Under the pieces are notes generated by a model. It had not been told where the DNA came from. It saw only the letters and a program-made list of their open reading frames with translations, and did not search any database. From Chitinophagaceae bacterium (GTDB taxonomy: Bacteria > Bacteroidota > Bacteroidia > Chitinophagales > Chitinophagaceae), in contig CANLAE010000002.1 in assembly GCA_947488765.1 (NCBI GenBank), positions 62,001 through 126,000 of the forward strand: DNA of 64,000 bases, in the 5' to 3' direction. The stretch's first letter is position 1. Every line of letters starts with the position of its first letter. The translations under genes were made by a program, and so were the position numbers. Shown piece after piece: positions 1-64,000 of this stretch.

Positions 1-1
1 A

Positions 2-1399
2 GGCATTGATTACAGAGAAGTAGCGCCAGCAAAAGCTTCAAGAGATATGTATATAGACAGCAATGGAAATGCGCAAACATCAATATCTCAGAATGGAAGA
101 TTAGCCGCAGGTGTTCCGGGAACAGTTGCTGGTTTATTTGCTACTTTAAAGAATGGGAAATTACCCATAAAAGTTTTAATTCAACCGGCAATTGATTTGG
201 CTGAATTTGGTTTCGTACTAACAGAAAAAGAAGCTTCAAGTTTAAATAGCAACAAAGCAAATTTCATTAAATACAATGCCCATCAGCCAGCATTTGTAAA
301 AAATACAGCGTGGAAAGAAGGTGATACCTTAATTCAAAAAGAATTGGCAATAACATTAAAACGAATAAGAGACAATGGCGCAAAAGGTTTTTATGAAGGT
401 CCAACTGCTCAACTTCTTGTTGACGAAATGAATCGTGGTAATGGAATAATCAGTTTGAATGATTTAAAAAATTATACTGCAAAATTCAGAACACCATTAT
501 CTTTTAAATACGGCGAACATAATATTACCGGATTTCCGCCCCCAAGTAGTGGTGGCATTATTTTATTACAAATGATGAAAATGATTCAACCTTATGGCAT
601 CAATAAAATGGGTTTTCAATCTGCTGAAAGTGTGCAATTAATGGTTGAAGCAGAACGTAGGGCTTATGCAGATAGGGCTGAACATTTAGGAGATCCTGAT
701 TTCTGGAAAGTTCCAATTAAAACATTACAAAGTGGTAATTACATTCTAAACAGAATGAAAGATTTCAATAAAAATAAAGCCAGTAAGAGTAGTGACATAA
801 AAGCCGGTGCAACGCATGAAAGCGAAGAAACTACCCACATAAGCATTTACGATAAAGAAGGGAATATGGTAAGTATTACAACCACTTTAAATGGAGGTTA
901 TGGTTGTAAAACAGTAGTTAGCGGAGCAGGATTTTTATTAAACAATGAAATGGATGATTTCAGCATAAAACCAGGCGTTCCAAATATGTTTGGAGCTGTT
1001 GGTGGCGCAGCTAATGCAATTGTTCCGGGGAAAAGAATGTTAAGTAGCATGTGTCCTGTAGTAGTAACCAAAAATGGCAAACCATTCATTGTTGCAGGAA
1101 CGCCCGGAGGCACAACAATACCAACATCTGTTTTTCAAACTTTGGTGAACATGATTGATTTTCAAATGAACCCAACAGATGCAATTAACAAACCTAAGTT
1201 TCATCACCAACATCTTCCTGATGAAGTTTTTGTAGAAAAAGAATTTCCCATTGAAGTAAGAAAAAAACTGGAAGCTATGGGCTATAAAATTACAGAGCGT
1301 GGTGCAATTGGAAGAACAGAAGTTATCAGAATTAATGGTAAAGGAAACATTGAAGTAGCTGCTGATAAGAGGGGCGATGATAGTGTTTATGGCTATTAA
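2..1399 (+). CDS. ggt: gamma-glutamyltransferase, C-terminal part (cut by window edge)
   Basis: Ntn-hydrolase that transfers or hydrolyses the gamma-glutamyl group of glutathione and related peptides in the periplasm. The frame is open from base 2 (reading GIDYREVAPAKASRDMY), so the ATG at 47 is internal and the signal peptide and first part of the large subunit lie outside the window. The autocleavage and catalytic Thr is the first T of TTHISIYD (codon 830-832), where the small subunit begins. The substrate-pocket PPPSSGG segment and the LSSM pair of the small subunit are also present, and the C-terminus ends normally. The family and active site look intact; only the N-terminus is unseen. 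Confidence 0.93.
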   Translation, partial: GIDYREVAPAKASRDMYIDSNGNAQTSISQNGRLAAGVPGTVAGLFATLKNGKLPIKVLIQPAIDLAEFGFVLTEKEASSLNSNKANFIKYNAHQPAFVKNTAWKEGDTLIQKELAITLKRIRDNGAKGFYEGPTAQLLVDEMNRGNGIISLNDLKNYTAKFRTPLSFKYGEHNITGFPPPSSGGIILLQMMKMIQPYGINKMGFQSAESVQLMVEAERRAYADRAEHLGDPDFWKVPIKTLQSGNYILNRMKDFNKNKASKSSDIKAGATHESEETTHISIYDKEGNMVSITTTLNGGYGCKTVVSGAGFLLNNEMDDFSIKPGVPNMFGAVGGAANAIVPGKRMLSSMCPVVVTKNGKPFIVAGTPGGTTIPTSVFQTLVNMIDFQMNPTDAINKPKFHHQHLPDEVFVEKEFPIEVRKKLEAMGYKITERGAIGRTEVIRINGKGNIEVAADKRGDDSVYGY

Positions 1400-1592
1400 T
1401 AAAATACAGAAAAGACCATCTTTCAACTTGCCCTTATAACAAATAAATAACCATTAAAGTTTATAAATTGTTATTGAGTTCGTAATTCAACTAAGCGAGT
1501 TTCTCTCAAAACCAGGTAATCGAATTTTATAGTTAATCGATGGCCTTTTCTGTGGTATTTTTTTTGAATTTTGTAATTATTTAAAAAAATAA

Positions 1593-2267
1593 TTACTCTT
1601 CAAAAGCGTATTCTGGAACCTCAATTTGTAACTTATTTTCCACGCTTGTAATCCCCGGGGCTGCCCATGCTGCATTTTCAGCATCTTCTTTTTCTGCAAA
1701 TGAACGAACCTTGCCTCTCAATGTAACTTTGTTTCCAACAACTTCAGATTGAATTTTCTCTGCATCAATTGTTGCACTTCTGTGAAATGCTGCACTAATT
1801 TTTTGCTGGATATCTGTTGGTGAAATCTTTGCTTTAACTGTAATCAAATTAATTACAGACCTTACTCCTGTCAAATTTTCAATGGCAACTTTGGCATTGT
1901 TACGTTGGTATTCCCATTCTACTTCTCCTTCCAGTTTTACAATTCCATCTTCCACTTTGATTTTAATTTTTTCTTCTTGTAATGCTGAGTGCCATTTCAA
2001 AGCACTTAAAATTGCTTCTGCAATTTCAGTATCTGTTTTTCTAAACGCAGGCGAAACTCCAATCTGAATGTCTTCTGCGATTGCCTTTACTCCAGATACT
2101 CGTTTCGCAGCTTTTTCCGCTGATAATTTTTTAGAATATGAATCTACTTGCCCGGACAATGTAACAATACCATTGTTCACTGCTACACCAATTTGAGAAG
2201 CATTTAAATAAGGCTCCCACTTAAGTTCATCCATTACATCTCTTTGAATTTGGAGATCACTTTTCAT
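1593..2267 (-). CDS. Triple BON-domain protein
   Basis: Three consecutive BON repeats of about 70 residues each (roughly 3-70, 77-147 and 150-216), each with the typical GIVTLSG / GIVKLEG / NKVTLRG strand-turn motif. BON domains are found in OsmY-like stress proteins and are thought to bind membranes or ligands. No signal peptide or TM segment is visible, unlike periplasmic OsmY, so a cytoplasmic location is likely. It begins 40 bases after the stop of the truncated GH43 gene on the same strand and may share its transcript. A general stress role is family knowledge, not shown here. Confidence 0.85.
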   Translation of the reverse strand: MKSDLQIQRDVMDELKWEPYLNASQIGVAVNNGIVTLSGQVDSYSKKLSAEKAAKRVSGVKAIAEDIQIGVSPAFRKTDTEIAEAILSALKWHSALQEEKIKIKVEDGIVKLEGEVEWEYQRNNAKVAIENLTGVRSVINLITVKAKISPTDIQQKISAAFHRSATIDAEKIQSEVVGNKVTLRGKVRSFAEKEDAENAAWAAPGITSVENKLQIEVPEYAFEE

Positions 2268-2307
2268 AATTAAAATGTTTTAATAGTTAAGAAAAAAGTT
2301 GATTAAT

Positions 2308-3639
2308 TTATTTTTCAAAGAGAAAAAAAAAATCATTACTCATTAACAATACCATCCCCGCAGATTCGTTTTCATTCTTTGGATCAAAAATCATTTCACA
2401 AGTTGCTTCAAAAATAGTGTCCTGCTGTCTTCTGCCAATGAATGCCGGAGATTCAAGCTGGGTAATACTTTCAGGCAACAGATACATTCTTAAAAATCCT
2501 TTGTGTTCTTGCAAAGACCAAAATTTATTTCTTGGTGTTCTTAAAAAATTCCAAACAAAATTTAAACTGTCTTTTGAAAAATCATCCTTTACCGGAACAA
2601 TTTTAGCTGCATATTTTGGCAAGTTTGGTCCTAGTTGAGAAAATAAAACTTTACCTTCTCCTGGATTTACAACAGGCCAATTTTCTTCCCATTGCAACGG
2701 CACTAAAAATGTTTCTCTGCCTAAGTTGTAATGAAACCCACCATAAGGTCTAACACCTAATAACACCATCCACCATTCACCATTTTGTGTCTCTACAATA
2801 TCTGCGTGTCCGGTACATGCAATCGGATAACTCTTACCCAGATTGCGATGTGTAAGAATTGGATTTTTTTTATTTGATTCATAAGGTCCTGCAATTTGCT
2901 TACTTCTAAAAATAGTTACGGCATGATTTTCGCCGGTACCCCCTTCAGCAATAATTAAATAATACATCCCTCCTTTTTTATAGAGGTGCGGAGCTTCTGC
3001 ACTCGACGCATCATGCAAGGCTCCTTCTACTAAAATTATTTTTTTATCGCCAATTAATTTATTGGTATTTAAATCTAATTCCTGAAGCCAGATATGTCTT
3101 TTTTTGGAGTCTGGAGCATTGTCAACAGGTCTTCCATTTCCGGTATAATATACTTTTCCTTCATCATCAAAAAAAAGCGAAGGATCTATGCCCGGTGCGT
3201 CTTTCAGCCAAATTGGATCTGACCACGGACCTGCAGGATTGGTAGCAGTTACAAAAAAATTTCCACCTTTTCCAACCAAAGTATTGATAACATAATAAAC
3301 ACCATTGTTGTATCGGATTGTTGGTGCATAAACGCCATTAGAAGCTTTAATGCTATCTAAGTTCAATTGACTTGGTCTATCTAACACATGGCCAATTTGT
3401 TCCCAATGCGCCAAATCTTTGCTATGAAAAATTGGGATCCCTGGATAGTACTCAAACGAAGATGTTACCAAATAATAATCTTCTCCTACCCTACAAATAG
3501 ATGGATCGGGATAAAAACCTTTTAGTATTGGATTTTCTAATATATTTCTTTCATTTACTGAAACAGTTGCACGATTATTTTCTTGGGCAATAACAAAATT
3601 TATAAATAAGACAGTAATTAATAGACAAGGAATTTTCAT
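2308..3639 (-). CDS. Glycoside hydrolase family 43 (beta-xylosidase-like), C-terminally shortened
   Basis: Secreted five-bladed propeller glycosidase, probably cleaving xylose or arabinose from plant polysaccharide. The signal peptide ends VIA|Q (residue 19). GH43 catalytic residues are visible: base Asp45 in FYPDPS, the Asp in GIDPSLFF, and the acid Glu in SSAEAPHLY. A C-terminal beta-sandwich (XynB_C/DUF1349-like) starts near residue 350 but stops after about 95 residues, where relatives have about 200. The stop comes ten codons after a run of ten A (2323-2332 on the plus strand), and the BON gene starts 40 bases later. No frame in that gap can carry the missing half, so the end appears deleted rather than frameshifted. 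Activity may survive, since the catalytic domain is complete. Confidence 0.85.
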   Translation of the reverse strand: MKIPCLLITVLFINFVIAQENNRATVSVNERNILENPILKGFYPDPSICRVGEDYYLVTSSFEYYPGIPIFHSKDLAHWEQIGHVLDRPSQLNLDSIKASNGVYAPTIRYNNGVYYVINTLVGKGGNFFVTATNPAGPWSDPIWLKDAPGIDPSLFFDDEGKVYYTGNGRPVDNAPDSKKRHIWLQELDLNTNKLIGDKKIILVEGALHDASSAEAPHLYKKGGMYYLIIAEGGTGENHAVTIFRSKQIAGPYESNKKNPILTHRNLGKSYPIACTGHADIVETQNGEWWMVLLGVRPYGGFHYNLGRETFLVPLQWEENWPVVNPGEGKVLFSQLGPNLPKYAAKIVPVKDDFSKDSLNFVWNFLRTPRNKFWSLQEHKGFLRMYLLPESITQLESPAFIGRRQQDTIFEATCEMIFDPKNENESAGMVLLMSNDFFFLFEK

Positions 3640-3704
3640 TCAGCAGTTTTAATTACTGCTAATATAAGATTATTAATAACCAACATTGCTCTTTATTGAC
3701 AAAT

Positions 3705-4904
3705 CTATTGGTACAATAAAAAATCAATCGGATTTAATTTTTCAGAAAATTTTGAAGCATTATTATCATACTCAGGAATAACTAGTTTGCCTTTTGTAAA
3801 TAGTAAAGCCTGAGATAATTCCTTTAAATTACTAGGTCTTATTTGTTGGTATTCCCATTTCTTTTCAGCAAGTGCATACGGCATAATATATTCAAACCCT
3901 TTTTGAATTGACCTTCCATCATTTGTTTGAAAATGCCAAAGGTCTATATTTACTTTCTCTGCCATTGTAGAAAGCATTGACCAGGCTTTCAAACAAAATG
4001 ACGTATAAGAAAAAGCGTTGGTACGTTCAAGTTCCAAAGGCAATTTACCATCGGGTTCAAACTGACTAGCCATTAAAGTTTTGGCATTGGTGAATACTTG
4101 TTTTGCTGCATCTTGTTTACCACAAAACAAAGCTATTGATGCTACCAAAGTTTCATAATAAGTTTTATGGTTGTTTTTAGTAGCAAATTCTTGCTTACCG
4201 TTTACACTTGTTTGTAACCATGCTAAAAATTGATCAAACCATTGATGTATTGCTTTAGCATCAGCTTTAGACATAGATGCAGAAGTTTCCAAAATACTGA
4301 TGCCATCCAACATATTTGGAATCATGTGAACATCAATAATACCAATGCCTCTGCCTGTATCAGTACCCATAATAATTTGTGCATGGTTTAAATTTGGCAA
4401 CATGTACGTTGCAGTATCAATGCACCAAAAACGTAATAATGAAACGCCTTTAGCTGCATATTTTTCATCGTTGGTAAAATAATAGGCCCATGATAATGTA
4501 GTAACATATTTTATCAAATCATCGAAGCCCTTGTGGTCAGTTATTTTATCGTTGTCCGGATTGCGTTGACCGTCTTTACGGATGTAAGGTAATCCATCCG
4601 GCTTACTTGGATCGGGCCAATAATAACTTGCCAAACTCATGTATTCATGTTTATTTCCACATGGCGTTGCAAATTGCTTTTCAACAACAGAAACAATTTG
4701 TTTATCTAAAATCTGATCAGCATTTTTTTGTAAAAGAGCAATCTGCTTTTGAATATCTTTATTGGTAACAGCAGATTTTTTAACAGCAGCAACTTTATTG
4801 AAATCTGCTAAGAATAATTTTGGTGTTTGTGCGTTTATAATTCCAAAAAATGATAGGATAATTAAAAAACAAACAAGCACTTTTAAAGCAATATTTTTTT
4901 TCAC
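3705..4904 (-). CDS. Alginate lyase family protein (PF05426-like polysaccharide lyase)
   Basis: Predicted secreted polysaccharide lyase with an (alpha/alpha)n-barrel of the alginate lyase superfamily. A signal peptide ends at INA|Q near residue 26. Visible family motifs are ASYYWPDPSKPDGLPY near residue 92, a central RGIGIIDVHMIPNMLDG, and NNHKTYYETL near residue 245, which in related lyases holds the catalytic Asn-His and neutralising residues. The substrate could be alginate or glucuronan, which sequence alone does not decide. It lies just upstream of GH43 on the same strand with a 65-base gap, suggesting a small polysaccharide-use group. No SusC/SusD pair is present nearby. Confidence 0.82.
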   Translation of the reverse strand: MKKNIALKVLVCFLIILSFFGIINAQTPKLFLADFNKVAAVKKSAVTNKDIQKQIALLQKNADQILDKQIVSVVEKQFATPCGNKHEYMSLASYYWPDPSKPDGLPYIRKDGQRNPDNDKITDHKGFDDLIKYVTTLSWAYYFTNDEKYAAKGVSLLRFWCIDTATYMLPNLNHAQIIMGTDTGRGIGIIDVHMIPNMLDGISILETSASMSKADAKAIHQWFDQFLAWLQTSVNGKQEFATKNNHKTYYETLVASIALFCGKQDAAKQVFTNAKTLMASQFEPDGKLPLELERTNAFSYTSFCLKAWSMLSTMAEKVNIDLWHFQTNDGRSIQKGFEYIMPYALAEKKWEYQQIRPSNLKELSQALLFTKGKLVIPEYDNNASKFSEKLNPIDFLLYQ

Positions 4905-5269
4905 AGAATATTTTTTTGAAAGTAGAAAATTGAAGGGCGAATATAAAGTATAAGCTGATGAAAGAAAAAGGGTATTTTCTATTTTTTAAATGAGTTTGGA
5001 AAATAAATATTGAAAGCAATTTTATAGTAGCAAAAAATATTTTGTTGTATTTCGTTTAAATATTTTTCTATATTCAACAACTCAACCATTAAAAAAGGCA
5101 ACCTCATATGAAGATTGCCTTGACTATTAATTAATATGAAATTACTTTTATGTTTTAAGCTAACTTATTAAATGATTTTATAAAAAGATTAAATTCAAAG
5201 TATATTTCTTAATGACTTAAAAAACTATCCAATTTCAATAAACTCAATTTAATACCTATTACTTACAAC
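4905..5269. other. Intergenic region, 365 bases
   Basis: Very AT-rich non-coding stretch between the alginate-lyase gene and the small PID-CTERM-like gene, both leftward. The only clear structure is the hairpin at 5091-5121, listed as a terminator. Short open frames here have no protein-like composition. The promoter of the lyase gene must lie in 4905-5080, but no good TAnnTTTG box is evident. Confidence 0.6.
5091..5121 (-). terminator. Rho-independent terminator for the small leftward gene
   Basis: Arms AAGGCAA (5095-5101) and TTGCCTT (5115-5121) form a 7-bp stem with a 13-base loop. On the minus strand the second arm runs into six U (plus-strand A 5091-5096). It lies about 150 bases past the stop of the 62-codon gene. 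Confidence 0.65.
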
Positions 5270-5458
5270 TTAATTTTTTTTCCTCAACTTCTTAGCTCCA
5301 TATCCAACACCTGCGGCTACCAATAAGCTTAAGCCTCCATCTACTGGAACATCATTTACTTCATCATCAAAACCAGGCTGCGCATGGCTTAAAGCAGGGA
5401 ATACTAAAACTAAAAGCATTAGGCTTAGCGTTATGATTTGTGTTTTATTAAGTTTCAT
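5270..5458 (-). CDS. Small secreted protein with PID-CTERM-like sorting tail
   Basis: A 62-residue protein: Lys-containing N-terminus, hydrophobic signal peptide ending SHA|Q near residue 26, a short acidic mature segment, then PVDGGLSLL, a glycine/alanine-rich hydrophobic stretch, and a basic tail (KKLRKKN). This three-part C-terminus (motif, TM helix, positive end) is the layout of exosortase-type CTERM signals, and PVDGG matches the Bacteroidota PID-CTERM variant. The mature part between the two signals is only about ten residues, so the processed product would be a peptide. No exosortase gene is in the window. It sits about 90 bases downstream of a T9SS protein gene on the same strand. 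Confidence 0.72.
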   Translation of the reverse strand: MKLNKTQIITLSLMLLVLVFPALSHAQPGFDDEVNDVPVDGGLSLLVAAGVGYGAKKLRKKN

Positions 5459-5502
5459 TTTTTAAGTTTAAAAGGTTCAAGAGGTTGAAAAACTTGAAGG
5501 GG

Positions 5503-5535
5503 TTAGGGAGCTTGCTTTGTTTTCAAACTCCCTAA
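5503..5535 (-). terminator. Hairpin after the T9SS protein gene
   Basis: Arms TTAGGGAG (5503-5510) and CTCCCTAA (5528-5535) are perfectly complementary with a 17-base loop. The hairpin lies 16 bases past the stop of the 720-residue gene. No U-run follows on the minus strand, so it may be a weak terminator or a 3'-end stabiliser. Confidence 0.4.
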
Positions 5536-5550
5536 ACTGCTTCACTATTT

Positions 5551-7713
5551 TTAGTTTACAATAACTGATTTTGTTACCAATGTTGTTCCGCCAGTGATTT
5601 GCATTTTGTAATTGCCTTTTGCAGTGCCTTTACCCAATGTGATGGTTTGTGTAGAACTTCCGCCATTACTTGTAATGGTTCTGTTGGCTACTTCCTGACC
5701 AGCATTGTTAAAGATTTTTACAGTGTAAATGCCTTTCTCTACATTGCTCATTTGTAAGCTTACAATGCCATCTTTCACAGGGTTTGGATATACTGTAAAT
5801 TCTGCTGATTTGCCACCAATTTTCACTTTTACTACATTGCTGTATTTCACCGTTCCGTTTTTCTCTATTGCTTTAATACGGTAGTAATTATCACCATTGG
5901 TTACTGTTGCATCAAACCAGTTGTAAGCATTGGTTGCACCATTCTTCGCAGCTACTGCTGCAGCTTTGGTGAACGTTGTTGCATTGCTGCTTTCTTCTAC
6001 TTCGTAGCTGTCCATATTGCTTTCTGTAGCAGTGTTCCAGTTTACTTCTATGCCTGCATTCTTTTGTGCTGCAGAAACATTGAGGATGTTTACTGGTAAT
6101 GCATTGCTGCTTCTGAATACAATTGTAAATCTATTTGCTGCTGTAGTTGCAGCTGTAGATGTTGTAGTGAAGTTGTAATCAGTTGTGCCGTTTAAGTTAA
6201 TTGGTGTTTCGTTGTTTAAGTAACTATCCTGTAAATATGCATTCAAGTTTGTAGCAAAATCGCTTGCATTCAATCTTAAAGTATAGTTGTTTTGAGCCAT
6301 CTGCCATATTTTCAACTGTACAGTATCTCTTGGTGTTACAGGTACATTTCTGCTTTCTATACTCATCAAAGAATTGGCTCTTTGTATCGCTATATTTTCA
6401 TCTTGATTGACAAATTTTCCTGCATCATCATCGTTTACCATATTGCTATACGAACTGTTGAATAATACCGTTGCACCATCTTGCGATGTACCATTATTGC
6501 TTAAAGTATTGGTAAGAAATAAATTGATTCCTAAAATAGAGGTGCCGGTTAATGTTCTAAACACATTGGTGTTGCCAGTTGTTTTATCAGTTTCTGCAAT
6601 TATCAATTGTCTAGATGCGGTATTGGATGAGTTTTGAACAAAAAATGCTTGTCCAGGCTGTATCGCAGTAGTTACTGCTGAAGAAGCATTGTTCTTAATT
6701 CCGCTTGAATTGCAAGATACATAAGCTCCTCTTGTAGCCAATGTTGGATCCCATATATAATAAAAACCAGTAAGCTCTGTTTTGCTTACAGTACTCCAAT
6801 CTATAGGCGATGCATAAGGATTACCTATAAAACTATAGTCATTTGCATTGTTTGCCAAAGATGGCAAAGTAGAAGGTGTACTGCCTGTATTTGCAAAGGT
6901 TACATTACCTGTCAACAATGCACCCTTAGCTCTTAGCGTAGTTGCATCTGCTATTGGTGTAATGGTTGCAGTTAGGTCAATGGCACGACTACCTCTAATC
7001 ATTATTCTGTAACCAGTTCCTGCACTTAATGTTGATACATTAGTGTTGGTTATTGCCGACCATACAGTACTTTGATCTGCAGCTGTAGAAGTGTTATCAA
7101 AAGTATACATCGATGGATTACCTGTTAGGGTTCCATCAAAACCATCCGTTTGGTCAACAGTACTTCCTGTAATATGCGTACCAAAACCCGGATTTGGATT
7201 TGCTGTATTGGATGTTGCACCCTCCTGCCAGTTGGCTTTTATAAAATTAGTAGTAGTTACACCTGGACTTAAAAACCTGAACCCTCTTTTACTTGCAGGT
7301 ATATATCTTTCTACAATTACATCGCCGGTAATATAACCACCACCTGTGCTACCTTGTGCTATTCTAGCTGTACTTGTGGCATCACTTTTTAAGGTTACAA
7401 AACCTCCTGCTGCCAATACTCCCGCTGTGGGGGTATAAGCACCTGTGATAGACTGCATGCCGCTTACACAAGTTGCAATTCCTGAGGCTTTATTTACAAC
7501 TAAATTGTTTATAGTACCAACACCGGTAATATTTTGTGCGTTTGTACCACTAATGGTAAGATTAGTGATTGTTCCGTTGTTATTGATAGCATCTTGTGCT
7601 GATAAATCATTGGCGTTGGTAACAAATAAGGTAGTACCCGATACAACGGAAAGTTGTGCCTTTACCAATATTACAGAAGTTAAAACTAACGTCAGGGTAA
7701 ACAATTTTTTCAT
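5551..7713 (-). CDS. Secreted surface protein with T9SS type A sorting domain
   Basis: A 720-residue protein with a signal peptide (ends VKA|Q near residue 19), a long Thr/Asn/Gly-rich beta region of adhesin-like composition, a domain around residues 540-630 beginning LPVNILNVSA that is typical of Chitinophagaceae surface proteins, and a C-terminal domain of about 75 residues (FTVYPNPVKDG ... YKMQITGG) that directs export by the type IX system and attachment at the cell surface. No catalytic motif is seen. Function is unknown; adhesion or matrix are possibilities only. The small PID-CTERM-like gene follows on the same strand. Confidence 0.85.
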   Translation of the reverse strand: MKKLFTLTLVLTSVILVKAQLSVVSGTTLFVTNANDLSAQDAINNNGTITNLTISGTNAQNITGVGTINNLVVNKASGIATCVSGMQSITGAYTPTAGVLAAGGFVTLKSDATSTARIAQGSTGGGYITGDVIVERYIPASKRGFRFLSPGVTTTNFIKANWQEGATSNTANPNPGFGTHITGSTVDQTDGFDGTLTGNPSMYTFDNTSTAADQSTVWSAITNTNVSTLSAGTGYRIMIRGSRAIDLTATITPIADATTLRAKGALLTGNVTFANTGSTPSTLPSLANNANDYSFIGNPYASPIDWSTVSKTELTGFYYIWDPTLATRGAYVSCNSSGIKNNASSAVTTAIQPGQAFFVQNSSNTASRQLIIAETDKTTGNTNVFRTLTGTSILGINLFLTNTLSNNGTSQDGATVLFNSSYSNMVNDDDAGKFVNQDENIAIQRANSLMSIESRNVPVTPRDTVQLKIWQMAQNNYTLRLNASDFATNLNAYLQDSYLNNETPINLNGTTDYNFTTTSTAATTAANRFTIVFRSSNALPVNILNVSAAQKNAGIEVNWNTATESNMDSYEVEESSNATTFTKAAAVAAKNGATNAYNWFDATVTNGDNYYRIKAIEKNGTVKYSNVVKVKIGGKSAEFTVYPNPVKDGIVSLQMSNVEKGIYTVKIFNNAGQEVANRTITSNGGSSTQTITLGKGTAKGNYKMQITGGTTLVTKSVIVN

Positions 7714-7757
7714 AAAGAATGAATTGTAATGGATAATGGATTGATCATTTAAATTGA

Positions 7758-7779
7758 CAATCTGAAAATTTTCAGATTG
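7758..7779. promoter_or_regulatory. 22-base perfect palindrome between divergent genes
   Basis: The 11-base half CAATCTGAAAA is followed directly by its exact reverse complement. It lies 45 bases upstream of the leftward T9SS gene start (7713) and 125 bases upstream of the rightward DUF2490 gene. With no loop and no clean U-run it looks more like an operator for a dimeric regulator than a terminator. Confidence 0.45.
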
Positions 7780-7840
7780 ATTTTTGCAATATTATACCAA
7801 AAAAATGATTTTTTCAAAAAAAAGATGAAAAGTTTTTATT

Positions 7841-7850
7841 TATTACTTTG
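7841..7850 (+). promoter_or_regulatory. Candidate -7 box for the DUF2490 gene
   Basis: TATTACTTTG, close to the Bacteroidota TAnnTTTG box, ends 53 bases before the ATG. No clear -33 TTTG is seen. Confidence 0.35.
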
Positions 7851-7903
7851 CCCAATAATACCAATTAATATTTGGAAATTGTGAACAAATCAGATTCCCC
7901 TTC

Positions 7904-8641
7904 ATGAATCACAAAACTTTATTGATTTCACTGTTACTTGCAATTTGCATTAAAAGCTACAGCCAAAAGTTAGTAAATAGTTCAAATCAGCAATGGCTTC
8001 AATATTTCAATCAAATTGAAGTTGCCAAAAAGTTCATTCTTTTCTCTGATTTAGGATTAAGAACTACTAATAGGTGCAGTCAAATCAATGTATTGAATCT
8101 CAGAGCTGGCTTGGGCTATTCAGTAACTAAAAAAATTGATGGCGTTAGCGGAATTGGGATTTTTGCTTTAATTGCTAATAATAGCATCGGCAGAATGGAA
8201 TATAGACCTTATCAGGATTTCAGTATAAAAAATAAATTAGGTTCTTTTTTAGTAAGGCAAAGATTAAGATTGGAAGCAAGATTTTTTGATCAAATTATTG
8301 CTACCACAGATCCCAGCAATGTGAGTTTTAATATAAGAGGTAGATATAAAATAGCTTTTGAAATACCTGTTTTTCAACTCTCTCAGAAAAACAAAGACAA
8401 AAAAATACTCCTAAACTTTAGCAATGAAATTTTGTTAAATGCAGGAAGACAAATTACTTACAACAACTTTGATAGCGACCGATTATCTTTTGGCTCAACA
8501 ATTCAGTTTTCAAAAAACCTGAATTGTGCCTTGAATTATACCTATCAATATTCTGAAAGAAATGCGCCCTCAACATTTGAACATATTGATGTACTAACCT
8601 TAGCAATAACACAAAAAATTGGTTTCAATAAAAACCAATAA
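7904..8641 (+). CDS. DUF2490 family outer-membrane-like protein
   Basis: A 245-residue protein with a signal peptide ending SYS|Q (residue 20). The body alternates short amphipathic strands and turns, with repeated R-x-R and Tyr-rich strands such as FLVRQRLRLEARF, and ends in a strand (VLTLAITQKIGF), as expected of a small outer-membrane barrel. It resembles DUF2490 proteins, whose function is not established. It stands alone, divergent from the T9SS gene at 7713. Confidence 0.72.
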   Translation: MNHKTLLISLLLAICIKSYSQKLVNSSNQQWLQYFNQIEVAKKFILFSDLGLRTTNRCSQINVLNLRAGLGYSVTKKIDGVSGIGIFALIANNSIGRMEYRPYQDFSIKNKLGSFLVRQRLRLEARFFDQIIATTDPSNVSFNIRGRYKIAFEIPVFQLSQKNKDKKILLNFSNEILLNAGRQITYNNFDSDRLSFGSTIQFSKNLNCALNYTYQYSERNAPSTFEHIDVLTLAITQKIGFNKNQ

Positions 8642-8782
8642 AAAATATAACATTTCTAAAACAATTTTTAAAAATTTCTATTCGCTTTTAAAGCAACTTT
8701 GATTTTAGAAAACCAGAGCAAAAGCAGAAATAACTATTTCTATATTTTTACTTTGTTTCAATAAATATTCAATTAACACTAC

Positions 8783-9604
8783 ATGAAAATTACATTTTAT
8801 TTCGCAGCATTAATATCCTTCTTTTCAATAGCTACAGCTTGTAATAATAACACAGCAACTGAAAGCAAAGGAAATGTTACTGCTATTACCAACGAACCAA
8901 AACAACTCACGTACACAATAACTGCAAGTTACCCACACGACCCAAATTCATTTACAGAAGGTTTTGAATGGCGTGATGGATTTTTGTATGAAGGCACAGG
9001 AGACCCAAGCTATTCGGGCAAAAGCAAATTGCTTAAAGTTGATTTGAAAACAGGAAAATCAGTTAAAGAAATTTCACTTGAAAAACAATTTTTTGGTGAG
9101 GGAATTACTTTACTCAATGGCAAAATATATCAAATGACTTACAAGGAACAAAAGTGCTTTTTGTATGATGCCACAACATTTACAAAGCTTAAAGAATTTA
9201 CATACGAAGGCGAAGGTTGGGGCCTCACAAATGATGGCAAACAACTCATTATGAGTAATGGAAGCAGCAGCATCTTTTTTAGAAACCCAGAAAATTTTGC
9301 TGTAACAAAAACATTAACAGTTTCAAATAATTATGGTCCGCTTTCAAACATTAATGAACTTGAATTAGTAAATTGTTTTTTATACGCCAATTTATGGACG
9401 ACTAAGAAAATTGTAAAAATTGATACATCATCAGGTAAAGTAATTGCCGAAGCAAATTTTGATGATTTGCTTACAAAATATGCATCTGATATTAATACAG
9501 AAAAAGTGGATGTATTCAATGGAATAGCCTATGACCCTGTTGGAAAAAGATTTTTTATTACAGGCAAATATTATCCCAAAGTTTTTGAAGTGAAATTCAA
9601 TTAG
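8783..9604 (+). CDS. Glutaminyl-peptide cyclotransferase, lipoprotein
   Basis: Converts an N-terminal Gln of secreted proteins to pyroglutamate. Lipoprotein signal with lipobox ATA|C (Cys20), so it is probably anchored on the periplasmic side. The body matches the five-bladed propeller glutamine cyclotransferase family: YPHDPNSFTEGFEW and GFLYEGTGDPSYSGKS near the start, FGEGIT and GWGLTNDGK in the middle, and NELELVNCFLYANLW followed by VFNGIAYDP at the end. Its stop codon overlaps that of convergent clpB (9601-9604). Many proteins in this window have a signal-peptidase site followed by Gln and are plausible substrates. Confidence 0.9.
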   Translation: MKITFYFAALISFFSIATACNNNTATESKGNVTAITNEPKQLTYTITASYPHDPNSFTEGFEWRDGFLYEGTGDPSYSGKSKLLKVDLKTGKSVKEISLEKQFFGEGITLLNGKIYQMTYKEQKCFLYDATTFTKLKEFTYEGEGWGLTNDGKQLIMSNGSSSIFFRNPENFAVTKTLTVSNNYGPLSNINELELVNCFLYANLWTTKKIVKIDTSSGKVIAEANFDDLLTKYASDINTEKVDVFNGIAYDPVGKRFFITGKYYPKVFEVKFN

Positions 9605-12198
9605 GCTTCATTTCTAAATACTACTACCCCATCAAATACATCTACCAAAACAGGTTTTGTTTTATCAATTGTTCCTGCCAATATTTTTTTACTCAAACCA
9701 TTTACAATTTCTTTTTGAATCAATCTTTTTAAAGGTCTTGCACCAAACTGAACATCGTATCCATTTTCACTTAAAAAATCCAATAAGTAATCACTGAATT
9801 TTAATCTGATGCCATTGGTTGCAACTAGTTGTTGTAATGATTTCAATTGAATTGTTATGATCCCTTTGATTTGTTTATTCAATAAAGGTTGAAACATAAT
9901 TACTTCATCTACCCTGTTTAAAAACTCAGGACGAATTGTTTGTTTCAACAATGCCATTACTTCAACTTGTGATTTAGAAACAGCTTCATCAATATTATTT
10001 TCATCAACTCCTTCAAAAGCCTCTTGAATTAAATGACTTCCAATATTGCTTGTCATGATGATGATGGTGTTTTTGAAGTTCACAATTCTACCTTTATTAT
10101 CCGTTAATCTACCATCATCCAACACTTGTAATAATATATTCCAAACATCGGGATGTGCTTTTTCAATTTCGTCTAAAAGCACCACACTGTATGGTTTTCG
10201 GCGAACTGCTTCTGTTAATTGCCCACCTTCTTCATAGCCTACATAACCCGGAGGTGCACCAATCAATCTGCTTACAGTATGTTTCTCCTGGTATTCACTC
10301 ATATCAATCCTAGTCATCATACTTTCATCATCAAATAAATATTCTGCCAATGCCTTTGCCAATTCAGTTTTACCAACACCAGTTGTCCCTAAAAATATAA
10401 AACTGCCTATTGGTTTTTTAGGATCTTGCAAACCTGCACGACTTCTGCGAATAGCATCTGAAACAGCAATGATTGCTTCATCCTGACCAACAACTCTGTT
10501 GTGTAATTCTTCTTCTAAATTCAATAATTTTTCACGCTCACTTTGTACCATTTTCTGCACCGGAATTCCTGTTGCTTTTGCAACTGCTTCTGCAATATCA
10601 TCAGCATCCACTTCTTCTTTCAATAATCTTTTTTCACTTAATAAAGAAAGATCAACACTCAATGCATCAATTAACTTTTCATCTTCTTTAATTCTTCCGT
10701 AACGTATTTCAGCAACCTTTCCAAAGTCGCCATCACGTTCTGCACGTTCTGCTGCTAATTTCAAACTTTCAATATCGGCTTTGGCATTCTGAATTTTTTC
10801 AACAATATCTTTTTCCTGTTTCCATTTTGCTTTAAGTGTATCACGTTCTACACTCATCACTGAGATTTCTCTCGACAAATCCTTCAGTTTTTCTTCGTCA
10901 TTTTCTCTTTTAATTGCTTCTCTTTCAATTTCTAATTGTCTGATTTGTCGTTCTAATTTATCCAATTCTTCGGGCATAGAATTCATCTCTAACCTAAGCT
11001 TCGCAGCACTTTCATCAATTAAATCAATTGCTTTATCCGGTAAAAACCGATCCGTGATATAACGATTGGATAATTCGACAGCAGCAATAATTGCTTCATC
11101 TTTAATACGTACATGGTGATGCGTTTCGTATTTATCTTTTATCCCACGAAGAATAGAAACAGCATCTTCAATATTTGGTTCATCGATAATTACTTTTTGA
11201 AAACGGCGTTCCAATGCTTTGTCTTTCTCAAAATATTTTTGATACTCATTTAATGTAGTTGCGCCAATTGCTCTCAACTCTCCACGAGCTAGTGCAGGCT
11301 TTAAAATATTGGCAGCATCCATTGCACCTTCACCGCCACCTGCACCAATTAGGGTATGTATTTCATCGATAAACATTAAAATTTCTCCCTCACTTTCTGC
11401 CACTTCCTTCACAACCCCTTTTAATCTTTCTTCAAACTCTCCTTTGTATTTTGCACCCGCAATCAACAAGCCCATATCCAAAGCAAAAATTATTTTACTC
11501 TTTAAATTTTCAGGCACATCACCATTTACAATTCGCATTGCCAAACCTTCTGCTATGGCTGTTTTACCAACACCTGGTTCGCCTACTAAGATTGGATTGT
11601 TTTTACTTCTTCTTGATAATATATGAAGTGTTCTTCGTATCTCTTCATCTCTGCCAATTACAGGATCTAATTTGCCTGTGCTTGCCATTTCATTTAAGTT
11701 CTTTGCGTACTTCTGCAAATTGTTGTATTGGCTGCTTTGTGTAGCACTTTTCACGGTGCTTCCTTTACGCAAATCTTTTATTGCAGCAACCAACCCTTTT
11801 TCTGTAAGACCGGCATCTTTCAATGTTTTACTGACTTCATCATTTATGGCAAGTAGGCCGATTAATAAATGTTCAACACTTATAAATTCATCTCCAAATT
11901 GTTTGATAGCAGCATTTGATTTTAGCAAACAATTATTGAGATCTCTACCCAATGCCTGTGCCGGTTCGCCGCCTGATGTTTTGGGTAATCGCTGAATAGA
12001 TTCATCCAATTTTGTTTCAACAAAACCAATATTTACATTGTTCTTTTTTAATAAATATTCTACAGAACTATCCTTATCAGATAACATTGCTTTGAGCAAA
12101 TGATTGGTTTCAATATTTGGATTGGAATTATTAAAAGCAATTTGCTGAGCTGCTTGTATCGTTTCCTGCGCTTTGATGGTGTAGTTGTTCAAATTCAT
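9601..12198 (-). CDS. clpB: ATP-dependent disaggregase ClpB
   Basis: Hexameric AAA+ chaperone that extracts polypeptides from aggregates with DnaK. Full length (865 residues). In order: Clp N domain (1-145), first AAA module with Walker A GEPGVGKT near 205, a coiled-coil M-domain around 400-520 rich in E/K/R heptads that separates ClpB from ClpA/C, second AAA module with GTTGVGKTE near 605, and a C-terminal D2-small domain. The gene is monocistronic and ends tail-to-tail with the glutaminyl cyclase, the two stops overlapping. No clear heat-shock promoter was recognised upstream. Confidence 0.97.
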   Translation of the reverse strand: MNLNNYTIKAQETIQAAQQIAFNNSNPNIETNHLLKAMLSDKDSSVEYLLKKNNVNIGFVETKLDESIQRLPKTSGGEPAQALGRDLNNCLLKSNAAIKQFGDEFISVEHLLIGLLAINDEVSKTLKDAGLTEKGLVAAIKDLRKGSTVKSATQSSQYNNLQKYAKNLNEMASTGKLDPVIGRDEEIRRTLHILSRRSKNNPILVGEPGVGKTAIAEGLAMRIVNGDVPENLKSKIIFALDMGLLIAGAKYKGEFEERLKGVVKEVAESEGEILMFIDEIHTLIGAGGGEGAMDAANILKPALARGELRAIGATTLNEYQKYFEKDKALERRFQKVIIDEPNIEDAVSILRGIKDKYETHHHVRIKDEAIIAAVELSNRYITDRFLPDKAIDLIDESAAKLRLEMNSMPEELDKLERQIRQLEIEREAIKRENDEEKLKDLSREISVMSVERDTLKAKWKQEKDIVEKIQNAKADIESLKLAAERAERDGDFGKVAEIRYGRIKEDEKLIDALSVDLSLLSEKRLLKEEVDADDIAEAVAKATGIPVQKMVQSEREKLLNLEEELHNRVVGQDEAIIAVSDAIRRSRAGLQDPKKPIGSFIFLGTTGVGKTELAKALAEYLFDDESMMTRIDMSEYQEKHTVSRLIGAPPGYVGYEEGGQLTEAVRRKPYSVVLLDEIEKAHPDVWNILLQVLDDGRLTDNKGRIVNFKNTIIIMTSNIGSHLIQEAFEGVDENNIDEAVSKSQVEVMALLKQTIRPEFLNRVDEVIMFQPLLNKQIKGIITIQLKSLQQLVATNGIRLKFSDYLLDFLSENGYDVQFGARPLKRLIQKEIVNGLSKKILAGTIDKTKPVLVDVFDGVVVFRNEA

Positions 12199-12344
12199 AA
12201 CTATCTTTTTTTATCTTAAATATCAATTTTTTTAGTGTTATTGTTTGTATTATAAAACATATTATTCCCTAATCTGTATCATACTAATTTATCAGCAACA
12301 TTAAACGTAAATTGCAAACTCTAATCCAATAAAAAATTTACGCA

Positions 12345-13397
12345 ATGATGTCAGAAAAAAATATTTCAATCTGCTGTAAAGTCAGTTACACATTGGTTTT
12401 CATGCTACTATTTCAGTTTTCAAATGCACAATATAATTTTAAGGAGTTGGATGCTAAATTAGAAACATATAAAAAAGAACTGGGTAATAGTGTTGTGGCA
12501 ATGATATATAAAGACGGAAAAATTATTTATACAAAAAAGATTGGAGAATTTGACGAAAAAACACAAGCACCAATTGCAAGTGCAAGTAAATGGCTGACTG
12601 CTGCATTGGTAATGCAATTTATAGATGAAGGCAAACTTTCGTTAGATACAAAAATTGCCGACTATCTTCCTATATATGCAAAGTACAGCAAAAAGTATAT
12701 AACCATCCGTCATTGCTTGGCGCATTTAACTGGCATTGAAAATAAAAAAGGATTGGCAGCAATTTTAGAGGGAGGCAAATTTGAAACACTTGATGAAGAA
12801 GTTAATGATTATGCTAAAAAAGAAATCAGGGCTAACGCAGGAACCGATTTTTATTATGGTTCTATTGGATTGAATATTGCAGCAAGGGTAGTTGAAATAA
12901 TTGCCAAAAAGAATTTTGAACAGTTGATGAATGTAAAATTGTTGAGACCATTAAACATGCGAAATACCAATTTCACTCCATTAAATAATAGATGCGTAAA
13001 CCCTAGTGGTGGAGCAGTTAGTACAGCTGCCGATTACACCAATTTCTTAAGTATGATTTTAAACAAAGGCATGTTCAATGGCAAACGAATTTTAAGTGAG
13101 GCAAGTATTGAAATGATGCAAACACCACAAATGACTAGCAACATGATTGCATTTACACCGGCTGCTGCAACAGGCTTTGATTATGGTTTAGGCGAATGGA
13201 TTCAGGAAAAAGATGCCAATGGAAAAACTACTGTAGTGAGTTCTCCAGGATTATTTGGCACATGGCCTCTTGTAGATATTTGCAGAGGTTATTGTTGTAT
13301 ATTTTTTGTAAAAAACAATTTGGGTGAAGTGAAATCTAAATTGTATTTGGATTTGAAAGCTACGATTGACAATGAAATTGCATCAACTTGTAAATAA
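12345..13397 (+). CDS. Serine hydrolase, class C beta-lactamase / PBP-like family
   Basis: A 350-residue secreted protein; signal peptide ends SNA|Q near residue 28. The family nucleophile motif SxxK is S79-A-S-K82, followed by the YGS element (YYGSIGLN), which replaces the more usual YxN, and HLTGI-type loop features. Relatives are esterases, D-aminopeptidases and DD-peptidases as well as beta-lactamases, so substrate and resistance cannot be inferred. Two adjacent ATG codons begin the frame; the first is used here. It stands divergent from clpB and is followed after about 110 bases by the outer-membrane-like gene. Confidence 0.83.
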   Translation: MMSEKNISICCKVSYTLVFMLLFQFSNAQYNFKELDAKLETYKKELGNSVVAMIYKDGKIIYTKKIGEFDEKTQAPIASASKWLTAALVMQFIDEGKLSLDTKIADYLPIYAKYSKKYITIRHCLAHLTGIENKKGLAAILEGGKFETLDEEVNDYAKKEIRANAGTDFYYGSIGLNIAARVVEIIAKKNFEQLMNVKLLRPLNMRNTNFTPLNNRCVNPSGGAVSTAADYTNFLSMILNKGMFNGKRILSEASIEMMQTPQMTSNMIAFTPAAATGFDYGLGEWIQEKDANGKTTVVSSPGLFGTWPLVDICRGYCCIFFVKNNLGEVKSKLYLDLKATIDNEIASTCK

Positions 13398-13478
13398 TTG
13401 ATTGAAAGGTGCAATCTTTTTAAACATGATTTTATTATCAGTTTAAAAATTAAATAATTTTTTACAAAAATCTCACTT

Positions 13479-13487
13479 CATCTTTGC
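13479..13487 (+). promoter_or_regulatory. Candidate -7 box for the 13511 operon
   Basis: TCATCTTTGC-type box ending 24 bases before the ATG at 13511. Its position argues against the in-frame TTG at 13484 being the start, because that TTG lies inside the box. Confidence 0.4.
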
Positions 13488-13510
13488 AGTACAATCAGCA
13501 AATAAAACGT

Positions 13511-14323
13511 ATGCGGTCAATTTTTATTTCGATCAGTTTTTGTGTAATTACATTATCAGCAATTGCTCAAAATACATCAAAGAAAGAGCACTTCTTCAAA
13601 GGCATGTATATTCAATGGGGTTATAATACAGAATGGTATACGAAGAGCAACATTCATTTTACCATGAGCAATGGGAATGATTTTATTTTACATGATGTAG
13701 CAGCGCATGATGCAACTGATTTTGATGCGATATATAAAAAGCCATTAGATATTAGTATTCCACAATACAACTATAGATTTGGCTTTTATTTAAATAAAGA
13801 AAAAACAAGAGCACTGGAAATTAATTTTGACCACGCAAAATATATTGTTACTGATTTTCAGAAAGTATTGGTAACCGGCATTATTGATGGCAAACAAGTG
13901 AACGGAGATAGTATTTTAAACCCAAAAACTTTTTTACATTTTGAACATACCGATGGTGCTAACTGGCTTCATTTTAATTATGTGCAACAACAAACATTAG
14001 CACATACAGCAGGCTCAAAAAGAAAGCTGTTAACCTGGCTTTGGAAAGCTGGTGCGGGAATTAATATTCCAAGAACTGATTTTACCTGGAGAGGAGACCA
14101 ATTAAACAATAATTTTCACATTGCAGGCTACAATATCAGTGCTGAAAGTGGTTTCAGGCTATATCCTAGCAAAAATTTTTTTATTGAAACAACAGGAAAA
14201 ACCGGATATGTACGTTATGTAAATGCATTGGCTAATACCACAACCTCAAACGGAAATAGAGCGAAACATGGCTTCGGATATTTTGAATTGATTGCAACAT
14301 TTGGATTTGATATCAATTTTTAA
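13511..14323 (+). CDS. Conserved secreted protein, probable outer-membrane beta-barrel
   Basis: A 270-residue protein with a signal peptide ending AIA|Q near residue 20. I chose the ATG at 13511 over an in-frame TTG 27 bases upstream, because the signal peptide starts here and a promoter-like box covers the TTG. The body has alternating aromatic strands (MYIQWGYNTEWY, YNYRFGFYL, WLHFNYVQQQ) and finishes on a strand ending in Phe (IATFGFDINF), typical of outer-membrane barrels. I do not recognise a named family. It leads a tight three-gene run with the channel-like protein (18-base gap) and queG (5-base gap). Confidence 0.7.
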   Translation: MRSIFISISFCVITLSAIAQNTSKKEHFFKGMYIQWGYNTEWYTKSNIHFTMSNGNDFILHDVAAHDATDFDAIYKKPLDISIPQYNYRFGFYLNKEKTRALEINFDHAKYIVTDFQKVLVTGIIDGKQVNGDSILNPKTFLHFEHTDGANWLHFNYVQQQTLAHTAGSKRKLLTWLWKAGAGINIPRTDFTWRGDQLNNNFHIAGYNISAESGFRLYPSKNFFIETTGKTGYVRYVNALANTTTSNGNRAKHGFGYFELIATFGFDINF

Positions 14324-14341
14324 GTTTGTAAAAATCAAAAC

Positions 14342-14680
14342 ATGTACGAACACAAGAAACAGCCATTAGCTCCTAAAGAGGTTTATTACAAGCGTGTATT
14401 AAGAAATATGTTTTACATGACTTTGTTGTTGATATGTTGTTTGTCGATTGGAATTATAGGATACCATTACTCCTCAGATATTGCATGGATAGACAGCTTA
14501 CACAATGCAAGTATGATATTGAGTGGTATGGGGCCTGTGGTTGAAATGAAAACTAATTCAGGAAAATTATTTAGCAGTTTTTATGCATTGTTCAGCGGTG
14601 TTGCATTTATCACCAATATTGGATTATTGCTCACACCAATTGTACATCGTTTTTTTCATAAGATGCACATGGAAGAATAA
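14342..14680 (+). CDS. Two-TM protein with K+-channel-like pore layout
   Basis: A 112-residue membrane protein: TM1 (about 22-45), a re-entrant-like segment (DIAWIDSLHNASMILSGMGPV, residues about 50-70), then TM2 (about 80-105) beginning SGKLFSSFYALFSG. The order and the GKLFxxFYxLF signature of the second helix resemble two-TM potassium channels, but the TVGYG filter is replaced by LSGMGP. It may be a non-selective or non-conducting derivative; this is inference. It lies between an outer-membrane-like protein and queG with short gaps, so all three are probably co-transcribed. Confidence 0.65.
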   Translation: MYEHKKQPLAPKEVYYKRVLRNMFYMTLLLICCLSIGIIGYHYSSDIAWIDSLHNASMILSGMGPVVEMKTNSGKLFSSFYALFSGVAFITNIGLLLTPIVHRFFHKMHMEE

Positions 14681-14685
14681 CTAAA

Positions 14686-15630
14686 TTGAAAATCATAGAC
14701 CATACTTCAAATCATAGTAAAATTATAAAAAAAACAGCTCAACATTTTGGGTTTGATTTCTGTGGTATTGCCAAGGCAGAAATTTTAACTGAGGATGCAA
14801 AACGATTGGAAAACTGGCTTAGCAAAAACATGCATGGCAGTATGCAGTACATGGAAAATCATTTTGACTTAAGAATTGATCCCCGAAAATTAGTGCCCGA
14901 TGCAAAGTCTGTTATCACACTAATGAAAAATTATTATCCTGCTGCCAATCAAGAAACCAATACTCCAAAAATTACCAAATATGCTTATGGCAAAGATTAT
15001 CACGAAATAATCAGAGAACAATTGAAAGAATTTTTATTTGAATTAAATACACAAATCGGTGCAATTCATGGAAGAGGATTTGTTGACTCTGCCCCTGTTT
15101 TAGAAAGAGCATGGGCAGTAAAAAGTGGTTTGGGTTGGGTTGGGAAAAATGGGAATTTAATAACTAAACAAAGCGGCTCATTTTATTTTATTGCAACATT
15201 GATTGTTGATATTGAATTGGCTTATGATGATGTTTTTGTAAAAGATTATTGTGGCAGTTGCACCCGTTGTATTACAAGTTGCCCAACCGAAGCAATCTTA
15301 CCTGATAAAGTGATTGATGGCAGCAAATGTATTTCTTATTACACTATTGAATTGAAAGATGCAATCATACCGCATGAGATGCAAGGCAAATTTGATAATT
15401 GGATGTTTGGCTGTGATGTTTGTCAGGATGTTTGTCCATGGAACAGATTCAGCAAGCCAACCAATGAAATTAATTTTTCGCCAATCCCCGAAATATTAAA
15501 TCTCACAACGCAAGAATGGCAAGATATGGGTGAAGCTACATTCAAAGAAATATTTAAAGACTCCCCGCTAAAAAGAACAAAGTGGAAAGGAATACAAAGG
15601 AATTTGAATTTTATAAATAAAATAGGATAA
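14686..15630 (+). CDS. queG: Epoxyqueuosine reductase QueG
   Basis: Cobalamin- and Fe-S-dependent enzyme that reduces epoxyqueuosine to queuosine in the tRNA wobble position. The 314-residue length is usual. An N-terminal DUF1730 region (to about 130) is followed by two [4Fe-4S] motifs: CGSCTRCITSCP near 191 and CDVCQDVCP near 245, with a further Cys in SKCISYY. The frame has no ATG near the N-terminus; TTG at 14686, five bases past the preceding stop, is the best start. Other queuosine genes are not in the window. Confidence 0.92.
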   Translation: MKIIDHTSNHSKIIKKTAQHFGFDFCGIAKAEILTEDAKRLENWLSKNMHGSMQYMENHFDLRIDPRKLVPDAKSVITLMKNYYPAANQETNTPKITKYAYGKDYHEIIREQLKEFLFELNTQIGAIHGRGFVDSAPVLERAWAVKSGLGWVGKNGNLITKQSGSFYFIATLIVDIELAYDDVFVKDYCGSCTRCITSCPTEAILPDKVIDGSKCISYYTIELKDAIIPHEMQGKFDNWMFGCDVCQDVCPWNRFSKPTNEINFSPIPEILNLTTQEWQDMGEATFKEIFKDSPLKRTKWKGIQRNLNFINKIG

Positions 15631-15878
15631 ATAATTGCTGTTAGTATTTAGCTTTTGGGGAAACAAACTGTTTGTTATTTTAAATCATCTCATTTCGATT
15701 CTATATAGTTCCTGATATAGTAGATTTTGCTTTTACTTCAGAGTGATATATCAAAATCATATTTGATTAGCCCGGAAACTAATTTTTCAAAATAACGTTT
15801 CTTTTTAGCATTAAATTTGAAAGAAACCACAAACCGACTTTATTCAAAAAGTTGGGTAATAAATCATCAGCAACTATT

Positions 15879-16808
15879 TTATTGTTTTTTTATGTTGACA
15901 ATTTTTGTAAAAACTTGTAAATGGGGTAATGTTAAGATAGATATACCAATGAATATATTTGAAATGATAAGATCTTTATCATGAAATCTAGAGGTAAAGA
16001 TTATAAACAACACGATTCCTGTCCAAGCCAAAACCGTATAAGGAACAGCTTTTTTTATTAATTCTAACCATCCTTCGTATGTATTACCAAATTCCAGCTG
16101 ATTTCTTATCAGGTTAAATGAAATTAAAGAATGCCAACAGCCAAAATAAAAAGCAAAACTTAAATAAAAAGGCAACAAATAAATAACAACAATCAACATA
16201 ACCGATTGAAAAGCAAATGAATATACTTTTTTTTGATTGTACCCAACTTTTGGTAATAAAAATACTAAAAATGAAAGATATACCAACAAAGCACAAGCAC
16301 TTGGCAATGCAATGCTGTTTCCAATCTTCAACCAAAGCGCTTGATTGATAAAATTGGGAAGCAGAACAGCTAAAACAGGAGCTGCATACTCAATATGACT
16401 TGCTATAATGAATACTATGAGCAAAAGACCAAAAAACGAGTACAGCCATCTGTCAAGATATTTTTTTTGATGTATTTGCCAGTCAATTTCTCCAAAGTGA
16501 TAAGCTGTTAAACCAATAAAAAGAATAAAAGCGAAAGAAGGAAAGAAATACCAAAGTATTCCATATGCCAACATATTTATCAAATATTTAAAAATAAAAT
16601 TTAATTTGAAAATCAATTTATTAGAAGATTTTACTACCTTTTTTTCAATAAAAAAATCTAATGATCCATGTGGCACTCCTGTTATTGCAAGCACAGCAAA
16701 GAAGGCAACCATTTGTATTTGCTCTGGTATAGAAATAACTTTAGCAACCACCACTAAAAGCATGCCTGCAATTAATAATCGTTTTCTAATTGGCTCAAGA
16801 ATTATCAT
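15879..16808 (-). CDS. blh: Beta-carotene 15,15'-dioxygenase, Brp/Blh family
   Basis: Membrane enzyme that cleaves beta-carotene into two retinals, the chromophore of rhodopsin. A 309-residue polytopic protein with at least seven hydrophobic segments. Conserved iron-binding His positions of the family are visible in GVPHGSLDF (about residue 47), AYHFGEIDW (about 103) and GCWHSLISF (about 226). Its ATG overlaps the stop of crtY (TAATG at 16806-16810), so translation is probably coupled. Together with rhodopsin and lycopene cyclase this makes a retinal-supply operon. Confidence 0.9.
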   Translation of the reverse strand: MIILEPIRKRLLIAGMLLVVVAKVISIPEQIQMVAFFAVLAITGVPHGSLDFFIEKKVVKSSNKLIFKLNFIFKYLINMLAYGILWYFFPSFAFILFIGLTAYHFGEIDWQIHQKKYLDRWLYSFFGLLLIVFIIASHIEYAAPVLAVLLPNFINQALWLKIGNSIALPSACALLVYLSFLVFLLPKVGYNQKKVYSFAFQSVMLIVVIYLLPFYLSFAFYFGCWHSLISFNLIRNQLEFGNTYEGWLELIKKAVPYTVLAWTGIVLFIIFTSRFHDKDLIISNIFIGISILTLPHLQVFTKIVNIKKQ

Positions 16809-17941
16809 TATTTAGATTTTAGAATCGCTTTTAAAAATGGCATTTTAGGAAGGCCTAAAAAAATAATACATTCCTCCAGTAGAGTTGTTTTTTCATCTAA
16901 AAACTTCAAAATAGTTATAATTTTATTATTTTTAAACAAATAAAAAAATATATTATTCATTGTAAATGACTCATAATCAATAATATGCAAAAATAATTTA
17001 TCATAAAATAGAAAACGAGGTTTTGATCTTCGCAATGGAATTTTTTTCTTAAGCTTTACAGCATTAATGATTTCTTCGGTGTGTTGTATGATACGTGAGA
17101 ATGAATAACCTGTAGATGGCTTTATACATCCTGCTGCTGTCCCGATTGGTATGATTGTATCCGATTGCCAATGAGGCAAATCGACAATATGCATGGGGAT
17201 TTTACCAACTTCTTTTGCTTTGATTGTAAAACTGCAGCTTAATTTAGCAGAAAGATACTTTGTTATCAATATTTCATAATCAGCTTCTACAATAAGTTGC
17301 TTTGAAAAAAAAGTACACTCTACCAATGCCCTTGTTTTACTAAAAGGAAGAATATAAAAGAACTGAATATCTTTTGAATCATTTAGTGAGAAGTCCATAA
17401 TTGTAGCATTATTTATATCAAAAGATGGATAATCTACTTCGATCTCCCATCCCAAAAAATGCTGCCATACTTTTGGATAACTATCTGATTTTAAATTATT
17501 TACTAGATTTGTATGAAATATATATTCACCGAAATAAATATCATTTGCAGTGATTATTTTATTGATTTTATTGTTGGGAATTATTTCATTTACATGTTGG
17601 TAAACTATTTTAATTCTATCATCCTTTTCAAATAGGTTTAAATGATACTGATGAAAATCTAGACTATTGATGTACTGGTATGTTTGAGGATGAATGTCCT
17701 CACTTACCTTTAATGATTCTGCCACAAATTCTACGTGACTCCATTCATTACGAACCAAATGGCGATATGGATGATCATTATCATGCCAGAAACACCAAGA
17801 CTTCTCTTGATGTGCCTTTTCGGCGTCAATAAGTAAAATTGAAGAGACAAGGTCACTCGATTGCTCCAGTAATGCCTTAGCCAATTGCAAACCTGCGCAG
17901 CCTGCTCCAATTATAATATACTGAAATTGATTTTGTACCAT
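16808..17941 (-). CDS. crtY: Lycopene beta-cyclase
   Basis: FAD-dependent cyclase turning lycopene into beta-carotene. About 377 residues. The N-terminal dinucleotide-binding motif is YIIIGAGCAGLQLAKALLE; the family motif PIGTAAGCIKPSTGYSFSR lies near residue 265. I chose the ATG at 17941 because the glycine-rich motif then starts at residue 7. An earlier in-frame ATG (17977) lies inside a strong hairpin and adds no domain. It is 65 bases downstream of the rhodopsin gene and overlaps blh by one base. Confidence 0.92.
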   Translation of the reverse strand: MVQNQFQYIIIGAGCAGLQLAKALLEQSSDLVSSILLIDAEKAHQEKSWCFWHDNDHPYRHLVRNEWSHVEFVAESLKVSEDIHPQTYQYINSLDFHQYHLNLFEKDDRIKIVYQHVNEIIPNNKINKIITANDIYFGEYIFHTNLVNNLKSDSYPKVWQHFLGWEIEVDYPSFDINNATIMDFSLNDSKDIQFFYILPFSKTRALVECTFFSKQLIVEADYEILITKYLSAKLSCSFTIKAKEVGKIPMHIVDLPHWQSDTIIPIGTAAGCIKPSTGYSFSRIIQHTEEIINAVKLKKKIPLRRSKPRFLFYDKLFLHIIDYESFTMNNIFFYLFKNNKIITILKFLDEKTTLLEECIIFLGLPKMPFLKAILKSK

Positions 17942-17951
17942 ACTTAAATTA

Positions 17952-17980
17952 ATAATGGGTGCCATAAAAGCACCCATTAT
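17952..17980 (-). promoter_or_regulatory. 11-bp hairpin between rhodopsin and crtY
   Basis: ATAATGGGTGC (17952-17962) pairs perfectly with GCACCCATTAT (17970-17980) across a 7-base loop. It ends 10 bases before the crtY ATG. No U-run follows on the minus strand, so it is more likely an attenuator, mRNA 3'-end stabiliser for the rhodopsin message, or translation brake on crtY than a full terminator. Confidence 0.65.
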
Positions 17981-18006
17981 AAAAAAATTGTATTTATATT
18001 AATTTA

Positions 18007-18729
18007 TTAAGCTGCTTTTCTGCTTAATGAATAGATAACTAGACCGAAGCCAATTTTATTCACGGCATCGCCAATATTGTAAACGATATCCATGTTTAAG
18101 CCTAAATCTACGTGCATACCGAATAATCCACCCGGTGTACCTACGATATAGCCTAGAGGATAAATTGCCCAACCTACTAAAACAAACCAACCTAAACTAC
18201 GGTTAGCAGCTGCTACAGCAGGACTTGCAGACTGAGCAAGTTTAGCAACATCACCAAACCAAACTAAGTAAACAATGTAGAAATAAGCAATACCTGAAGC
18301 TAGACCCCACTGCCAACTGTGTGCAGTATCTACCGCTTCACCGAAATAGCCTGTAACCAACATAATTACAGAAGCAAAAATTAACTTCCACAATAATGAA
18401 GCATTACTGCCCACTTTTTTGGTGATTAAATAAAATTCAACACACATCAAAGGCACTGTTAATAACCAGTCTACATAACGGAAGAAAACTGGAGATTCTC
18501 CTGTTTCTAAGTTATAGCCTCTCATGTAATAATAGTGAACTGCAGCAATAAAAGTAATTAAGCCGGACACCAATACGGATGTACGCCATTCTTTACTTGT
18601 ATTATTTAGTTCAAGAAAGAAAAAAGCAGCAGCAGCCATCATAGCCATTGTGCCTACAAAAAATGTGAATGCCACATAGTTTGTGTTGGAGATCGCTTTA
18701 AATGAAGCGTCTAAAAGGAAGAGGTTCAT
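18007..18729 (-). CDS. Proteorhodopsin, light-driven proton pump
   Basis: Seven-TM retinal protein, 240 residues, pumping protons outward in light. Helix C reads RYVDWLLTVPLMCVE: proton acceptor Asp87, Thr91 and donor Glu98, the D-T-E pattern of proton pumps. His65 (AAVHYYY) matches the acceptor-partner His of proteorhodopsin. The spectral position (105 in the reference protein) is Met95, which in flavobacterial relatives goes with green absorption. The Schiff-base Lys is K225 in GDAVNKIGFG. It is the first gene of a leftward set with crtY and blh; a hairpin follows the stop and may set different expression levels. Confidence 0.97.
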   Translation of the reverse strand: MNLFLLDASFKAISNTNYVAFTFFVGTMAMMAAAAFFFLELNNTSKEWRTSVLVSGLITFIAAVHYYYMRGYNLETGESPVFFRYVDWLLTVPLMCVEFYLITKKVGSNASLLWKLIFASVIMLVTGYFGEAVDTAHSWQWGLASGIAYFYIVYLVWFGDVAKLAQSASPAVAAANRSLGWFVLVGWAIYPLGYIVGTPGGLFGMHVDLGLNMDIVYNIGDAVNKIGFGLVIYSLSRKAA

Positions 18730-18769
18730 ATGGATTGGTTTTGGTTAAACTTATTAATTAAGAAAACTA

Positions 18770-18796
18770 CAATTTACTAGCCTTCTTATTTTGCAA
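18770..18796 (-). promoter_or_regulatory. Candidate promoter for proteorhodopsin
   Basis: On the minus strand TTG (18794-18796) is followed 17 bases later by TAAATTG (18770-18776), an imperfect match to the TTTG / TAnnTTTG consensus. It would give a leader of about 35 bases. Confidence 0.3.
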
Positions 18797-18994
18797 TCAT
18801 CGTGTGCTAATATATAAATTGTTAAAATACAAAACAACAATCTTTTAAAAATTGTTTGAAAAGTTTAGGGCAATGTTGATAAATAGTTTACAACTCTAAA
18901 CAAATTTTAAAATATCTCATGCATAAAAAGTGGATCCAAAAGAAGACAAAAAAATGTAAAAATGGATAGATAAATAATATAAAAACCAATATTT

Positions 18995-19360
18995 TTAAAT
19001 TATTTTAAGCCTTTGAATCAATTCCCATTGCTGGGTAATGGTTTGTTTTAGAAAATTAATTTCGCTTTTCTGCTGCTCAAGTAATTTTTCGGCAAAGCTT
19101 TCATTAGAACAATGAGTATCAGTGGGAGATTCTTTTAATTTCAAGACTTCATCTTCAAGTTTCTCTAATTCTTCTGTGGTGATATGAAGCACTTCAGCAA
19201 TTTCTTTGAAAGTGTATTTATTAATTACGCCGGTTCGTTCAAAGTAGGAAACCAACGATCTTGTTTTGCCTACAGCTTCGGCTAATTGCTCCTGCGTCAT
19301 TCCCCTAAAACCTCTGAATCTTTTAATTTTATTTCCAATGTGTTCGTTGCTCTTTTTCAT
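18995..19360 (-). CDS. XRE-family helix-turn-helix regulator
   Basis: A 121-residue DNA-binding protein. An HTH_3 domain covers about residues 8-62 (IGNKIKRFRGFRGMTQEQLAEAVGKT, then SLVSYFERTG as recognition helix region). A short Lys/Glu-rich linker and a predicted coiled-coil tail (LLEQQKSEINFLKQTI) follow and may mediate dimerisation. It lies 265 bases upstream of the proteorhodopsin gene on the same strand with a separate promoter region between them. A role in controlling the light operon is possible but not shown. Confidence 0.85.
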   Translation of the reverse strand: MKKSNEHIGNKIKRFRGFRGMTQEQLAEAVGKTRSLVSYFERTGVINKYTFKEIAEVLHITTEELEKLEDEVLKLKESPTDTHCSNESFAEKLLEQQKSEINFLKQTITQQWELIQRLKII

Positions 19361-19624
19361 TTTTTTGCAAATTTAATTTCTGATAAGATTGACTTTTTTC
19401 CAAATAAGTCAAATTTGATACCAATTTGCAAAAAGCAGGTTTTAATAAAATGCTAAAAATAACTAGTGGGAAATTAGTTAAAATTGTACAACTAAAATAT
19501 AAAAAAATCCTATTAAAACAGAATTAACCTAATTCAATTAAATTAAAATCAATAGATTATAAATTTTATCACAAATAATAAATTAAGATTTGAACTACTT
19601 GATGAATTAATAAAATTCAATACC

Positions 19625-20863
19625 TTATTGACAAGGGTTACTCAAAAACTTTATAGCCGCTTTATTATAATCACTGAAAAACTGGTGATCGGATGAAGTG
19701 CAACTTAATTGCTCATCAACCACGGCAACTTGATCGGTTGTTAAAGATGATAAAACAGGAAACTTTTGTGAGGATGCGGAAACAGCGGTCCAAACTGTAG
19801 AAGCATAACCTTTTAAATAATTGGTTGGACTGAGTAAGTTATTATTCTTTAATTCATTAAAAATCTGAGTTGATAAAGTAGTGCTGATTAAACTATTTCT
19901 TGCGAATCGCATTGAATAAACGGGAGAAGATAAATTTAGATTAGAATAACTGCAAACTCCCCTATTATATAATGATTGAGCATTTGCAACTGCGTTAGTG
20001 TTACCTGATTGTCCCATTACACTATTATTATCCCAACGAGCAAGGCTAAATAAAAGAGGTGTAGTGGTTGTAGTTAATACCCCAGTAGTTGCTCCTCCAG
20101 AAGCACAATAAGCAACTGAAGCTTTTAATTTAAAATAAGATCCAAAAGCAATTGAACAACTTCCTCCATTGCTTTGACCTATGCAATAACGAGACGCCGA
20201 CCTATTGGTATATCCTCTTGTATAAAATGTATCTGTTATTGCTTTCAAATTGGCAAAATCAATATTAGAAACACTATCTAAAGTGCTAGAATTCCACCTT
20301 AATGACCCATCGCCATTGGTATCAAAATTTAAGGTAACTTCCTCTGCCTCGGTTACAATAACTGCAAAACCTGCAGCAGCCAAGTCTTTTATCAATGCAT
20401 TATTCTCACAATTTTTTGTCCAATAATTTGCAGAACCATTTGAACCATGAAATAAATAAACAATGCCTTTGTGATTTTGAGGGAAAACATAATACACGTT
20501 TTTCAAATTTGTTTTGCCCTTGATTTTTTCGTACTGTACTGTTGCGATAAATATTTTAAAATTTGCTGTGAGATTTATATTTTTTGAAGGCATAATAAAC
20601 CAAGAATGCCATTCGTTTTTTCCGTTTAGGATTGAACTGTCACCAGACCAGTAGTCAAAAGTTTCGTTTGTTGCAGTTGCACGACTCCAGATATGAACGG
20701 TGTCACCAGCTTTGAAATTTGCTGCACCATATCCGTTTGAAACTGATACCCTAAAGCTATCTGCAACAGGAGCAGGAATAATATCTTCAGATTTTGTTTT
20801 ACATGAAAACATAACTGATTGTATGAGTGTTACATACATTATAAAATATAGCAATCGCTTCAT
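19625..20863 (-). CDS. Lipoprotein alpha/beta hydrolase with InlB-type repeat
   Basis: A 412-residue lipoprotein (lipobox MFS|C near residue 20). Residues about 40-105 look like a divergent InlB B-type repeat: a short beta domain ending FIMPSKNINLTANFK, usual in surface proteins. The rest is an alpha/beta hydrolase: oxyanion-hole segment LFHGSNGSA near 137, nucleophile elbow GQSNGGS near 230, and a His near the C-terminus (SSDHQFF). It resembles polyhydroxyalkanoate-depolymerase or feruloyl-esterase-like enzymes, but the substrate is undecided. It is flanked by 264 bases of non-coding sequence upstream of the XRE gene. Confidence 0.72.
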   Translation of the reverse strand: MKRLLYFIMYVTLIQSVMFSCKTKSEDIIPAPVADSFRVSVSNGYGAANFKAGDTVHIWSRATATNETFDYWSGDSSILNGKNEWHSWFIMPSKNINLTANFKIFIATVQYEKIKGKTNLKNVYYVFPQNHKGIVYLFHGSNGSANYWTKNCENNALIKDLAAAGFAVIVTEAEEVTLNFDTNGDGSLRWNSSTLDSVSNIDFANLKAITDTFYTRGYTNRSASRYCIGQSNGGSCSIAFGSYFKLKASVAYCASGGATTGVLTTTTTPLLFSLARWDNNSVMGQSGNTNAVANAQSLYNRGVCSYSNLNLSSPVYSMRFARNSLISTTLSTQIFNELKNNNLLSPTNYLKGYASTVWTAVSASSQKFPVLSSLTTDQVAVVDEQLSCTSSDHQFFSDYNKAAIKFLSNPCQ

Positions 20864-20936
20864 ACAGTTTTGTTTTAAAATTCGTTTTGCTTTTAATTTT
20901 TAAAGGAAATTTAAATAATTCTCTTTCTTGAATCTT

Positions 20937-21350
20937 TTAAACACTTGTTTCGGCTAATTCCAAAACAGCATACCACTCACTTTCTGTAACGGGCTGAACA
21001 GATAATCTACCCAAACGAACCAAAGCCATATCAGCCAACCCTTTCTGTTCTTTAATTTGCTTAAGTGTTACAGACTTTTTTAATTTTTTGTATGGCTTTA
21101 GGTCAACCGCAACCCAGGCTTCCTCTGTGGTTGTTGGGTCCTGATAATGTTCTTTAATTACTTTTGCAATGCCCACAATTTCCATGCCTTCGTTACTGTG
21201 ATACCAAAAAACCAAATCACCTTTTTGCATGGATTTGAGATTATTTCGAGCACCATAATTACGTACGCCATCCCAAAATGTTTGTTTATCTTTTTCAAAC
21301 TGTTCCCAGCTGTATTTAAATGGTTCAGATTTTACTAGCCAATAAGCCAT
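20937..21350 (-). CDS. EVE domain protein
   Basis: A 137-residue, single-domain protein of the EVE (PUA/YTH-like) fold that in related proteins binds modified bases. Motifs: YWLVKSEPFKYSWEQF at the N-terminus, WDGVRNYGARNNLKSM, then GDLVFWYHSN and a C-terminal RLGRLSVQPV. The whole protein is the domain and no nuclease partner is fused. It lies downstream of the LutA-like gene with a 31-base gap. The exact ligand is unknown. Confidence 0.88.
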   Translation of the reverse strand: MAYWLVKSEPFKYSWEQFEKDKQTFWDGVRNYGARNNLKSMQKGDLVFWYHSNEGMEIVGIAKVIKEHYQDPTTTEEAWVAVDLKPYKKLKKSVTLKQIKEQKGLADMALVRLGRLSVQPVTESEWYAVLELAETSV

Positions 21351-21381
21351 TGTGAAATATTTAAGCAGTTACATTATTTAT

Positions 21382-22101
21382 TTACCATCCACTTGCCAAA
21401 ATATCTGCTAAGTGAATCACTTTTAAATTTTTTTGTTGGTGTTGAATACAACCATCAACATGCATTAAGCAGCTCATATCCGTACTGATTAAATATTCTG
21501 CACCGGTGTTCGTTGCATTGTCAATTTTTTGATCAGCCATTGCAATACTGATGGCATCAAATTTAACAGCAAACGTTCCACCAAAACCACAACAAGTTTC
21601 AACATCATTCATTTCAATTAACTCCAACCCTTTTACGTTTCTGAGTAATTTACGAGGTTCTTCTTTCAAATTACATTCTCGCAGTGCGGCACAACTGTCA
21701 TGATAAGTTGCTTTTCCTACAAACTCTGCTCCCAAATCTTCTACTTTTAGTACGTTGACTAAAAAATCGCTGAACTCAAATGTGCGTTCAGACAAGGATT
21801 TTACTTGTTGTTGCTGGGCAGAATTTTCAAATAATTTTCCATAATAATTTCTTACAAAACCAACGCAGCTTGCACTTGGCGCTACTACATAATCGGCTCC
21901 ACTAAAATCATTGATAAATTTCTTACAAACATCTTTTGCTTCGCCCCAAAAACCTGCATTGAAAGCGGGTTGACCGCAACAAGTTTGATTGGTATTGTAA
22001 TAAACTGTACACCCTGCTTTCTCCAATACCTTAACCATATTAAATGCAATATTGGGATAAAGTTGGTCTATAAAACAAGGTATAAAAATTTGTACATTCA
22101 T
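21382..22101 (-). CDS. LutA-like (Fe-S) oxidoreductase with two CCG domains
   Basis: A 239-residue protein with two cysteine-rich CCG domains: the first with Cys9 and TCCGQPAFNAG near 42, the second with DSCAALRECN and TCCGFGGTF near 160. This is the layout of LutA/YkgE, a subunit of the L-lactate dehydrogenase complex LutABC, and also of GlcF-type subunits. lutB and lutC do not flank it, so participation in lactate oxidation is only the family expectation. It lies between ribH and the EVE gene on the same strand. Confidence 0.83.
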   Translation of the reverse strand: MNVQIFIPCFIDQLYPNIAFNMVKVLEKAGCTVYYNTNQTCCGQPAFNAGFWGEAKDVCKKFINDFSGADYVVAPSASCVGFVRNYYGKLFENSAQQQQVKSLSERTFEFSDFLVNVLKVEDLGAEFVGKATYHDSCAALRECNLKEEPRKLLRNVKGLELIEMNDVETCCGFGGTFAVKFDAISIAMADQKIDNATNTGAEYLISTDMSCLMHVDGCIQHQQKNLKVIHLADILASGW

Positions 22102-22170
22102 TTTTTAATATTAAAAAGCAATTGTATTTTGAAAGCAATAAAGAATTTAGAAATTAGTAATAAAAAAAGA

Positions 22171-22650
22171 CTATCTCAACTTTCTGTTTAAAGCAATCAT
22201 TTTCATTGCTGCAATTGCAGCTTCTTTTCCTTTGTGCCCATGTTTTCCACCTATTCTTTCGTTTAGCTGTTGTTCATTGAGAACAGTCAATACACCAAAA
22301 ATTACAGGTACATCCAAAGAAAGATTCAACTGCAAAACACCGTCTGTTACTAGTTTACATACATAATCAAAATGTGGCGTATCTCCTTGCACAACTGCTC
22401 CTAAAGTAATGTAAGCATCTGGCATTTGGGCTGAGAATGCAAAATGTTGTTTTACTGCAAATGGAATTTCAACTGCACCGGGAACAACAATCGTTGCATA
22501 TTTGACCTGATGTTGTTTTAAAATTTTTTTGGCGCCGGATTCTAATTTGTTTACAACAGCTTCATTCCATTCTGTTTTTACTATAACCACAAAGGCATCC
22601 TTTATTTCAGGGATGCCTTTGTATAATGTTGTATTGCCTTTAGTAGCCAT
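22171..22650 (-). CDS. ribH: 6,7-dimethyl-8-ribityllumazine synthase
   Basis: Penultimate enzyme of riboflavin synthesis, condensing the ribityl-pyrimidinedione with dihydroxybutanone phosphate; forms 60-mer or pentamer shells. 159 residues, usual length. Family motifs: VPGAVEIPFAVK near 57 and YITLGAVVQGDTPHFDYVC near 80 with the catalytic His, and ERIGGKHGHKGKEAA near the end. It starts 2 bases after the stop of the TPR gene, so they are co-transcribed. No other rib genes are in the window. Confidence 0.95.
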   Translation of the reverse strand: MATKGNTTLYKGIPEIKDAFVVIVKTEWNEAVVNKLESGAKKILKQHQVKYATIVVPGAVEIPFAVKQHFAFSAQMPDAYITLGAVVQGDTPHFDYVCKLVTDGVLQLNLSLDVPVIFGVLTVLNEQQLNERIGGKHGHKGKEAAIAAMKMIALNRKLR

Positions 22651-22652
22651 AA

Positions 22653-23339
22653 TTAGTTAATGCTAAAATCGTTTTTTTCATTGCTTAACTTGTAAATATA
22701 TTTATCTACTTGATAGCCTTTATCGGTATTAGGATATTTTGCTTTAATTTTTTTGTACAACTCCAATGCTTCTTTTGGCTTGCTCATTGTTTCTAATAAA
22801 GCGGCTGCTAAAAACAAATTTTCAGCAGAATTGAATTCGTCTTTTTCAAATAAAGTACCTGCTTTTGTATAGTAAGAAACAGCTTCCTCTTTTTTTCCAC
22901 TTTCAGAACATGCATGTCCTAAAGCTGTGTAAGCGGCCATTTGTACTTGCTTGGCATCTGTACTAAATTCTTTCAAATATTTAATAGCATTTGTGAAATC
23001 CTTCATTTTCAAATAGCTGATACCTGCATAATAATTTGCAAGGTTGGCAGCCTTTGTACCGCTATAAGTTTTGATAATGTACAATGCACCCTTTGCACCA
23101 CTTACATTATCTCCGTTAATCACTAAATTAGAAGAATCTTTAGAAAATAATTCTTGTAATTTATAGATAGCTTCAGCAGCTTTATCTTCTTTGGGTTTTA
23201 CTACGTATTGATTGTAAGCAAACCAACCGCCTACCAATAAAGCACTTAATGTAATTAAAATGGTGAAAGGTTTTTGTATTTTTTTCCAAATACTTTGTGC
23301 TTCCAGCATCAAAACTTTTTCTACTTGTTGTTCGCTCAT
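22653..23339 (-). CDS. TPR protein with single TM anchor
   Basis: A 228-residue protein: a short cytoplasmic N-terminus, a TM helix (about 24-46, FTILITLSALLVGGWFAYNQYV), then several tetratricopeptide-like repeats (about 90-220; for example AANLANYYAGISYLKMKD and AAYTALGHACSESGKKEEA). The layout resembles YfgM-type periplasmic TPR proteins. It lies between pdhA (33-base gap) and ribH (2-base gap). A role in envelope protein quality control is inferred only from the layout. Confidence 0.75.
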   Translation of the reverse strand: MSEQQVEKVLMLEAQSIWKKIQKPFTILITLSALLVGGWFAYNQYVVKPKEDKAAEAIYKLQELFSKDSSNLVINGDNVSGAKGALYIIKTYSGTKAANLANYYAGISYLKMKDFTNAIKYLKEFSTDAKQVQMAAYTALGHACSESGKKEEAVSYYTKAGTLFEKDEFNSAENLFLAAALLETMSKPKEALELYKKIKAKYPNTDKGYQVDKYIYKLSNEKNDFSIN

Positions 23340-23372
23340 TATCTATGGTTTTAAATTAAATTTCAAACGTTA

Positions 23373-24368
23373 TTAATCAACTATAAATGGATAGTTTTCA
23401 TCTAAATATACATCTTTCAATACTTCACTATCATCGGGCCAAGGACTCTCTTCTGCGAATGTTACACTATCATCTACCACTTTTGAGATTTTTGCATCAA
23501 TTGCATCCAAATCTTCTTGTGTAGCAAAATTGTTTTCTAATATAGTATTTGCAACTTGTGTAAGCGGGTCTTTTGCTTTGTATTCATCTACCTCTTCTTT
23601 TGTGCGATATTTTTGAGGATCACTTACCGAGTGTCCTTTATATCTGTAAGTCTTTATTTCTAATAATGTTGGGCCACCTGCTTCTCTGGCACGTTTTACG
23701 GCCCTAGCAATACCTTCATGCACAGCTTCAGGAGACATACCATCAATTTGATCGGCAGGCATATCATATCCATCAGCCAATTTATAAATATCAACTACAT
23801 TACTGGTTCTTTCTATGGAAGTACCCATTGCGTAATTGTTATTTTCACAAATAAAAACGACAGGTAATTTCCAGAGCATTGCCATATTAAATGCTTCATG
23901 CAACATTCCTTGTCGTGCAGCACCATCACCAAAAAATGATAATACTACATTATCAGTACCTCTATATTGTTCTGCAAATGCAAGTCCTGCACCTGTACCA
24001 ATTTGTGCTCCAACAATTCCGTGTCCTCCAAAAAACCGATTTTTAACATCGAAGAAGTGCATACTTCCACCTTTTCCTTTGGCACAACCTGTTGCCTTAC
24101 CGTATAATTCAGCCATACAAGCATTGGGGGAAGTTCCTTTTGCCAATGCTAGTCCGTGATCTCTATATGCTGTAATAAAAATATCTTCCGGTTTTGTTGC
24201 TGTCATACATCCGGCAGCAATTGCTTCCTGACCAATATACGCATGAAAAAATCCACGTATTTTACCAGCCATTTTATACATCTCTTCAGACTTCAATTCA
24301 AACTGACGAATCAGTTGCATCATCTCATACCAATACAGATAGGTTTCTTTAGTATATTTTGTTGCCAC
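23373..24368 (-). CDS. pdhA: Pyruvate dehydrogenase E1 component, alpha subunit
   Basis: Thiamine-diphosphate enzyme that decarboxylates pyruvate in the pyruvate dehydrogenase complex. 331 residues, usual for the alpha2beta2 type. The ThDP motif GDGAARQGMLHEAFNMA is near 147, ending at ENNNYAMGT; the phosphorylation-loop region RYKGHSVSDPQKYR is near 263. The beta subunit and E2/E3 are not adjacent, which is common in Bacteroidota. It leads the leftward run pdhA-TPR-ribH. Confidence 0.95.
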   Translation of the reverse strand: MATKYTKETYLYWYEMMQLIRQFELKSEEMYKMAGKIRGFFHAYIGQEAIAAGCMTATKPEDIFITAYRDHGLALAKGTSPNACMAELYGKATGCAKGKGGSMHFFDVKNRFFGGHGIVGAQIGTGAGLAFAEQYRGTDNVVLSFFGDGAARQGMLHEAFNMAMLWKLPVVFICENNNYAMGTSIERTSNVVDIYKLADGYDMPADQIDGMSPEAVHEGIARAVKRAREAGGPTLLEIKTYRYKGHSVSDPQKYRTKEEVDEYKAKDPLTQVANTILENNFATQEDLDAIDAKISKVVDDSVTFAEESPWPDDSEVLKDVYLDENYPFIVD

Positions 24369-24388
24369 TTATTAAAAATTTTGAGTGG

Positions 24389-24396
24389 CAAATATA
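24389..24396 (-). promoter_or_regulatory. Candidate -7 box for pdhA
   Basis: TATATTTG on the minus strand, a full match to TAnnTTTG, followed by C and 20 bases before the pdhA ATG. No -33 TTTG at proper spacing. Confidence 0.45.
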
Positions 24397-24520
24397 GGAG
24401 TTAGTAACAAAAAATTTGCATTGAATTAGAAAGAATAACTAAGTTATTTAAGTTGAATTGTTGATAACTATACTAAACTCAAAAAATGATTTTGAAAATT
24501 TAGTTTCAACAAGATTTTTT

Positions 24521-25921
24521 TTAACCAAAAAATAAATAGCAAAGCGATACAGAAGTAATAATTCCAACCAAATCTGCAAGCAACATTGTACCAATTGAAT
24601 ATCGTGTATTTTTTATACCCACTGCACCAAAATAAACTGCAACTACATAAAAAGTAGTATCGCTGCTGCCTTGTAAAATACATGCCAATCTTCCGGCAAA
24701 TGAATCCACACCATAAGTACGCATGGTATCAAACATCATTCCTCTTGCGCCGCTGCCACTCAACGGTTTCATTAACGCAGTTGGAATCCCGTCTACAAAA
24801 CGAGTGTCCAAACCAATCGTTCCAAATGCATAACGTAACCCTTGCAACAACACTTCAAAACTGCCACTTGTACGTAACATACTGATGGCTACAAGTATTC
24901 CAACAACGTAAGGAATAATTTTAATGCTCGTTTCAAATCCGCTTTTTGCACCCTGTACAAAAGCATCAAAAATGTCTATTTTTTTATACAAAGCTCCTAA
25001 TACTATCATTATGATAATCAATAAGATAAGTCCGTTACTTAATAAACCTGAAAAGGTTTGCATTGCCGTACTAGATAATCCCGTTAAATACCAAACAAGT
25101 AGCCCAATTAATGCGGAAGCCCCTCCTACCCAAGCCAAAATTACAGGTTGAAACAAATTGATTTTTTGGCGTACTGCAACAATACACATTGCAGCAATTG
25201 TGGCTGCGAAAGTTGCAATCATACACGGAATAAATATATCGGTTGGGCTGCCGGCTTTCACAGAAGCCCTTGCAGCAATAATGGTAACCGGAACAAGTGT
25301 TAACCCGGATGCATGCAAACACAAGAACATTATTTGTGCATTGGAAGCTTTGGTTTTATCAGGATTAATTTCCTGTAAACTTTCCATTGCTTTGATGCCA
25401 AATGGAGTAGCCGCATTATCAAGGTTTAATAAATTGGCAGAAAAATTCATAATCATATGTCCCATTGCCGGATGATTCTTTGGCAACTCTGGGAATAGTT
25501 TTGAAAAGAACGGTCCTACCATTTTTGCAAGAAAACGAATTCCACCTGCTTTTTCGGCTATACTCATTAAGCCCATAAACAAAGCCATAATACCAATTAA
25601 GCCCAAACAAATTTCAACAGCATTTTTACAAGTAGTAATAATTCCATCCGCAATTTGTTCTTTGTAAGTAATGTATTTGCCATCTGCCGATTTGCTAAAT
25701 TTAATTTCTCCACTTTTATACGTTCCATTTGCAGCTATTGCCATTACTGCTTCTTTGGGCATTGAAATACTGTCAATAAACTGTGTATTGGAAGTATCAC
25801 CTTGTTTTCCTACAACCATTTTGGAATAAATTCCTGTGTTTCCATCGGCAAAAAACAACTTAGAAGTTGCAACTAAAATTGCGATTAAAATAAATGCAGA
25901 CCATATTCTACTTAATGCCAT
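24521..25921 (-). CDS. Nucleoside-recognition (Gate) domain protein, fused SpmA/SpmB type
   Basis: A 466-residue polytopic membrane protein in which the halves correspond to SpmA-like (about 95-290) and SpmB-like (about 300-466) Gate domains. Segments include NLLNLDNAATPFGIKAM and, in the second half, RTYGVDSFAGRLACILQGSSDTTFYVVAVYFGA-type motifs. In Bacillus the two are separate spore-maturation proteins; non-sporulating Bacteroidota carry them as one chain, so the name does not indicate sporulation. The hydrophilic residues 30-95 are an inserted periplasmic segment. Transport substrate is unknown. Confidence 0.85.
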   Translation of the reverse strand: MALSRIWSAFILIAILVATSKLFFADGNTGIYSKMVVGKQGDTSNTQFIDSISMPKEAVMAIAANGTYKSGEIKFSKSADGKYITYKEQIADGIITTCKNAVEICLGLIGIMALFMGLMSIAEKAGGIRFLAKMVGPFFSKLFPELPKNHPAMGHMIMNFSANLLNLDNAATPFGIKAMESLQEINPDKTKASNAQIMFLCLHASGLTLVPVTIIAARASVKAGSPTDIFIPCMIATFAATIAAMCIVAVRQKINLFQPVILAWVGGASALIGLLVWYLTGLSSTAMQTFSGLLSNGLILLIIIMIVLGALYKKIDIFDAFVQGAKSGFETSIKIIPYVVGILVAISMLRTSGSFEVLLQGLRYAFGTIGLDTRFVDGIPTALMKPLSGSGARGMMFDTMRTYGVDSFAGRLACILQGSSDTTFYVVAVYFGAVGIKNTRYSIGTMLLADLVGIITSVSLCYLFFG

Positions 25922-25986
25922 AAGTTAATTTTAAAAATACAAAATAACAAATTTCAAATTCTGTCGCCCAATTTCTTTTACAATGT

Positions 25987-25994
25987 TACATTTG
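25987..25994 (+). promoter_or_regulatory. Candidate -7 box upstream of ychF
   Basis: TACATTTG is a full match to TAnnTTTG, followed by C. It would give a leader of about 130 bases containing the 26015-26049 element. No -33 TTTG seen. Confidence 0.35.
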
Positions 25995-26014
25995 CACGCA
26001 AATAAATTGTTCCC

Positions 26015-26049
26015 TAACGTACAAAATGTACAAGTGTGCGACGCAACAA
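26015..26049 (+). repeat. Dispersed intergenic element, copy A
   Basis: TAACG (26015-26019), 12 variable bases, then AAGTGTGCGACGCAACAA (26032-26049). The same design recurs at 40463-40492 (plus) and 60325-60359 (minus). The core contains the odd palindrome TGCG-A-CGCA and is GC-rich in AT-rich surroundings. It ends 84 bases before the ychF ATG. Confidence 0.7.
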
Positions 26050-26090
26050 CAGCAAATCGGAGTTTCAAATGCCTGTTACCAAAATTGCGT

Positions 26091-26119
26091 TTTACAATTA
26101 TACATTTTTGTATTGTAAA
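26091..26119 (+). promoter_or_regulatory. Hairpin in the ychF leader
   Basis: TTTACAA (26091-26097) pairs with TTGTAAA (26113-26119), with an additional TACA/TGTA pairing inside. It ends 14 bases before the ATG. It could influence ychF translation. Confidence 0.3.
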
Positions 26120-26133
26120 AATATTATTGAAAT

Positions 26134-27231
26134 ATGTCTTTAAAAGCCGGAATTGTTGGATTACCAAATGTTGGTAAAAGTACTTTGTTTAATGCAGTAA
26201 GTATCAGTGCAAAAGCACAGGCAAGTAACTATCGTTTTTGCACTATAGAACCCAATACAGGCTTGGTTGACGTACCTGATGAAAGGTTGCAGCAATTATC
26301 TGCTTTGGTAAATCCACAAAGGATTGTGCCAACGCAATTGGAGATTGTTGATATTGCCGGTTTGGTAAAAGGTGCAAGCAAAGGCGAAGGTTTGGGTAAT
26401 AAATTTTTGGCCAACATTAGAGAAGTAGATGCAATTATACATGTGATTAGATGTTTTGAAGATGAAAATGTATTGCGTGATGAAGGTGCGATAAACCCGA
26501 TGGGTGATAAAGCAATTATTGATACTGAATTGCAGTTGAAAGATTTGGAAAGTGTGGAAAGAAAATTACAGCGTACCGAAAAAATGGCGAAAACTGATCC
26601 TAAAGCCAAAGTGGAATTAGAAATATTGATGCGTTGCAAAACCCATTTGGATAATGGAGAAAACATACGCAGCTTGGGTTTGAGCAAAGAAGAGCAATTG
26701 GCTGTTGCCGATTTATTTTTATTGACCGAAAAAAGTGTATTGTACGTTGCCAATGTTGATGAAGCAAGTATGCATACGGGTAATAAATTTTCGGAAGCAT
26801 TGAAAAGTGGTGTACAAGGCGAAGGTGCTGAAGTGATTGTAATGTGTAATAATATTGAAGCACAAATTGCTGAAATGGAAGCCGAAGAAGACAAGCAAAT
26901 GTTTATGGAGGAATACAACATGAAAGAGCCTGCTTTGAATAGATTAATACAAACAGCTTACAGATTGTTGAACCTTGATACTTACTTTACAGCAGGCGTG
27001 CAAGAAGTAAGAGCATGGACTATTCACAAAGGTTGGAAAGCACCGCAAGCGGCAAGTGTAATACATACCGATTTTGAAAAAGGATTTATTAAAGCAGAAG
27101 TAATTGCTTTTATAGATTTTATAAAATATGGTAGCGAAGCTGCTTGCAGAGACAATGGCAAACTTCGTATTGAAGGCAAAGAATATTTAGTGCAAGATGG
27201 AGATGTGATGCATTTTAGGTTTAATGTTTAG
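26134..27231 (+). CDS. ychF: Ribosome-associated ATPase YchF
   Basis: Obg-family P-loop protein that prefers ATP over GTP and binds ribosomes; involved in stress responses. 365 residues, usual length. G1 motif GLPNVGKSTLFN is near residue 8, G3 region DIAGLVKGASKGEGLGN near 72, a coiled-coil insertion about 125-200, and a C-terminal TGS domain (about 280-365, with YFTAGVQEVRAW and YLVQDGDVMHFRF). Transcribed divergently from the SpmAB-like gene; the non-coding element at 26015 lies in the leader region. Confidence 0.96.
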   Translation: MSLKAGIVGLPNVGKSTLFNAVSISAKAQASNYRFCTIEPNTGLVDVPDERLQQLSALVNPQRIVPTQLEIVDIAGLVKGASKGEGLGNKFLANIREVDAIIHVIRCFEDENVLRDEGAINPMGDKAIIDTELQLKDLESVERKLQRTEKMAKTDPKAKVELEILMRCKTHLDNGENIRSLGLSKEEQLAVADLFLLTEKSVLYVANVDEASMHTGNKFSEALKSGVQGEGAEVIVMCNNIEAQIAEMEAEEDKQMFMEEYNMKEPALNRLIQTAYRLLNLDTYFTAGVQEVRAWTIHKGWKAPQAASVIHTDFEKGFIKAEVIAFIDFIKYGSEAACRDNGKLRIEGKEYLVQDGDVMHFRFNV

Positions 27232-27395
27232 GGGGCTGTAAGTTGTAGGAGGTAAGTTGTAAGTAGTAGGTTTTATGTAATCATTTATTGAGACTTCACT
27301 TAAAATATTTAAGTACAAAAATTTTAAAAAATTTGTACCTTGTTTCAACCAATGCGTTTTTATCTTGTTGTTAATTTTATTAAATAATTTTAATC

Positions 27396-27878
27396 ATGGC
27401 ACATCCTTCATTTGAATTAATTACCGCTTTAAAAGAAACAGCAAACAGGCTTCGTAATGGTGCATTTTATGCATGGGGAAATCATGGTGGTTGCAACTGC
27501 GGCAATCTGGTGCAAGTTGTGACTGATTTATCAAAAGAAGAAATATTACAATACGCTCATACTGGTATTGGCGAATGGACTGAACTCGCCGAAGAATACT
27601 GTGGCGTAACAAATGCTCCAATAAGTTTATTACTAAAAAAATTACAAGATATTGGCTTAACCCCTACTGATATTCATCATTTAGAATATTTGGATGATAA
27701 AACTGTATTACAAAATTTGCCAAACGGTTTCAGGTGGCTAAAAAGAAATGTTCGTGAAGATGTTATAGTATATTTTGAAACTTATGCCAACATTTTAGAA
27801 GAAGCATTTCTGGCAACAATTGAAATACCTGAGGAGGCATTTTTAATTCGTGAAAAATTAAAAATGGAATTGGTGTAA
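27396..27878 (+). CDS. Conserved hypothetical protein with HGGCNCG motif
   Basis: A 160-residue soluble protein without signal peptide or TM segment. The N-terminal segment FYAWGNHGGCNCGNLVQVVT (near 25-44) holds two Cys and a His that could bind metal. The remainder is mostly helical, with a conserved-looking EWTELAEEYCG and a C-terminal Glu-rich helix. I do not recognise a named family; no enzyme motif is evident. It stands alone between ychF and the convergent lactonase remnant. Confidence 0.65.
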   Translation: MAHPSFELITALKETANRLRNGAFYAWGNHGGCNCGNLVQVVTDLSKEEILQYAHTGIGEWTELAEEYCGVTNAPISLLLKKLQDIGLTPTDIHHLEYLDDKTVLQNLPNGFRWLKRNVREDVIVYFETYANILEEAFLATIEIPEEAFLIREKLKMELV

Positions 27879-27889
27879 TAAAATTGCTT

Positions 27890-29016
27890 TTATTCTTTTT
27901 CAATCATTTTCAAACATACCGGAGAACCCACTTTTATTTCAACACCCGTTTGTTGCAACAATCCTTTTGCGATATCTCTTTTAAACAAAACGACGTTATC
28001 AGAGTTTTGATTAGCAACCAATAGAAACTGATTGGAAGGATCTATGGTAAAGTTTCTTGGAGTTTTTCCGTAGGTTGATTGCAGTGCAATAAAATGAAGT
28101 AATCCTTTTTCATCAATACTATAAATTGTAATGTTGTTGTAGCTGCCTCTGTTGGTAGCATACAAAAATTTACCATCATTTGAAACATGAATATCGGCGC
28201 TGCCTTTATCAGTTTTTAAAGTAGTATCAGTACTAATTTTTTGTACCAACGTAGCTCTATTTTTAATGTAAGTATAGGCTAAAAATGACCACTCAACTCT
28301 TGAATAACGTACATCATTTTTTTAGATGTGCCAAATGCGACATGTCTTGGCCCACTGCCCGGTATTACTGAAATATCTTTTGTAGAATCAATTAATAAGG
28401 GTTGATATTTTGAGTTAGATGAAAATTCAAATTGACTAATTTTATCAGTGCCCAAATTTGTTGTGATTAGAAATTTTTCATCAGGGCTAAATACTGCTGT
28501 ATGCATGTGCGAAGCTTCTTGTCTTTCTTTTACAATGCTACTCCCCTTTTGTTGAATTAATTGACGGATGGTATCAATGCTACCATCTTTAAGAATTGGT
28601 AATACAGACAACGAACCCGCAGTATAATTTGCTGTAAACAACCAACGATTTTTTTTATCTGTATTGATGTAACAAGGACCTTCGGCATTTACTAACTGTG
28701 AATTAACAAAACGCAATGTGCCATTTGTTGCATTGAATGAAAAAGCACTAACACCATTGGGTTTTATTGCAGCATTTTGATTAACAGCATAGACGAATTT
28801 TTTATTATTACTGATAGATAAATAAGAAGAATTTTCGCAAGCAACTTTGCTGATGAATTTTACAGACCCATCATTTGGATTAAATTCATACACAGAAATA
28901 CCATCGCCGTTTCCTCTCGGTGGAGTATAAGTTCCAACAAACAAATAACTTGATTTTAGTTGTGCAAATGCAGAAATAGCGATAATTGAAAAAAAGATAG
29001 AGATCAGTAATTTCAT
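27890..29016 (-). pseudogene. Beta-propeller lactonase family protein, frameshifted
   Basis: Seven-bladed propeller of the 6-phosphogluconolactonase (Lactonase, PF10282) family, in two frames. The first 245 codons (28279-29016) carry a signal peptide (AFA|Q) and blades up to MYVIQELSGH. The frame then hits a stop; the missing blades continue at once in another frame (to 27890), reading AYTYIKNRA and then NDGKFLYATNRGSYN and FTIDPSNQFLLVANQN. One extra base in the run of five A at 28281-28285 would restore a single protein of about 375 residues, the usual family length. Either a real pseudogene or a homopolymer sequencing error. The TTG that opens the second part is not a natural start. Confidence 0.82.
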
Positions 29017-29076
29017 AAAAAACAGTATTGTTAAAAGTAAATCAGTTCACAAATAAAAAACAATTTTCTTTGCAAT

Positions 29077-30312
29077 ATGGTTAAAGATAAAAAACAAGCT
29101 GCATTAGGTTTCATATTTATCACATTATTAGTTGACATTATAGGTTTTGGATTAATAATTCCGGTAATGCCAAGGTTAATAGCACAACTAGAAAATTGTA
29201 CCATTAGTCAGGCATCGATTTATGGTGGGTATTTGTTATTTGCTTATGCAATCATGCAATTTTTGTGTGCTCCAATATTGGGGAATTTAAGTGACAGATT
29301 TGGTAGAAGACCCATACTATTATTCTCACTTTTTGGATTTGGTTTGGATTACTTATTAACCGGATTTGCGCCAAGTATTGAGTGGCTATTTGTTGGCAGG
29401 CTTGTTGCGGGAATTACCGGTGCTAGCTTTTCCACTGCCTCTGCATACATAGCAGATGTAAGTACTCCAGAGAAAAAGGCACAAAATTTTGGGATGATTG
29501 GTGTTGCATTTGGAGTTGGATTTATTATTGGACCTGCATTAGGAGGTTTCCTTGGAAAAATTGGATTAAGAGTTCCATTTTATGCTGCAGCCGGATTGGC
29601 ATTATGCAATTGGTTGTATGGTTATTTTATTTTACCAGAATCTTTAAGTAAAGAAAACAGAAGACCATTTAGTTGGAGAAAAGCAAATCCAATTGGTTCA
29701 TTAAAAATGTTACAAAAATTTCCTGTAATACTTGGATTGGTAGCATCTATTGGATTGTTATATATCGCTGCTCATGCAGTGCAAACTACATGGGGTTATT
29801 ATACCATGGAAAAATTTAAATGGGATGAAGCTATGATTGGTATCTCTTTAGCAATAGTAGGTTTGGCTGTAGCAATAATACAAGGAGGTTTGGTGAGAGT
29901 AGCAATACCAAAATTAGGGCAAGAAAGAAGTGTATATGTTGGCTTAGGTTTTTATACACTTGGATTTATTTTATTTGCCTTGGCCTCTAAAACATGGATG
30001 ATGTTTGCGTTTACAGGAGTATATACTTTAGGAGGATTGGCAGGTCCTGCATTACAAGGAATAATTTCCAATCATGTTCCTAAAAATGAGCAAGGAGAAT
30101 TGCAGGGAGCATTAACAAGTTTAATGAGTGCAAGCTCTATAGTAGGTCCTTTAATTATGACCAATATTTTTGCTTACTTTACATCAGCCAATGCACCTTT
30201 TTATTTTCCAGCAGCTCCTATGGCATTGGGTGCAACGCTGACTTTTATAGCAACATTACTTGCTTATAAAAATTTACAAATAGAAATTAAACGTAAGAAA
30301 AATTTGCAATAA
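29077..30312 (+). CDS. TCR/Tet-type MFS efflux transporter
   Basis: A 411-residue, 12-TM major facilitator. MFS motif A is in the first loop ([14 protein letters not shown], near residue 66), and the TM5 motif C-like [12 protein letters not shown] is near 146; the sequence matches the TCR/Tet subfamily that includes tetracycline and other drug/proton antiporters. The relation alone does not show antibiotic resistance; chromosomal members in Bacteroidota mostly have unknown substrates. The start ATG lies 4 bases after a TTTG box (29069-29072), suggesting an almost leaderless message. Confidence 0.88.
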
Positions 30313-30337
30313 AATATTTGGTACAAAAATCTGATTA

Positions 30338-31372
30338 TTAGAAAGTATTTCTAGGGCACCAATCTCCATATTTGTTATTAAGCAAAAAGCCAATAACAAA
30401 TTCATGTGTTCCCCTACTTACCGTATTTAAACGAGAAGTTGTAAAGTCATATGAATAACCAATGTTTAAAGTATTACTAATATTTACTCCTAACATAGCA
30501 GCAACTCCATCTTGGTATCTGTAGGAAGCTCCTGCCCAAATAATATCCTGATATTGAAATTTTGCATTGAAATCAATTCCCAATGGCAATGGACTCACGT
30601 AACGTAACATAGTAGAAGGTAAAAAGGAAATATCTTCACTAACAAAAAATTTGTAGCCTGCACTTAAAAAAATATGTGGCACTAGCTTTCCTGTTTCTAA
30701 AGCAACATAGTTATTATTGTATGTAATTTTTTGAGGTACAATTTGTTGAGCTGCCAATCCTACAAAGTAATCACTGCTATACAACCACAAACCTGCGCTT
30801 ATATCAGGACGCATATTATTCAAATAGGTACTACTTGCAACAGCAGGATCTTGTGTACCTCCTGCAAATTGTAATTTCGCAGCATCCAATCTTGTGTTGC
30901 TAATACCTGCGCTAATACCTGCGCTTAATGCAGTTTTAGGACCTATACCAATATGGTAGGCATATGTACCTGTTGCAATTGTTGTGTTTAAAGGGCCTGT
31001 AACATCATTCATAATTGTTACCCCAAAACCCCCATGATTTTCAGGTGCTGTATATTCCTGTACATATGATCTTCCTCTTGGATTTTCACCTGTTGCATGG
31101 AAGCTTGTTGGATTGATTCTATCATTATTTGTTTTTGTGGTAGGTGCATGCATTGTAAAATAAGTAGTAACGGGAGCACCCTCTAATCCAACCCACTGAG
31201 CACGATGACTTATTTTGACGTCTGTGTAATTTTCTATTCCAGCCACAGCAGGATTTACTATAAAATTATTTAATATATACTGCGTATAATATGGTCTTTG
31301 TTGGGCTACAACAGTTAATGATGCAACAACAAAAAAGCTAACTAAAAATATTTTGTTTTTCATACTTCTCAA
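30338..31372 (-). CDS. PorP/SprF family T9SS outer-membrane protein
   Basis: A 344-residue outer-membrane protein of the PorP/SprF family, which acts with type IX secretion and often has a large adhesin-like partner encoded next to it. Signal peptide ends VVA|QQ near residue 24, followed by the family start RPYYTQYILNNFIVNPAVAGIE. Repeated strand motifs (GAPVTTYFTMHAP, YAYHIGIGPKTALSAGI) and the C-terminal HEFVIGFLL support a barrel. It is immediately downstream of the giant PKD/T9SS protein on the same strand (71-base gap). Confidence 0.93.
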   Translation of the reverse strand: MRSMKNKIFLVSFFVVASLTVVAQQRPYYTQYILNNFIVNPAVAGIENYTDVKISHRAQWVGLEGAPVTTYFTMHAPTTKTNNDRINPTSFHATGENPRGRSYVQEYTAPENHGGFGVTIMNDVTGPLNTTIATGTYAYHIGIGPKTALSAGISAGISNTRLDAAKLQFAGGTQDPAVASSTYLNNMRPDISAGLWLYSSDYFVGLAAQQIVPQKITYNNNYVALETGKLVPHIFLSAGYKFFVSEDISFLPSTMLRYVSPLPLGIDFNAKFQYQDIIWAGASYRYQDGVAAMLGVNISNTLNIGYSYDFTTSRLNTVSRGTHEFVIGFLLNNKYGDWCPRNTF

Positions 31373-31443
31373 AAATAAAGGAAAGATTAGATAAAATTAA
31401 AGAAATTAAAGCCTTTAAAGAATTTTTCTTGTGTTGGTTAATT

Positions 31444-34400
31444 TTATTTAATAATTGTTACTGAACCACTAATTACATTTCGTCCATTTTTAGGATTAAT
31501 AATATAATAGTAAGTCCCTACAGGCAAAGGATTTCCATTGAATTTTCCATCCCATTGTTTTGCATAATTTATTGATGAGTAAAGCAATCTACCTCCTCTA
31601 TCAAAAACATCAATTGTTGCTCCGGGATAACTTTCTAAATATTGAATCTCCCATACATCATGGATTCCATCACCATTTGGAGAAAACACATTTGGAATAG
31701 TAGGCGCCAATAAAACTTTAATAAAAATTGTATCAGTTATACTACAACCTCCAATTCCTGTGAGCTTGGCTATATAAGTAATATCTTTAATTGGTGTTGA
31801 TCTTGGAACTGAAAGTGTATCTGAATTGAGATAAGTATTTGGAGTCCATAAAAAACTTGGATTAGTCGCAAAATAGCTTTTCGGATTTATTAAAACACTT
31901 CCTCCTTCCAGTACAAATAAATCCGGACCTAAATCTAATTTAGGGTATGGATGAACTGTCATTATTTTTGGCAAAGTATCACTTACACAACCTTGTGAAT
32001 TATAAATAAACAATTTCACTGTAAAGTTTCCTGTATCTGTATATTTTCTGAAAGGATTTTGCAAAGTTGAAGATGTGTTGTCTCCAAACACCCAATTCCA
32101 TTGAGTTACAGCACTTGTTTTACCATCACTTTTATCTGAAAAAAACAAAGTATCCCCTATACAAATTTCATTATTTGAAGGTAGCACAGTAAAGTCTGCC
32201 TTTGGTTGAGGGTATACTTTATCAAACATTTTAGTCAACGAATCAACACAACCGTCTTTGCTAGTTACAATGAGTTTTACCGGATAGCCTCCAAGTGGTG
32301 CCAACGCAGAATACTGATGTGTAGGATTTGGCAAAGTAGATGGTGTAAGATCATTAGGGTCACCAAAATTCCAAAGTCTGCTGAATAACGCTTGTGAATT
32401 ATCTGGTATTGTTGTTAAATCATTGAACGTACCTCTACCATCCGGCAAACAAATATCAGGTAATGAAAAATTAACAACCGGTAAATAATTTACCTTGATT
32501 GGTATTACTTTTATTGGACTTATACAACCACTATCTGTTATAACTTTCAGAGAAATATTATAATTCGTTAGTGTTCCCGATGTATATGTTTTTGTAAATG
32601 GATTGGCATTATTTCTTATTAAAGTAGTTGCATCACCAAAATCATATTGCCAAGTAACAATATTGCTAAAATTAGCCAGACAAGAATCAGTTATCGTAAT
32701 TGGATTTTTTTCGCAAATTGGTGAACTGAAACCAAAGTTTGCAGTTGGCGATGGCCAAACTGTTATGTTTCTTGTTGTGCTATCCTGACAACCTTTATTT
32801 GTTGTATAAACATATTTGATTGGGAATGTTCCCACACCAGCAATTGAAGGACTAAACAAACCTGTATTGCTGACTCCACTACCATAATAAGCAAATGCAG
32901 GAGAACCTCCTATTACCCCTCCTAATTCACTTGCCTGAGTTATTTGTCTTGGACTTGCATCAAAACAAATACCAGGTAACGTAAGGAATTGTGCCTTGGG
33001 ACTTGCATTAACTGTGATTGTTTTTATTTTAATATCAGCACAAGTTCCACCAGAATATGATACAAACTTTATGGTATAAGTTTTTGTGGCTGGTTGTTGA
33101 AAATCTGTATAAAGATGATTGTAAATTTCAGCAACATTTGGGGTATCATCAATTACTTTTTGAGTTGGATTATTTAAATAATCCCAATAGATTTCAACTT
33201 TCGTTAACCAACCGAAATCAACAGTGCTTATATTTTGGATATTTACAGGTGTATTGCTACACAAGCCTGTTGGATTTAGTACATCAAAATCAGATTTGGG
33301 TATAGAACCATTTACAGTAAATGAACTTGTGAGAGAATCTGTACAACCAGCACCAGATGTAACTATTAGTTTTACCTGATAATTATCTGATTTGTTGTAT
33401 TTGGTACTTCCATTTTTTATAGTTGATGTTGCAGGTGTAGGTCCTGGTATAACTCCAGTTAAATTAAAAGTCCATTTATACACAAATGAAGATTGAGTTC
33501 CATCTGCAATTTTAGTAGTATCATTAAATACTGCTGCAGCATCAGCCAAACAAACTTCAGGAATAGTATAACCAACTTGCGGTAAAGGATTGATAAGAAT
33601 AATTTTATTCATTGTATCACTCTTACATCCTTTATCAGTTTGTACCATATGTTTTACAGTATAGTTGCCCCAACTTGAATAAGTTTGATTAAATACATTT
33701 GAGTTGGTAAAATTATTTACAGTTGTATTTCCCATATCCCAGTACCAACGAACAATATTTCCAACATTAGGAACTGATTGTGTTGTAAAAGCAACACCAT
33801 TTTTTTCACATAATGGATTTGAATAAATAAAAGATGCGGTTGGTAATGGATTAATTACTATTGACTTTGTTGCAGTATCACTAAAACAACCTTTATCTGT
33901 TTTGTAATAAAATTTAACGGTATAGTTTCCTGCAGTTCCATATCTATAGTTATAAGATTGTAGTGTATCAACATAACTTCCACCACCTAAAGCATTTCTA
34001 TTCCAATACCAATTTGTAATAGTATTACCAACTCCCATACCTGTACTGATGTCTGTAAAGTTGGTGCTATCTCTTAAACACGTTTCTACTGTAACATTTA
34101 TTGTTGCCGGGGGTGCAGGATAAATGGTACTTAATACTTTACTTGAATCCTTAATACACCCATATTGAGAAATTGCTTTAAGATTTACAGTAAATGGTCC
34201 GGTTGAAGTGTAATTATGTAATGGATTTGAAATTGTAGTTGTTGGGGTTGCATCTCCAAAATTCCAAACATATGTTACGTTAGCTATTGTTCCATCAGCA
34301 ATAGTAGTTAAGTTATTGAATTGAGCTGTTCCTGTTGGCAAACAAACAATTGGTAAGCTAAAATTTGGAACAGGATTTTGACGCACTACAAATGTTTTTG

Positions 34401-36609
34401 GCACTAAAGAACTTTTACATCCAGTATTGCTCTGAGTCATTAATGTTACAGTATATGTTCCAGCTGTATTGTAAGTATGGTTGTAATTTAACGGCATTGA
34501 AGTTAAAGTATCTTTTGTGCCATCTCCAAAATCCCAATACCACTTTACGATACTTCCAACAGCAATTGTTGTACTATCTGTAAATAAAATAGATTTACTG
34601 GCACAAGTTGTATCACTAATTCCAAATTTTGTTACAGGATCACTACTGATTGAAATGTTTTTTGTAGTATCGCTAATACATCCAATATCCGAAAAAGAAG
34701 TCAGCTTTACAGGATAGGTTCCTGTGCCTGCTGTTAAATATTTTTTTACAGGATTTTTTACGCTGTCTATTGTAGCATCTCCAAACTCCCATTTCCATTT
34801 TACAGTAGGTCTGCCTAAACCATTTGTGGCATCAAGAAATTTTAAACTATCTGATAAACAACCATTATGCGTGTAGGTGAAATCTGAAATTGGCTTATCA
34901 AAAACTTGAATATCATAATTAATTTCTTGTACACCGCTGCAACCATCAGGAGTTGGATTATTTGCAAAAACTTTTATGGGATACGTTCCAGTTGCACTAA
35001 AAGAATAGAATTGTGGTAACTTATACACATATAATGTTCTGCCATCAATTACAAAACTACTATCGGCGACTGGAGAAGAATTAATAACATTGGTATTAGG
35101 AGATAAATTGGCATTGTTATTAAAATTCCATTCTAAAGATATTGGCTGGTAAGGCAATGTTATTGAAAACTTAAATGGTGTTCCTTTACAAGTAGAAGGA
35201 AAATTTACAGTGGCATATTGGTTTTGTAAAGTAACATATTGGTATAAATCCAAAACATTGCTACCAGCTGAATAGCCATAACTTTCAGCACTGCCAAATC
35301 CACATGCAATTGCATTAAATCCTGAATCACAAGTAACTGTATGCCCTTGTGATGCTATTTGAATTCTTGCATAAGCATAGGTGGGGTCTTGTGTAACTGG
35401 CGAAAACCTTGATGCATAAGATATACCATCAATTTTAAAGGTATTTATCGCACCGGGCGTATTCTTTAGAAAAACGTTTAAAAAATGTATTGTAATTGCA
35501 GTACCCGTGCTTGGTTGCATCGAATTTAATGTTACCTTATTTAAATTTTGTTCAATAGAGTTTAGGTAAAACATTTCTGGATCTCCAAGACCTGTATTTC
35601 CGCAATTTTGAGCTGTAGTTCCACCAGATGTAGTGAAATATTGGGCAACCATTATTCCTTTATCAGATTCAATCAAATTGGTTGTACTATTACTAAATTG
35701 ATAATAAAAGTTATTGGTAAAACTGGAAGATGGAATAATAGCACCATTTAGCTTAACAATAGATGTTGGATCGGGTCTAATAATTCTATAAAAATTTGTT
35801 TGAAAATTTGTCCCGTTATTTGTTGATGGAACCGTAATATACTTTTTACCCCAAGAAGAATTTGGATATACTTGTTGGTATAAATTGTCAGAAGATTGAG
35901 CAGCAGTTGTACAACCAATGGATATTTTACCACTTCCCGAAAAAACACCAATTCTTTTACAACCACTTGAACCTGTACTAATAGATTTGATTTTTGAACC
36001 CGTTAAATCAGATATGGACAAAAGTTGATAAATCTGTCCCTTATTTAAGGTAACTGTAAAAGGTACATTCGCTGCCTTTCCTCCTTTTGAGGCTTGGCTA
36101 GGTGTTATTTCAACAGTTGTGGCATCTTCAGTTGCAACAACCGCAAAATATGAATAAGAGTTTCCTTCGTTGGATACCTGTGTATAATTTATTGAATAGT
36201 ATTCTCTACCCAATACATTAGTTGGTAAACATAAAGTAGCTCCAGAAATGGCATTTACATAAATAAAGCTGTACACAACCACAGGGCTATTAGCTATTAC
36301 ATGAATTCCATGATTGTATTGTCCTTCATCTAGTAGAGCAGCAGTTCTAGGAATATCTACTGTTGTAATTTGATTAGCAGTAACAGAATATGCTTGACTA
36401 AATGAAATGCTTGGAATTTCAACCAATCCAGTTGTTGAAACATCGGAGGTTATATAAATCTGCATTTTTTCAGCCGCAGCAGTATTACTAAACATTCTAA
36501 CATGGTTACCATAAGCGACCCAAAAATCTTTTCCTTTATTAGAAAAATCTTGAGCAAATGATTTTGAAATTCCATAACTCAAAACAAGCAACAAAAACAA
36601 CTTTTTCAT
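31444..36609 (-). CDS. Giant PKD-repeat surface protein with T9SS type B sorting domain
   Basis: A 1721-residue secreted protein. Signal peptide ends SFA|Q near residue 20. Residues about 25-240 match the IgGFc-binding-like N-terminal domain common in these proteins (GKDFWVAYGNHVRM, then NSPVVVYSF). From about 570 to 1620 there are about ten PKD-type repeats, recognisable by W-(D/N/E)-F-G-D cores, some degenerate. The C-terminus is a CHU_C/gliding-motility type (type B) sorting domain (NVFSPNGDGIHDVWEI), attached by a T9SS partner. The PorP/SprF gene follows and is its likely export or anchoring partner. Adhesion or gliding is a family-based inference. Confidence 0.9.
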   Translation of the reverse strand: MKKLFLLLVLSYGISKSFAQDFSNKGKDFWVAYGNHVRMFSNTAAAEKMQIYITSDVSTTGLVEIPSISFSQAYSVTANQITTVDIPRTAALLDEGQYNHGIHVIANSPVVVYSFIYVNAISGATLCLPTNVLGREYYSINYTQVSNEGNSYSYFAVVATEDATTVEITPSQASKGGKAANVPFTVTLNKGQIYQLLSISDLTGSKIKSISTGSSGCKRIGVFSGSGKISIGCTTAAQSSDNLYQQVYPNSSWGKKYITVPSTNNGTNFQTNFYRIIRPDPTSIVKLNGAIIPSSSFTNNFYYQFSNSTTNLIESDKGIMVAQYFTTSGGTTAQNCGNTGLGDPEMFYLNSIEQNLNKVTLNSMQPSTGTAITIHFLNVFLKNTPGAINTFKIDGISYASRFSPVTQDPTYAYARIQIASQGHTVTCDSGFNAIACGFGSAESYGYSAGSNVLDLYQYVTLQNQYATVNFPSTCKGTPFKFSITLPYQPISLEWNFNNNANLSPNTNVINSSPVADSSFVIDGRTLYVYKLPQFYSFSATGTYPIKVFANNPTPDGCSGVQEINYDIQVFDKPISDFTYTHNGCLSDSLKFLDATNGLGRPTVKWKWEFGDATIDSVKNPVKKYLTAGTGTYPVKLTSFSDIGCISDTTKNISISSDPVTKFGISDTTCASKSILFTDSTTIAVGSIVKWYWDFGDGTKDTLTSMPLNYNHTYNTAGTYTVTLMTQSNTGCKSSLVPKTFVVRQNPVPNFSLPIVCLPTGTAQFNNLTTIADGTIANVTYVWNFGDATPTTTISNPLHNYTSTGPFTVNLKAISQYGCIKDSSKVLSTIYPAPPATINVTVETCLRDSTNFTDISTGMGVGNTITNWYWNRNALGGGSYVDTLQSYNYRYGTAGNYTVKFYYKTDKGCFSDTATKSIVINPLPTASFIYSNPLCEKNGVAFTTQSVPNVGNIVRWYWDMGNTTVNNFTNSNVFNQTYSSWGNYTVKHMVQTDKGCKSDTMNKIILINPLPQVGYTIPEVCLADAAAVFNDTTKIADGTQSSFVYKWTFNLTGVIPGPTPATSTIKNGSTKYNKSDNYQVKLIVTSGAGCTDSLTSSFTVNGSIPKSDFDVLNPTGLCSNTPVNIQNISTVDFGWLTKVEIYWDYLNNPTQKVIDDTPNVAEIYNHLYTDFQQPATKTYTIKFVSYSGGTCADIKIKTITVNASPKAQFLTLPGICFDASPRQITQASELGGVIGGSPAFAYYGSGVSNTGLFSPSIAGVGTFPIKYVYTTNKGCQDSTTRNITVWPSPTANFGFSSPICEKNPITITDSCLANFSNIVTWQYDFGDATTLIRNNANPFTKTYTSGTLTNYNISLKVITDSGCISPIKVIPIKVNYLPVVNFSLPDICLPDGRGTFNDLTTIPDNSQALFSRLWNFGDPNDLTPSTLPNPTHQYSALAPLGGYPVKLIVTSKDGCVDSLTKMFDKVYPQPKADFTVLPSNNEICIGDTLFFSDKSDGKTSAVTQWNWVFGDNTSSTLQNPFRKYTDTGNFTVKLFIYNSQGCVSDTLPKIMTVHPYPKLDLGPDLFVLEGGSVLINPKSYFATNPSFLWTPNTYLNSDTLSVPRSTPIKDITYIAKLTGIGGCSITDTIFIKVLLAPTIPNVFSPNGDGIHDVWEIQYLESYPGATIDVFDRGGRLLYSSINYAKQWDGKFNGNPLPVGTYYYIINPKNGRNVISGSVTIIK

Positions 36610-36763
36610 GCAAGGGGTTTTAACTAAATGTAGGACGCAATTTAATAAACATTCCTATAATTCAAACAATCATTTTTATCAAGTAATAATTTAAAAAATC
36701 TAGCCACATTCAAATAGAGAATTTTACAAAAAATCATTAATACTCACTTTTCCATTTTATTTT

Positions 36764-36795
36764 TTTGGCTATAAACTTTCCACCTACTATTTTTG
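36764..36795 (+). promoter_or_regulatory. Promoter of tRNA-Gln
   Basis: TTTG (36764-36767), 20 bases, then TATTTTTG (36788-36795), a full match to both boxes of the Bacteroidota consensus. Transcription would start near 36802, about ten bases before the tRNA. Confidence 0.65.
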
Positions 36796-36812
36796 CCACC
36801 CAATTAAAGGAT

Positions 36813-36883
36813 TGGTCTATAGTATAAGGGTAGTACAACTGATTTTGGTTCAGTATGTCTTGGTTCGAATCCAGGTAGACCAA
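36813..36883 (+). tRNA. tRNA-Gln (anticodon UUG)
   Basis: 71 bases. Acceptor TGGTCTA (36813-36819) pairs with TAGACCA (36876-36882), discriminator A at 36883. Anticodon stem ACTGA/TCAGT encloses loop TTTTGGT, giving anticodon UUG (Gln, codon CAA). T arm CTTGG-TTCGAAT-CCAGG. CCA is not encoded. A good promoter lies upstream and a terminator follows at 36895. Confidence 0.95.
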
Positions 36884-36894
36884 CAAAACCTTTT

Positions 36895-36921
36895 AGCCAC
36901 ACAATTTGTGTGGCTTTTTTT
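36895..36921 (+). terminator. Terminator after tRNA-Gln
   Basis: AGCCACAC (36895-36902), 5-base loop, GTGTGGCT (36908-36915), then a run of seven T. Classic intrinsic terminator 11 bases after the tRNA end. Confidence 0.88.
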
Positions 36922-36950
36922 ATTCTTTTACTTACAACAAAATTGTTTCT

Positions 36951-36960
36951 GCACCTTTGC
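36951..36960 (+). promoter_or_regulatory. Candidate -7 box for the PHP-domain gene
   Basis: GCACCTTTGC, a TTTG-type box, ends 26 bases before the ATG at 36986. -33 not evident. Confidence 0.35.
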
Positions 36961-36985
36961 ATAGCACATAACTAGATTTCTCCCC

Positions 36986-39900
36986 ATGAAAAAACTATTC
37001 TTTTTAGTAGTTTCATATTTATGTACCTACCAAATCGCTACTTGTCAAACCCCAATAAATATGGGCAGCCAGCCTAATTTTTCTTACACTGAAAACTTTA
37101 GTGAAATCAATAATTGGGTGTTTAATTCAGCTCCTGCCAACGGAATTTTTACTGCTGGTATAGGTGCATCAGCCTGGAAAGGAAATGAGGTTAACGCTAT
37201 TGGAAGTGTTCCATCAGCATTAAAAATTGTTACTGCCTCTACTTTTTTTCAAACGCCTCCATCGGGGAGTTTTGGTTATAGTAGCGGAGTTTATAAAGGC
37301 AACCAAAGTTTAATATTATTATCATCCGGTACTACTGATAATAATAATTCTGTAAGTATGGATTTTTTCTTAGACTTCACTGGAGTTAATGCAGGAAACC
37401 TAAGCTTTGACTGGACTTCACTCAATAATTCAACAGGAAATAGGAATGGTTCTTTAAGGGTTTATGCCTCAGTTGATGGAACTACATTTACAGAAATTAC
37501 CGGTGCACAGGTATTAAATTTTACCAATAACCTTGCAACCGGTGGAAGTATAGTAAATGTGGCTTTGCCATCTACATTTAATAATTCAGCAACTGCAAGG
37601 CTGCGATTTTATTATCATAATGGAGTTGGTGGTACATCAGGTAGCAGACCAAGATTAAATTTAGATAATGTAAAAGTTTCTGCATTTCCTACTACACCAT
37701 GTATTGCTCCAACAACTCAAGCTACAAATTTTATCGCTAATACAGTAATTAATAATTCCATCACATTTTCTTTTACTCCTGCTAATCCTGCTCCTCAAAA
37801 CTATTTAATAGTAATGAGTAACAATAATACACTTAGTAGCAATCCTGTTAATAATGTTACATATTCTATTGGAGATAATTTAGGCGATGGCAATGTAATA
37901 AGTATGGGAAGTTCAACAACTATTTCTGCATCTGGATTAAATCCATCTACTACTTATTACTTCTTTGTTTTCAGCATGAACAACCTTTGTACTGGAGGAC
38001 CACTTTATTTGACAACCGATCCACTAAAAGGAAATGCTACTACACTTGCAGGTGCGTTACCATGTGCTACACCTGCAGCACAACCCACCGCTTTGGTTTT
38101 TAATGCTATTACAACAAATAGTATCTCCGGAAGTTTTACTGCTGCTGCTGGAACAGATGAGTATATTGTTATCAAAACTACCACATCTTCATTTACTGGC
38201 ACATTAACCAATGGCACTAATTATAATGTAGGAAATACAGTTGGCAATGGAACAGTGGTAAGCAAATCTGCAGCTACAACTTTTACCAACAACTCATTGG
38301 CAAGTGGGACTTCTTACTACTATTTTGTGTTTAGCATTAACAGTCAAAACTGCACAGGAGCTCCTGTTTACAATACTTCCGGCCCATTGGTGAATCATGC
38401 AAGTACAACTGGATTACCTGCATGTATTACTCCAACTAACCAACCTTCCAATTTGAATTTAGTTGCTTCCAATAATACTGTAAATGGTTTTTATAATGCC
38501 TCAACTACAGCAGATAATTATTTGGTATTAAGAAGTACTTCAGCAACTTTAACAGCATTGCCGGTTACTGGTACAATCTATACTGTTGGTAACAATTTAG
38601 GCAATGCATTAATCATTCAAAAAGATGCCAATTTATCCTTTATAGATATTGGGCTTTCGCCAAGTACTGCTTACTATTATTTTGTATTTGCAAACAATAT
38701 TAATTGTGTAGGAACTAATCCAACATATCTAACACTAAACCCTTTATCATCTAGTGTTACAACAAGTGCAGTTGCAGTAAATAATTATTATTATGGAAAT
38801 CTACATGCACATTCTTCTTACTCAGATGGCAATCAAGACAATGGCGCATCAACCCCGGCTGATAATTATGCTTATGCAAAAAATAGTTTGTGCATGGATT
38901 TTTTAGGCATCTCCGACCACAACCATGCAACAGCAGGAATGAACATCAACAACTGGCAACCGGGTATCGCTCAAGCTACAGCAGCTACTACAAGTAATTT
39001 CCTTGCATTGTATGGAATGGAATGGGGAGTTATCAGCAATGGGGGGCATGTTTTAATTTATGGAACCAATCAGTTAATTGGCTGGGAAACCAATAACTAC
39101 AATACTTACGTTCCTAAAAGTGATTACATAGGTACATTGCAAACCACAGGTGTGAATGGTCTTTTTAGAACATTAAATAACTTGGGTAATAATTGTTTTG
39201 CAACATTTGCACACCCAGGTTATTCTGATTATAACAATCTGGGAAATTCACCTCTGAATCCAATAGCTGATAGTGTTGTTGTGGGCACTGCAATAGCAAG
39301 CGGTATTGCTTTCAGCACAAATACTACCTACTCTGACCCACCAAGTGCTTACGGATATATTGATTATTATACAAGAATGTTAAGTAAAGGATATCATATT
39401 GGACCATTGATGGACCACGATACACACAACACAAACTTTGGCAGAAGCAGTAATAATAGGTTGGTAGTAATAATGCCTTCACTTACAAGTGCAAATTTTT
39501 ATACTGCCATGAGAGGAAGAAATTTTTATGCAACAGAAGATTGCGATACAAGAATTTCTTTTACCCTTAACAATCAAATCATGGGTAGTAATTTTTCTGG
39601 GAATACTAGCCCTGCTATTAATGTATATGCCACAGACCCTACAAATCCCTCACTTATCCCAACTATCAAATTAATGTTTGGCATTGCCGGAAGTAATATT
39701 TTACCAGTACAAATTACCAGCATTAATGCAAGTACATTATCTTATACTGATTATAGTCTTGCAAATAATGTAAATGGATATTATTATGTAGATGTTACAA
39801 TTGGAGGCAATAGATCCATCTCTTCACCAATTTGGTACAAAAAAAATACTACAGTACCTGTAAACTTGATAAACTTTTCAGCATCTCTGCAAAGTAATAA

Positions 39901-40405
39901 AGATGTTGCAATTCAATGGACAACAACGCAGGAAATAAATTGTAAATCATACGAGTTACAACGTGCTGAAGATGGTGTAAACTTTACTACTCTATTTGTT
40001 GAAAATGCAAAAAACACAAATGGCTACAACTATTATAATTACAGGGATTTACATGCTTTTAATGGAATTAATTATTACAGATTAAAACAAACAGATGTCG
40101 ATAATAAAATAACATTCAGTAAAGTAGTTGCCATCAATATCAGCAAAAGCTCCATCAATTCTGTACAGGTTTACCCCAACCCTATTCGTGATTATTTAAC
40201 ACTTAATATTCATTCAAATACCACAGAAAAAGCAAGTATTGCTATAACAGACATGTTGGGAAAAGTAGAACTGATTCAGGAAATTAATTTAGTAAAGGGA
40301 AATCAAATTTCTTCAATTAATACAACCGGATTAAGCAAAGGAAATCACCTGATTACTTTGAGATGGAAACAAGAGCCTATCAGTATTCAATGTATGAAAT
40401 ACTAA
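36986..40405 (+). CDS. Secreted PHP-domain phosphoesterase with T9SS type A sorting domain
   Basis: A 1139-residue protein. Signal peptide ends ATC|Q near residue 20. A beta-sandwich (about 30-225) and three similar fibronectin-III-like repeats (about 235-590) precede a PHP metal-dependent phosphoesterase domain (about 600-840): HAHSSYSDG, SDHNH, GMEWG, AHPGYSD and MDHDTHN supply the expected His/Asp/Glu ligands. A connector beginning VPVNLINFSA and a T9SS type A domain (VYPNPIRDYLTL) end the chain. A PHP enzyme exported to the cell surface could act on phosphodiesters or phosphorylated sugars; its substrate is unknown. A terminator overlaps its stop. Confidence 0.85.
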   Translation: MKKLFFLVVSYLCTYQIATCQTPINMGSQPNFSYTENFSEINNWVFNSAPANGIFTAGIGASAWKGNEVNAIGSVPSALKIVTASTFFQTPPSGSFGYSSGVYKGNQSLILLSSGTTDNNNSVSMDFFLDFTGVNAGNLSFDWTSLNNSTGNRNGSLRVYASVDGTTFTEITGAQVLNFTNNLATGGSIVNVALPSTFNNSATARLRFYYHNGVGGTSGSRPRLNLDNVKVSAFPTTPCIAPTTQATNFIANTVINNSITFSFTPANPAPQNYLIVMSNNNTLSSNPVNNVTYSIGDNLGDGNVISMGSSTTISASGLNPSTTYYFFVFSMNNLCTGGPLYLTTDPLKGNATTLAGALPCATPAAQPTALVFNAITTNSISGSFTAAAGTDEYIVIKTTTSSFTGTLTNGTNYNVGNTVGNGTVVSKSAATTFTNNSLASGTSYYYFVFSINSQNCTGAPVYNTSGPLVNHASTTGLPACITPTNQPSNLNLVASNNTVNGFYNASTTADNYLVLRSTSATLTALPVTGTIYTVGNNLGNALIIQKDANLSFIDIGLSPSTAYYYFVFANNINCVGTNPTYLTLNPLSSSVTTSAVAVNNYYYGNLHAHSSYSDGNQDNGASTPADNYAYAKNSLCMDFLGISDHNHATAGMNINNWQPGIAQATAATTSNFLALYGMEWGVISNGGHVLIYGTNQLIGWETNNYNTYVPKSDYIGTLQTTGVNGLFRTLNNLGNNCFATFAHPGYSDYNNLGNSPLNPIADSVVVGTAIASGIAFSTNTTYSDPPSAYGYIDYYTRMLSKGYHIGPLMDHDTHNTNFGRSSNNRLVVIMPSLTSANFYTAMRGRNFYATEDCDTRISFTLNNQIMGSNFSGNTSPAINVYATDPTNPSLIPTIKLMFGIAGSNILPVQITSINASTLSYTDYSLANNVNGYYYVDVTIGGNRSISSPIWYKKNTTVPVNLINFSASLQSNKDVAIQWTTTQEINCKSYELQRAEDGVNFTTLFVENAKNTNGYNYYNYRDLHAFNGINYYRLKQTDVDNKITFSKVVAINISKSSINSVQVYPNPIRDYLTLNIHSNTTEKASIAITDMLGKVELIQEINLVKGNQISSINTTGLSKGNHLITLRWKQEPISIQCMKY

Positions 40406-40440
40406 AAAAGTCTCGGTAAATTATTACCGAGACTTTTTTA
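40403..40440 (+). terminator. Strong bidirectional terminator
   Basis: TAAAAAAGTCTCGGTAA (40403-40419), 4-base loop, and its exact complement (40424-40440) with six U in either direction. Begins at the stop codon of the PHP gene; also faces the end of convergent hutH. Confidence 0.92.
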
Positions 40441-40462
40441 GTACTATAACAATAATGGACAT

Positions 40463-40492
40463 TAAAGTTTAAAAACCCGAAGTGTGCGACGC
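40463..40492 (+). repeat. Dispersed intergenic element, copy B
   Basis: TAAAG (40463-40467), 12 bases, then AAGTGTGCGACGC (40480-40492). Same spacing as copies A and C, but the AACAA end is replaced by CGAG. GCCGAG (40491-40496) has an inverted partner CTCGGC (40520-40525). Confidence 0.6.
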
Positions 40493-40536
40493 CGAGAAAG
40501 TTGAATAACGATTTACTGCTCGGCTCAAAAAAATAA

Positions 40537-42033
40537 TTAATCCAGCTTTAGTTTTTGAATGAAAGCAATTGCTTTCACCATATCGTTATGCAATATCCTA
40601 TCTGCATTGTTAAAGCTAATTTCTTTTCTGAAATCAGTAATAATTTTTTCGAGTACGGGTGAGGTTTGCAATGGTCTTCTAAACTCCAATGCTTGTGCTG
40701 CTGTGAGTAATTCTATTGCCAAAACTTTTTCTACATTGTTTATTACACGCAAACATTTGGTAGCGGCATTTGCGCCCATACTTACATGGTCTTCTTGGTT
40801 GTTGCTAGATGAAATACTATCAACACTTGCGGGTGTGCAAAGTTGTTTGTTTTCGCTTACTATTCCGGCAGCGGTATATTGAGGAATCATGAAGCCGGAA
40901 TGCAGTCCGGGATTGGAAACTAGGAATAATGGCAAGCCTCTTTGTCCGCTGATAAGCTGATACGTTCTGCGTTCGCTGATGTTGGCAATTTCACTCATGG
41001 CAATGCTTAAAAAATCAAGGTGCAATGCAAGTGGTTGACCGTGAAAATTCCCTCCGCTAATGATTAAATCTTCGTCAGGAAAAATATTGGGATTATCGGT
41101 AACAGCATTAATTTCTGTAAGAAAAACTTGCAGCACATTTTCGAAAACATCTTTGGTAGCACCATGTACTTGCGGTACACATCTAAAACTATATGGATCT
41201 TGTATTTGCTGCTTTTTATTGGCAGCAATGGTACTTTGTGCAAGGTAACTTCTGATTGTAGCTGCTGTAGCTATCTGTCCTTTATGAGGCCGTACACGAT
41301 GAATGGCTTCGTGCAAGGGTTGTGAGCCACAATCAAAGGCATCAAAACTGATTGCAGCAATAGCATCGGCAAGTTTTAATAATTGTTCTGATTTATGCAG
41401 GCAATACATTCCGTATGAAGTCATGAATTGAGTGCCATTGATTAATGCTAGTCCTTCTTTGCTTTGCAAAGCAATCGTATTTATTTTTCCTTGCTGCACC
41501 AATTGCTTAGCTTCAATTTTTATTCCGTTTTCATACACTTCACCCAAACCAATTAATGGCAAACATAAATGCGACAATGGCGATAAATCTCCACTTGCAC
41601 CTAAAGAACCTTGAGTGTAAACTACAGGCAATACATTTTGATTGCACAAGTTTTTCAAAGCATGAACAGTTGCCAATTGAACACCGCTATGGCCATAGCT
41701 AAGACTTTTAATTTTTAGCATCAGCATCAAGCGAACAATCACAGCCGGAACTTCTTCTCCTAAGCCACAAGCATGACTCATTAATAAGTTATATTGTAGT
41801 TGTTCTATTTGAGATTTATCTATTTGTACATTTTGCAAAAAGCCAAAACCTGTGTTGATACCATAAAATAATGAATCATCTTCAATTATTTTTTTATCAA
41901 GAAAATTGCGGCATTTAACAATACGTTGTTCCGCATCCTCAGCAATAGCAATGGTTACAGGGTTATTGATAAAATTTTTTACTTCCTCGAAAGAGAGTAA
42001 ATCATGGTGAATTTGAAGTGTATTATTTTGCAT
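40537..42033 (-). CDS. hutH: Histidine ammonia-lyase
   Basis: Removes ammonia from histidine to give urocanate, the first step of histidine use. About 498 residues, usual length. The MIO cofactor forms from the Ala-Ser-Gly of QGSLGASGDLSPLSHL near residue 145. Other family segments: FYGINTGFGFLQN near 55 and the central QEDHVSMGANAA near 414. I use the ATG at 42033; an in-frame TTG 12 bases upstream is not needed. The other hut genes are not in the window. A TACTTTGC box lies just upstream of the start on the minus strand. Confidence 0.96.
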   Translation of the reverse strand: MQNNTLQIHHDLLSFEEVKNFINNPVTIAIAEDAEQRIVKCRNFLDKKIIEDDSLFYGINTGFGFLQNVQIDKSQIEQLQYNLLMSHACGLGEEVPAVIVRLMLMLKIKSLSYGHSGVQLATVHALKNLCNQNVLPVVYTQGSLGASGDLSPLSHLCLPLIGLGEVYENGIKIEAKQLVQQGKINTIALQSKEGLALINGTQFMTSYGMYCLHKSEQLLKLADAIAAISFDAFDCGSQPLHEAIHRVRPHKGQIATAATIRSYLAQSTIAANKKQQIQDPYSFRCVPQVHGATKDVFENVLQVFLTEINAVTDNPNIFPDEDLIISGGNFHGQPLALHLDFLSIAMSEIANISERRTYQLISGQRGLPLFLVSNPGLHSGFMIPQYTAAGIVSENKQLCTPASVDSISSSNNQEDHVSMGANAATKCLRVINNVEKVLAIELLTAAQALEFRRPLQTSPVLEKIITDFRKEISFNNADRILHNDMVKAIAFIQKLKLD

Positions 42034-42102
42034 ATGCGACAGCAATTTACTTAAAAGCGCAAAGTAATTTTTTTTATGGAAGAAATTAATTAAAGCCGGA
42101 TG

Positions 42103-42135
42103 TTTGTTTAAGAATAGAAATTTCTTTTTATTTGC
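42103..42135 (+). promoter_or_regulatory. Candidate promoter of tRNA-Arg
   Basis: TTTG (42103-42106), 22 bases, then TATTTGC (42129-42135), an imperfect TAnnTTTG. About 28 bases before the tRNA. Confidence 0.4.
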
Positions 42136-42163
42136 ACTCCGAAAGGATTTTTAGTCCTAGGAT

Positions 42164-42237
42164 GGTTCGGTAGCTCAGCTGGATAGAGCGTCATCCTTCT
42201 AAGATGAGGGCCATTGGTTCGAATCCAATCCGAATCA
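42164..42237 (+). tRNA. tRNA-Arg (anticodon UCU)
   Basis: 74 bases. Acceptor GGTTCGG (42164-42170) pairs with CCGAATC (42230-42236) with one G-U pair; discriminator A. D stem GCTC/GAGC. Anticodon stem TCATC/GATGA encloses CTTCTAA, giving UCU (Arg, codon AGA). T arm ATTGG-TTCGAAT-CCAAT. CCA not encoded. A terminator follows. Confidence 0.96.
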
Positions 42238-42241
42238 CTTT

Positions 42242-42284
42242 AATAAAAAGACCTCGCAAATTAAATTTGCGAGGTCTTTTTATT
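42242..42284 (+). terminator. Terminator after tRNA-Arg
   Basis: A near-perfect inverted repeat: GACCTCGCAAATT (42250-42262) pairs with AATTTGCGAGGTC (42264-42276), flanked by five A before and five T after. It can act in both directions and lies 4 bases past the tRNA. Confidence 0.92.
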
Positions 42285-42337
42285 TTGCAGCAAATTATAA
42301 TTTTAGTAAAGAAGTAATACGCTATAGCGTGAGACGA

Positions 42338-44275
42338 TTATTTTTCTGAATCAAAGGTTGCTTTACCACAACGTAACCAATCCAGATACTTCTGCACATC
42401 GGGAGTATAGCCAACAGGGTTTGTCAATAATCTTTCCGATGTATCAATTACCACATAAAGTGGTTGTGATTGTTTTTGAAAATTTTCTGTTTCAAAAGTT
42501 GCCCATTGATCGCCAATTGTTACAATTTCTTTTGATCCTTGTTTTGTATTGTATGTAAATCTTTTTTCTACAGGCAATCTTTCTTTATCATCAACATACA
42601 AAGAAACTAAAATGAAATTTTCTTTAATGTAGTCAAATACATCTTGTTGTGACCAAACATTTTCTTCCATCTTTCTGCAATTCACACAAGCCCATCCTGT
42701 AAAGTCAATTAGTAATGGTTTATTTTGTGCCTTTGCAAGTTGTAATGCCTTTTTGTAATCATTAATTACATTGGCTTCCAAGCCTTTTCCTTTTACATTT
42801 TCTTTACCATAAATACTATTGCTCAATGGTGGCGGAAACCCACTTACCCATTTAAGATTTGCATACTTTGAATTTGATACACCCGGAATTAAGTAAAGTG
42901 TAAAACACAAAGTAATGATAGCAAAAACCTTTCTTAACATTGGAATTTTCATTCCTTTACGATCTTCTGAAAACCTAATTATTCCAAATAAATAAAGTGT
43001 TAATGCTGCACTGATTATTATCCAGATTGCAAAAAATATTTCCCTTTTTAAAATTCCCCAATGCATTACCAAATCTGCATTTGATAAGAATTTCAATGCC
43101 AAAGCTAACTCTGCAAATGCCAGTACTTTTTTTACTGTACCCAACCATCCTCCACTTTTTGGTAATGTTTGCAACCATCCCGGGAATATTGCAAATAATC
43201 CAAACGGAAGTGCCAATGCCAATCCAAAACCTGCCAAGCCACTGGTTAATTGCCATGCCCCACCACCTGCAGTTCCTACTAATAATGTACCAAGTATAGG
43301 GCCTGTGCAAGAGAAGGAAACAATTGCTAAAGTGAGAGCCATAAAAAATATCCCACCAATACTACCCAAGCCACTTTTACTGTCTGCACTGCTTGCAATA
43401 CCTGATGGCAATGTGATTTCAAAAAAGCCAAAGAAAGAAATTGCAAATACTACAAAAACAATAAAGAAAACAATATTCACCCATGCATTGGTAGAAATCT
43501 GATTAAAAATTTCGGGCTGAACATTTCCTAAAATATGAAACGGAAGGCTTGCAGCCATATAAATAATGAATATAAAAAAACCGTATAAAAGTCCATTTTT
43601 AATCGCTTTCTTTTTATTGTTTGATCGCTTTGTAAAAAAAGAAACTGTTACAGGAATCATTGGAAAAACGCATGGTGTAAGCAATGCAAGCAACCCTCCT
43701 AAAAACCCGAGAAAGAATGTAATCAGTAAACTATTATTCTTTGTTGATTTATCGCCACAATCACTTAGTGGATGATTGACATCAATACTTGCAATTTTAA
43801 TTTGATTATCAGAAGCAACAATTCCTCCATCAAGTTTCACCTGAAATAAATAAGCATCTTGCTTGAAATCATTATCCTTTGCTAGGAAAGCTTCAATTGT
43901 TCCGGATATGCTATTAGGTACTGTACCTGAAATTTTTACTTGTTGTTTTAATTGTAGAGAACCTGTATAGATATTTACAATTTGATTATCAAACAGCGCA
44001 TCTTTTAAGTTTAGTGCAGGCTTATTAAAACTAAGTTGGTTGATAAGTGAATCATTCTCAAAATCAGTAATGATTTTGATATTGGATAAACCTTCAATCT
44101 TTGGATTATCTCCATAAACATGCCAACCTTGTGGTATCTCGGTGGTGGCAGTAATTTGATAAAGTTGATTTCCAATTTTATCGTATACTACATTCCATTT
44201 TAGGAAAGATTCATTTTGAGCAAAAGAAAAAAGACTAAGAAAGATTAAGAAAGACAGAATAAAAATTCTTTTCAT
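42338..44275 (-). CDS. DsbD-type thiol:disulfide interchange protein with cysteine-less N-terminal domain
   Basis: A 645-residue membrane protein that carries electrons from cytoplasmic thioredoxin to the periplasm. Signal peptide ends SFA|Q near 20; an nDsbD-like domain (about 20-150); eight TM helices (about 185-450) with the redox cysteines in LLTPCVFP and SFSCTGP; a C-terminal thioredoxin domain with active site WACVNC (Cys about 530-533). In the N-terminal domain the position of the usual Cys pair is AKDNDF, so that domain cannot pass electrons by itself. The upstream gene, 7 bases away, encodes a free domain of the same kind with the pair. Confidence 0.88.
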   Translation of the reverse strand: MKRIFILSFLIFLSLFSFAQNESFLKWNVVYDKIGNQLYQITATTEIPQGWHVYGDNPKIEGLSNIKIITDFENDSLINQLSFNKPALNLKDALFDNQIVNIYTGSLQLKQQVKISGTVPNSISGTIEAFLAKDNDFKQDAYLFQVKLDGGIVASDNQIKIASIDVNHPLSDCGDKSTKNNSLLITFFLGFLGGLLALLTPCVFPMIPVTVSFFTKRSNNKKKAIKNGLLYGFFIFIIYMAASLPFHILGNVQPEIFNQISTNAWVNIVFFIVFVVFAISFFGFFEITLPSGIASSADSKSGLGSIGGIFFMALTLAIVSFSCTGPILGTLLVGTAGGGAWQLTSGLAGFGLALALPFGLFAIFPGWLQTLPKSGGWLGTVKKVLAFAELALALKFLSNADLVMHWGILKREIFFAIWIIISAALTLYLFGIIRFSEDRKGMKIPMLRKVFAIITLCFTLYLIPGVSNSKYANLKWVSGFPPPLSNSIYGKENVKGKGLEANVINDYKKALQLAKAQNKPLLIDFTGWACVNCRKMEENVWSQQDVFDYIKENFILVSLYVDDKERLPVEKRFTYNTKQGSKEIVTIGDQWATFETENFQKQSQPLYVVIDTSERLLTNPVGYTPDVQKYLDWLRCGKATFDSEK

Positions 44276-44282
44276 GTTGGCA

Positions 44283-44735
44283 TTATTGCAGCGTTAATTC
44301 GAAATTTTGCTTTTTGGGAGGTAAGCATTCTTTATCGTCACAAACCATGTATTCAATTGTACCACTGATATTTGTTTTTATCCCAGATTTTACTTTTGCT
44401 ATTTGAATAAACTTTACTGAATTGCTGTAGTACATCACATTTACTCCAAATGTTTTATCAAATATTTTTTGCAATTTACCCACCTCTTGAATTTTTGATT
44501 CTAATTTAATTAGTGGATTGGGTTTGAAACTTATCTTAGTAGGAATTGGGCCACCTTTATCTGTATTTTGAGAATAAATATGCCAAGGTGCTTGTACTGT
44601 TGATGTGATTACAATTTCGTAAAAACCAACACTTTTTTTCTTTGCTTCGAAATTAAAACTTACAGGATTTTTTGGTTGTGCAAAAGCAAATGAAAAAGAA
44701 GTAATCACACAAAGAAAAGAAAATAATTTTTTCAT
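44283..44735 (-). CDS. Stand-alone DsbD N-terminal-like redox domain
   Basis: A 150-residue secreted protein, signal peptide ending AFA|Q near residue 19. The rest resembles the DsbD alpha/N-terminal immunoglobulin-like domain: PWHIYSQN near 52 and YMVCDDKECLPPKKQ near 128-142, with a CxxxxC pair (about Cys130 and Cys135) corresponding to the electron-accepting cysteines of nDsbD. It lies 7 bases upstream of the full DsbD, whose own copy lacks these cysteines, and so may supply the missing function in trans. Nine bases separate it from purQ. Confidence 0.78.
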   Translation of the reverse strand: MKKLFSFLCVITSFSFAFAQPKNPVSFNFEAKKKSVGFYEIVITSTVQAPWHIYSQNTDKGGPIPTKISFKPNPLIKLESKIQEVGKLQKIFDKTFGVNVMYYSNSVKFIQIAKVKSGIKTNISGTIEYMVCDDKECLPPKKQNFELTLQ

Positions 44736-44744
44736 GAAAATAAT

Positions 44745-45404
44745 TTAATTAAGACCTAAAATTTGAAATATTTTTTTGCCATCAATATTCTGAAGTGCAG
44801 ATGCAGTGGCTCTTTCAGGATGTGGCATCATGCCAAAAATATTTCTATTCTTATTACAAATTCCGGCAATGTTTCTGGTAGCGCCATTCGGATTAAACTC
44901 AGGTGCTACTACCCCATTTTTGTTACAATAACGAAAAAGAATTTGATTATTTGATTCCATTTCATCTAATGTGGCATCATTAGCAAAAAATCTGCCTTCA
45001 CCATGTGCAATCGGAATTTGTAGGGCATCTGATTCATCACTTTTAATGAATACATTTTTACAAATAAATTGTTGATTGGCATTTTGTAGTAATACTCCAG
45101 GCAACAACCCACTCTCACATAAAATTTGAAATCCATTACACACGCCCAATACTTTACCACCCTTGTTTGCAAATTCAATTACACTTTGCATCATGGGACT
45201 AAATTTTGCAATAGCACCACAACGCAAATAATCTCCAAAAGAAAACCCACCAGGTAAAACAATACAATCATCTGTAGTAAACATGCTCAAATCTTTATCC
45301 TTATGCCAAAGCATAATTACTTCTTTTTGTAAGTCATGCAGTAAAGAATCTTGCATGTCTTTATCGCAATTAGACCCTGGAAATACAACAACTCCAAATT
45401 TCAT
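44745..45404 (-). CDS. purQ: Phosphoribosylformylglycinamidine synthase subunit PurQ
   Basis: Class I glutamine amidotransferase subunit that supplies ammonia for FGAM synthesis in purine biosynthesis. About 219 residues. Triad: Cys in GVCNGFQIL near 93, His and Glu in MMPHPERAT near 200. N-terminus KFGVVVFPGSNCD is typical. I use the ATG at 45404; the frame's earlier TTG adds only two residues. It sits within a leftward run of membrane and redox genes rather than with other pur genes. Confidence 0.95.
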   Translation of the reverse strand: MKFGVVVFPGSNCDKDMQDSLLHDLQKEVIMLWHKDKDLSMFTTDDCIVLPGGFSFGDYLRCGAIAKFSPMMQSVIEFANKGGKVLGVCNGFQILCESGLLPGVLLQNANQQFICKNVFIKSDESDALQIPIAHGEGRFFANDATLDEMESNNQILFRYCNKNGVVAPEFNPNGATRNIAGICNKNRNIFGMMPHPERATASALQNIDGKKIFQILGLN

Positions 45405-45455
45405 ATTATTCAATTATTAAACGGTAAAGTTAACAGACAATCGTTAAAACATGTC

Positions 45456-46439
45456 TTAATTTTTTATCAAAATCCAATTATTGTAAACCAATAATGCAAC
45501 GGTTAACCAAAACAAAATATTTGGAATTATTAATCTTTTAGGATAGCTATAAGCATTGGCTGCGAATGCTGCTGAAGGAACTAAGCAAAGAATAGCAGTA
45601 TTTAGATTTGTACCTCTAAAAACAAATGAAACTGGCAACATTAATAATAACAACAACATCATTACACCCCAATTTTTTCGAATTTGAATTACATTTCTGC
45701 TGCTGTTTGCCTGATTATAAAATATTCCGAATAGCAAACAAACAAACAAAATTGAAATTGCTAATCCAATACTTAAATTAATATTTCGAATAGGTAAATG
45801 GAACTGGAATGAAGGTAAAAAATTAACAAACAAATGCCATTGATCGAATAAAAAAAGATAAGATCCTAAAAAATAAAAGGGCATTAAAATCCCAATTAAT
45901 AGTATGAACCATTCTGCAATTTTAAATGGTCTTACAATCATTACCGCAAAAATAGTAATCCCTACTAAAATACTCGTGGGATGATACCCTAAAATAGTGA
46001 TGGCAGTTAAAATACCGATATTAAATAACCAGCTTTTAGGAGAACTAAGATTATACAGCTTAGCCAACAATGAGAAAATCCAAATTACAAAAAAGTTAGC
46101 CACTAAAGCTGCGCTGATATTACTCCATTGAGCAAAAAAACCAGAAAACAAAATGTAAGACATAGCAACAGTGTAATTCTGCTGCTGAAACATCTTTAAA
46201 TTGTTTAAAGTTGCGTTTAATTTAAGCGCTTGAATAAACAAAAGAAACAAGTATATAAATACTAAAATAGTTGCGGGTAAATTACTTAATAGCTTTTGTA
46301 GTATTGGACTTATCAAGCCATCATTCGAAACCGTAAGAACCAATGGGGCAGCATAAAACAAATGAAAGTGTACCGCAAATGTTAGTAGCAGTAGAAAAAA
46401 AATATTTACAATTGACTTGTCTCTGAAAAAAAATACCAC
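45456..46439 (-). CDS. DUF6427-like polytopic membrane protein
   Basis: A 327-residue membrane protein with about nine to ten hydrophobic helices from end to end and few charged residues; short loops hold LNATLNNLKMFQQQNY and HPTSILVG. It looks like the Bacteroidota DUF6427 family, often placed near purine genes, whose role is unknown. Spacing is 9 bases to the upstream secreted protein and 51 bases to purQ. No catalytic motif can be assigned. Confidence 0.7.
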   Translation of the reverse strand: MVFFFRDKSIVNIFFLLLLTFAVHFHLFYAAPLVLTVSNDGLISPILQKLLSNLPATILVFIYLFLLFIQALKLNATLNNLKMFQQQNYTVAMSYILFSGFFAQWSNISAALVANFFVIWIFSLLAKLYNLSSPKSWLFNIGILTAITILGYHPTSILVGITIFAVMIVRPFKIAEWFILLIGILMPFYFLGSYLFLFDQWHLFVNFLPSFQFHLPIRNINLSIGLAISILFVCLLFGIFYNQANSSRNVIQIRKNWGVMMLLLLLMLPVSFVFRGTNLNTAILCLVPSAAFAANAYSYPKRLIIPNILFWLTVALLVYNNWILIKN

Positions 46440-46448
46440 GGTTAATAT

Positions 46449-47999
46449 TTAATTGATATCAATTTTTGCAAAGCAAACATAGTTTCTGAATTGACACGGA
46501 ACAATTATTTGTCTGAAACCTACTTGTTTAGCATATTTTGGCATAAAATCATAGCCTTTGTCTAAATTTTTAATTGTAGGATTTCTATTGATTTGTCCTT
46601 CGGATGTAATACTTTGATTGGTTAATACATTATTTCGTTTTTCTTGCACATTAAAAAAGAAATGTAATAAATCGCCTGTATTAACCATCGTATAACCAAT
46701 CAGATAATCTGTATTTTCATCATATTGAGATTTGTTGATGATATTTGTCCATTCAACTTTTCCTATTGAGTCATAACTCAATATTGCAATATTTTCTGCA
46801 TAATATTTTGTTACGTCATTAAAATTTGTAGTTCTACCAAATGGGTATGCCATACTAGATCTGCCAAAATCGCCCACCCATGCATTCGGTGAATAATATC
46901 CGCTGCCAATACCAATAGAATTACCTCCCCACGAATCCCATCTGTTGCTATTCATTCCACTTCTGGTAGAGGTATAGCTTGCTTCGGCTGCAATTATAAA
47001 GCCGCCATCTTTTTTAAGAATAATGTTGCGTAAAAAGTAATCATTAAAAGCACTTTTTAAGTTGTTATTGCCTTTTGCTTCAGCTCTTAACTCATCAGAA
47101 AAGCTAACAATATTCGTTTGTTCTTTTGACTTTGATTGATCCCAATAACAAGCATATAATCCATCTACATTTCCTCTGCGTTGCTTGCTATAGAAAGAAA
47201 CTATCACAAATCGCTTGTTTATATTATCCATCTTTACATTCAACTCATCCAAAAAAATACCTGGTACTTTTAAATCTGTAAATGATACATTGCTAGCATT
47301 TATTTCTTTGCTAAACAAAGTAATTTTTGTTATATTATCATTTTGAGCAGTACCTGCAGCTCGAATAAAAAAAAGTGTTCCTGAATTATCTAATACAAAG
47401 TCAACCAGAAAATCATTTCTGTCGGGCATTTGTATTCCAATTTCAGAACGATGTATTAACTGTAAATCTTTGTCAAATAAAGAAGTGGTAACAATATGCT
47501 TTTTATCATTTTTATTATTCACTTTAAAACACATTATCTTTTGTTTATCCTCACTAAAGATTACAGAGTAAAATTTATTAGATGCAAAAAAACTAATCTC
47601 AGTAGTATCAAGTTGAATTGGATCACTCATTTTTTTTCCTTTCGCATCAAGCTTTACAGCCATACTATAAATAATATTCCGCTTTTGAAATTGATAAAAC
47701 ATGTAACAATAATTGGGGTAGGCTAAGAATTCTGAACTAATAATTTTACCCGGTAAAAAATCTAAAGCATTTTTTTCAATAAGTTTCATTTGAGCATCAT
47801 ATACTGCTATCGAATGCATATCACCTCTTTGATTTTTATAAATCAAACAATTATTATTTAATTTACCAATAATCATGAAATTGTTGGAAATATTATCATC
47901 CCTATCAGGTTCTGAATAAATTACTTTTTGAGCTGTTGCCAAAAAGGAGAAGCCAATTAATAAAATTATAATTAAGAATAGTTTTTGTGTACGCAACAT
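46449..47999 (-). CDS. Secreted protein of unknown function, propeller-like
   Basis: A 516-residue protein with a signal peptide ending ATA|Q near residue 24. The body has repeated strand patterns with alternating hydrophobic residues and DNSGTLFF / KKDGGFIIAAE turns, resembling a beta-propeller, but I see no clear family signature. A Gly/Ser/Asn-rich low-complexity part around 355-385 (RWDSWGGNSIGIGSG) interrupts it. It is the first gene of the leftward run with DUF6427, purQ and the DsbD pair. Function is not assigned. Confidence 0.6.
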   Translation of the reverse strand: MLRTQKLFLIIILLIGFSFLATAQKVIYSEPDRDDNISNNFMIIGKLNNNCLIYKNQRGDMHSIAVYDAQMKLIEKNALDFLPGKIISSEFLAYPNYCYMFYQFQKRNIIYSMAVKLDAKGKKMSDPIQLDTTEISFFASNKFYSVIFSEDKQKIMCFKVNNKNDKKHIVTTSLFDKDLQLIHRSEIGIQMPDRNDFLVDFVLDNSGTLFFIRAAGTAQNDNITKITLFSKEINASNVSFTDLKVPGIFLDELNVKMDNINKRFVIVSFYSKQRRGNVDGLYACYWDQSKSKEQTNIVSFSDELRAEAKGNNNLKSAFNDYFLRNIILKKDGGFIIAAEASYTSTRSGMNSNRWDSWGGNSIGIGSGYYSPNAWVGDFGRSSMAYPFGRTTNFNDVTKYYAENIAILSYDSIGKVEWTNIINKSQYDENTDYLIGYTMVNTGDLLHFFFNVQEKRNNVLTNQSITSEGQINRNPTIKNLDKGYDFMPKYAKQVGFRQIIVPCQFRNYVCFAKIDIN

Positions 48000-48149
48000 T
48001 TTTTAATTTTTATTGATTCAAATGTACAAATTGAATGTGAAGCGATAACTAACAATTGTTGGTATTTATTAAATAAACCATTTGACTGGTATCGTTAAAA
48101 TTTCAGTCAATAACTTTATAAAATTAAAACAAAGAAAGCATTTTACTTC

Positions 48150-48157
48150 TACATTTG
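48150..48157 (+). promoter_or_regulatory. Candidate -7 box of kup
   Basis: TACATTTG, full match to TAnnTTTG, 27 bases before the GTG start. No -33 TTTG seen. Confidence 0.45.
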
Positions 48158-48184
48158 TTCTCTCATTAAAACACAATCCATCCA

Positions 48185-50167
48185 GTGGGCAAAAATTTAA
48201 ATAGAGTTTCAGCTGCAGGCTTATTAATTGCATTGGGAATTATTTATGGTGATATCGGCACTTCACCTTTGTACGTTTTAAAAGCAATTGTTGACGACAA
48301 GCCCATTACAGATTTGCTAATTATTGGCTCACTAAGTTGTATTATCTGGACACTTACTTTGCAAACCACAGTAAAATATGTGATACTTACTCTAAAGGCT
48401 GACAATAGAGGGGAAGGTGGAATTTTTAGTTTGTATGCACTAGTCCGCAGAAGAAAAAAATGGCTTGTAATTCCTGCTATGATTGGAGGTGCGGCTTTAT
48501 TAGCTGATGGAATTATTACTCCTCCAATTTCTGTAACTTCTGCTATTGAAGGGTTAAGACAATTACCTGCATTTGCCAAAATACAACAAAGTACAATTGT
48601 AATTATTGTTATTGGAATTATCAGTGTTTTATTCTTTTTACAACAATTTGGAACTACTACAATTGGGAAATTATTTGGACCAATTATGGGTATTTGGTTT
48701 ACAATGTTGGCAGTATTAGGAATTGCACATTTAACAGATGATTTATCTATTTTCAAAGCATTAAGTCCGCATTATGCAATACAGTTACTAACCCAATACC
48801 CAAAAGGTTTTTGGTTGTTGGGTGCTGTATTTTTATGTACTACCGGAGCGGAGGCTTTATATAGTGACTTAGGACATTGTGGAAAGGGAAATATTCGTTA
48901 TTCATGGATTTTTGTAAAGGTCTGTTTAATACTGAATTACTTAGGACAAGGTGCTTGGATTTTAGCTAATAAAAAAGGAATGGTATTTGATACAACTTAC
49001 GATTTGGTTTTCAATCCCTTCTTCAACATTATGCCGCATTGGTTTAAATTGATCGGAATTATCATTGCTACAGTAGCTGCTATTATTGCATCACAAGCAT
49101 TAATCAGTGGTTCATTTACACTCATCTCAGAAGCAATGCGTTTGAATCTTTGGCCCAAAATGAAAGTGAATTATCCTACAGAAGAAAAAGGTCAATTATA
49201 CATTCCCGGAATTAGTTTGTTGTTATGGCTTGGTTGTTTAGGCATCGTGTTATTTTTTCAGGAATCTTCTAAAATGGAAGCTGCATATGGCTTGGCTATC
49301 ACCATGTGCATGATTAGTACTAGTATTTTATTTGCAAATTTTTTGGTAAGTCATCGTACACTTCCTTTGTGGATTTATATTTATTTAGCAATTTATTTGG
49401 GTATTGAAATTTCATTTTTAATTGCCAATCTTGAAAAATTTCCGCATGGTGGTTATGTTACTTTAGTTGTTGGTGGTGCATTATTTGTGGTGATGTATGT
49501 TTGGTTTAGAAGTAGAAAAATTAAAAACAGATACGTTGAATTTGTAAGATTGGAAGATTATATTCCACAAATACAAGAATTAAGCAATGATAAAACTGTT
49601 CCAAAATATTCTACTCATTTAGTGTATATGACAAGTGCCAATAACCCAAAAGAGATAGAGCACAAAATCATGTATTCCATCTTAAATAAAAGGCCAAAAA
49701 GAGCAGATATTTATTGGTTTGTTCATGTTGATGTACTAGATGACCCTTATACTTGCGAATACTCGGTAGATCATATTATTCCCAACGATATTATCAGAAT
49801 AGAATTCAGATTAGGATTTAGAGTGGAGCAACGTATCAATGTAATGTTTAAAAAAGTTGTGGCTGATTTAGTAGCAAACCGAGAAGTAAATATTACAAGC
49901 CGCTACGACAGTTTGGGTAAAAATAAAGTAGCTGGAGATTTTCAATTTGTAGTATTGGAAAAATATTTAAGTCAGGATAATGAGCTTCCTTTTATAGAAA
50001 AAATTATCATGAAATTATATTTCTGGTTGAAAGAAATATCACTGGGAGAAGAACGAGGTTTCGGATTAGATCCAAGCTCTGTTGTTGTTGAAAAATTTCC
50101 GCTTATTGTTGCCCCTTTAACAGATTTTAAATTACGAAGAACGTATCATGATGGCAGTGAAGATTAA
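48185..50167 (+). CDS. kup: Potassium transporter Kup
   Basis: KUP/HAK/KT-family K+:H+ symporter, 660 residues, with about 12 TM helices to residue 440 and a cytoplasmic C-terminal domain (about 445-660). Family motif GIIYGDIGTSPLYVLK near 18-33, GEGGIFSLYALVRR near 78, and CTTGAEALYSDLGHCG near 218. The frame begins with GTG at 48185; no ATG nearby fits the family start. It is followed by the rhodanese gene (33-base gap), probably co-transcribed. Confidence 0.96.
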   Translation: MGKNLNRVSAAGLLIALGIIYGDIGTSPLYVLKAIVDDKPITDLLIIGSLSCIIWTLTLQTTVKYVILTLKADNRGEGGIFSLYALVRRRKKWLVIPAMIGGAALLADGIITPPISVTSAIEGLRQLPAFAKIQQSTIVIIVIGIISVLFFLQQFGTTTIGKLFGPIMGIWFTMLAVLGIAHLTDDLSIFKALSPHYAIQLLTQYPKGFWLLGAVFLCTTGAEALYSDLGHCGKGNIRYSWIFVKVCLILNYLGQGAWILANKKGMVFDTTYDLVFNPFFNIMPHWFKLIGIIIATVAAIIASQALISGSFTLISEAMRLNLWPKMKVNYPTEEKGQLYIPGISLLLWLGCLGIVLFFQESSKMEAAYGLAITMCMISTSILFANFLVSHRTLPLWIYIYLAIYLGIEISFLIANLEKFPHGGYVTLVVGGALFVVMYVWFRSRKIKNRYVEFVRLEDYIPQIQELSNDKTVPKYSTHLVYMTSANNPKEIEHKIMYSILNKRPKRADIYWFVHVDVLDDPYTCEYSVDHIIPNDIIRIEFRLGFRVEQRINVMFKKVVADLVANREVNITSRYDSLGKNKVAGDFQFVVLEKYLSQDNELPFIEKIIMKLYFWLKEISLGEERGFGLDPSSVVVEKFPLIVAPLTDFKLRRTYHDGSED

Positions 50168-50200
50168 TCGCTTTTATTATACAAATGAATCCTTCTTAAA

Positions 50201-50506
50201 TTGAATAACAGCATCACTCCTATTGAATTATATCACAAACTACTGCAACAAGAAAATTTGTTGCTAATTGATGTTAGAGAAGCATTTGAACATGATGAAT
50301 TTAATATCGGAGGAACATTAATTCCCCTATCCGAAATCACAAAGCACCTAAACGAAATTTCAACAAATAAGGAAGTAATATTTTATTGCAAAAAGGGCAT
50401 TAGAAGTAGTATTGCCATTCAAAGATTACAAGAGAAATTTCCATTCACAAATCTTATCAATTTAAAAGGTGGAATAGATGCTTGGAAAAAGGAAATTGTG
50501 GTTTAA
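50201..50506 (+). CDS. Single-domain rhodanese
   Basis: A 101-residue rhodanese homology domain that carries sulfur as a persulfide. LIDVREAFEHDEFNIGG near 23-39 and the catalytic loop YCKKGIRSS near 66 with the active Cys; GGIDAWKK closes the fold. The best start is TTG at 50201; the nearby ATG at 50185 is out of frame. Its end overlaps that of the convergent MBOAT gene by 4 bases (50503-50506). Specific partner unknown. Confidence 0.9.
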   Translation: MNNSITPIELYHKLLQQENLLLIDVREAFEHDEFNIGGTLIPLSEITKHLNEISTNKEVIFYCKKGIRSSIAIQRLQEKFPFTNLINLKGGIDAWKKEIVV

Positions 50507-51987
50507 AATTTCAGATAAATAGGCATAACAGGTTCACTGCTTTTAAATACTCCATAAATAAATACGAATACAAAAAAGATTAGTACAAATACAATCATTG
50601 GTTTATTTTGAAGTTTGTCGGTTAAACGCTCTTTATATCTTTCCGGCATAGCATGTAATATATATCCCAGGAAAATCATCATTACTACTTTTTTGTAATT
50701 TTCAAAAAATTGTACAACAACCGACCAATCAAATTGAGAAAAAATTTGATGAATCATTTCATTTGCTATTGTCATATTTTCAGCATGAAAAAATATCCAG
50801 CAGAAACATACAAAATGAAAAGTAAAAAGCAGAGCAACTGTTTTGTAAATAGCTGAATTGATAATAGCAGCAAATGATGTTGTTTGTTGTTTCCACAATT
50901 TATGAATTGCCAATGCTATTCCATGTAAGCCACCCCAAATAATAAAATTATAACTTGCGCCATGCCACAAACCACCAAGCAACATGGTAATCATCAAAAA
51001 AACATACGTAAGTAATTTTCCTTTTCTGTTACCACCCATTGGAATGTACAAGTAATCACGCAACCAACTTGAAAGTGAAATATGCCATCGCCTCCAGAAC
51101 TCACTAATATCAGTACTTTGATAAGGAGATAAGAAGTTTGGAGGAATTGTATATCCCAACCATCTTGCTATACCAATTGCAATTGAACTATAACCGCTAA
51201 AGTCACAATAAATCACAATTGCATAAGCATATACAGCCATTAAACACTCTAGTCCTGTATGTTTCAAAGGTGAATCAAAAATGTAGTTTACATAATTAAG
51301 TGTGATATAATCCGAGATTATTAGTTTCTTAAATAAACCAGAAACTATCATCACAAACCCAGCAGTAAAATCTTTTGATGAAATAAAATAAGGCTTATTG
51401 ATTTGTGGTATAAAATCTTTGGCTCTTACAATTGGCCCCATCACAAGTTTTGGAAAGAAAGAAAGAAACAATAGATACTCATTAAACTTTTTTACCGGTA
51501 TAAATTCACCCCTGTAAACATCAACTGTATAACTGATATTTTCAAACGTATAAAATGAAATACCTACGGGCAATAATATATTTAAAGGATGTAGTGAAAT
51601 TGAAAAATTATCATTTGTAATATGAATAAAAAAATCAGTGTACTTGAAATAAAACAAAATTCCAAGATTGAAAAAAATACTAATAACCAATAATATCCGC
51701 TTCTTGAAAGGAACTGTTTGTTTGTAAATTAAGTTGGATAATACAAAATCAGCAATCGCTGAAACGATTACCAGCACAACAAAAAAACCACTTGCCTTAT
51801 AAAAAAAGTACAAAGAAAAAAAACAAAAAATAGTAGTACGTGCAGTAATATTTTTTCTGAAAATAAAATATAGTAAAATGAAAAGAAAGAAAAAATAAAC
51901 AAAGAAACCATTGTTAAATAATAATGGATTACTTGAATCATATAAAAATTGATGCAAAAAAGAATTACAATCAAATGAAGGGAACAT
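50503..51987 (-). CDS. MBOAT-family O-acyltransferase (AlgI/PatA-like)
   Basis: A 494-residue polytopic membrane enzyme that passes acyl groups across the membrane onto an extracytoplasmic sugar polymer. The conserved segment WHISLSSWLRDYLYIPMGGN (near 285) and the catalytic His in GLWHGASYNFIIWG (near 325) fit the AlgI/DltB type. I use the ATG at 51987: it lies directly after the upstream stop, and the preceding in-frame residues belong to upstream coding sequence. The SGNH gene ends one base before its start, so the two are coupled. Likely partners modify peptidoglycan or an exopolysaccharide. Confidence 0.9.
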   Translation of the reverse strand: MFPSFDCNSFLHQFLYDSSNPLLFNNGFFVYFFFLFILLYFIFRKNITARTTIFCFFSLYFFYKASGFFVVLVIVSAIADFVLSNLIYKQTVPFKKRILLVISIFFNLGILFYFKYTDFFIHITNDNFSISLHPLNILLPVGISFYTFENISYTVDVYRGEFIPVKKFNEYLLFLSFFPKLVMGPIVRAKDFIPQINKPYFISSKDFTAGFVMIVSGLFKKLIISDYITLNYVNYIFDSPLKHTGLECLMAVYAYAIVIYCDFSGYSSIAIGIARWLGYTIPPNFLSPYQSTDISEFWRRWHISLSSWLRDYLYIPMGGNRKGKLLTYVFLMITMLLGGLWHGASYNFIIWGGLHGIALAIHKLWKQQTTSFAAIINSAIYKTVALLFTFHFVCFCWIFFHAENMTIANEMIHQIFSQFDWSVVVQFFENYKKVVMMIFLGYILHAMPERYKERLTDKLQNKPMIVFVLIFFVFVFIYGVFKSSEPVMPIYLKF

Positions 51988-51988
51988 A

Positions 51989-53365
51989 CTATTTTTTATG
52001 GTTTGCGGTTGTATTGATAATTTTTTGATACTCGTATAAAACAGACTCAAATAAACTTCTTCCAATAATTGCACTACCAAGTGTATTTGGATGCATAAAA
52101 TCTTTATAAGCCAATGGTGGCTTACTATTCACCCAGTTTACCATACTACCTTCTCCACCAATACTCATAAATGTATTGTAAAATGCGATATCAGTTTCGT
52201 ATGCAATTTTTTGTTGTAAATAGAGCAATGCATTCATACCTTTTGCTGTTTTATATTCATTACCATACCTGAAAGATCGATCAGCAGTACTCAACAATAA
52301 AATATCTACATTACTAAATCCTGCTTTTAGTTTCTGTATAGACTTTTTCATTAGAGTGCTATACCAATCAAAATTTTCATCTGACGCTTTTCCAAAAATA
52401 TTTACCCCATATTGCAATACAATTAAATCATAGGTATGATTGGCAGTAATTGATTGTAGAAATGTAGTATCCATTTTTACAAAATCAGTTCCTGAATTTC
52501 CTCTGAAAGAAAAATTATCTACAATAATGCCTTCAGGTGATTCTAATGAAATACCAAAAACAGGCATCTGATTATTCACTTCTAATTTAATTTTATTCGA
52601 AGGGGAAGTTTCTAAAAGCATGCTGTTAAAATTTGTAGCAGCCGAAACTTTTATTTGTTTTCCATTCGCCAAAATATCAGTAGCAAGAGTTTTTCCATAT
52701 AATAAATACTTCTGTAAAGGGAGATTATTTTTAGCAGTATTATCTGCAATTTCAGTAACAGAATGACCATTTGCAAAAAAACACCTACCTGAAATATATA
52801 AGGTAGTTTTATCTGTGTTATTTCTGAAATTAATTTCTTTCCAGTTTTCAGAAGCACTTATCATTGCAGTTGTTCTTCCATTTGCTGCCGGATAACTAAT
52901 AGGAAGAAAGCCAACTCCATAGCCCCCAAATCGTTGCTGCATCAATGTTCTAAAAGTTTGGGTAATAAGGTCATCTTCTATCATACTATCACCCAAAAAT
53001 GCTATCCTGATTTTTTTCCGTTTGCCTTTATGAAACTCATCTAACTTTTGTATAAAAATTGGCAAAGCAATTACAGAAGAATCAATTGCATAATTTGTAA
53101 CCCTGTTTGGTGTTTGGTAAAGTTTAAACTTTTTTTGTATTGAAGATGAATCTACATTTATTTTAGATTCAACAATTGATGACGTATCAATCTGTTGTTT
53201 AACTGAATTAATTGATTTTTTTGGTCCACGAAAAATATCAGATACTAAACTGATATTTTTCAGAGGCTCGTATTCTATAGAAAAAAATGTACTTAGCAGT
53301 GATAACAAAAAGAGTGAGGAGGTGGTGATGACAACAAACCAAAGGACTCGTTTATGATTATTCAT
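51989..53365 (-). CDS. SGNH/GDSL hydrolase-fold protein, membrane-anchored
   Basis: A 458-residue protein with an N-terminal TM anchor (about 8-28) and an SGNH domain (about 110-455). Blocks: AFLGDSMIED (Ser nucleophile), FRGNSG (Gly), LQYGVN (Asn) and DFMHPN (Asp/His). Such proteins paired with MBOAT acyltransferases complete O-acetyl transfer (as in PatA/PatB or AlgI/AlgJ systems). A 4-base ATGA overlap joins it to the upstream glucosaminidase gene and one base separates it from the MBOAT gene. Confidence 0.86.
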   Translation of the reverse strand: MNNHKRVLWFVVITTSSLFLLSLLSTFFSIEYEPLKNISLVSDIFRGPKKSINSVKQQIDTSSIVESKINVDSSSIQKKFKLYQTPNRVTNYAIDSSVIALPIFIQKLDEFHKGKRKKIRIAFLGDSMIEDDLITQTFRTLMQQRFGGYGVGFLPISYPAANGRTTAMISASENWKEINFRNNTDKTTLYISGRCFFANGHSVTEIADNTAKNNLPLQKYLLYGKTLATDILANGKQIKVSAATNFNSMLLETSPSNKIKLEVNNQMPVFGISLESPEGIIVDNFSFRGNSGTDFVKMDTTFLQSITANHTYDLIVLQYGVNIFGKASDENFDWYSTLMKKSIQKLKAGFSNVDILLLSTADRSFRYGNEYKTAKGMNALLYLQQKIAYETDIAFYNTFMSIGGEGSMVNWVNSKPPLAYKDFMHPNTLGSAIIGRSLFESVLYEYQKIINTTANHKK

Positions 53366-53874
53366 TTAGAATGCGAAATATTATTTGGTTTGTCTAAATT
53401 ATACTTTTTTATTGCATTCAATATTAATTTTTTCCAAACTTCCGGTTGAGTACTATATCCTGCTTTTGCCATTGCGTTAATCCAAAGTAAAGAAGATTTA
53501 TTTCCTTTCAATTTTGCATAATATTTTTTTCTACTAACCATCCCACAAAAGTCTTTAAAAGACGCTTCTGCATTCGGATATTGCTTGAACATGGTTTTGA
53601 TACCATTTGTTTTTAATAAATTATTTTTGCCAACTATTCCAAAATGATTGTTTAACAGCCTACCATTTTTAGTTTGCCCTGCACCCGATTCTACAATGCT
53701 GATAGCAGTTATTACACTTGTAGGAATTCCATATTCATCTGAAAGTTGCTCAACTAAATTGTGGTATTTGTTAATATAATCTCTAACTACACCGGCATTA
53801 ACATTACTAGTAAAAAAGAAAATAAAAAGCAATGGCAGCAGTATTTTCAAATATATTTTTATGCTACATTTCAT
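53362..53874 (-). CDS. Secreted glucosaminidase-domain protein
   Basis: A 170-residue protein; signal peptide ends VNA|G near residue 27. The rest is a glucosaminidase domain (PF01832, lysozyme-like): ISIVESGAGQTKNG near 59 with the catalytic Glu (first helix) and HFGIVGKN, then YPNAEASFKDFCGMV near 100 and GYSTQPEVWKKLI near the C-terminus. It is the first gene of a tightly coupled operon with the SGNH and MBOAT genes. Peptidoglycan is the probable substrate, which hints that the acyltransfer module also acts there. Confidence 0.87.
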   Translation of the reverse strand: MKCSIKIYLKILLPLLFIFFFTSNVNAGVVRDYINKYHNLVEQLSDEYGIPTSVITAISIVESGAGQTKNGRLLNNHFGIVGKNNLLKTNGIKTMFKQYPNAEASFKDFCGMVSRKKYYAKLKGNKSSLLWINAMAKAGYSTQPEVWKKLILNAIKKYNLDKPNNISHSK

Positions 53875-53972
53875 AATTTATTATTAGGTAAAGCAATCAT
53901 TATAATTACAAATTAAACCATTAATTTTAAAAATAGTTTATTTTGCTTCCATTATATCAATAAATAATTCTC

Positions 53973-55310
53973 ATGAAATACGTTTTTATCTTCCTTGCTA
54001 TTATACTTTCAGGTTCTGCTATGTCTCAAACAATCATTCACAGAGACAAAGAAATTGATCAGATGGTTAAAGAAGTAAATAAAGATACTTTAACAAAATA
54101 TATTGATAAGCTAGTATCTTTTGGAACAAGAAATACATTGAGTACACAGTCCAACAATGCAAGAGGAATAGGAGCTGCAAGGAATTGGGTCTTACAAAAA
54201 TTTAATGAATACAGCAAACAAAGTAACAACAAACTTTCCGCTTATATTGATACTGTCACCTACCCTGCCGATGGCAAAAGAGTGGACAGAAAAATTATAT
54301 TAGGCAATGTTGTAGCAATATTAAAAGGAACAGACACAAGCGATAAAAGAATATTTGTTATCAGCGGACATTTAGATGGCATGCGAACTAATGTAATGGA
54401 TAGTGTTGCAGATGCTCCCGGTGCAAATGATGATGCAAGCGGCTGTGCTGCTGTATTGGAATGTGCCCGAATCATGAGCAAGCATCAGTTTCCTGCAACA
54501 ATTGTTTTTGTTACTGTTTCCGGCGAAGAGCAAGGATTACTTGGTGCAAATTTCATGGCAGAGAAAGCCAAAAAAGAAAACTGGCAAATTGAAGCGGTAT
54601 TAAACAATGATATCATGGGCAGTAACAACAGCAATGAAACAAATATTATCGACAATACAAGACTACGGGTGTTTAGTGAAGGTTTATCTGTTAATGATAC
54701 CGGTAAAGTTGCAATGAATATTAGAAATCTAGGTTTGGAAAATGATGGCAATGCAAGACAATTAGCCAGATACATCAAAGAAGTTGGCGAGCGTTATGTA
54801 GAAAATTTAGAAATTGTAATGGTGTACAGAAACGATCGGTTTTTACGAGGCGGAGATCATACACCATACGTGCAGCGAGGATTTGCAGCTGTTCGGTTTA
54901 CAGAGATGAATGAAAATTATTACCATCAACACCAGGACGTACGTGTAGAAAATAATATTCAATATGGAGATTTGCCCGAATTTATGGACTTTGAATATTT
55001 AAGAAAAAATACAGCAGTGAATCTTGCAAATCTTGCAAAAGCACCATCAAAGCCTGAAGAGGTAAAAGTTGAAGTAAAAAAATTAAGCAACAGCACTTCA
55101 TTGCAATGGAAAGCCCCTAAAACAGGCAAAACAAAAGGCTATTATGTATTAATCAGAGAAACAACAAGTGCTGTTTGGCAAAAGAAATTTTTTACTGAAA
55201 ACACCGAAATAAAATTACCATTTAGCAAAGACAATTATTTCTTTGCTGTGCAAAGTATTACAGAAAGTGGCAACGAAAGTTTGCCTGTGGTTCCATTACC
55301 TGCAAGATAA
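53973..55310 (+). CDS. M28-family zinc aminopeptidase with C-terminal fibronectin-like domain
   Basis: A 445-residue secreted peptidase, signal ends AMS|Q near residue 18. Zinc ligands of M28: His in SGHLDGM, Asp in GANDDASG, Glu pair in SGEEQG, Asp in NNDIMG, and His in NYYHQHQD. The last 80 residues (from about 360) look like a fibronectin-III domain (STSLQWKAPKTG). It may act on N-terminal residues of peptides in the periplasm. A TTTTG box at 53941-53945 lies 27 bases upstream. Followed by an esterase gene 18 bases later. Confidence 0.92.
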   Translation: MKYVFIFLAIILSGSAMSQTIIHRDKEIDQMVKEVNKDTLTKYIDKLVSFGTRNTLSTQSNNARGIGAARNWVLQKFNEYSKQSNNKLSAYIDTVTYPADGKRVDRKIILGNVVAILKGTDTSDKRIFVISGHLDGMRTNVMDSVADAPGANDDASGCAAVLECARIMSKHQFPATIVFVTVSGEEQGLLGANFMAEKAKKENWQIEAVLNNDIMGSNNSNETNIIDNTRLRVFSEGLSVNDTGKVAMNIRNLGLENDGNARQLARYIKEVGERYVENLEIVMVYRNDRFLRGGDHTPYVQRGFAAVRFTEMNENYYHQHQDVRVENNIQYGDLPEFMDFEYLRKNTAVNLANLAKAPSKPEEVKVEVKKLSNSTSLQWKAPKTGKTKGYYVLIRETTSAVWQKKFFTENTEIKLPFSKDNYFFAVQSITESGNESLPVVPLPAR

Positions 55311-55328
55311 TTTTCAAAATACAATGTA

Positions 55329-56201
55329 ATGAAAAAATTAAAACAAACAATCCTACTCATTTCTATTACTATATTATTTTTTGCATGTAAAAAAAATGAT
55401 TCAGTAATAACGGGAAACACAGTACCAGAGCTGATTTTAACCGATGTTGCTTATGCATCAATAAGTACACAACAAAAAATGGATGTGTATTTACCAGCAG
55501 ACAGAAGCACTGCAACTACCTATGCAGTAGTGATGATTCATGGAGGAAGCTGGAGTGGCGGTGATAAATCAGATTTTAATACAAACATTCCAGAGCTAAG
55601 ACAATTGTTAGGTAACTATGCAGTCTTTAATTTAAACTACAGATTGGCAAATGGAAGTAGCATTTTATTACAACAACAAACCGACGATATCAATACAGCA
55701 TTAGACTTCATCACTAGCAAAGCAAGCGACTATAAAATCAACACATCCAAACTTGCATTTATGGGAGCAAGTGCCGGCGCACATTTGGCTTTATTAAAAA
55801 GTTATAAGTTCAACACCGATGCGAGAATTAAAGCTATCGTAGATTTATTTGGGCCAACAGACATGGCATGGATGTACAACAGTCATCCAATCCCAAGTAT
55901 TACACAACCTATTATTGTAAATGTTATCGGTGGCACTCCCACTACCAATGCAACCAATTATACCAATGGAAGTCCAATCAATTTTGTAACTGCTGCATCT
56001 CCTCCAACAATTATTTTTCATGGCACAAGTGATCTTGTAGTCCCTATCAGCGAAAGCAGCAAGTTGCAGGCAAAACTTTTATTAAATGGTGTTGCAAACC
56101 AATATGTAACTTATGCAGGCGAACAACATGGTTGGACAGGTGCTAACTTAACAGATACATACAACAAAGCAGTTGTGTTTATTAAAAATTATGTGAAGTA
56201 A
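55329..56201 (+). CDS. Lipoprotein alpha/beta hydrolase (esterase)
   Basis: A 290-residue lipoprotein, lipobox FFA|C near residue 20. Alpha/beta hydrolase of the BD-FAE/esterase type: oxyanion segment MIHGGSWSGGDKSDF near 73, nucleophile elbow GASAGAHLA near 148, acid DLVVPISE near 238, and His in GEQHGWTG near 270. A carboxylesterase acting on small acyl or feruloyl esters is likely, but substrate is unresolved. It follows the M28 peptidase with an 18-base gap and ends just before a bidirectional terminator. Confidence 0.85.
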   Translation: MKKLKQTILLISITILFFACKKNDSVITGNTVPELILTDVAYASISTQQKMDVYLPADRSTATTYAVVMIHGGSWSGGDKSDFNTNIPELRQLLGNYAVFNLNYRLANGSSILLQQQTDDINTALDFITSKASDYKINTSKLAFMGASAGAHLALLKSYKFNTDARIKAIVDLFGPTDMAWMYNSHPIPSITQPIIVNVIGGTPTTNATNYTNGSPINFVTAASPPTIIFHGTSDLVVPISESSKLQAKLLLNGVANQYVTYAGEQHGWTGANLTDTYNKAVVFIKNYVK

Positions 56202-56231
56202 ATTTTAAAGTCTTAGATCTTACAGAATTAA

Positions 56232-56263
56232 AAAATCCCAAATAAAAAAATATTTGGGATTTT
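56232..56263. terminator. Bidirectional terminator between convergent genes
   Basis: AAAATCCCAAATA (56232-56244) and its exact complement TATTTGGGATTTT (56251-56263) around a 6-base loop of A. Serves the esterase gene (plus) and the DPP IV-like gene (minus). Confidence 0.8.
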
Positions 56264-56282
56264 CTTTGATTACAATTAGATA

Positions 56283-58460
56283 TTATCTGCCTCCACCCGG
56301 ACAACTTTGTTTGATATAATTGGTTATTAAAGTCATTAAATGCAATGAAGTTCCTTTGCCTTCGCTGATACTGTGTGTTCGGTTGGGATAACTCATCATA
56401 GAGAATTGTTTGTTATTTTTTACCAATTCATTAATTAGCATTTCAGTATTTTGGTAATGCACATTATCATCACCAGTTCCATGAATGACCAATAAATTTC
56501 CTTTCAACCCTTTTGTATAATTTATTGCAGAAGCTTTAATATAATCTTCTCTGTTTTCTTGTGGTAAACCCATGTAACGTTCTTCGTAAATATTATCATA
56601 AGTCAATCGATTGGCAACCGGAGCCACTGCAATTCCAGTTTTATAAATCTCCGGATATTGAAACATCAAGTTTAATGTTGTAGAACCACCGCCACTCCAA
56701 CCACTAACGAGTACTCTGTCTTTGTCTACATACTTCCATTCCAATATTTTTTTTGCTGCCATCGCCTGATCTCTCACATTTAAAATACCAACTTTACGAT
56801 AAATACTTTTTCTCCATGCTGCACCTTTTGGAGCCGGCGTTCCTCTGCCATCTAAACTGATTTGGATGTAACCTTCGTTGTACATATCTCCTGTATAAAA
56901 AGGAAATCCTGCACTTCCATAAGTATCATGTACCGTAGTTGCACCGGGCTCTGTATATACATAAAAAACAACAGGATATTTTTTGGTACTGTCAAAATTT
57001 GCAGGTAATACTCTCCAGCCATCCATTGTTACGCCATCTTCTGTTGTAATTTGTATAAACTCTGTTGAGTTGTCTTTTGCAGCAATAGCTTTTTTGGAAC
57101 TTGCTTTAATTACATTATTATTTGGCAATGAAACCCATTCTTCAATTGGCATGGTAGATGAGTTAGAAAAACTATGTTTTGCAAATGAAGCATTTGGTGA
57201 TGTTTCATAACGATGTGTTCCTTTTTGTGCAGCAGCAGAAACCAATTCGGCAGTTCCACTACCATCCAACTTACATCTATATAAATACTCTTGAACAGCA
57301 CTATTTGGCGAAGCAGTAAAATATACAAAACCATTTTTTTCATCAATTGCTTCAAGACCAATCATATCATAATTTCCTTTTGTAATCAATGTTTCACTAC
57401 CATCTTGTGTACCAATTATATATATATGGCGCCATCCATCTTTTTCACTTACCCATAAAAAAGATGTGCCATTGTTCAACCATTCCCAACCCATTGGATT
57501 GTCTTTATTCCAGCGGCTTTTGATATCAATCCATGCAGTATCTTTTTCCTGAAAAATTAATTTTGCTACACCATTTTTTGTATTCAACAACATTATTTTA
57601 CTCTCTTGTTGTTTGCGATCTAATTGTTGAATGATTAATTCATTATTTAAATTTGACCATTCCATTCTTGGAATATAATGTTGCACTGCACTTCCTGGAA
57701 CATCCATCCACTTTGTTTTGGCATTGGAAATATCTACTACGCCAATTTTACAAGATGATGGATCTTCGCCTACTTTAGGATACTCAACAGGAACGGTAAA
57801 TGAATAAATAGAATCGGTATTATTAATCATTAAAAAATTACGAATGTTGTTTGCATCAATTTGCCAATATGCAATGCATTTGCTATCAGGGCTCCATCTA
57901 AACCCATCTCTGCAACCAAACTCTTCTTCATATGCCCAGTCAAAAGTTCCGTTGATTAATTTGGTAGAACCATCTTTGGTTAATTGTTTAATGCTGCTTG
58001 TAACAATATCTTCTACATAGATATTATGTGCACTTACATAAGCCACTTTTTTTCCATCTGGAGAAAGCTTTGCAAACATTAATGAAGAGGCTGGCAAGTT
58101 TTGGCCCAATTGCTTGCAAGTTTTTGCTTCAAGATCTACTAAATAATAATCTCCTCTTGTATCATAACGCCACACTTTTTTACTGTTGGTATAAACTAAT
58201 ATTTTCTTTTCGTCATCAGTAATAAAAAAATTACGAATTGCAATACTATTAGTTTTGCCTTCTTGTGTTAATGCAGCTTTGGTGGCAATTACATTTTTTT
58301 CAAAACTAGGTAAATGGTATTTTACAATTTCACCATTTTCACTTGCATAATAACCCAGTCCATCTTTGGTCCACTTAATGCCTTTCGATGATTGTGCATT
58401 ACTTGTAACACCAATCATTATAACTAAAGAAAAAAGAAATAAAAATTGAATTCGTTTCAT
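56283..58460 (-). CDS. Dipeptidyl peptidase IV-like S9 peptidase
   Basis: A 725-residue secreted serine peptidase, signal ends SNA|Q near residue 23. An eight-bladed propeller (about 50-480) carries the double-Glu motif DWAYEEEFG that binds the substrate N-terminus in DPP IV. The C-terminal alpha/beta domain has the nucleophile GWSGGG near 597 (canonical GWSYGG), acid HGTGDDNVH near 667 and His in NRTHSI near 702. It would remove Xaa-Pro dipeptides. The Tyr to Gly change after the Ser is unusual but lies in the elbow, not the triad. Confidence 0.92.
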   Translation of the reverse strand: MKRIQFLFLFSLVIMIGVTSNAQSSKGIKWTKDGLGYYASENGEIVKYHLPSFEKNVIATKAALTQEGKTNSIAIRNFFITDDEKKILVYTNSKKVWRYDTRGDYYLVDLEAKTCKQLGQNLPASSLMFAKLSPDGKKVAYVSAHNIYVEDIVTSSIKQLTKDGSTKLINGTFDWAYEEEFGCRDGFRWSPDSKCIAYWQIDANNIRNFLMINNTDSIYSFTVPVEYPKVGEDPSSCKIGVVDISNAKTKWMDVPGSAVQHYIPRMEWSNLNNELIIQQLDRKQQESKIMLLNTKNGVAKLIFQEKDTAWIDIKSRWNKDNPMGWEWLNNGTSFLWVSEKDGWRHIYIIGTQDGSETLITKGNYDMIGLEAIDEKNGFVYFTASPNSAVQEYLYRCKLDGSGTAELVSAAAQKGTHRYETSPNASFAKHSFSNSSTMPIEEWVSLPNNNVIKASSKKAIAAKDNSTEFIQITTEDGVTMDGWRVLPANFDSTKKYPVVFYVYTEPGATTVHDTYGSAGFPFYTGDMYNEGYIQISLDGRGTPAPKGAAWRKSIYRKVGILNVRDQAMAAKKILEWKYVDKDRVLVSGWSGGGSTTLNLMFQYPEIYKTGIAVAPVANRLTYDNIYEERYMGLPQENREDYIKASAINYTKGLKGNLLVIHGTGDDNVHYQNTEMLINELVKNNKQFSMMSYPNRTHSISEGKGTSLHLMTLITNYIKQSCPGGGR

Positions 58461-58592
58461 ATGTTTTTTTTAATGCGGTGAATATAAAAAATAACCCATT
58501 AGTTTGTTTGCCATTCATAAAAAAAGGTTATTCATCCTTAGAAAAATAACCTATTAAAATTCTGTAAGCTTCTTATATTATCAGCTGTATAC

Positions 58593-60555
<1,963 letters not shown>

Positions 60556-61437
60556 ATGAAAAAAATTACTTCGTTTGTCTTATTTGCTTTTGTAACCGCT
60601 TTATTATTAAGCTATACATTTAAGAAAAAGGAACTTTCACTTACAGCTCCTGATGGCTATGTTAGCTGTTATGCCATGGAAACAAAAGATATGATTCAGG
60701 CAGACGCCGGAAAACCTGGTTTTGCAGCTTTGCACATTGCCCCCAAGCCATTTGTATTAGAAAACCAAAAAGGCAAAATGATTTCTTTCAAATCCAATGA
60801 CGGCATTGATGCCAAAGGATATTTTTTAAAAAGCCAGAAGAAAAGCAACAAATGGTTGATTGTAATTCAGGAATGGTGGGGCTTGAATGATAATATTAAA
60901 AAAGAAGCAGAAACATATTATTCAGAATTAGAAAATATCAATGTACTTGCGGTAGATATGTATGACGGTAAAGTTGCAAATACCCCGGATAGTGCGATGT
61001 CGTTAATGAAAAATGCAAAATCAGAAAGGCTGGAAAATATTATTAAAGCTGCGATTGCACATGCAGGCAGTGATGCAAAAATATATACAGTTGGATGGTG
61101 TTTTGGAGGCGGATGGAGTTTGCAAGCTTCTATTTTAGCAAGCAAGCAAGCTGAAGGATGTGTAATGTATTATGGAAGACCAGAGAATAAAATTGACAAA
61201 TTAAAATCACTGCATTGTGATGTAATAGGATTCTTCGGCAACTTAGATCAGGGAATTTCAAAAGAAGTTGTCAATACTTTTGAAGCCAATATGAAAGAAG
61301 CCGGAAAAAATATTAGTTTATATCGTTATGAAGCAGGTCATGGATTTGCAAACCCAAGTAATCCTGTATTTAATAAAGATGCCGCAGCTGATGCACATAC
61401 AAAAGCAATCCAATTTTTAAAAGACAAAATGAAATAA
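60556..61437 (+). CDS. Dienelactone hydrolase family protein
   Basis: A 293-residue protein with an N-terminal hydrophobic segment (about 6-22) followed by basic residues (FKKKELS), so it is probably membrane-anchored or exported. From about 70 it is a dienelactone hydrolase-type alpha/beta hydrolase: QEWWGLND (Glu in the active-site network) near 96, nucleophile Cys in VGWCFGGGWS near 179, Asp in GNLDQGIS near 225 and His in AGHGFANP near 261. Substrate unknown; relatives act on lactones or are general hydrolases. Transcribed divergently from pyrG. Confidence 0.88.
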   Translation: MKKITSFVLFAFVTALLLSYTFKKKELSLTAPDGYVSCYAMETKDMIQADAGKPGFAALHIAPKPFVLENQKGKMISFKSNDGIDAKGYFLKSQKKSNKWLIVIQEWWGLNDNIKKEAETYYSELENINVLAVDMYDGKVANTPDSAMSLMKNAKSERLENIIKAAIAHAGSDAKIYTVGWCFGGGWSLQASILASKQAEGCVMYYGRPENKIDKLKSLHCDVIGFFGNLDQGISKEVVNTFEANMKEAGKNISLYRYEAGHGFANPSNPVFNKDAAADAHTKAIQFLKDKMK

Positions 61438-61537
61438 TATTTTTTGAAACAATAACAAGTAATAGGTTGTCTATAAAAATTTATCCAATGAGTGTTACAT
61501 TTTATTTCATGTTTACACATATTTTAAACGAATCAAA

Positions 61538-62464
61538 ATGAGAAAACTATTACTTGCTTTTTTTTTAATTGCAACTTTATGTACACAAGCACAAAATTGG
61601 ACCGCAGGTAAAATATACAGTGATCCTGAAAATTGGACAGAATTCAGGGTAGGAAATATTCCTTTGATTATTACAGTACCGCATGGTGGTTCAATTGCGT
61701 TAGATTCTATTCCTGATAGAAGTTGTCCCGATGCAGTTACGGTAAGAGATAACAATACCAAAGAACTTGCATTGGAAATTGAAACAGAGTTCATGAAACA
61801 ATATGGTGTTCGTCCTTTCATTATCATATGTAACTTATTAAGAAAAAAAGTGGATCAGAACAGAGAAATCGAATTGGGAACATGTGGTAATAGCATAATG
61901 CGTAAACCCTGGAATTCCTTTCATGATTACACCGATACCGCTATAGCCCTTGCAACAAAACAGTTTGGAGGTTGCTTGTATATTGACTTACATGGTCATG
62001 GGCATCCTGTTCAAAGACTGGAATTGGGTTATTTATTAAAAGAAAGTGAATTGCAAGAATTTAAAACAGATAACAGTGTTGAATCATCTGCTAAAAAATC
62101 ATCTTTACAAAATTTAATTAAAAACAGCAATGGAAAATTGGATTTTAAAATGCTGATGATTGGTACAAATGCATTTGGCACATTGATGGCAAATGAAGGG
62201 ATACCTTCAGTTCCAAGCCAACAAGATATTGCACCAAATGCAGATGAAAAATATTTTAATGGTGGTTATAATACTAGCAGATATACCTCTTCAAAATATC
62301 CTAATTGTTTTGGCTGGCAAATAGAAACAAATTACAAAGGTGTAAGAGATGGCAAAGGAATCCCTGTTTTTGCAAGAGCTTTCGTAAAAGTAATTCCTGA
62401 ATTTTTAAAACAAAACACATCTATTTCAATTCCTACAAACAATCAAAAAGCTGGTGCTAATTAA
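61538..62464 (+). CDS. N-formylglutamate amidohydrolase-like secreted protein
   Basis: A 308-residue protein, signal peptide ending TQA|Q near residue 19. It resembles the N-formylglutamate amidohydrolase (FGase) family: VPHGGSI near 48, CNLLRKKVDQNREIELG near 97, and the metal-binding YIDLHGHGHPVQRLELGYLL near 147. True FGases are cytoplasmic and act on formylglutamate from histidine breakdown; a secreted copy probably hydrolyses another amide or ester. The next gene, 28 bases away, is a diverged duplicate with an added sorting domain. Confidence 0.8.
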   Translation: MRKLLLAFFLIATLCTQAQNWTAGKIYSDPENWTEFRVGNIPLIITVPHGGSIALDSIPDRSCPDAVTVRDNNTKELALEIETEFMKQYGVRPFIIICNLLRKKVDQNREIELGTCGNSIMRKPWNSFHDYTDTAIALATKQFGGCLYIDLHGHGHPVQRLELGYLLKESELQEFKTDNSVESSAKKSSLQNLIKNSNGKLDFKMLMIGTNAFGTLMANEGIPSVPSQQDIAPNADEKYFNGGYNTSRYTSSKYPNCFGWQIETNYKGVRDGKGIPVFARAFVKVIPEFLKQNTSISIPTNNQKAGAN

Positions 62465-62492
62465 AATCCAGCATCATTAATTATTTTGTATA

Positions 62493-63707
62493 ATGAAAAA
62501 AATTATTGTTGCATTTTGTATTTTGTTTGCTAATATATCGCTTGCTCAAACTTGGGTCCCTGGTAATACTTATTATAACAGCAACACCTATGTAGAATAT
62601 ATTTTTGGCAATATGCCACTTATTATTTCTGCACCTCATGGGGGAACAATCGCCCCTTCAACAATTCCTGATAGAACTGCAACTATTTGTGGAAACTCAA
62701 GTGTTACAACAGTAACGGATTCTAATACAGATGACCTTGCAAGAGCATTAGATACTTCTTTAAGAAATTTATTAGGCTGCAGAACGCATACAATCATTTG
62801 CAGATTGGATAGGATTAAAGTTGATATGAATAGAGAAATTAATGAAGCAACATGTGGTAACGCAATTGCGCAAACTACCTGGTATAATTATCATGCTTAC
62901 ATTGACACTGCAAGAAAATATATTTTGGCAAAATATGGAAGAGGTTTATTTATTGATTTGCATGGGCATGGACATACGAAACAAAGGTTAGAAATTGGGT
63001 ACTTACTAACCGATTCCGAATTAAGATCGAGTGATACTTATTTAAATTCAAATTCGGCTGTAAACAATAGCAGCATTAAAAAATTAATTGGAAATAATTT
63101 AGGAAATGTAAATCATGTTGAACTTATAAAAGGTGCAACTGCATTTGGTACAATGATGGCAAACACAGGATATCCTTCAGTTCCAAGCCAGCAAGATCCA
63201 GCACCATTAAGCACTGATGATTATTTTAATGGAGGTTACAATTCTCAGCGTTGGGGAAGCAGAGACACTGGTATGATAGATGCATTTCAAATTGAATCTA
63301 ATTATACCGGAGTAAGAAATACAACTGCTAACATTAAAAAATTTGCAGATAGTTTAGCAAAAGTCATCAAAAAATATATTGAAACACATATTCTCACACC
63401 GGCTCAACTAGCCCAATGTCAGACCACAACCGGTATTTTTAACTTATCGCAGGGTTTGCAAAAAGGGTTATTTAGTTTTTATCCCAATCCAATTACATCA
63501 GGATTTCTCAATATTCAAATGAATAAAAATTATCAAAGAATAATTGTAAAAATTATGGATGATAAAGGTTCAATTTTGATGCAACAATCATATTTAAATA
63601 CCCAACAATTAAGGTTTTTATTACCCCCAAATTTAAAAGGACTTTGTTTGTTGGAAATCCATACGGATAAGGATTGGGAAGTACAAAAAATATTAATTAA
63701 CAACTAA
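62493..63707 (+). CDS. N-formylglutamate amidohydrolase-like protein with T9SS type A sorting domain
   Basis: A 404-residue secreted paralogue of the preceding gene. Signal ends SLA|Q near residue 19; catalytic-type blocks are conserved (SAPHGGTIAPSTIPDR, LDRIKVDMNREI, FIDLHGHGHTKQRLEIGYLL, PSVPSQQDPAP). The sequence from about 318 to the end is a T9SS type A sorting domain (FSFYPNPITSGFLNIQ ...), so this copy is displayed or released through type IX secretion while its neighbour lacks the tag. Ends 2 bases before the convergent sigma-factor stop. Confidence 0.82.
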   Translation: MKKIIVAFCILFANISLAQTWVPGNTYYNSNTYVEYIFGNMPLIISAPHGGTIAPSTIPDRTATICGNSSVTTVTDSNTDDLARALDTSLRNLLGCRTHTIICRLDRIKVDMNREINEATCGNAIAQTTWYNYHAYIDTARKYILAKYGRGLFIDLHGHGHTKQRLEIGYLLTDSELRSSDTYLNSNSAVNNSSIKKLIGNNLGNVNHVELIKGATAFGTMMANTGYPSVPSQQDPAPLSTDDYFNGGYNSQRWGSRDTGMIDAFQIESNYTGVRNTTANIKKFADSLAKVIKKYIETHILTPAQLAQCQTTTGIFNLSQGLQKGLFSFYPNPITSGFLNIQMNKNYQRIIVKIMDDKGSILMQQSYLNTQQLRFLLPPNLKGLCLLEIHTDKDWEVQKILINN

Positions 63708-63709
63708 GA

Positions 63710-64000
63710 TCAGTCCTGTTTTTTCAATGATTTAATAGCACTTGAAACTTGATTTCTTGCAACTTGATATTGAATATTCATTACATCACAAATCTCCTCG
63801 TAACTAAGATTAAGATAATACTTTAGATAAATTATCTCTTGCTGACGTTTAGGCAATTGTTGCATGGCTGCCAATAGCTTTTTAACTTTTTCAGCATCCA
63901 TTTCATTTTTAATGATGAATGTTTCATGACTCCAATCGAAAAATTCATTTCCATTACCATCAAATGCCTCAATTAATTGAGATTTCTTATTGATTCTAAT
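63710..64000 (-). CDS. RNA polymerase sigma factor, C-terminal part (cut by window edge)
   Basis: The frame stays open to base 64000, so the ATG at 63901 is internal. The visible 96 residues end with a sigma-70 region 4 helix-turn-helix: LPKRQQEIIYLKYYLNLSYEEICDVM, then NQVSSAIKSLKK, which contacts the -35-type element. Size and sequence fit an ECF-type factor. Region 2 and any anti-sigma partner are outside the window. Confidence 0.85.
   Translation of the reverse strand: MRINKKSQLIEAFDGNGNEFFDWSHETFIIKNEMDAEKVKKLLAAMQQLPKRQQEIIYLKYYLNLSYEEICDVMNIQYQVARNQVSSAIKSLKKQD

Follow-up and report, generated by a model that had tools for sequence, protein, structure and literature searches.

REP, BIME and REPIN sequences, the RAYT-associated repeats of E. 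coli and Pseudomonas, are closest in behaviour to the element reported here, yet the element lacks their hairpin and foot and does not clearly flank a transposase gene. Both are short, intergenic and multicopy, form subfamilies and short-spacer inverted pairs, keep stable positions between close relatives and have a possible link to a HUH Y1 transposase. On the other hand, REPs and REPINs measure 21–65 nt, whereas the element spans ~78 bp. The definition of a REP includes a GTAG/GTGG foot (PMC6006769), whereas a single unit of the element has neither a hairpin nor a GT[AG]G foot and shows only an invariant 4-bp core pairing. It also differs in that the only REP-type Y1 gene of the same genome is flanked by another repeat, and in that its core is strongly constrained in stationary copies.

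DNA uptake sequences of Neisseriaceae and Pasteurellaceae have a conserved core with species dialects, inverted pairs and a core-genome bias, as does the element, but the latter is a 78-bp copied unit that is confined to intergenic DNA and whose copy number is low and very variable. Like the ends of IS200/IS605-type (HUH Y1) elements or of derivatives shortened by internal deletion, the element faces outward beside some subclass-1.2-like Y1 genes; however, no end structures are reported for subclass 1.2 (PMC6006769), most Y1 loci here carry no element, and genomes with the element but without a Y1 gene exist. MITEs of Bacteroidota (e.g., Porphyromonas gingivalis, PMC4596501) are likewise non-coding, dispersed and possibly inverted in arrangement; unlike a MITE or DDE-type transposon, the element occurs as single units without terminal inverted repeats, and neither a target duplication nor a clean empty site came to light. 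The TAACTGA repeats of Beggiatoaceae and some Bacteroidetes are also abundant, intergenic and near start codons, and some precede essential genes and have been proposed as regulator sites (PMC4679880), but they are tandem heptamers unlike the element in sequence and layout. Exact-string searches of 5.4 million open papers, with subscription papers and figures outside their scope, returned one unrelated paper, and topic searches yielded no prior description. Within the literature covered, the element is thus undescribed; it is a real, family-wide repeat whose core is under strong constraint.

Three copies in the window

The window, i.e., the whole stretch of 64,000 nt analysed here, comes from a Chitinophagaceae bacterium (GCA_947488765.1, contig CANLAE010000002.1, positions 62,001–126,000 of the forward strand) whose genome (G000) comprises 2.5 Mb in 37 contigs. 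A sequence-only reading of the window had proposed that three intergenic regions share TAA(C/A)G, a gap of exactly 12 bases and a fixed core. The pattern TAAMG-N12-AAGTGTGCGACGC indeed matched without mismatches at 26015–26044 (+), 40463–40492 (+) and 60330–60359 (−), where 0.03 matches were expected by chance and no shuffle reached three. As that reading had it, an 18-mer ending in AACAA is common to two copies. The copy at 40463 has CGAGA in its place. Only three neighbouring genes, ychF, pyrG and hutH, had their names checked by profile, in each case through NCBIfam.

The first copy (whole unit, −24 to +53 relative to the core, 26008–26085, +; profile R1 match G000:C2:88007-88085) lies between a divergent gene with a nucleoside-recognition Gate domain (24521–25921, −) and ychF (26134–27231, +). 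Its borders were set by a logo of 61 copies together with the neighbouring gene ends. The core AAGTGTGCGACGC matches exactly at 26032–26044 (+) and is followed by AACAA, while TAACG (26015–26019, +; pattern match and 61-copy logo) falls within a degenerate 5' box with the consensus TGAATAAAG. This ychF site is common to a more distant family member (L178) and to the sister species G005.

The second copy (40456–40533, +; profile match G000:C2:102455-102533) belongs to the CCxG...CGAG subfamily, with an exact core at 40480–40492 (+) followed by CGAGA in place of AACAA. It sits in a convergent space, its 3' end 4 bp short of the 3' end of hutH (40537–42045, −), and a hairpin resembling an intrinsic terminator (~40410–40441) is immediately upstream. 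The gene before it (36986–40405, +) encodes a 1139-aa protein that has a type IX secretion sorting tail and a CehA/McbA-like metallohydrolase region, the latter scoring below threshold.

The third copy (60289–60366, −; profile match G000:C2:122289-122367) has its exact core at 60330–60342 (−), followed by AACAA, and is located downstream of a leader hairpin and ahead of the pyrG start codon (CTP synthase; 58593–60233, −). The site is also occupied in G005; in seven other members of the genus, no copy was seen before pyrG. The pyrG leader itself (60399–60441, −; GACCTCTGAAAG...CAAGGTC) was present upstream of pyrG in nine of nine genus members read; it resembles a conserved hairpin and may be an attenuator.

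Architecture and copy number of the unit

Far from the few or no further copies that would have counted against the sequence-only reading, the genome-wide search returned 61 exact copies of the 13-mer AAGTGTGCGACGC (34 + 27; reversed control, 0) and ~95 copies with the 82-column profile R1, which was built from sequence only and also recovers core variants such as AAGGGTGCGACGC. The copies are 98% intergenic, with only 4 of ~186 inside an ORF when simple stop-to-stop ORFs, rather than curated gene calls, are counted. The description as a dispersed, intergenic and apparently undescribed non-coding element holds.

Reading the 61 copies side by side as a logo gave a unit of ~78 bp, from −24 to +53 relative to the core. 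A weakly conserved 5' box (tTGcTGAATAaaG) is followed by the core GTAC-AAGTGTGCGACGC-AAC and then by a G that is fixed at +20, and the 3' part terminates in CAtAAAAA. The core can also be written GTAC-AAG[T]GTGCGACGC-AAC, an odd palindrome about a central A, and the shoulder before it reads GTAC, GTTG or CCTG. Allowing one-base slips, the consensus is tTGcTGAATAaaGTT..aacGTAC-AAGTGTGCGACGC-AACAaaaGcTgAATAGtaaTtCTacAGCtgGtaaCAtAAAAA, with weaker boxes at nearly fixed offsets (TTGcTGAATAaaG at −24, the G at +20 and TACAGCnGGnnACAtAAAA at ~+36 to +53). The borders were confirmed independently by the stop codons of adjoining genes, which pile up outward of approximately −24 and +53; similarity between the most similar paralogs drops at the same borders. 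The earlier reading had located the element correctly, and the conserved unit extends well past it on the 3' side.

TAA(C/A)G-N12, although present in all three copies of the window, occurs in no more than 9 of the 61 copies with an exact core, and it is therefore part of the degenerate 5' box and not a second fixed motif. Among 91 elements, 15 have it at exactly N12 and five more are off by one base. What stands of the proposed fixed spacing is that the distances are nearly fixed, with 6.9 indel events per kb of element and 15.5 per kb of intergenic flank (p=4e-7), less than half the rate. Small palindromes such as CCCGATAGCTATCGGG were also seen inside or adjoining elements at variable positions (L224, L212 and L215, and the pyrG leaders L155 and L157).

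Copying, subfamilies and pairing

Paralog identity inside the unit reaches 0.76 in G000 and 0.90 in UBA4407, compared with an average of ~0.25–0.3 outside. Because it has sharp ends, subfamilies (e.g., CCTG...CGAG and GATGCCAT) and a recent 90%-identical pair in UBA4407, the element is a copied repeat. The sequence-only reading had favoured a binding site over a plain copied repeat; this opposition proved false, since the element is indeed copied and its core is strongly constrained too.

Close neighbours are always head-to-head (−/+), in nine of nine cases in G014 and 10 of 10 in UBA4407 and UBA7600. The close pairs of G000 are arranged likewise, some of them between co-directional genes, and head-to-head pairs fold as long hairpins. 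This pattern of pairing and copying is REPIN/BIME-like. With regard to replication polarity, strands appeared mixed by eye along the single contig of G014. At three UBA4407 loci (L270, L189 and L205), head-to-head pairs have a common self-complementary middle module, and the whole pair may be what is copied there.

Both sides of the odd palindrome change together between two subfamilies, so the earlier emphasis on it was justified. In the sister subfamily GCG-A-CGC becomes GTG-A-CAC, and over 224 copies the paired positions are C-G in 204, T-A in 18 and other in two. As this is essentially one subfamily split, the paired change counts as approximately one event.

Distribution and core dialects

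At least 116 stretches of GTDB genomes contain an exact 21-base form, with the same layout. All of these listed matches belong to Chitinophagaceae/Chitinophagales or to loosely named Bacteroidota/Sphingobacteriales MAGs, and they include the genera Segetibacter, Flavisolibacter, Paracnuella, Pinibacter, Longitalea, Lacibacter, Niastella, Hydrotalea, Terrimonas, Ferruginibacter and Parafilimonas. We also scanned 61 related genomes with the profile. Each of the 10 genomes of the genus gave matches, whereas the distribution in the rest of the family is patchy, with matches in 16 of 27 genomes (a single one in two of them). The 24 genomes that represent other families of the order gave none. As far as tested, the element is restricted to Chitinophagaceae. 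Copy number ranges from at least 150 in G014 down to ~10 in some congeners, and loci of UBA4407 and UBA7600 carry ~0.2 additional exact-core copies per kb. A second core, AAGTGAGTGACACAAC, set in the same scaffold, dominates G012 (244 exact copies; control, 0), where the first core has 20.

Fixed positions and constraint on the core

G005 is a sister species whose pyrG is 96% identical to that of G000, the two being 8–10% apart. Nearly all copies of G000 were at the same places in G005, giving 83 aligned ortholog pairs. Across these pairs, only 8 of 746 sites at core positions +4 to +12 had changed (1.1%), compared with 701 of 5500 in the element body (12.8%), 1031 of 9769 in the intergenic flank (10.6%) and 633 of 8832 in the coding flank; a caveat to this comparison is that 61 copies of G000 were picked by their exact core and those of G005 by profile, although only seven G000 copies were partnerless. 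Changes were similarly rare in cores facing gene starts (4/504) and in cores facing convergent stops (4/233). The core is therefore constrained about ten-fold regardless of the direction of adjoining genes, and in this lineage the element is now vertically inherited at fixed places. Among unshared copies of the two species, no clean empty site and no target duplication were found, the regions being rearranged without a clean junction.

Within the genus, sites at genes that we take from their sequence to be fusA, sucB, purM and lpxC are common even to low-copy genomes. Sites common to more distant family members, with both neighbours and the orientation kept, include those at ychF (L178) and nuoI (Lacibacter luteus, L204), as well as three further locus pairs (L007/L208, L042/L211 and L012/L248). 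At these intergeneric sites the core is kept and the body has diverged.

A suggestive link to Y1 transposases

IS200-like genes with DH[ILV]H...YIxNQxxHH, the motif of subclass 1.2, which has been described without end structures (PMC6006769), adjoin elements at five loci of high-copy genomes, mostly with the elements facing outward. Elements are on both sides only at the tandem pair of L425, which is locally element-dense, and on one side at L423, L426, L427 and L437. At L415 and L424 the elements face inward to the Y1 gene. Furthermore, most Y1_Tnp loci examined were without an element, the first 21 loci yielding one weak match, and G005 carries elements although it lacks any Y1 gene. For these reasons the link is suggestive only; given how element-rich UBA4407 is, chance Y1 neighbours are expected there.

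The REP-type Y1 gene of G000 (182 aa, NHVH...YLHENP; L059, contig C13) was considered as the mover and rejected, because the repeat flanking it on both sides differs from the element. This repeat (L059, 1118–1190 and 1979–2052) reads TAATTTCGGACACAGTCCGA...CACAAGTGACCCGCAATAGCGGAAsACTTGCGCCAGTGA, and one copy occurs in G005 (L367).

Origin and possible role

The account to which we give roughly an even chance is that all three sites belong to a single ~78-bp intergenic interspersed repeat of Chitinophagaceae that would be recognised as DNA, through its core, by a putative protein. The unit was evidently copied and diversified. A mover may have recognised the core, with copying through a palindromic REPIN/BIME-like unit, possibly by a HUH Y1 transposase acting in trans. 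A putative chromosomal DNA-binding protein would still use the core, perhaps in local chromosome organisation or expression, which would be why old copies keep it; such continued use is suggested because stationary copies keep the core irrespective of gene context. Both the binding partner and the function are what we infer from these patterns. Several observations count against this account, namely the sense bias and housekeeping neighbours described below, which a purely orientation-independent role leaves unexplained, the elementless, inward-facing and Y1-less cases together with the lack of a clean empty site, and the paired palindrome change being essentially one split; moreover, the analysis identified no binding protein.

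Alternatively, the element might act in cis on housekeeping genes, as an activator site or mRNA-leader element just before start codons that acts downstream, a reading we consider rather unlikely. Sense orientation is favoured in co-directional spaces by about 2:1 (39:19 in G000, 46:23 in family loci and 85:42 combined), and the genes downstream presumably include many housekeeping ones, judging by their sequence, such as fusA, tuf, groEL, secA, atpA, nuo and tRNA synthetases. Sites shared across species are also mostly upstream of housekeeping genes and in sense. Given this bias and these neighbours, a regulatory role is possible at some sites. However, about a third of the copies are directed toward a convergent gene's end and have cores equally constrained, and the pyrG copy is missing in seven congeners. 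The sequence-only reading had also suggested a promoter element, and we rejected one with fixed distance and direction because promoter boxes hold no fixed relation to the unit: among 61 sense copies, TAnnTTTG boxes were upstream of 18 and downstream of 10, and in family loci the counts were 3 and 15. A hidden coding frame (..VQVCDAT..) was rejected as well, with stops throughout, equal rates in the three phases and a ts:tv of 1:1.

It is less probable that the element is only the relic of a selfish repeat with no host function, its core having been conserved as the recognition site of the mover until recently. The subfamilies, sharp ends, palindromic pairs and patchy distribution are those of a repeat family, and the information content far exceeds the need for locating ~100 sites. 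Small bacterial repeats are usually expected to decay after movement stops, and a relic would decay evenly. Here, in contrast, stationary copies in species 8–10% apart keep the ten-fold constraint: the body changes no more slowly than the sequence around it, and a core of 9–13 bp is held at more than 80 loci simultaneously. Intergeneric sites keep the core despite their diverged body, and G005, having no Y1 gene, suggests that constraint persists without a candidate mover.

A 'genome word' that biased recombination maintains, such as a DNA uptake sequence, would account for orientation-independent constraint, core dialects dominating different genomes, head-to-head pairs and the association with core genes, but we find it very improbable given a 78-bp unit with subfamilies and copy borders in place of a short word, ~10 copies in some congeners and near-absence from coding sequence. 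A structured RNA, as an independent ncRNA or leader motif, had also been proposed from the window and is scarcely tenable: the nearly fixed length with few indels, the long hairpins of pairs and a 2–3 bp core dyad covarying between subfamilies would suit it, but Rfam gave no family at gathering or relaxed thresholds, mutual information over 61 copies links neighbouring columns only, the RNAalifold consensus has four invariant core pairs and no covarying pair, double compensatory changes between orthologs are at background level, and copies lie in both orientations relative to genes.

Returning to the preferred account of a repeat whose core would still be bound, a broader form of it can be put forward only tentatively. 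The element may represent a family-wide recognition system of Chitinophagaceae, in which a dedicated putative protein would bind tens to hundreds of fixed intergenic copies of a 78-bp composite site, independently of gene orientation. The site would have arisen from a REP-like repeat of a new kind that has core dialects. The constrained loci include copies facing gene ends, and some are common to several genera. The element thus offers a natural experiment on a repeat becoming a constrained site, and its core is a concrete bait for protein discovery. One site has apparently flipped, as Niastella vici (L243) and Longitalea arenae (L264) have the element between the same neighbouring genes in opposite orientation.
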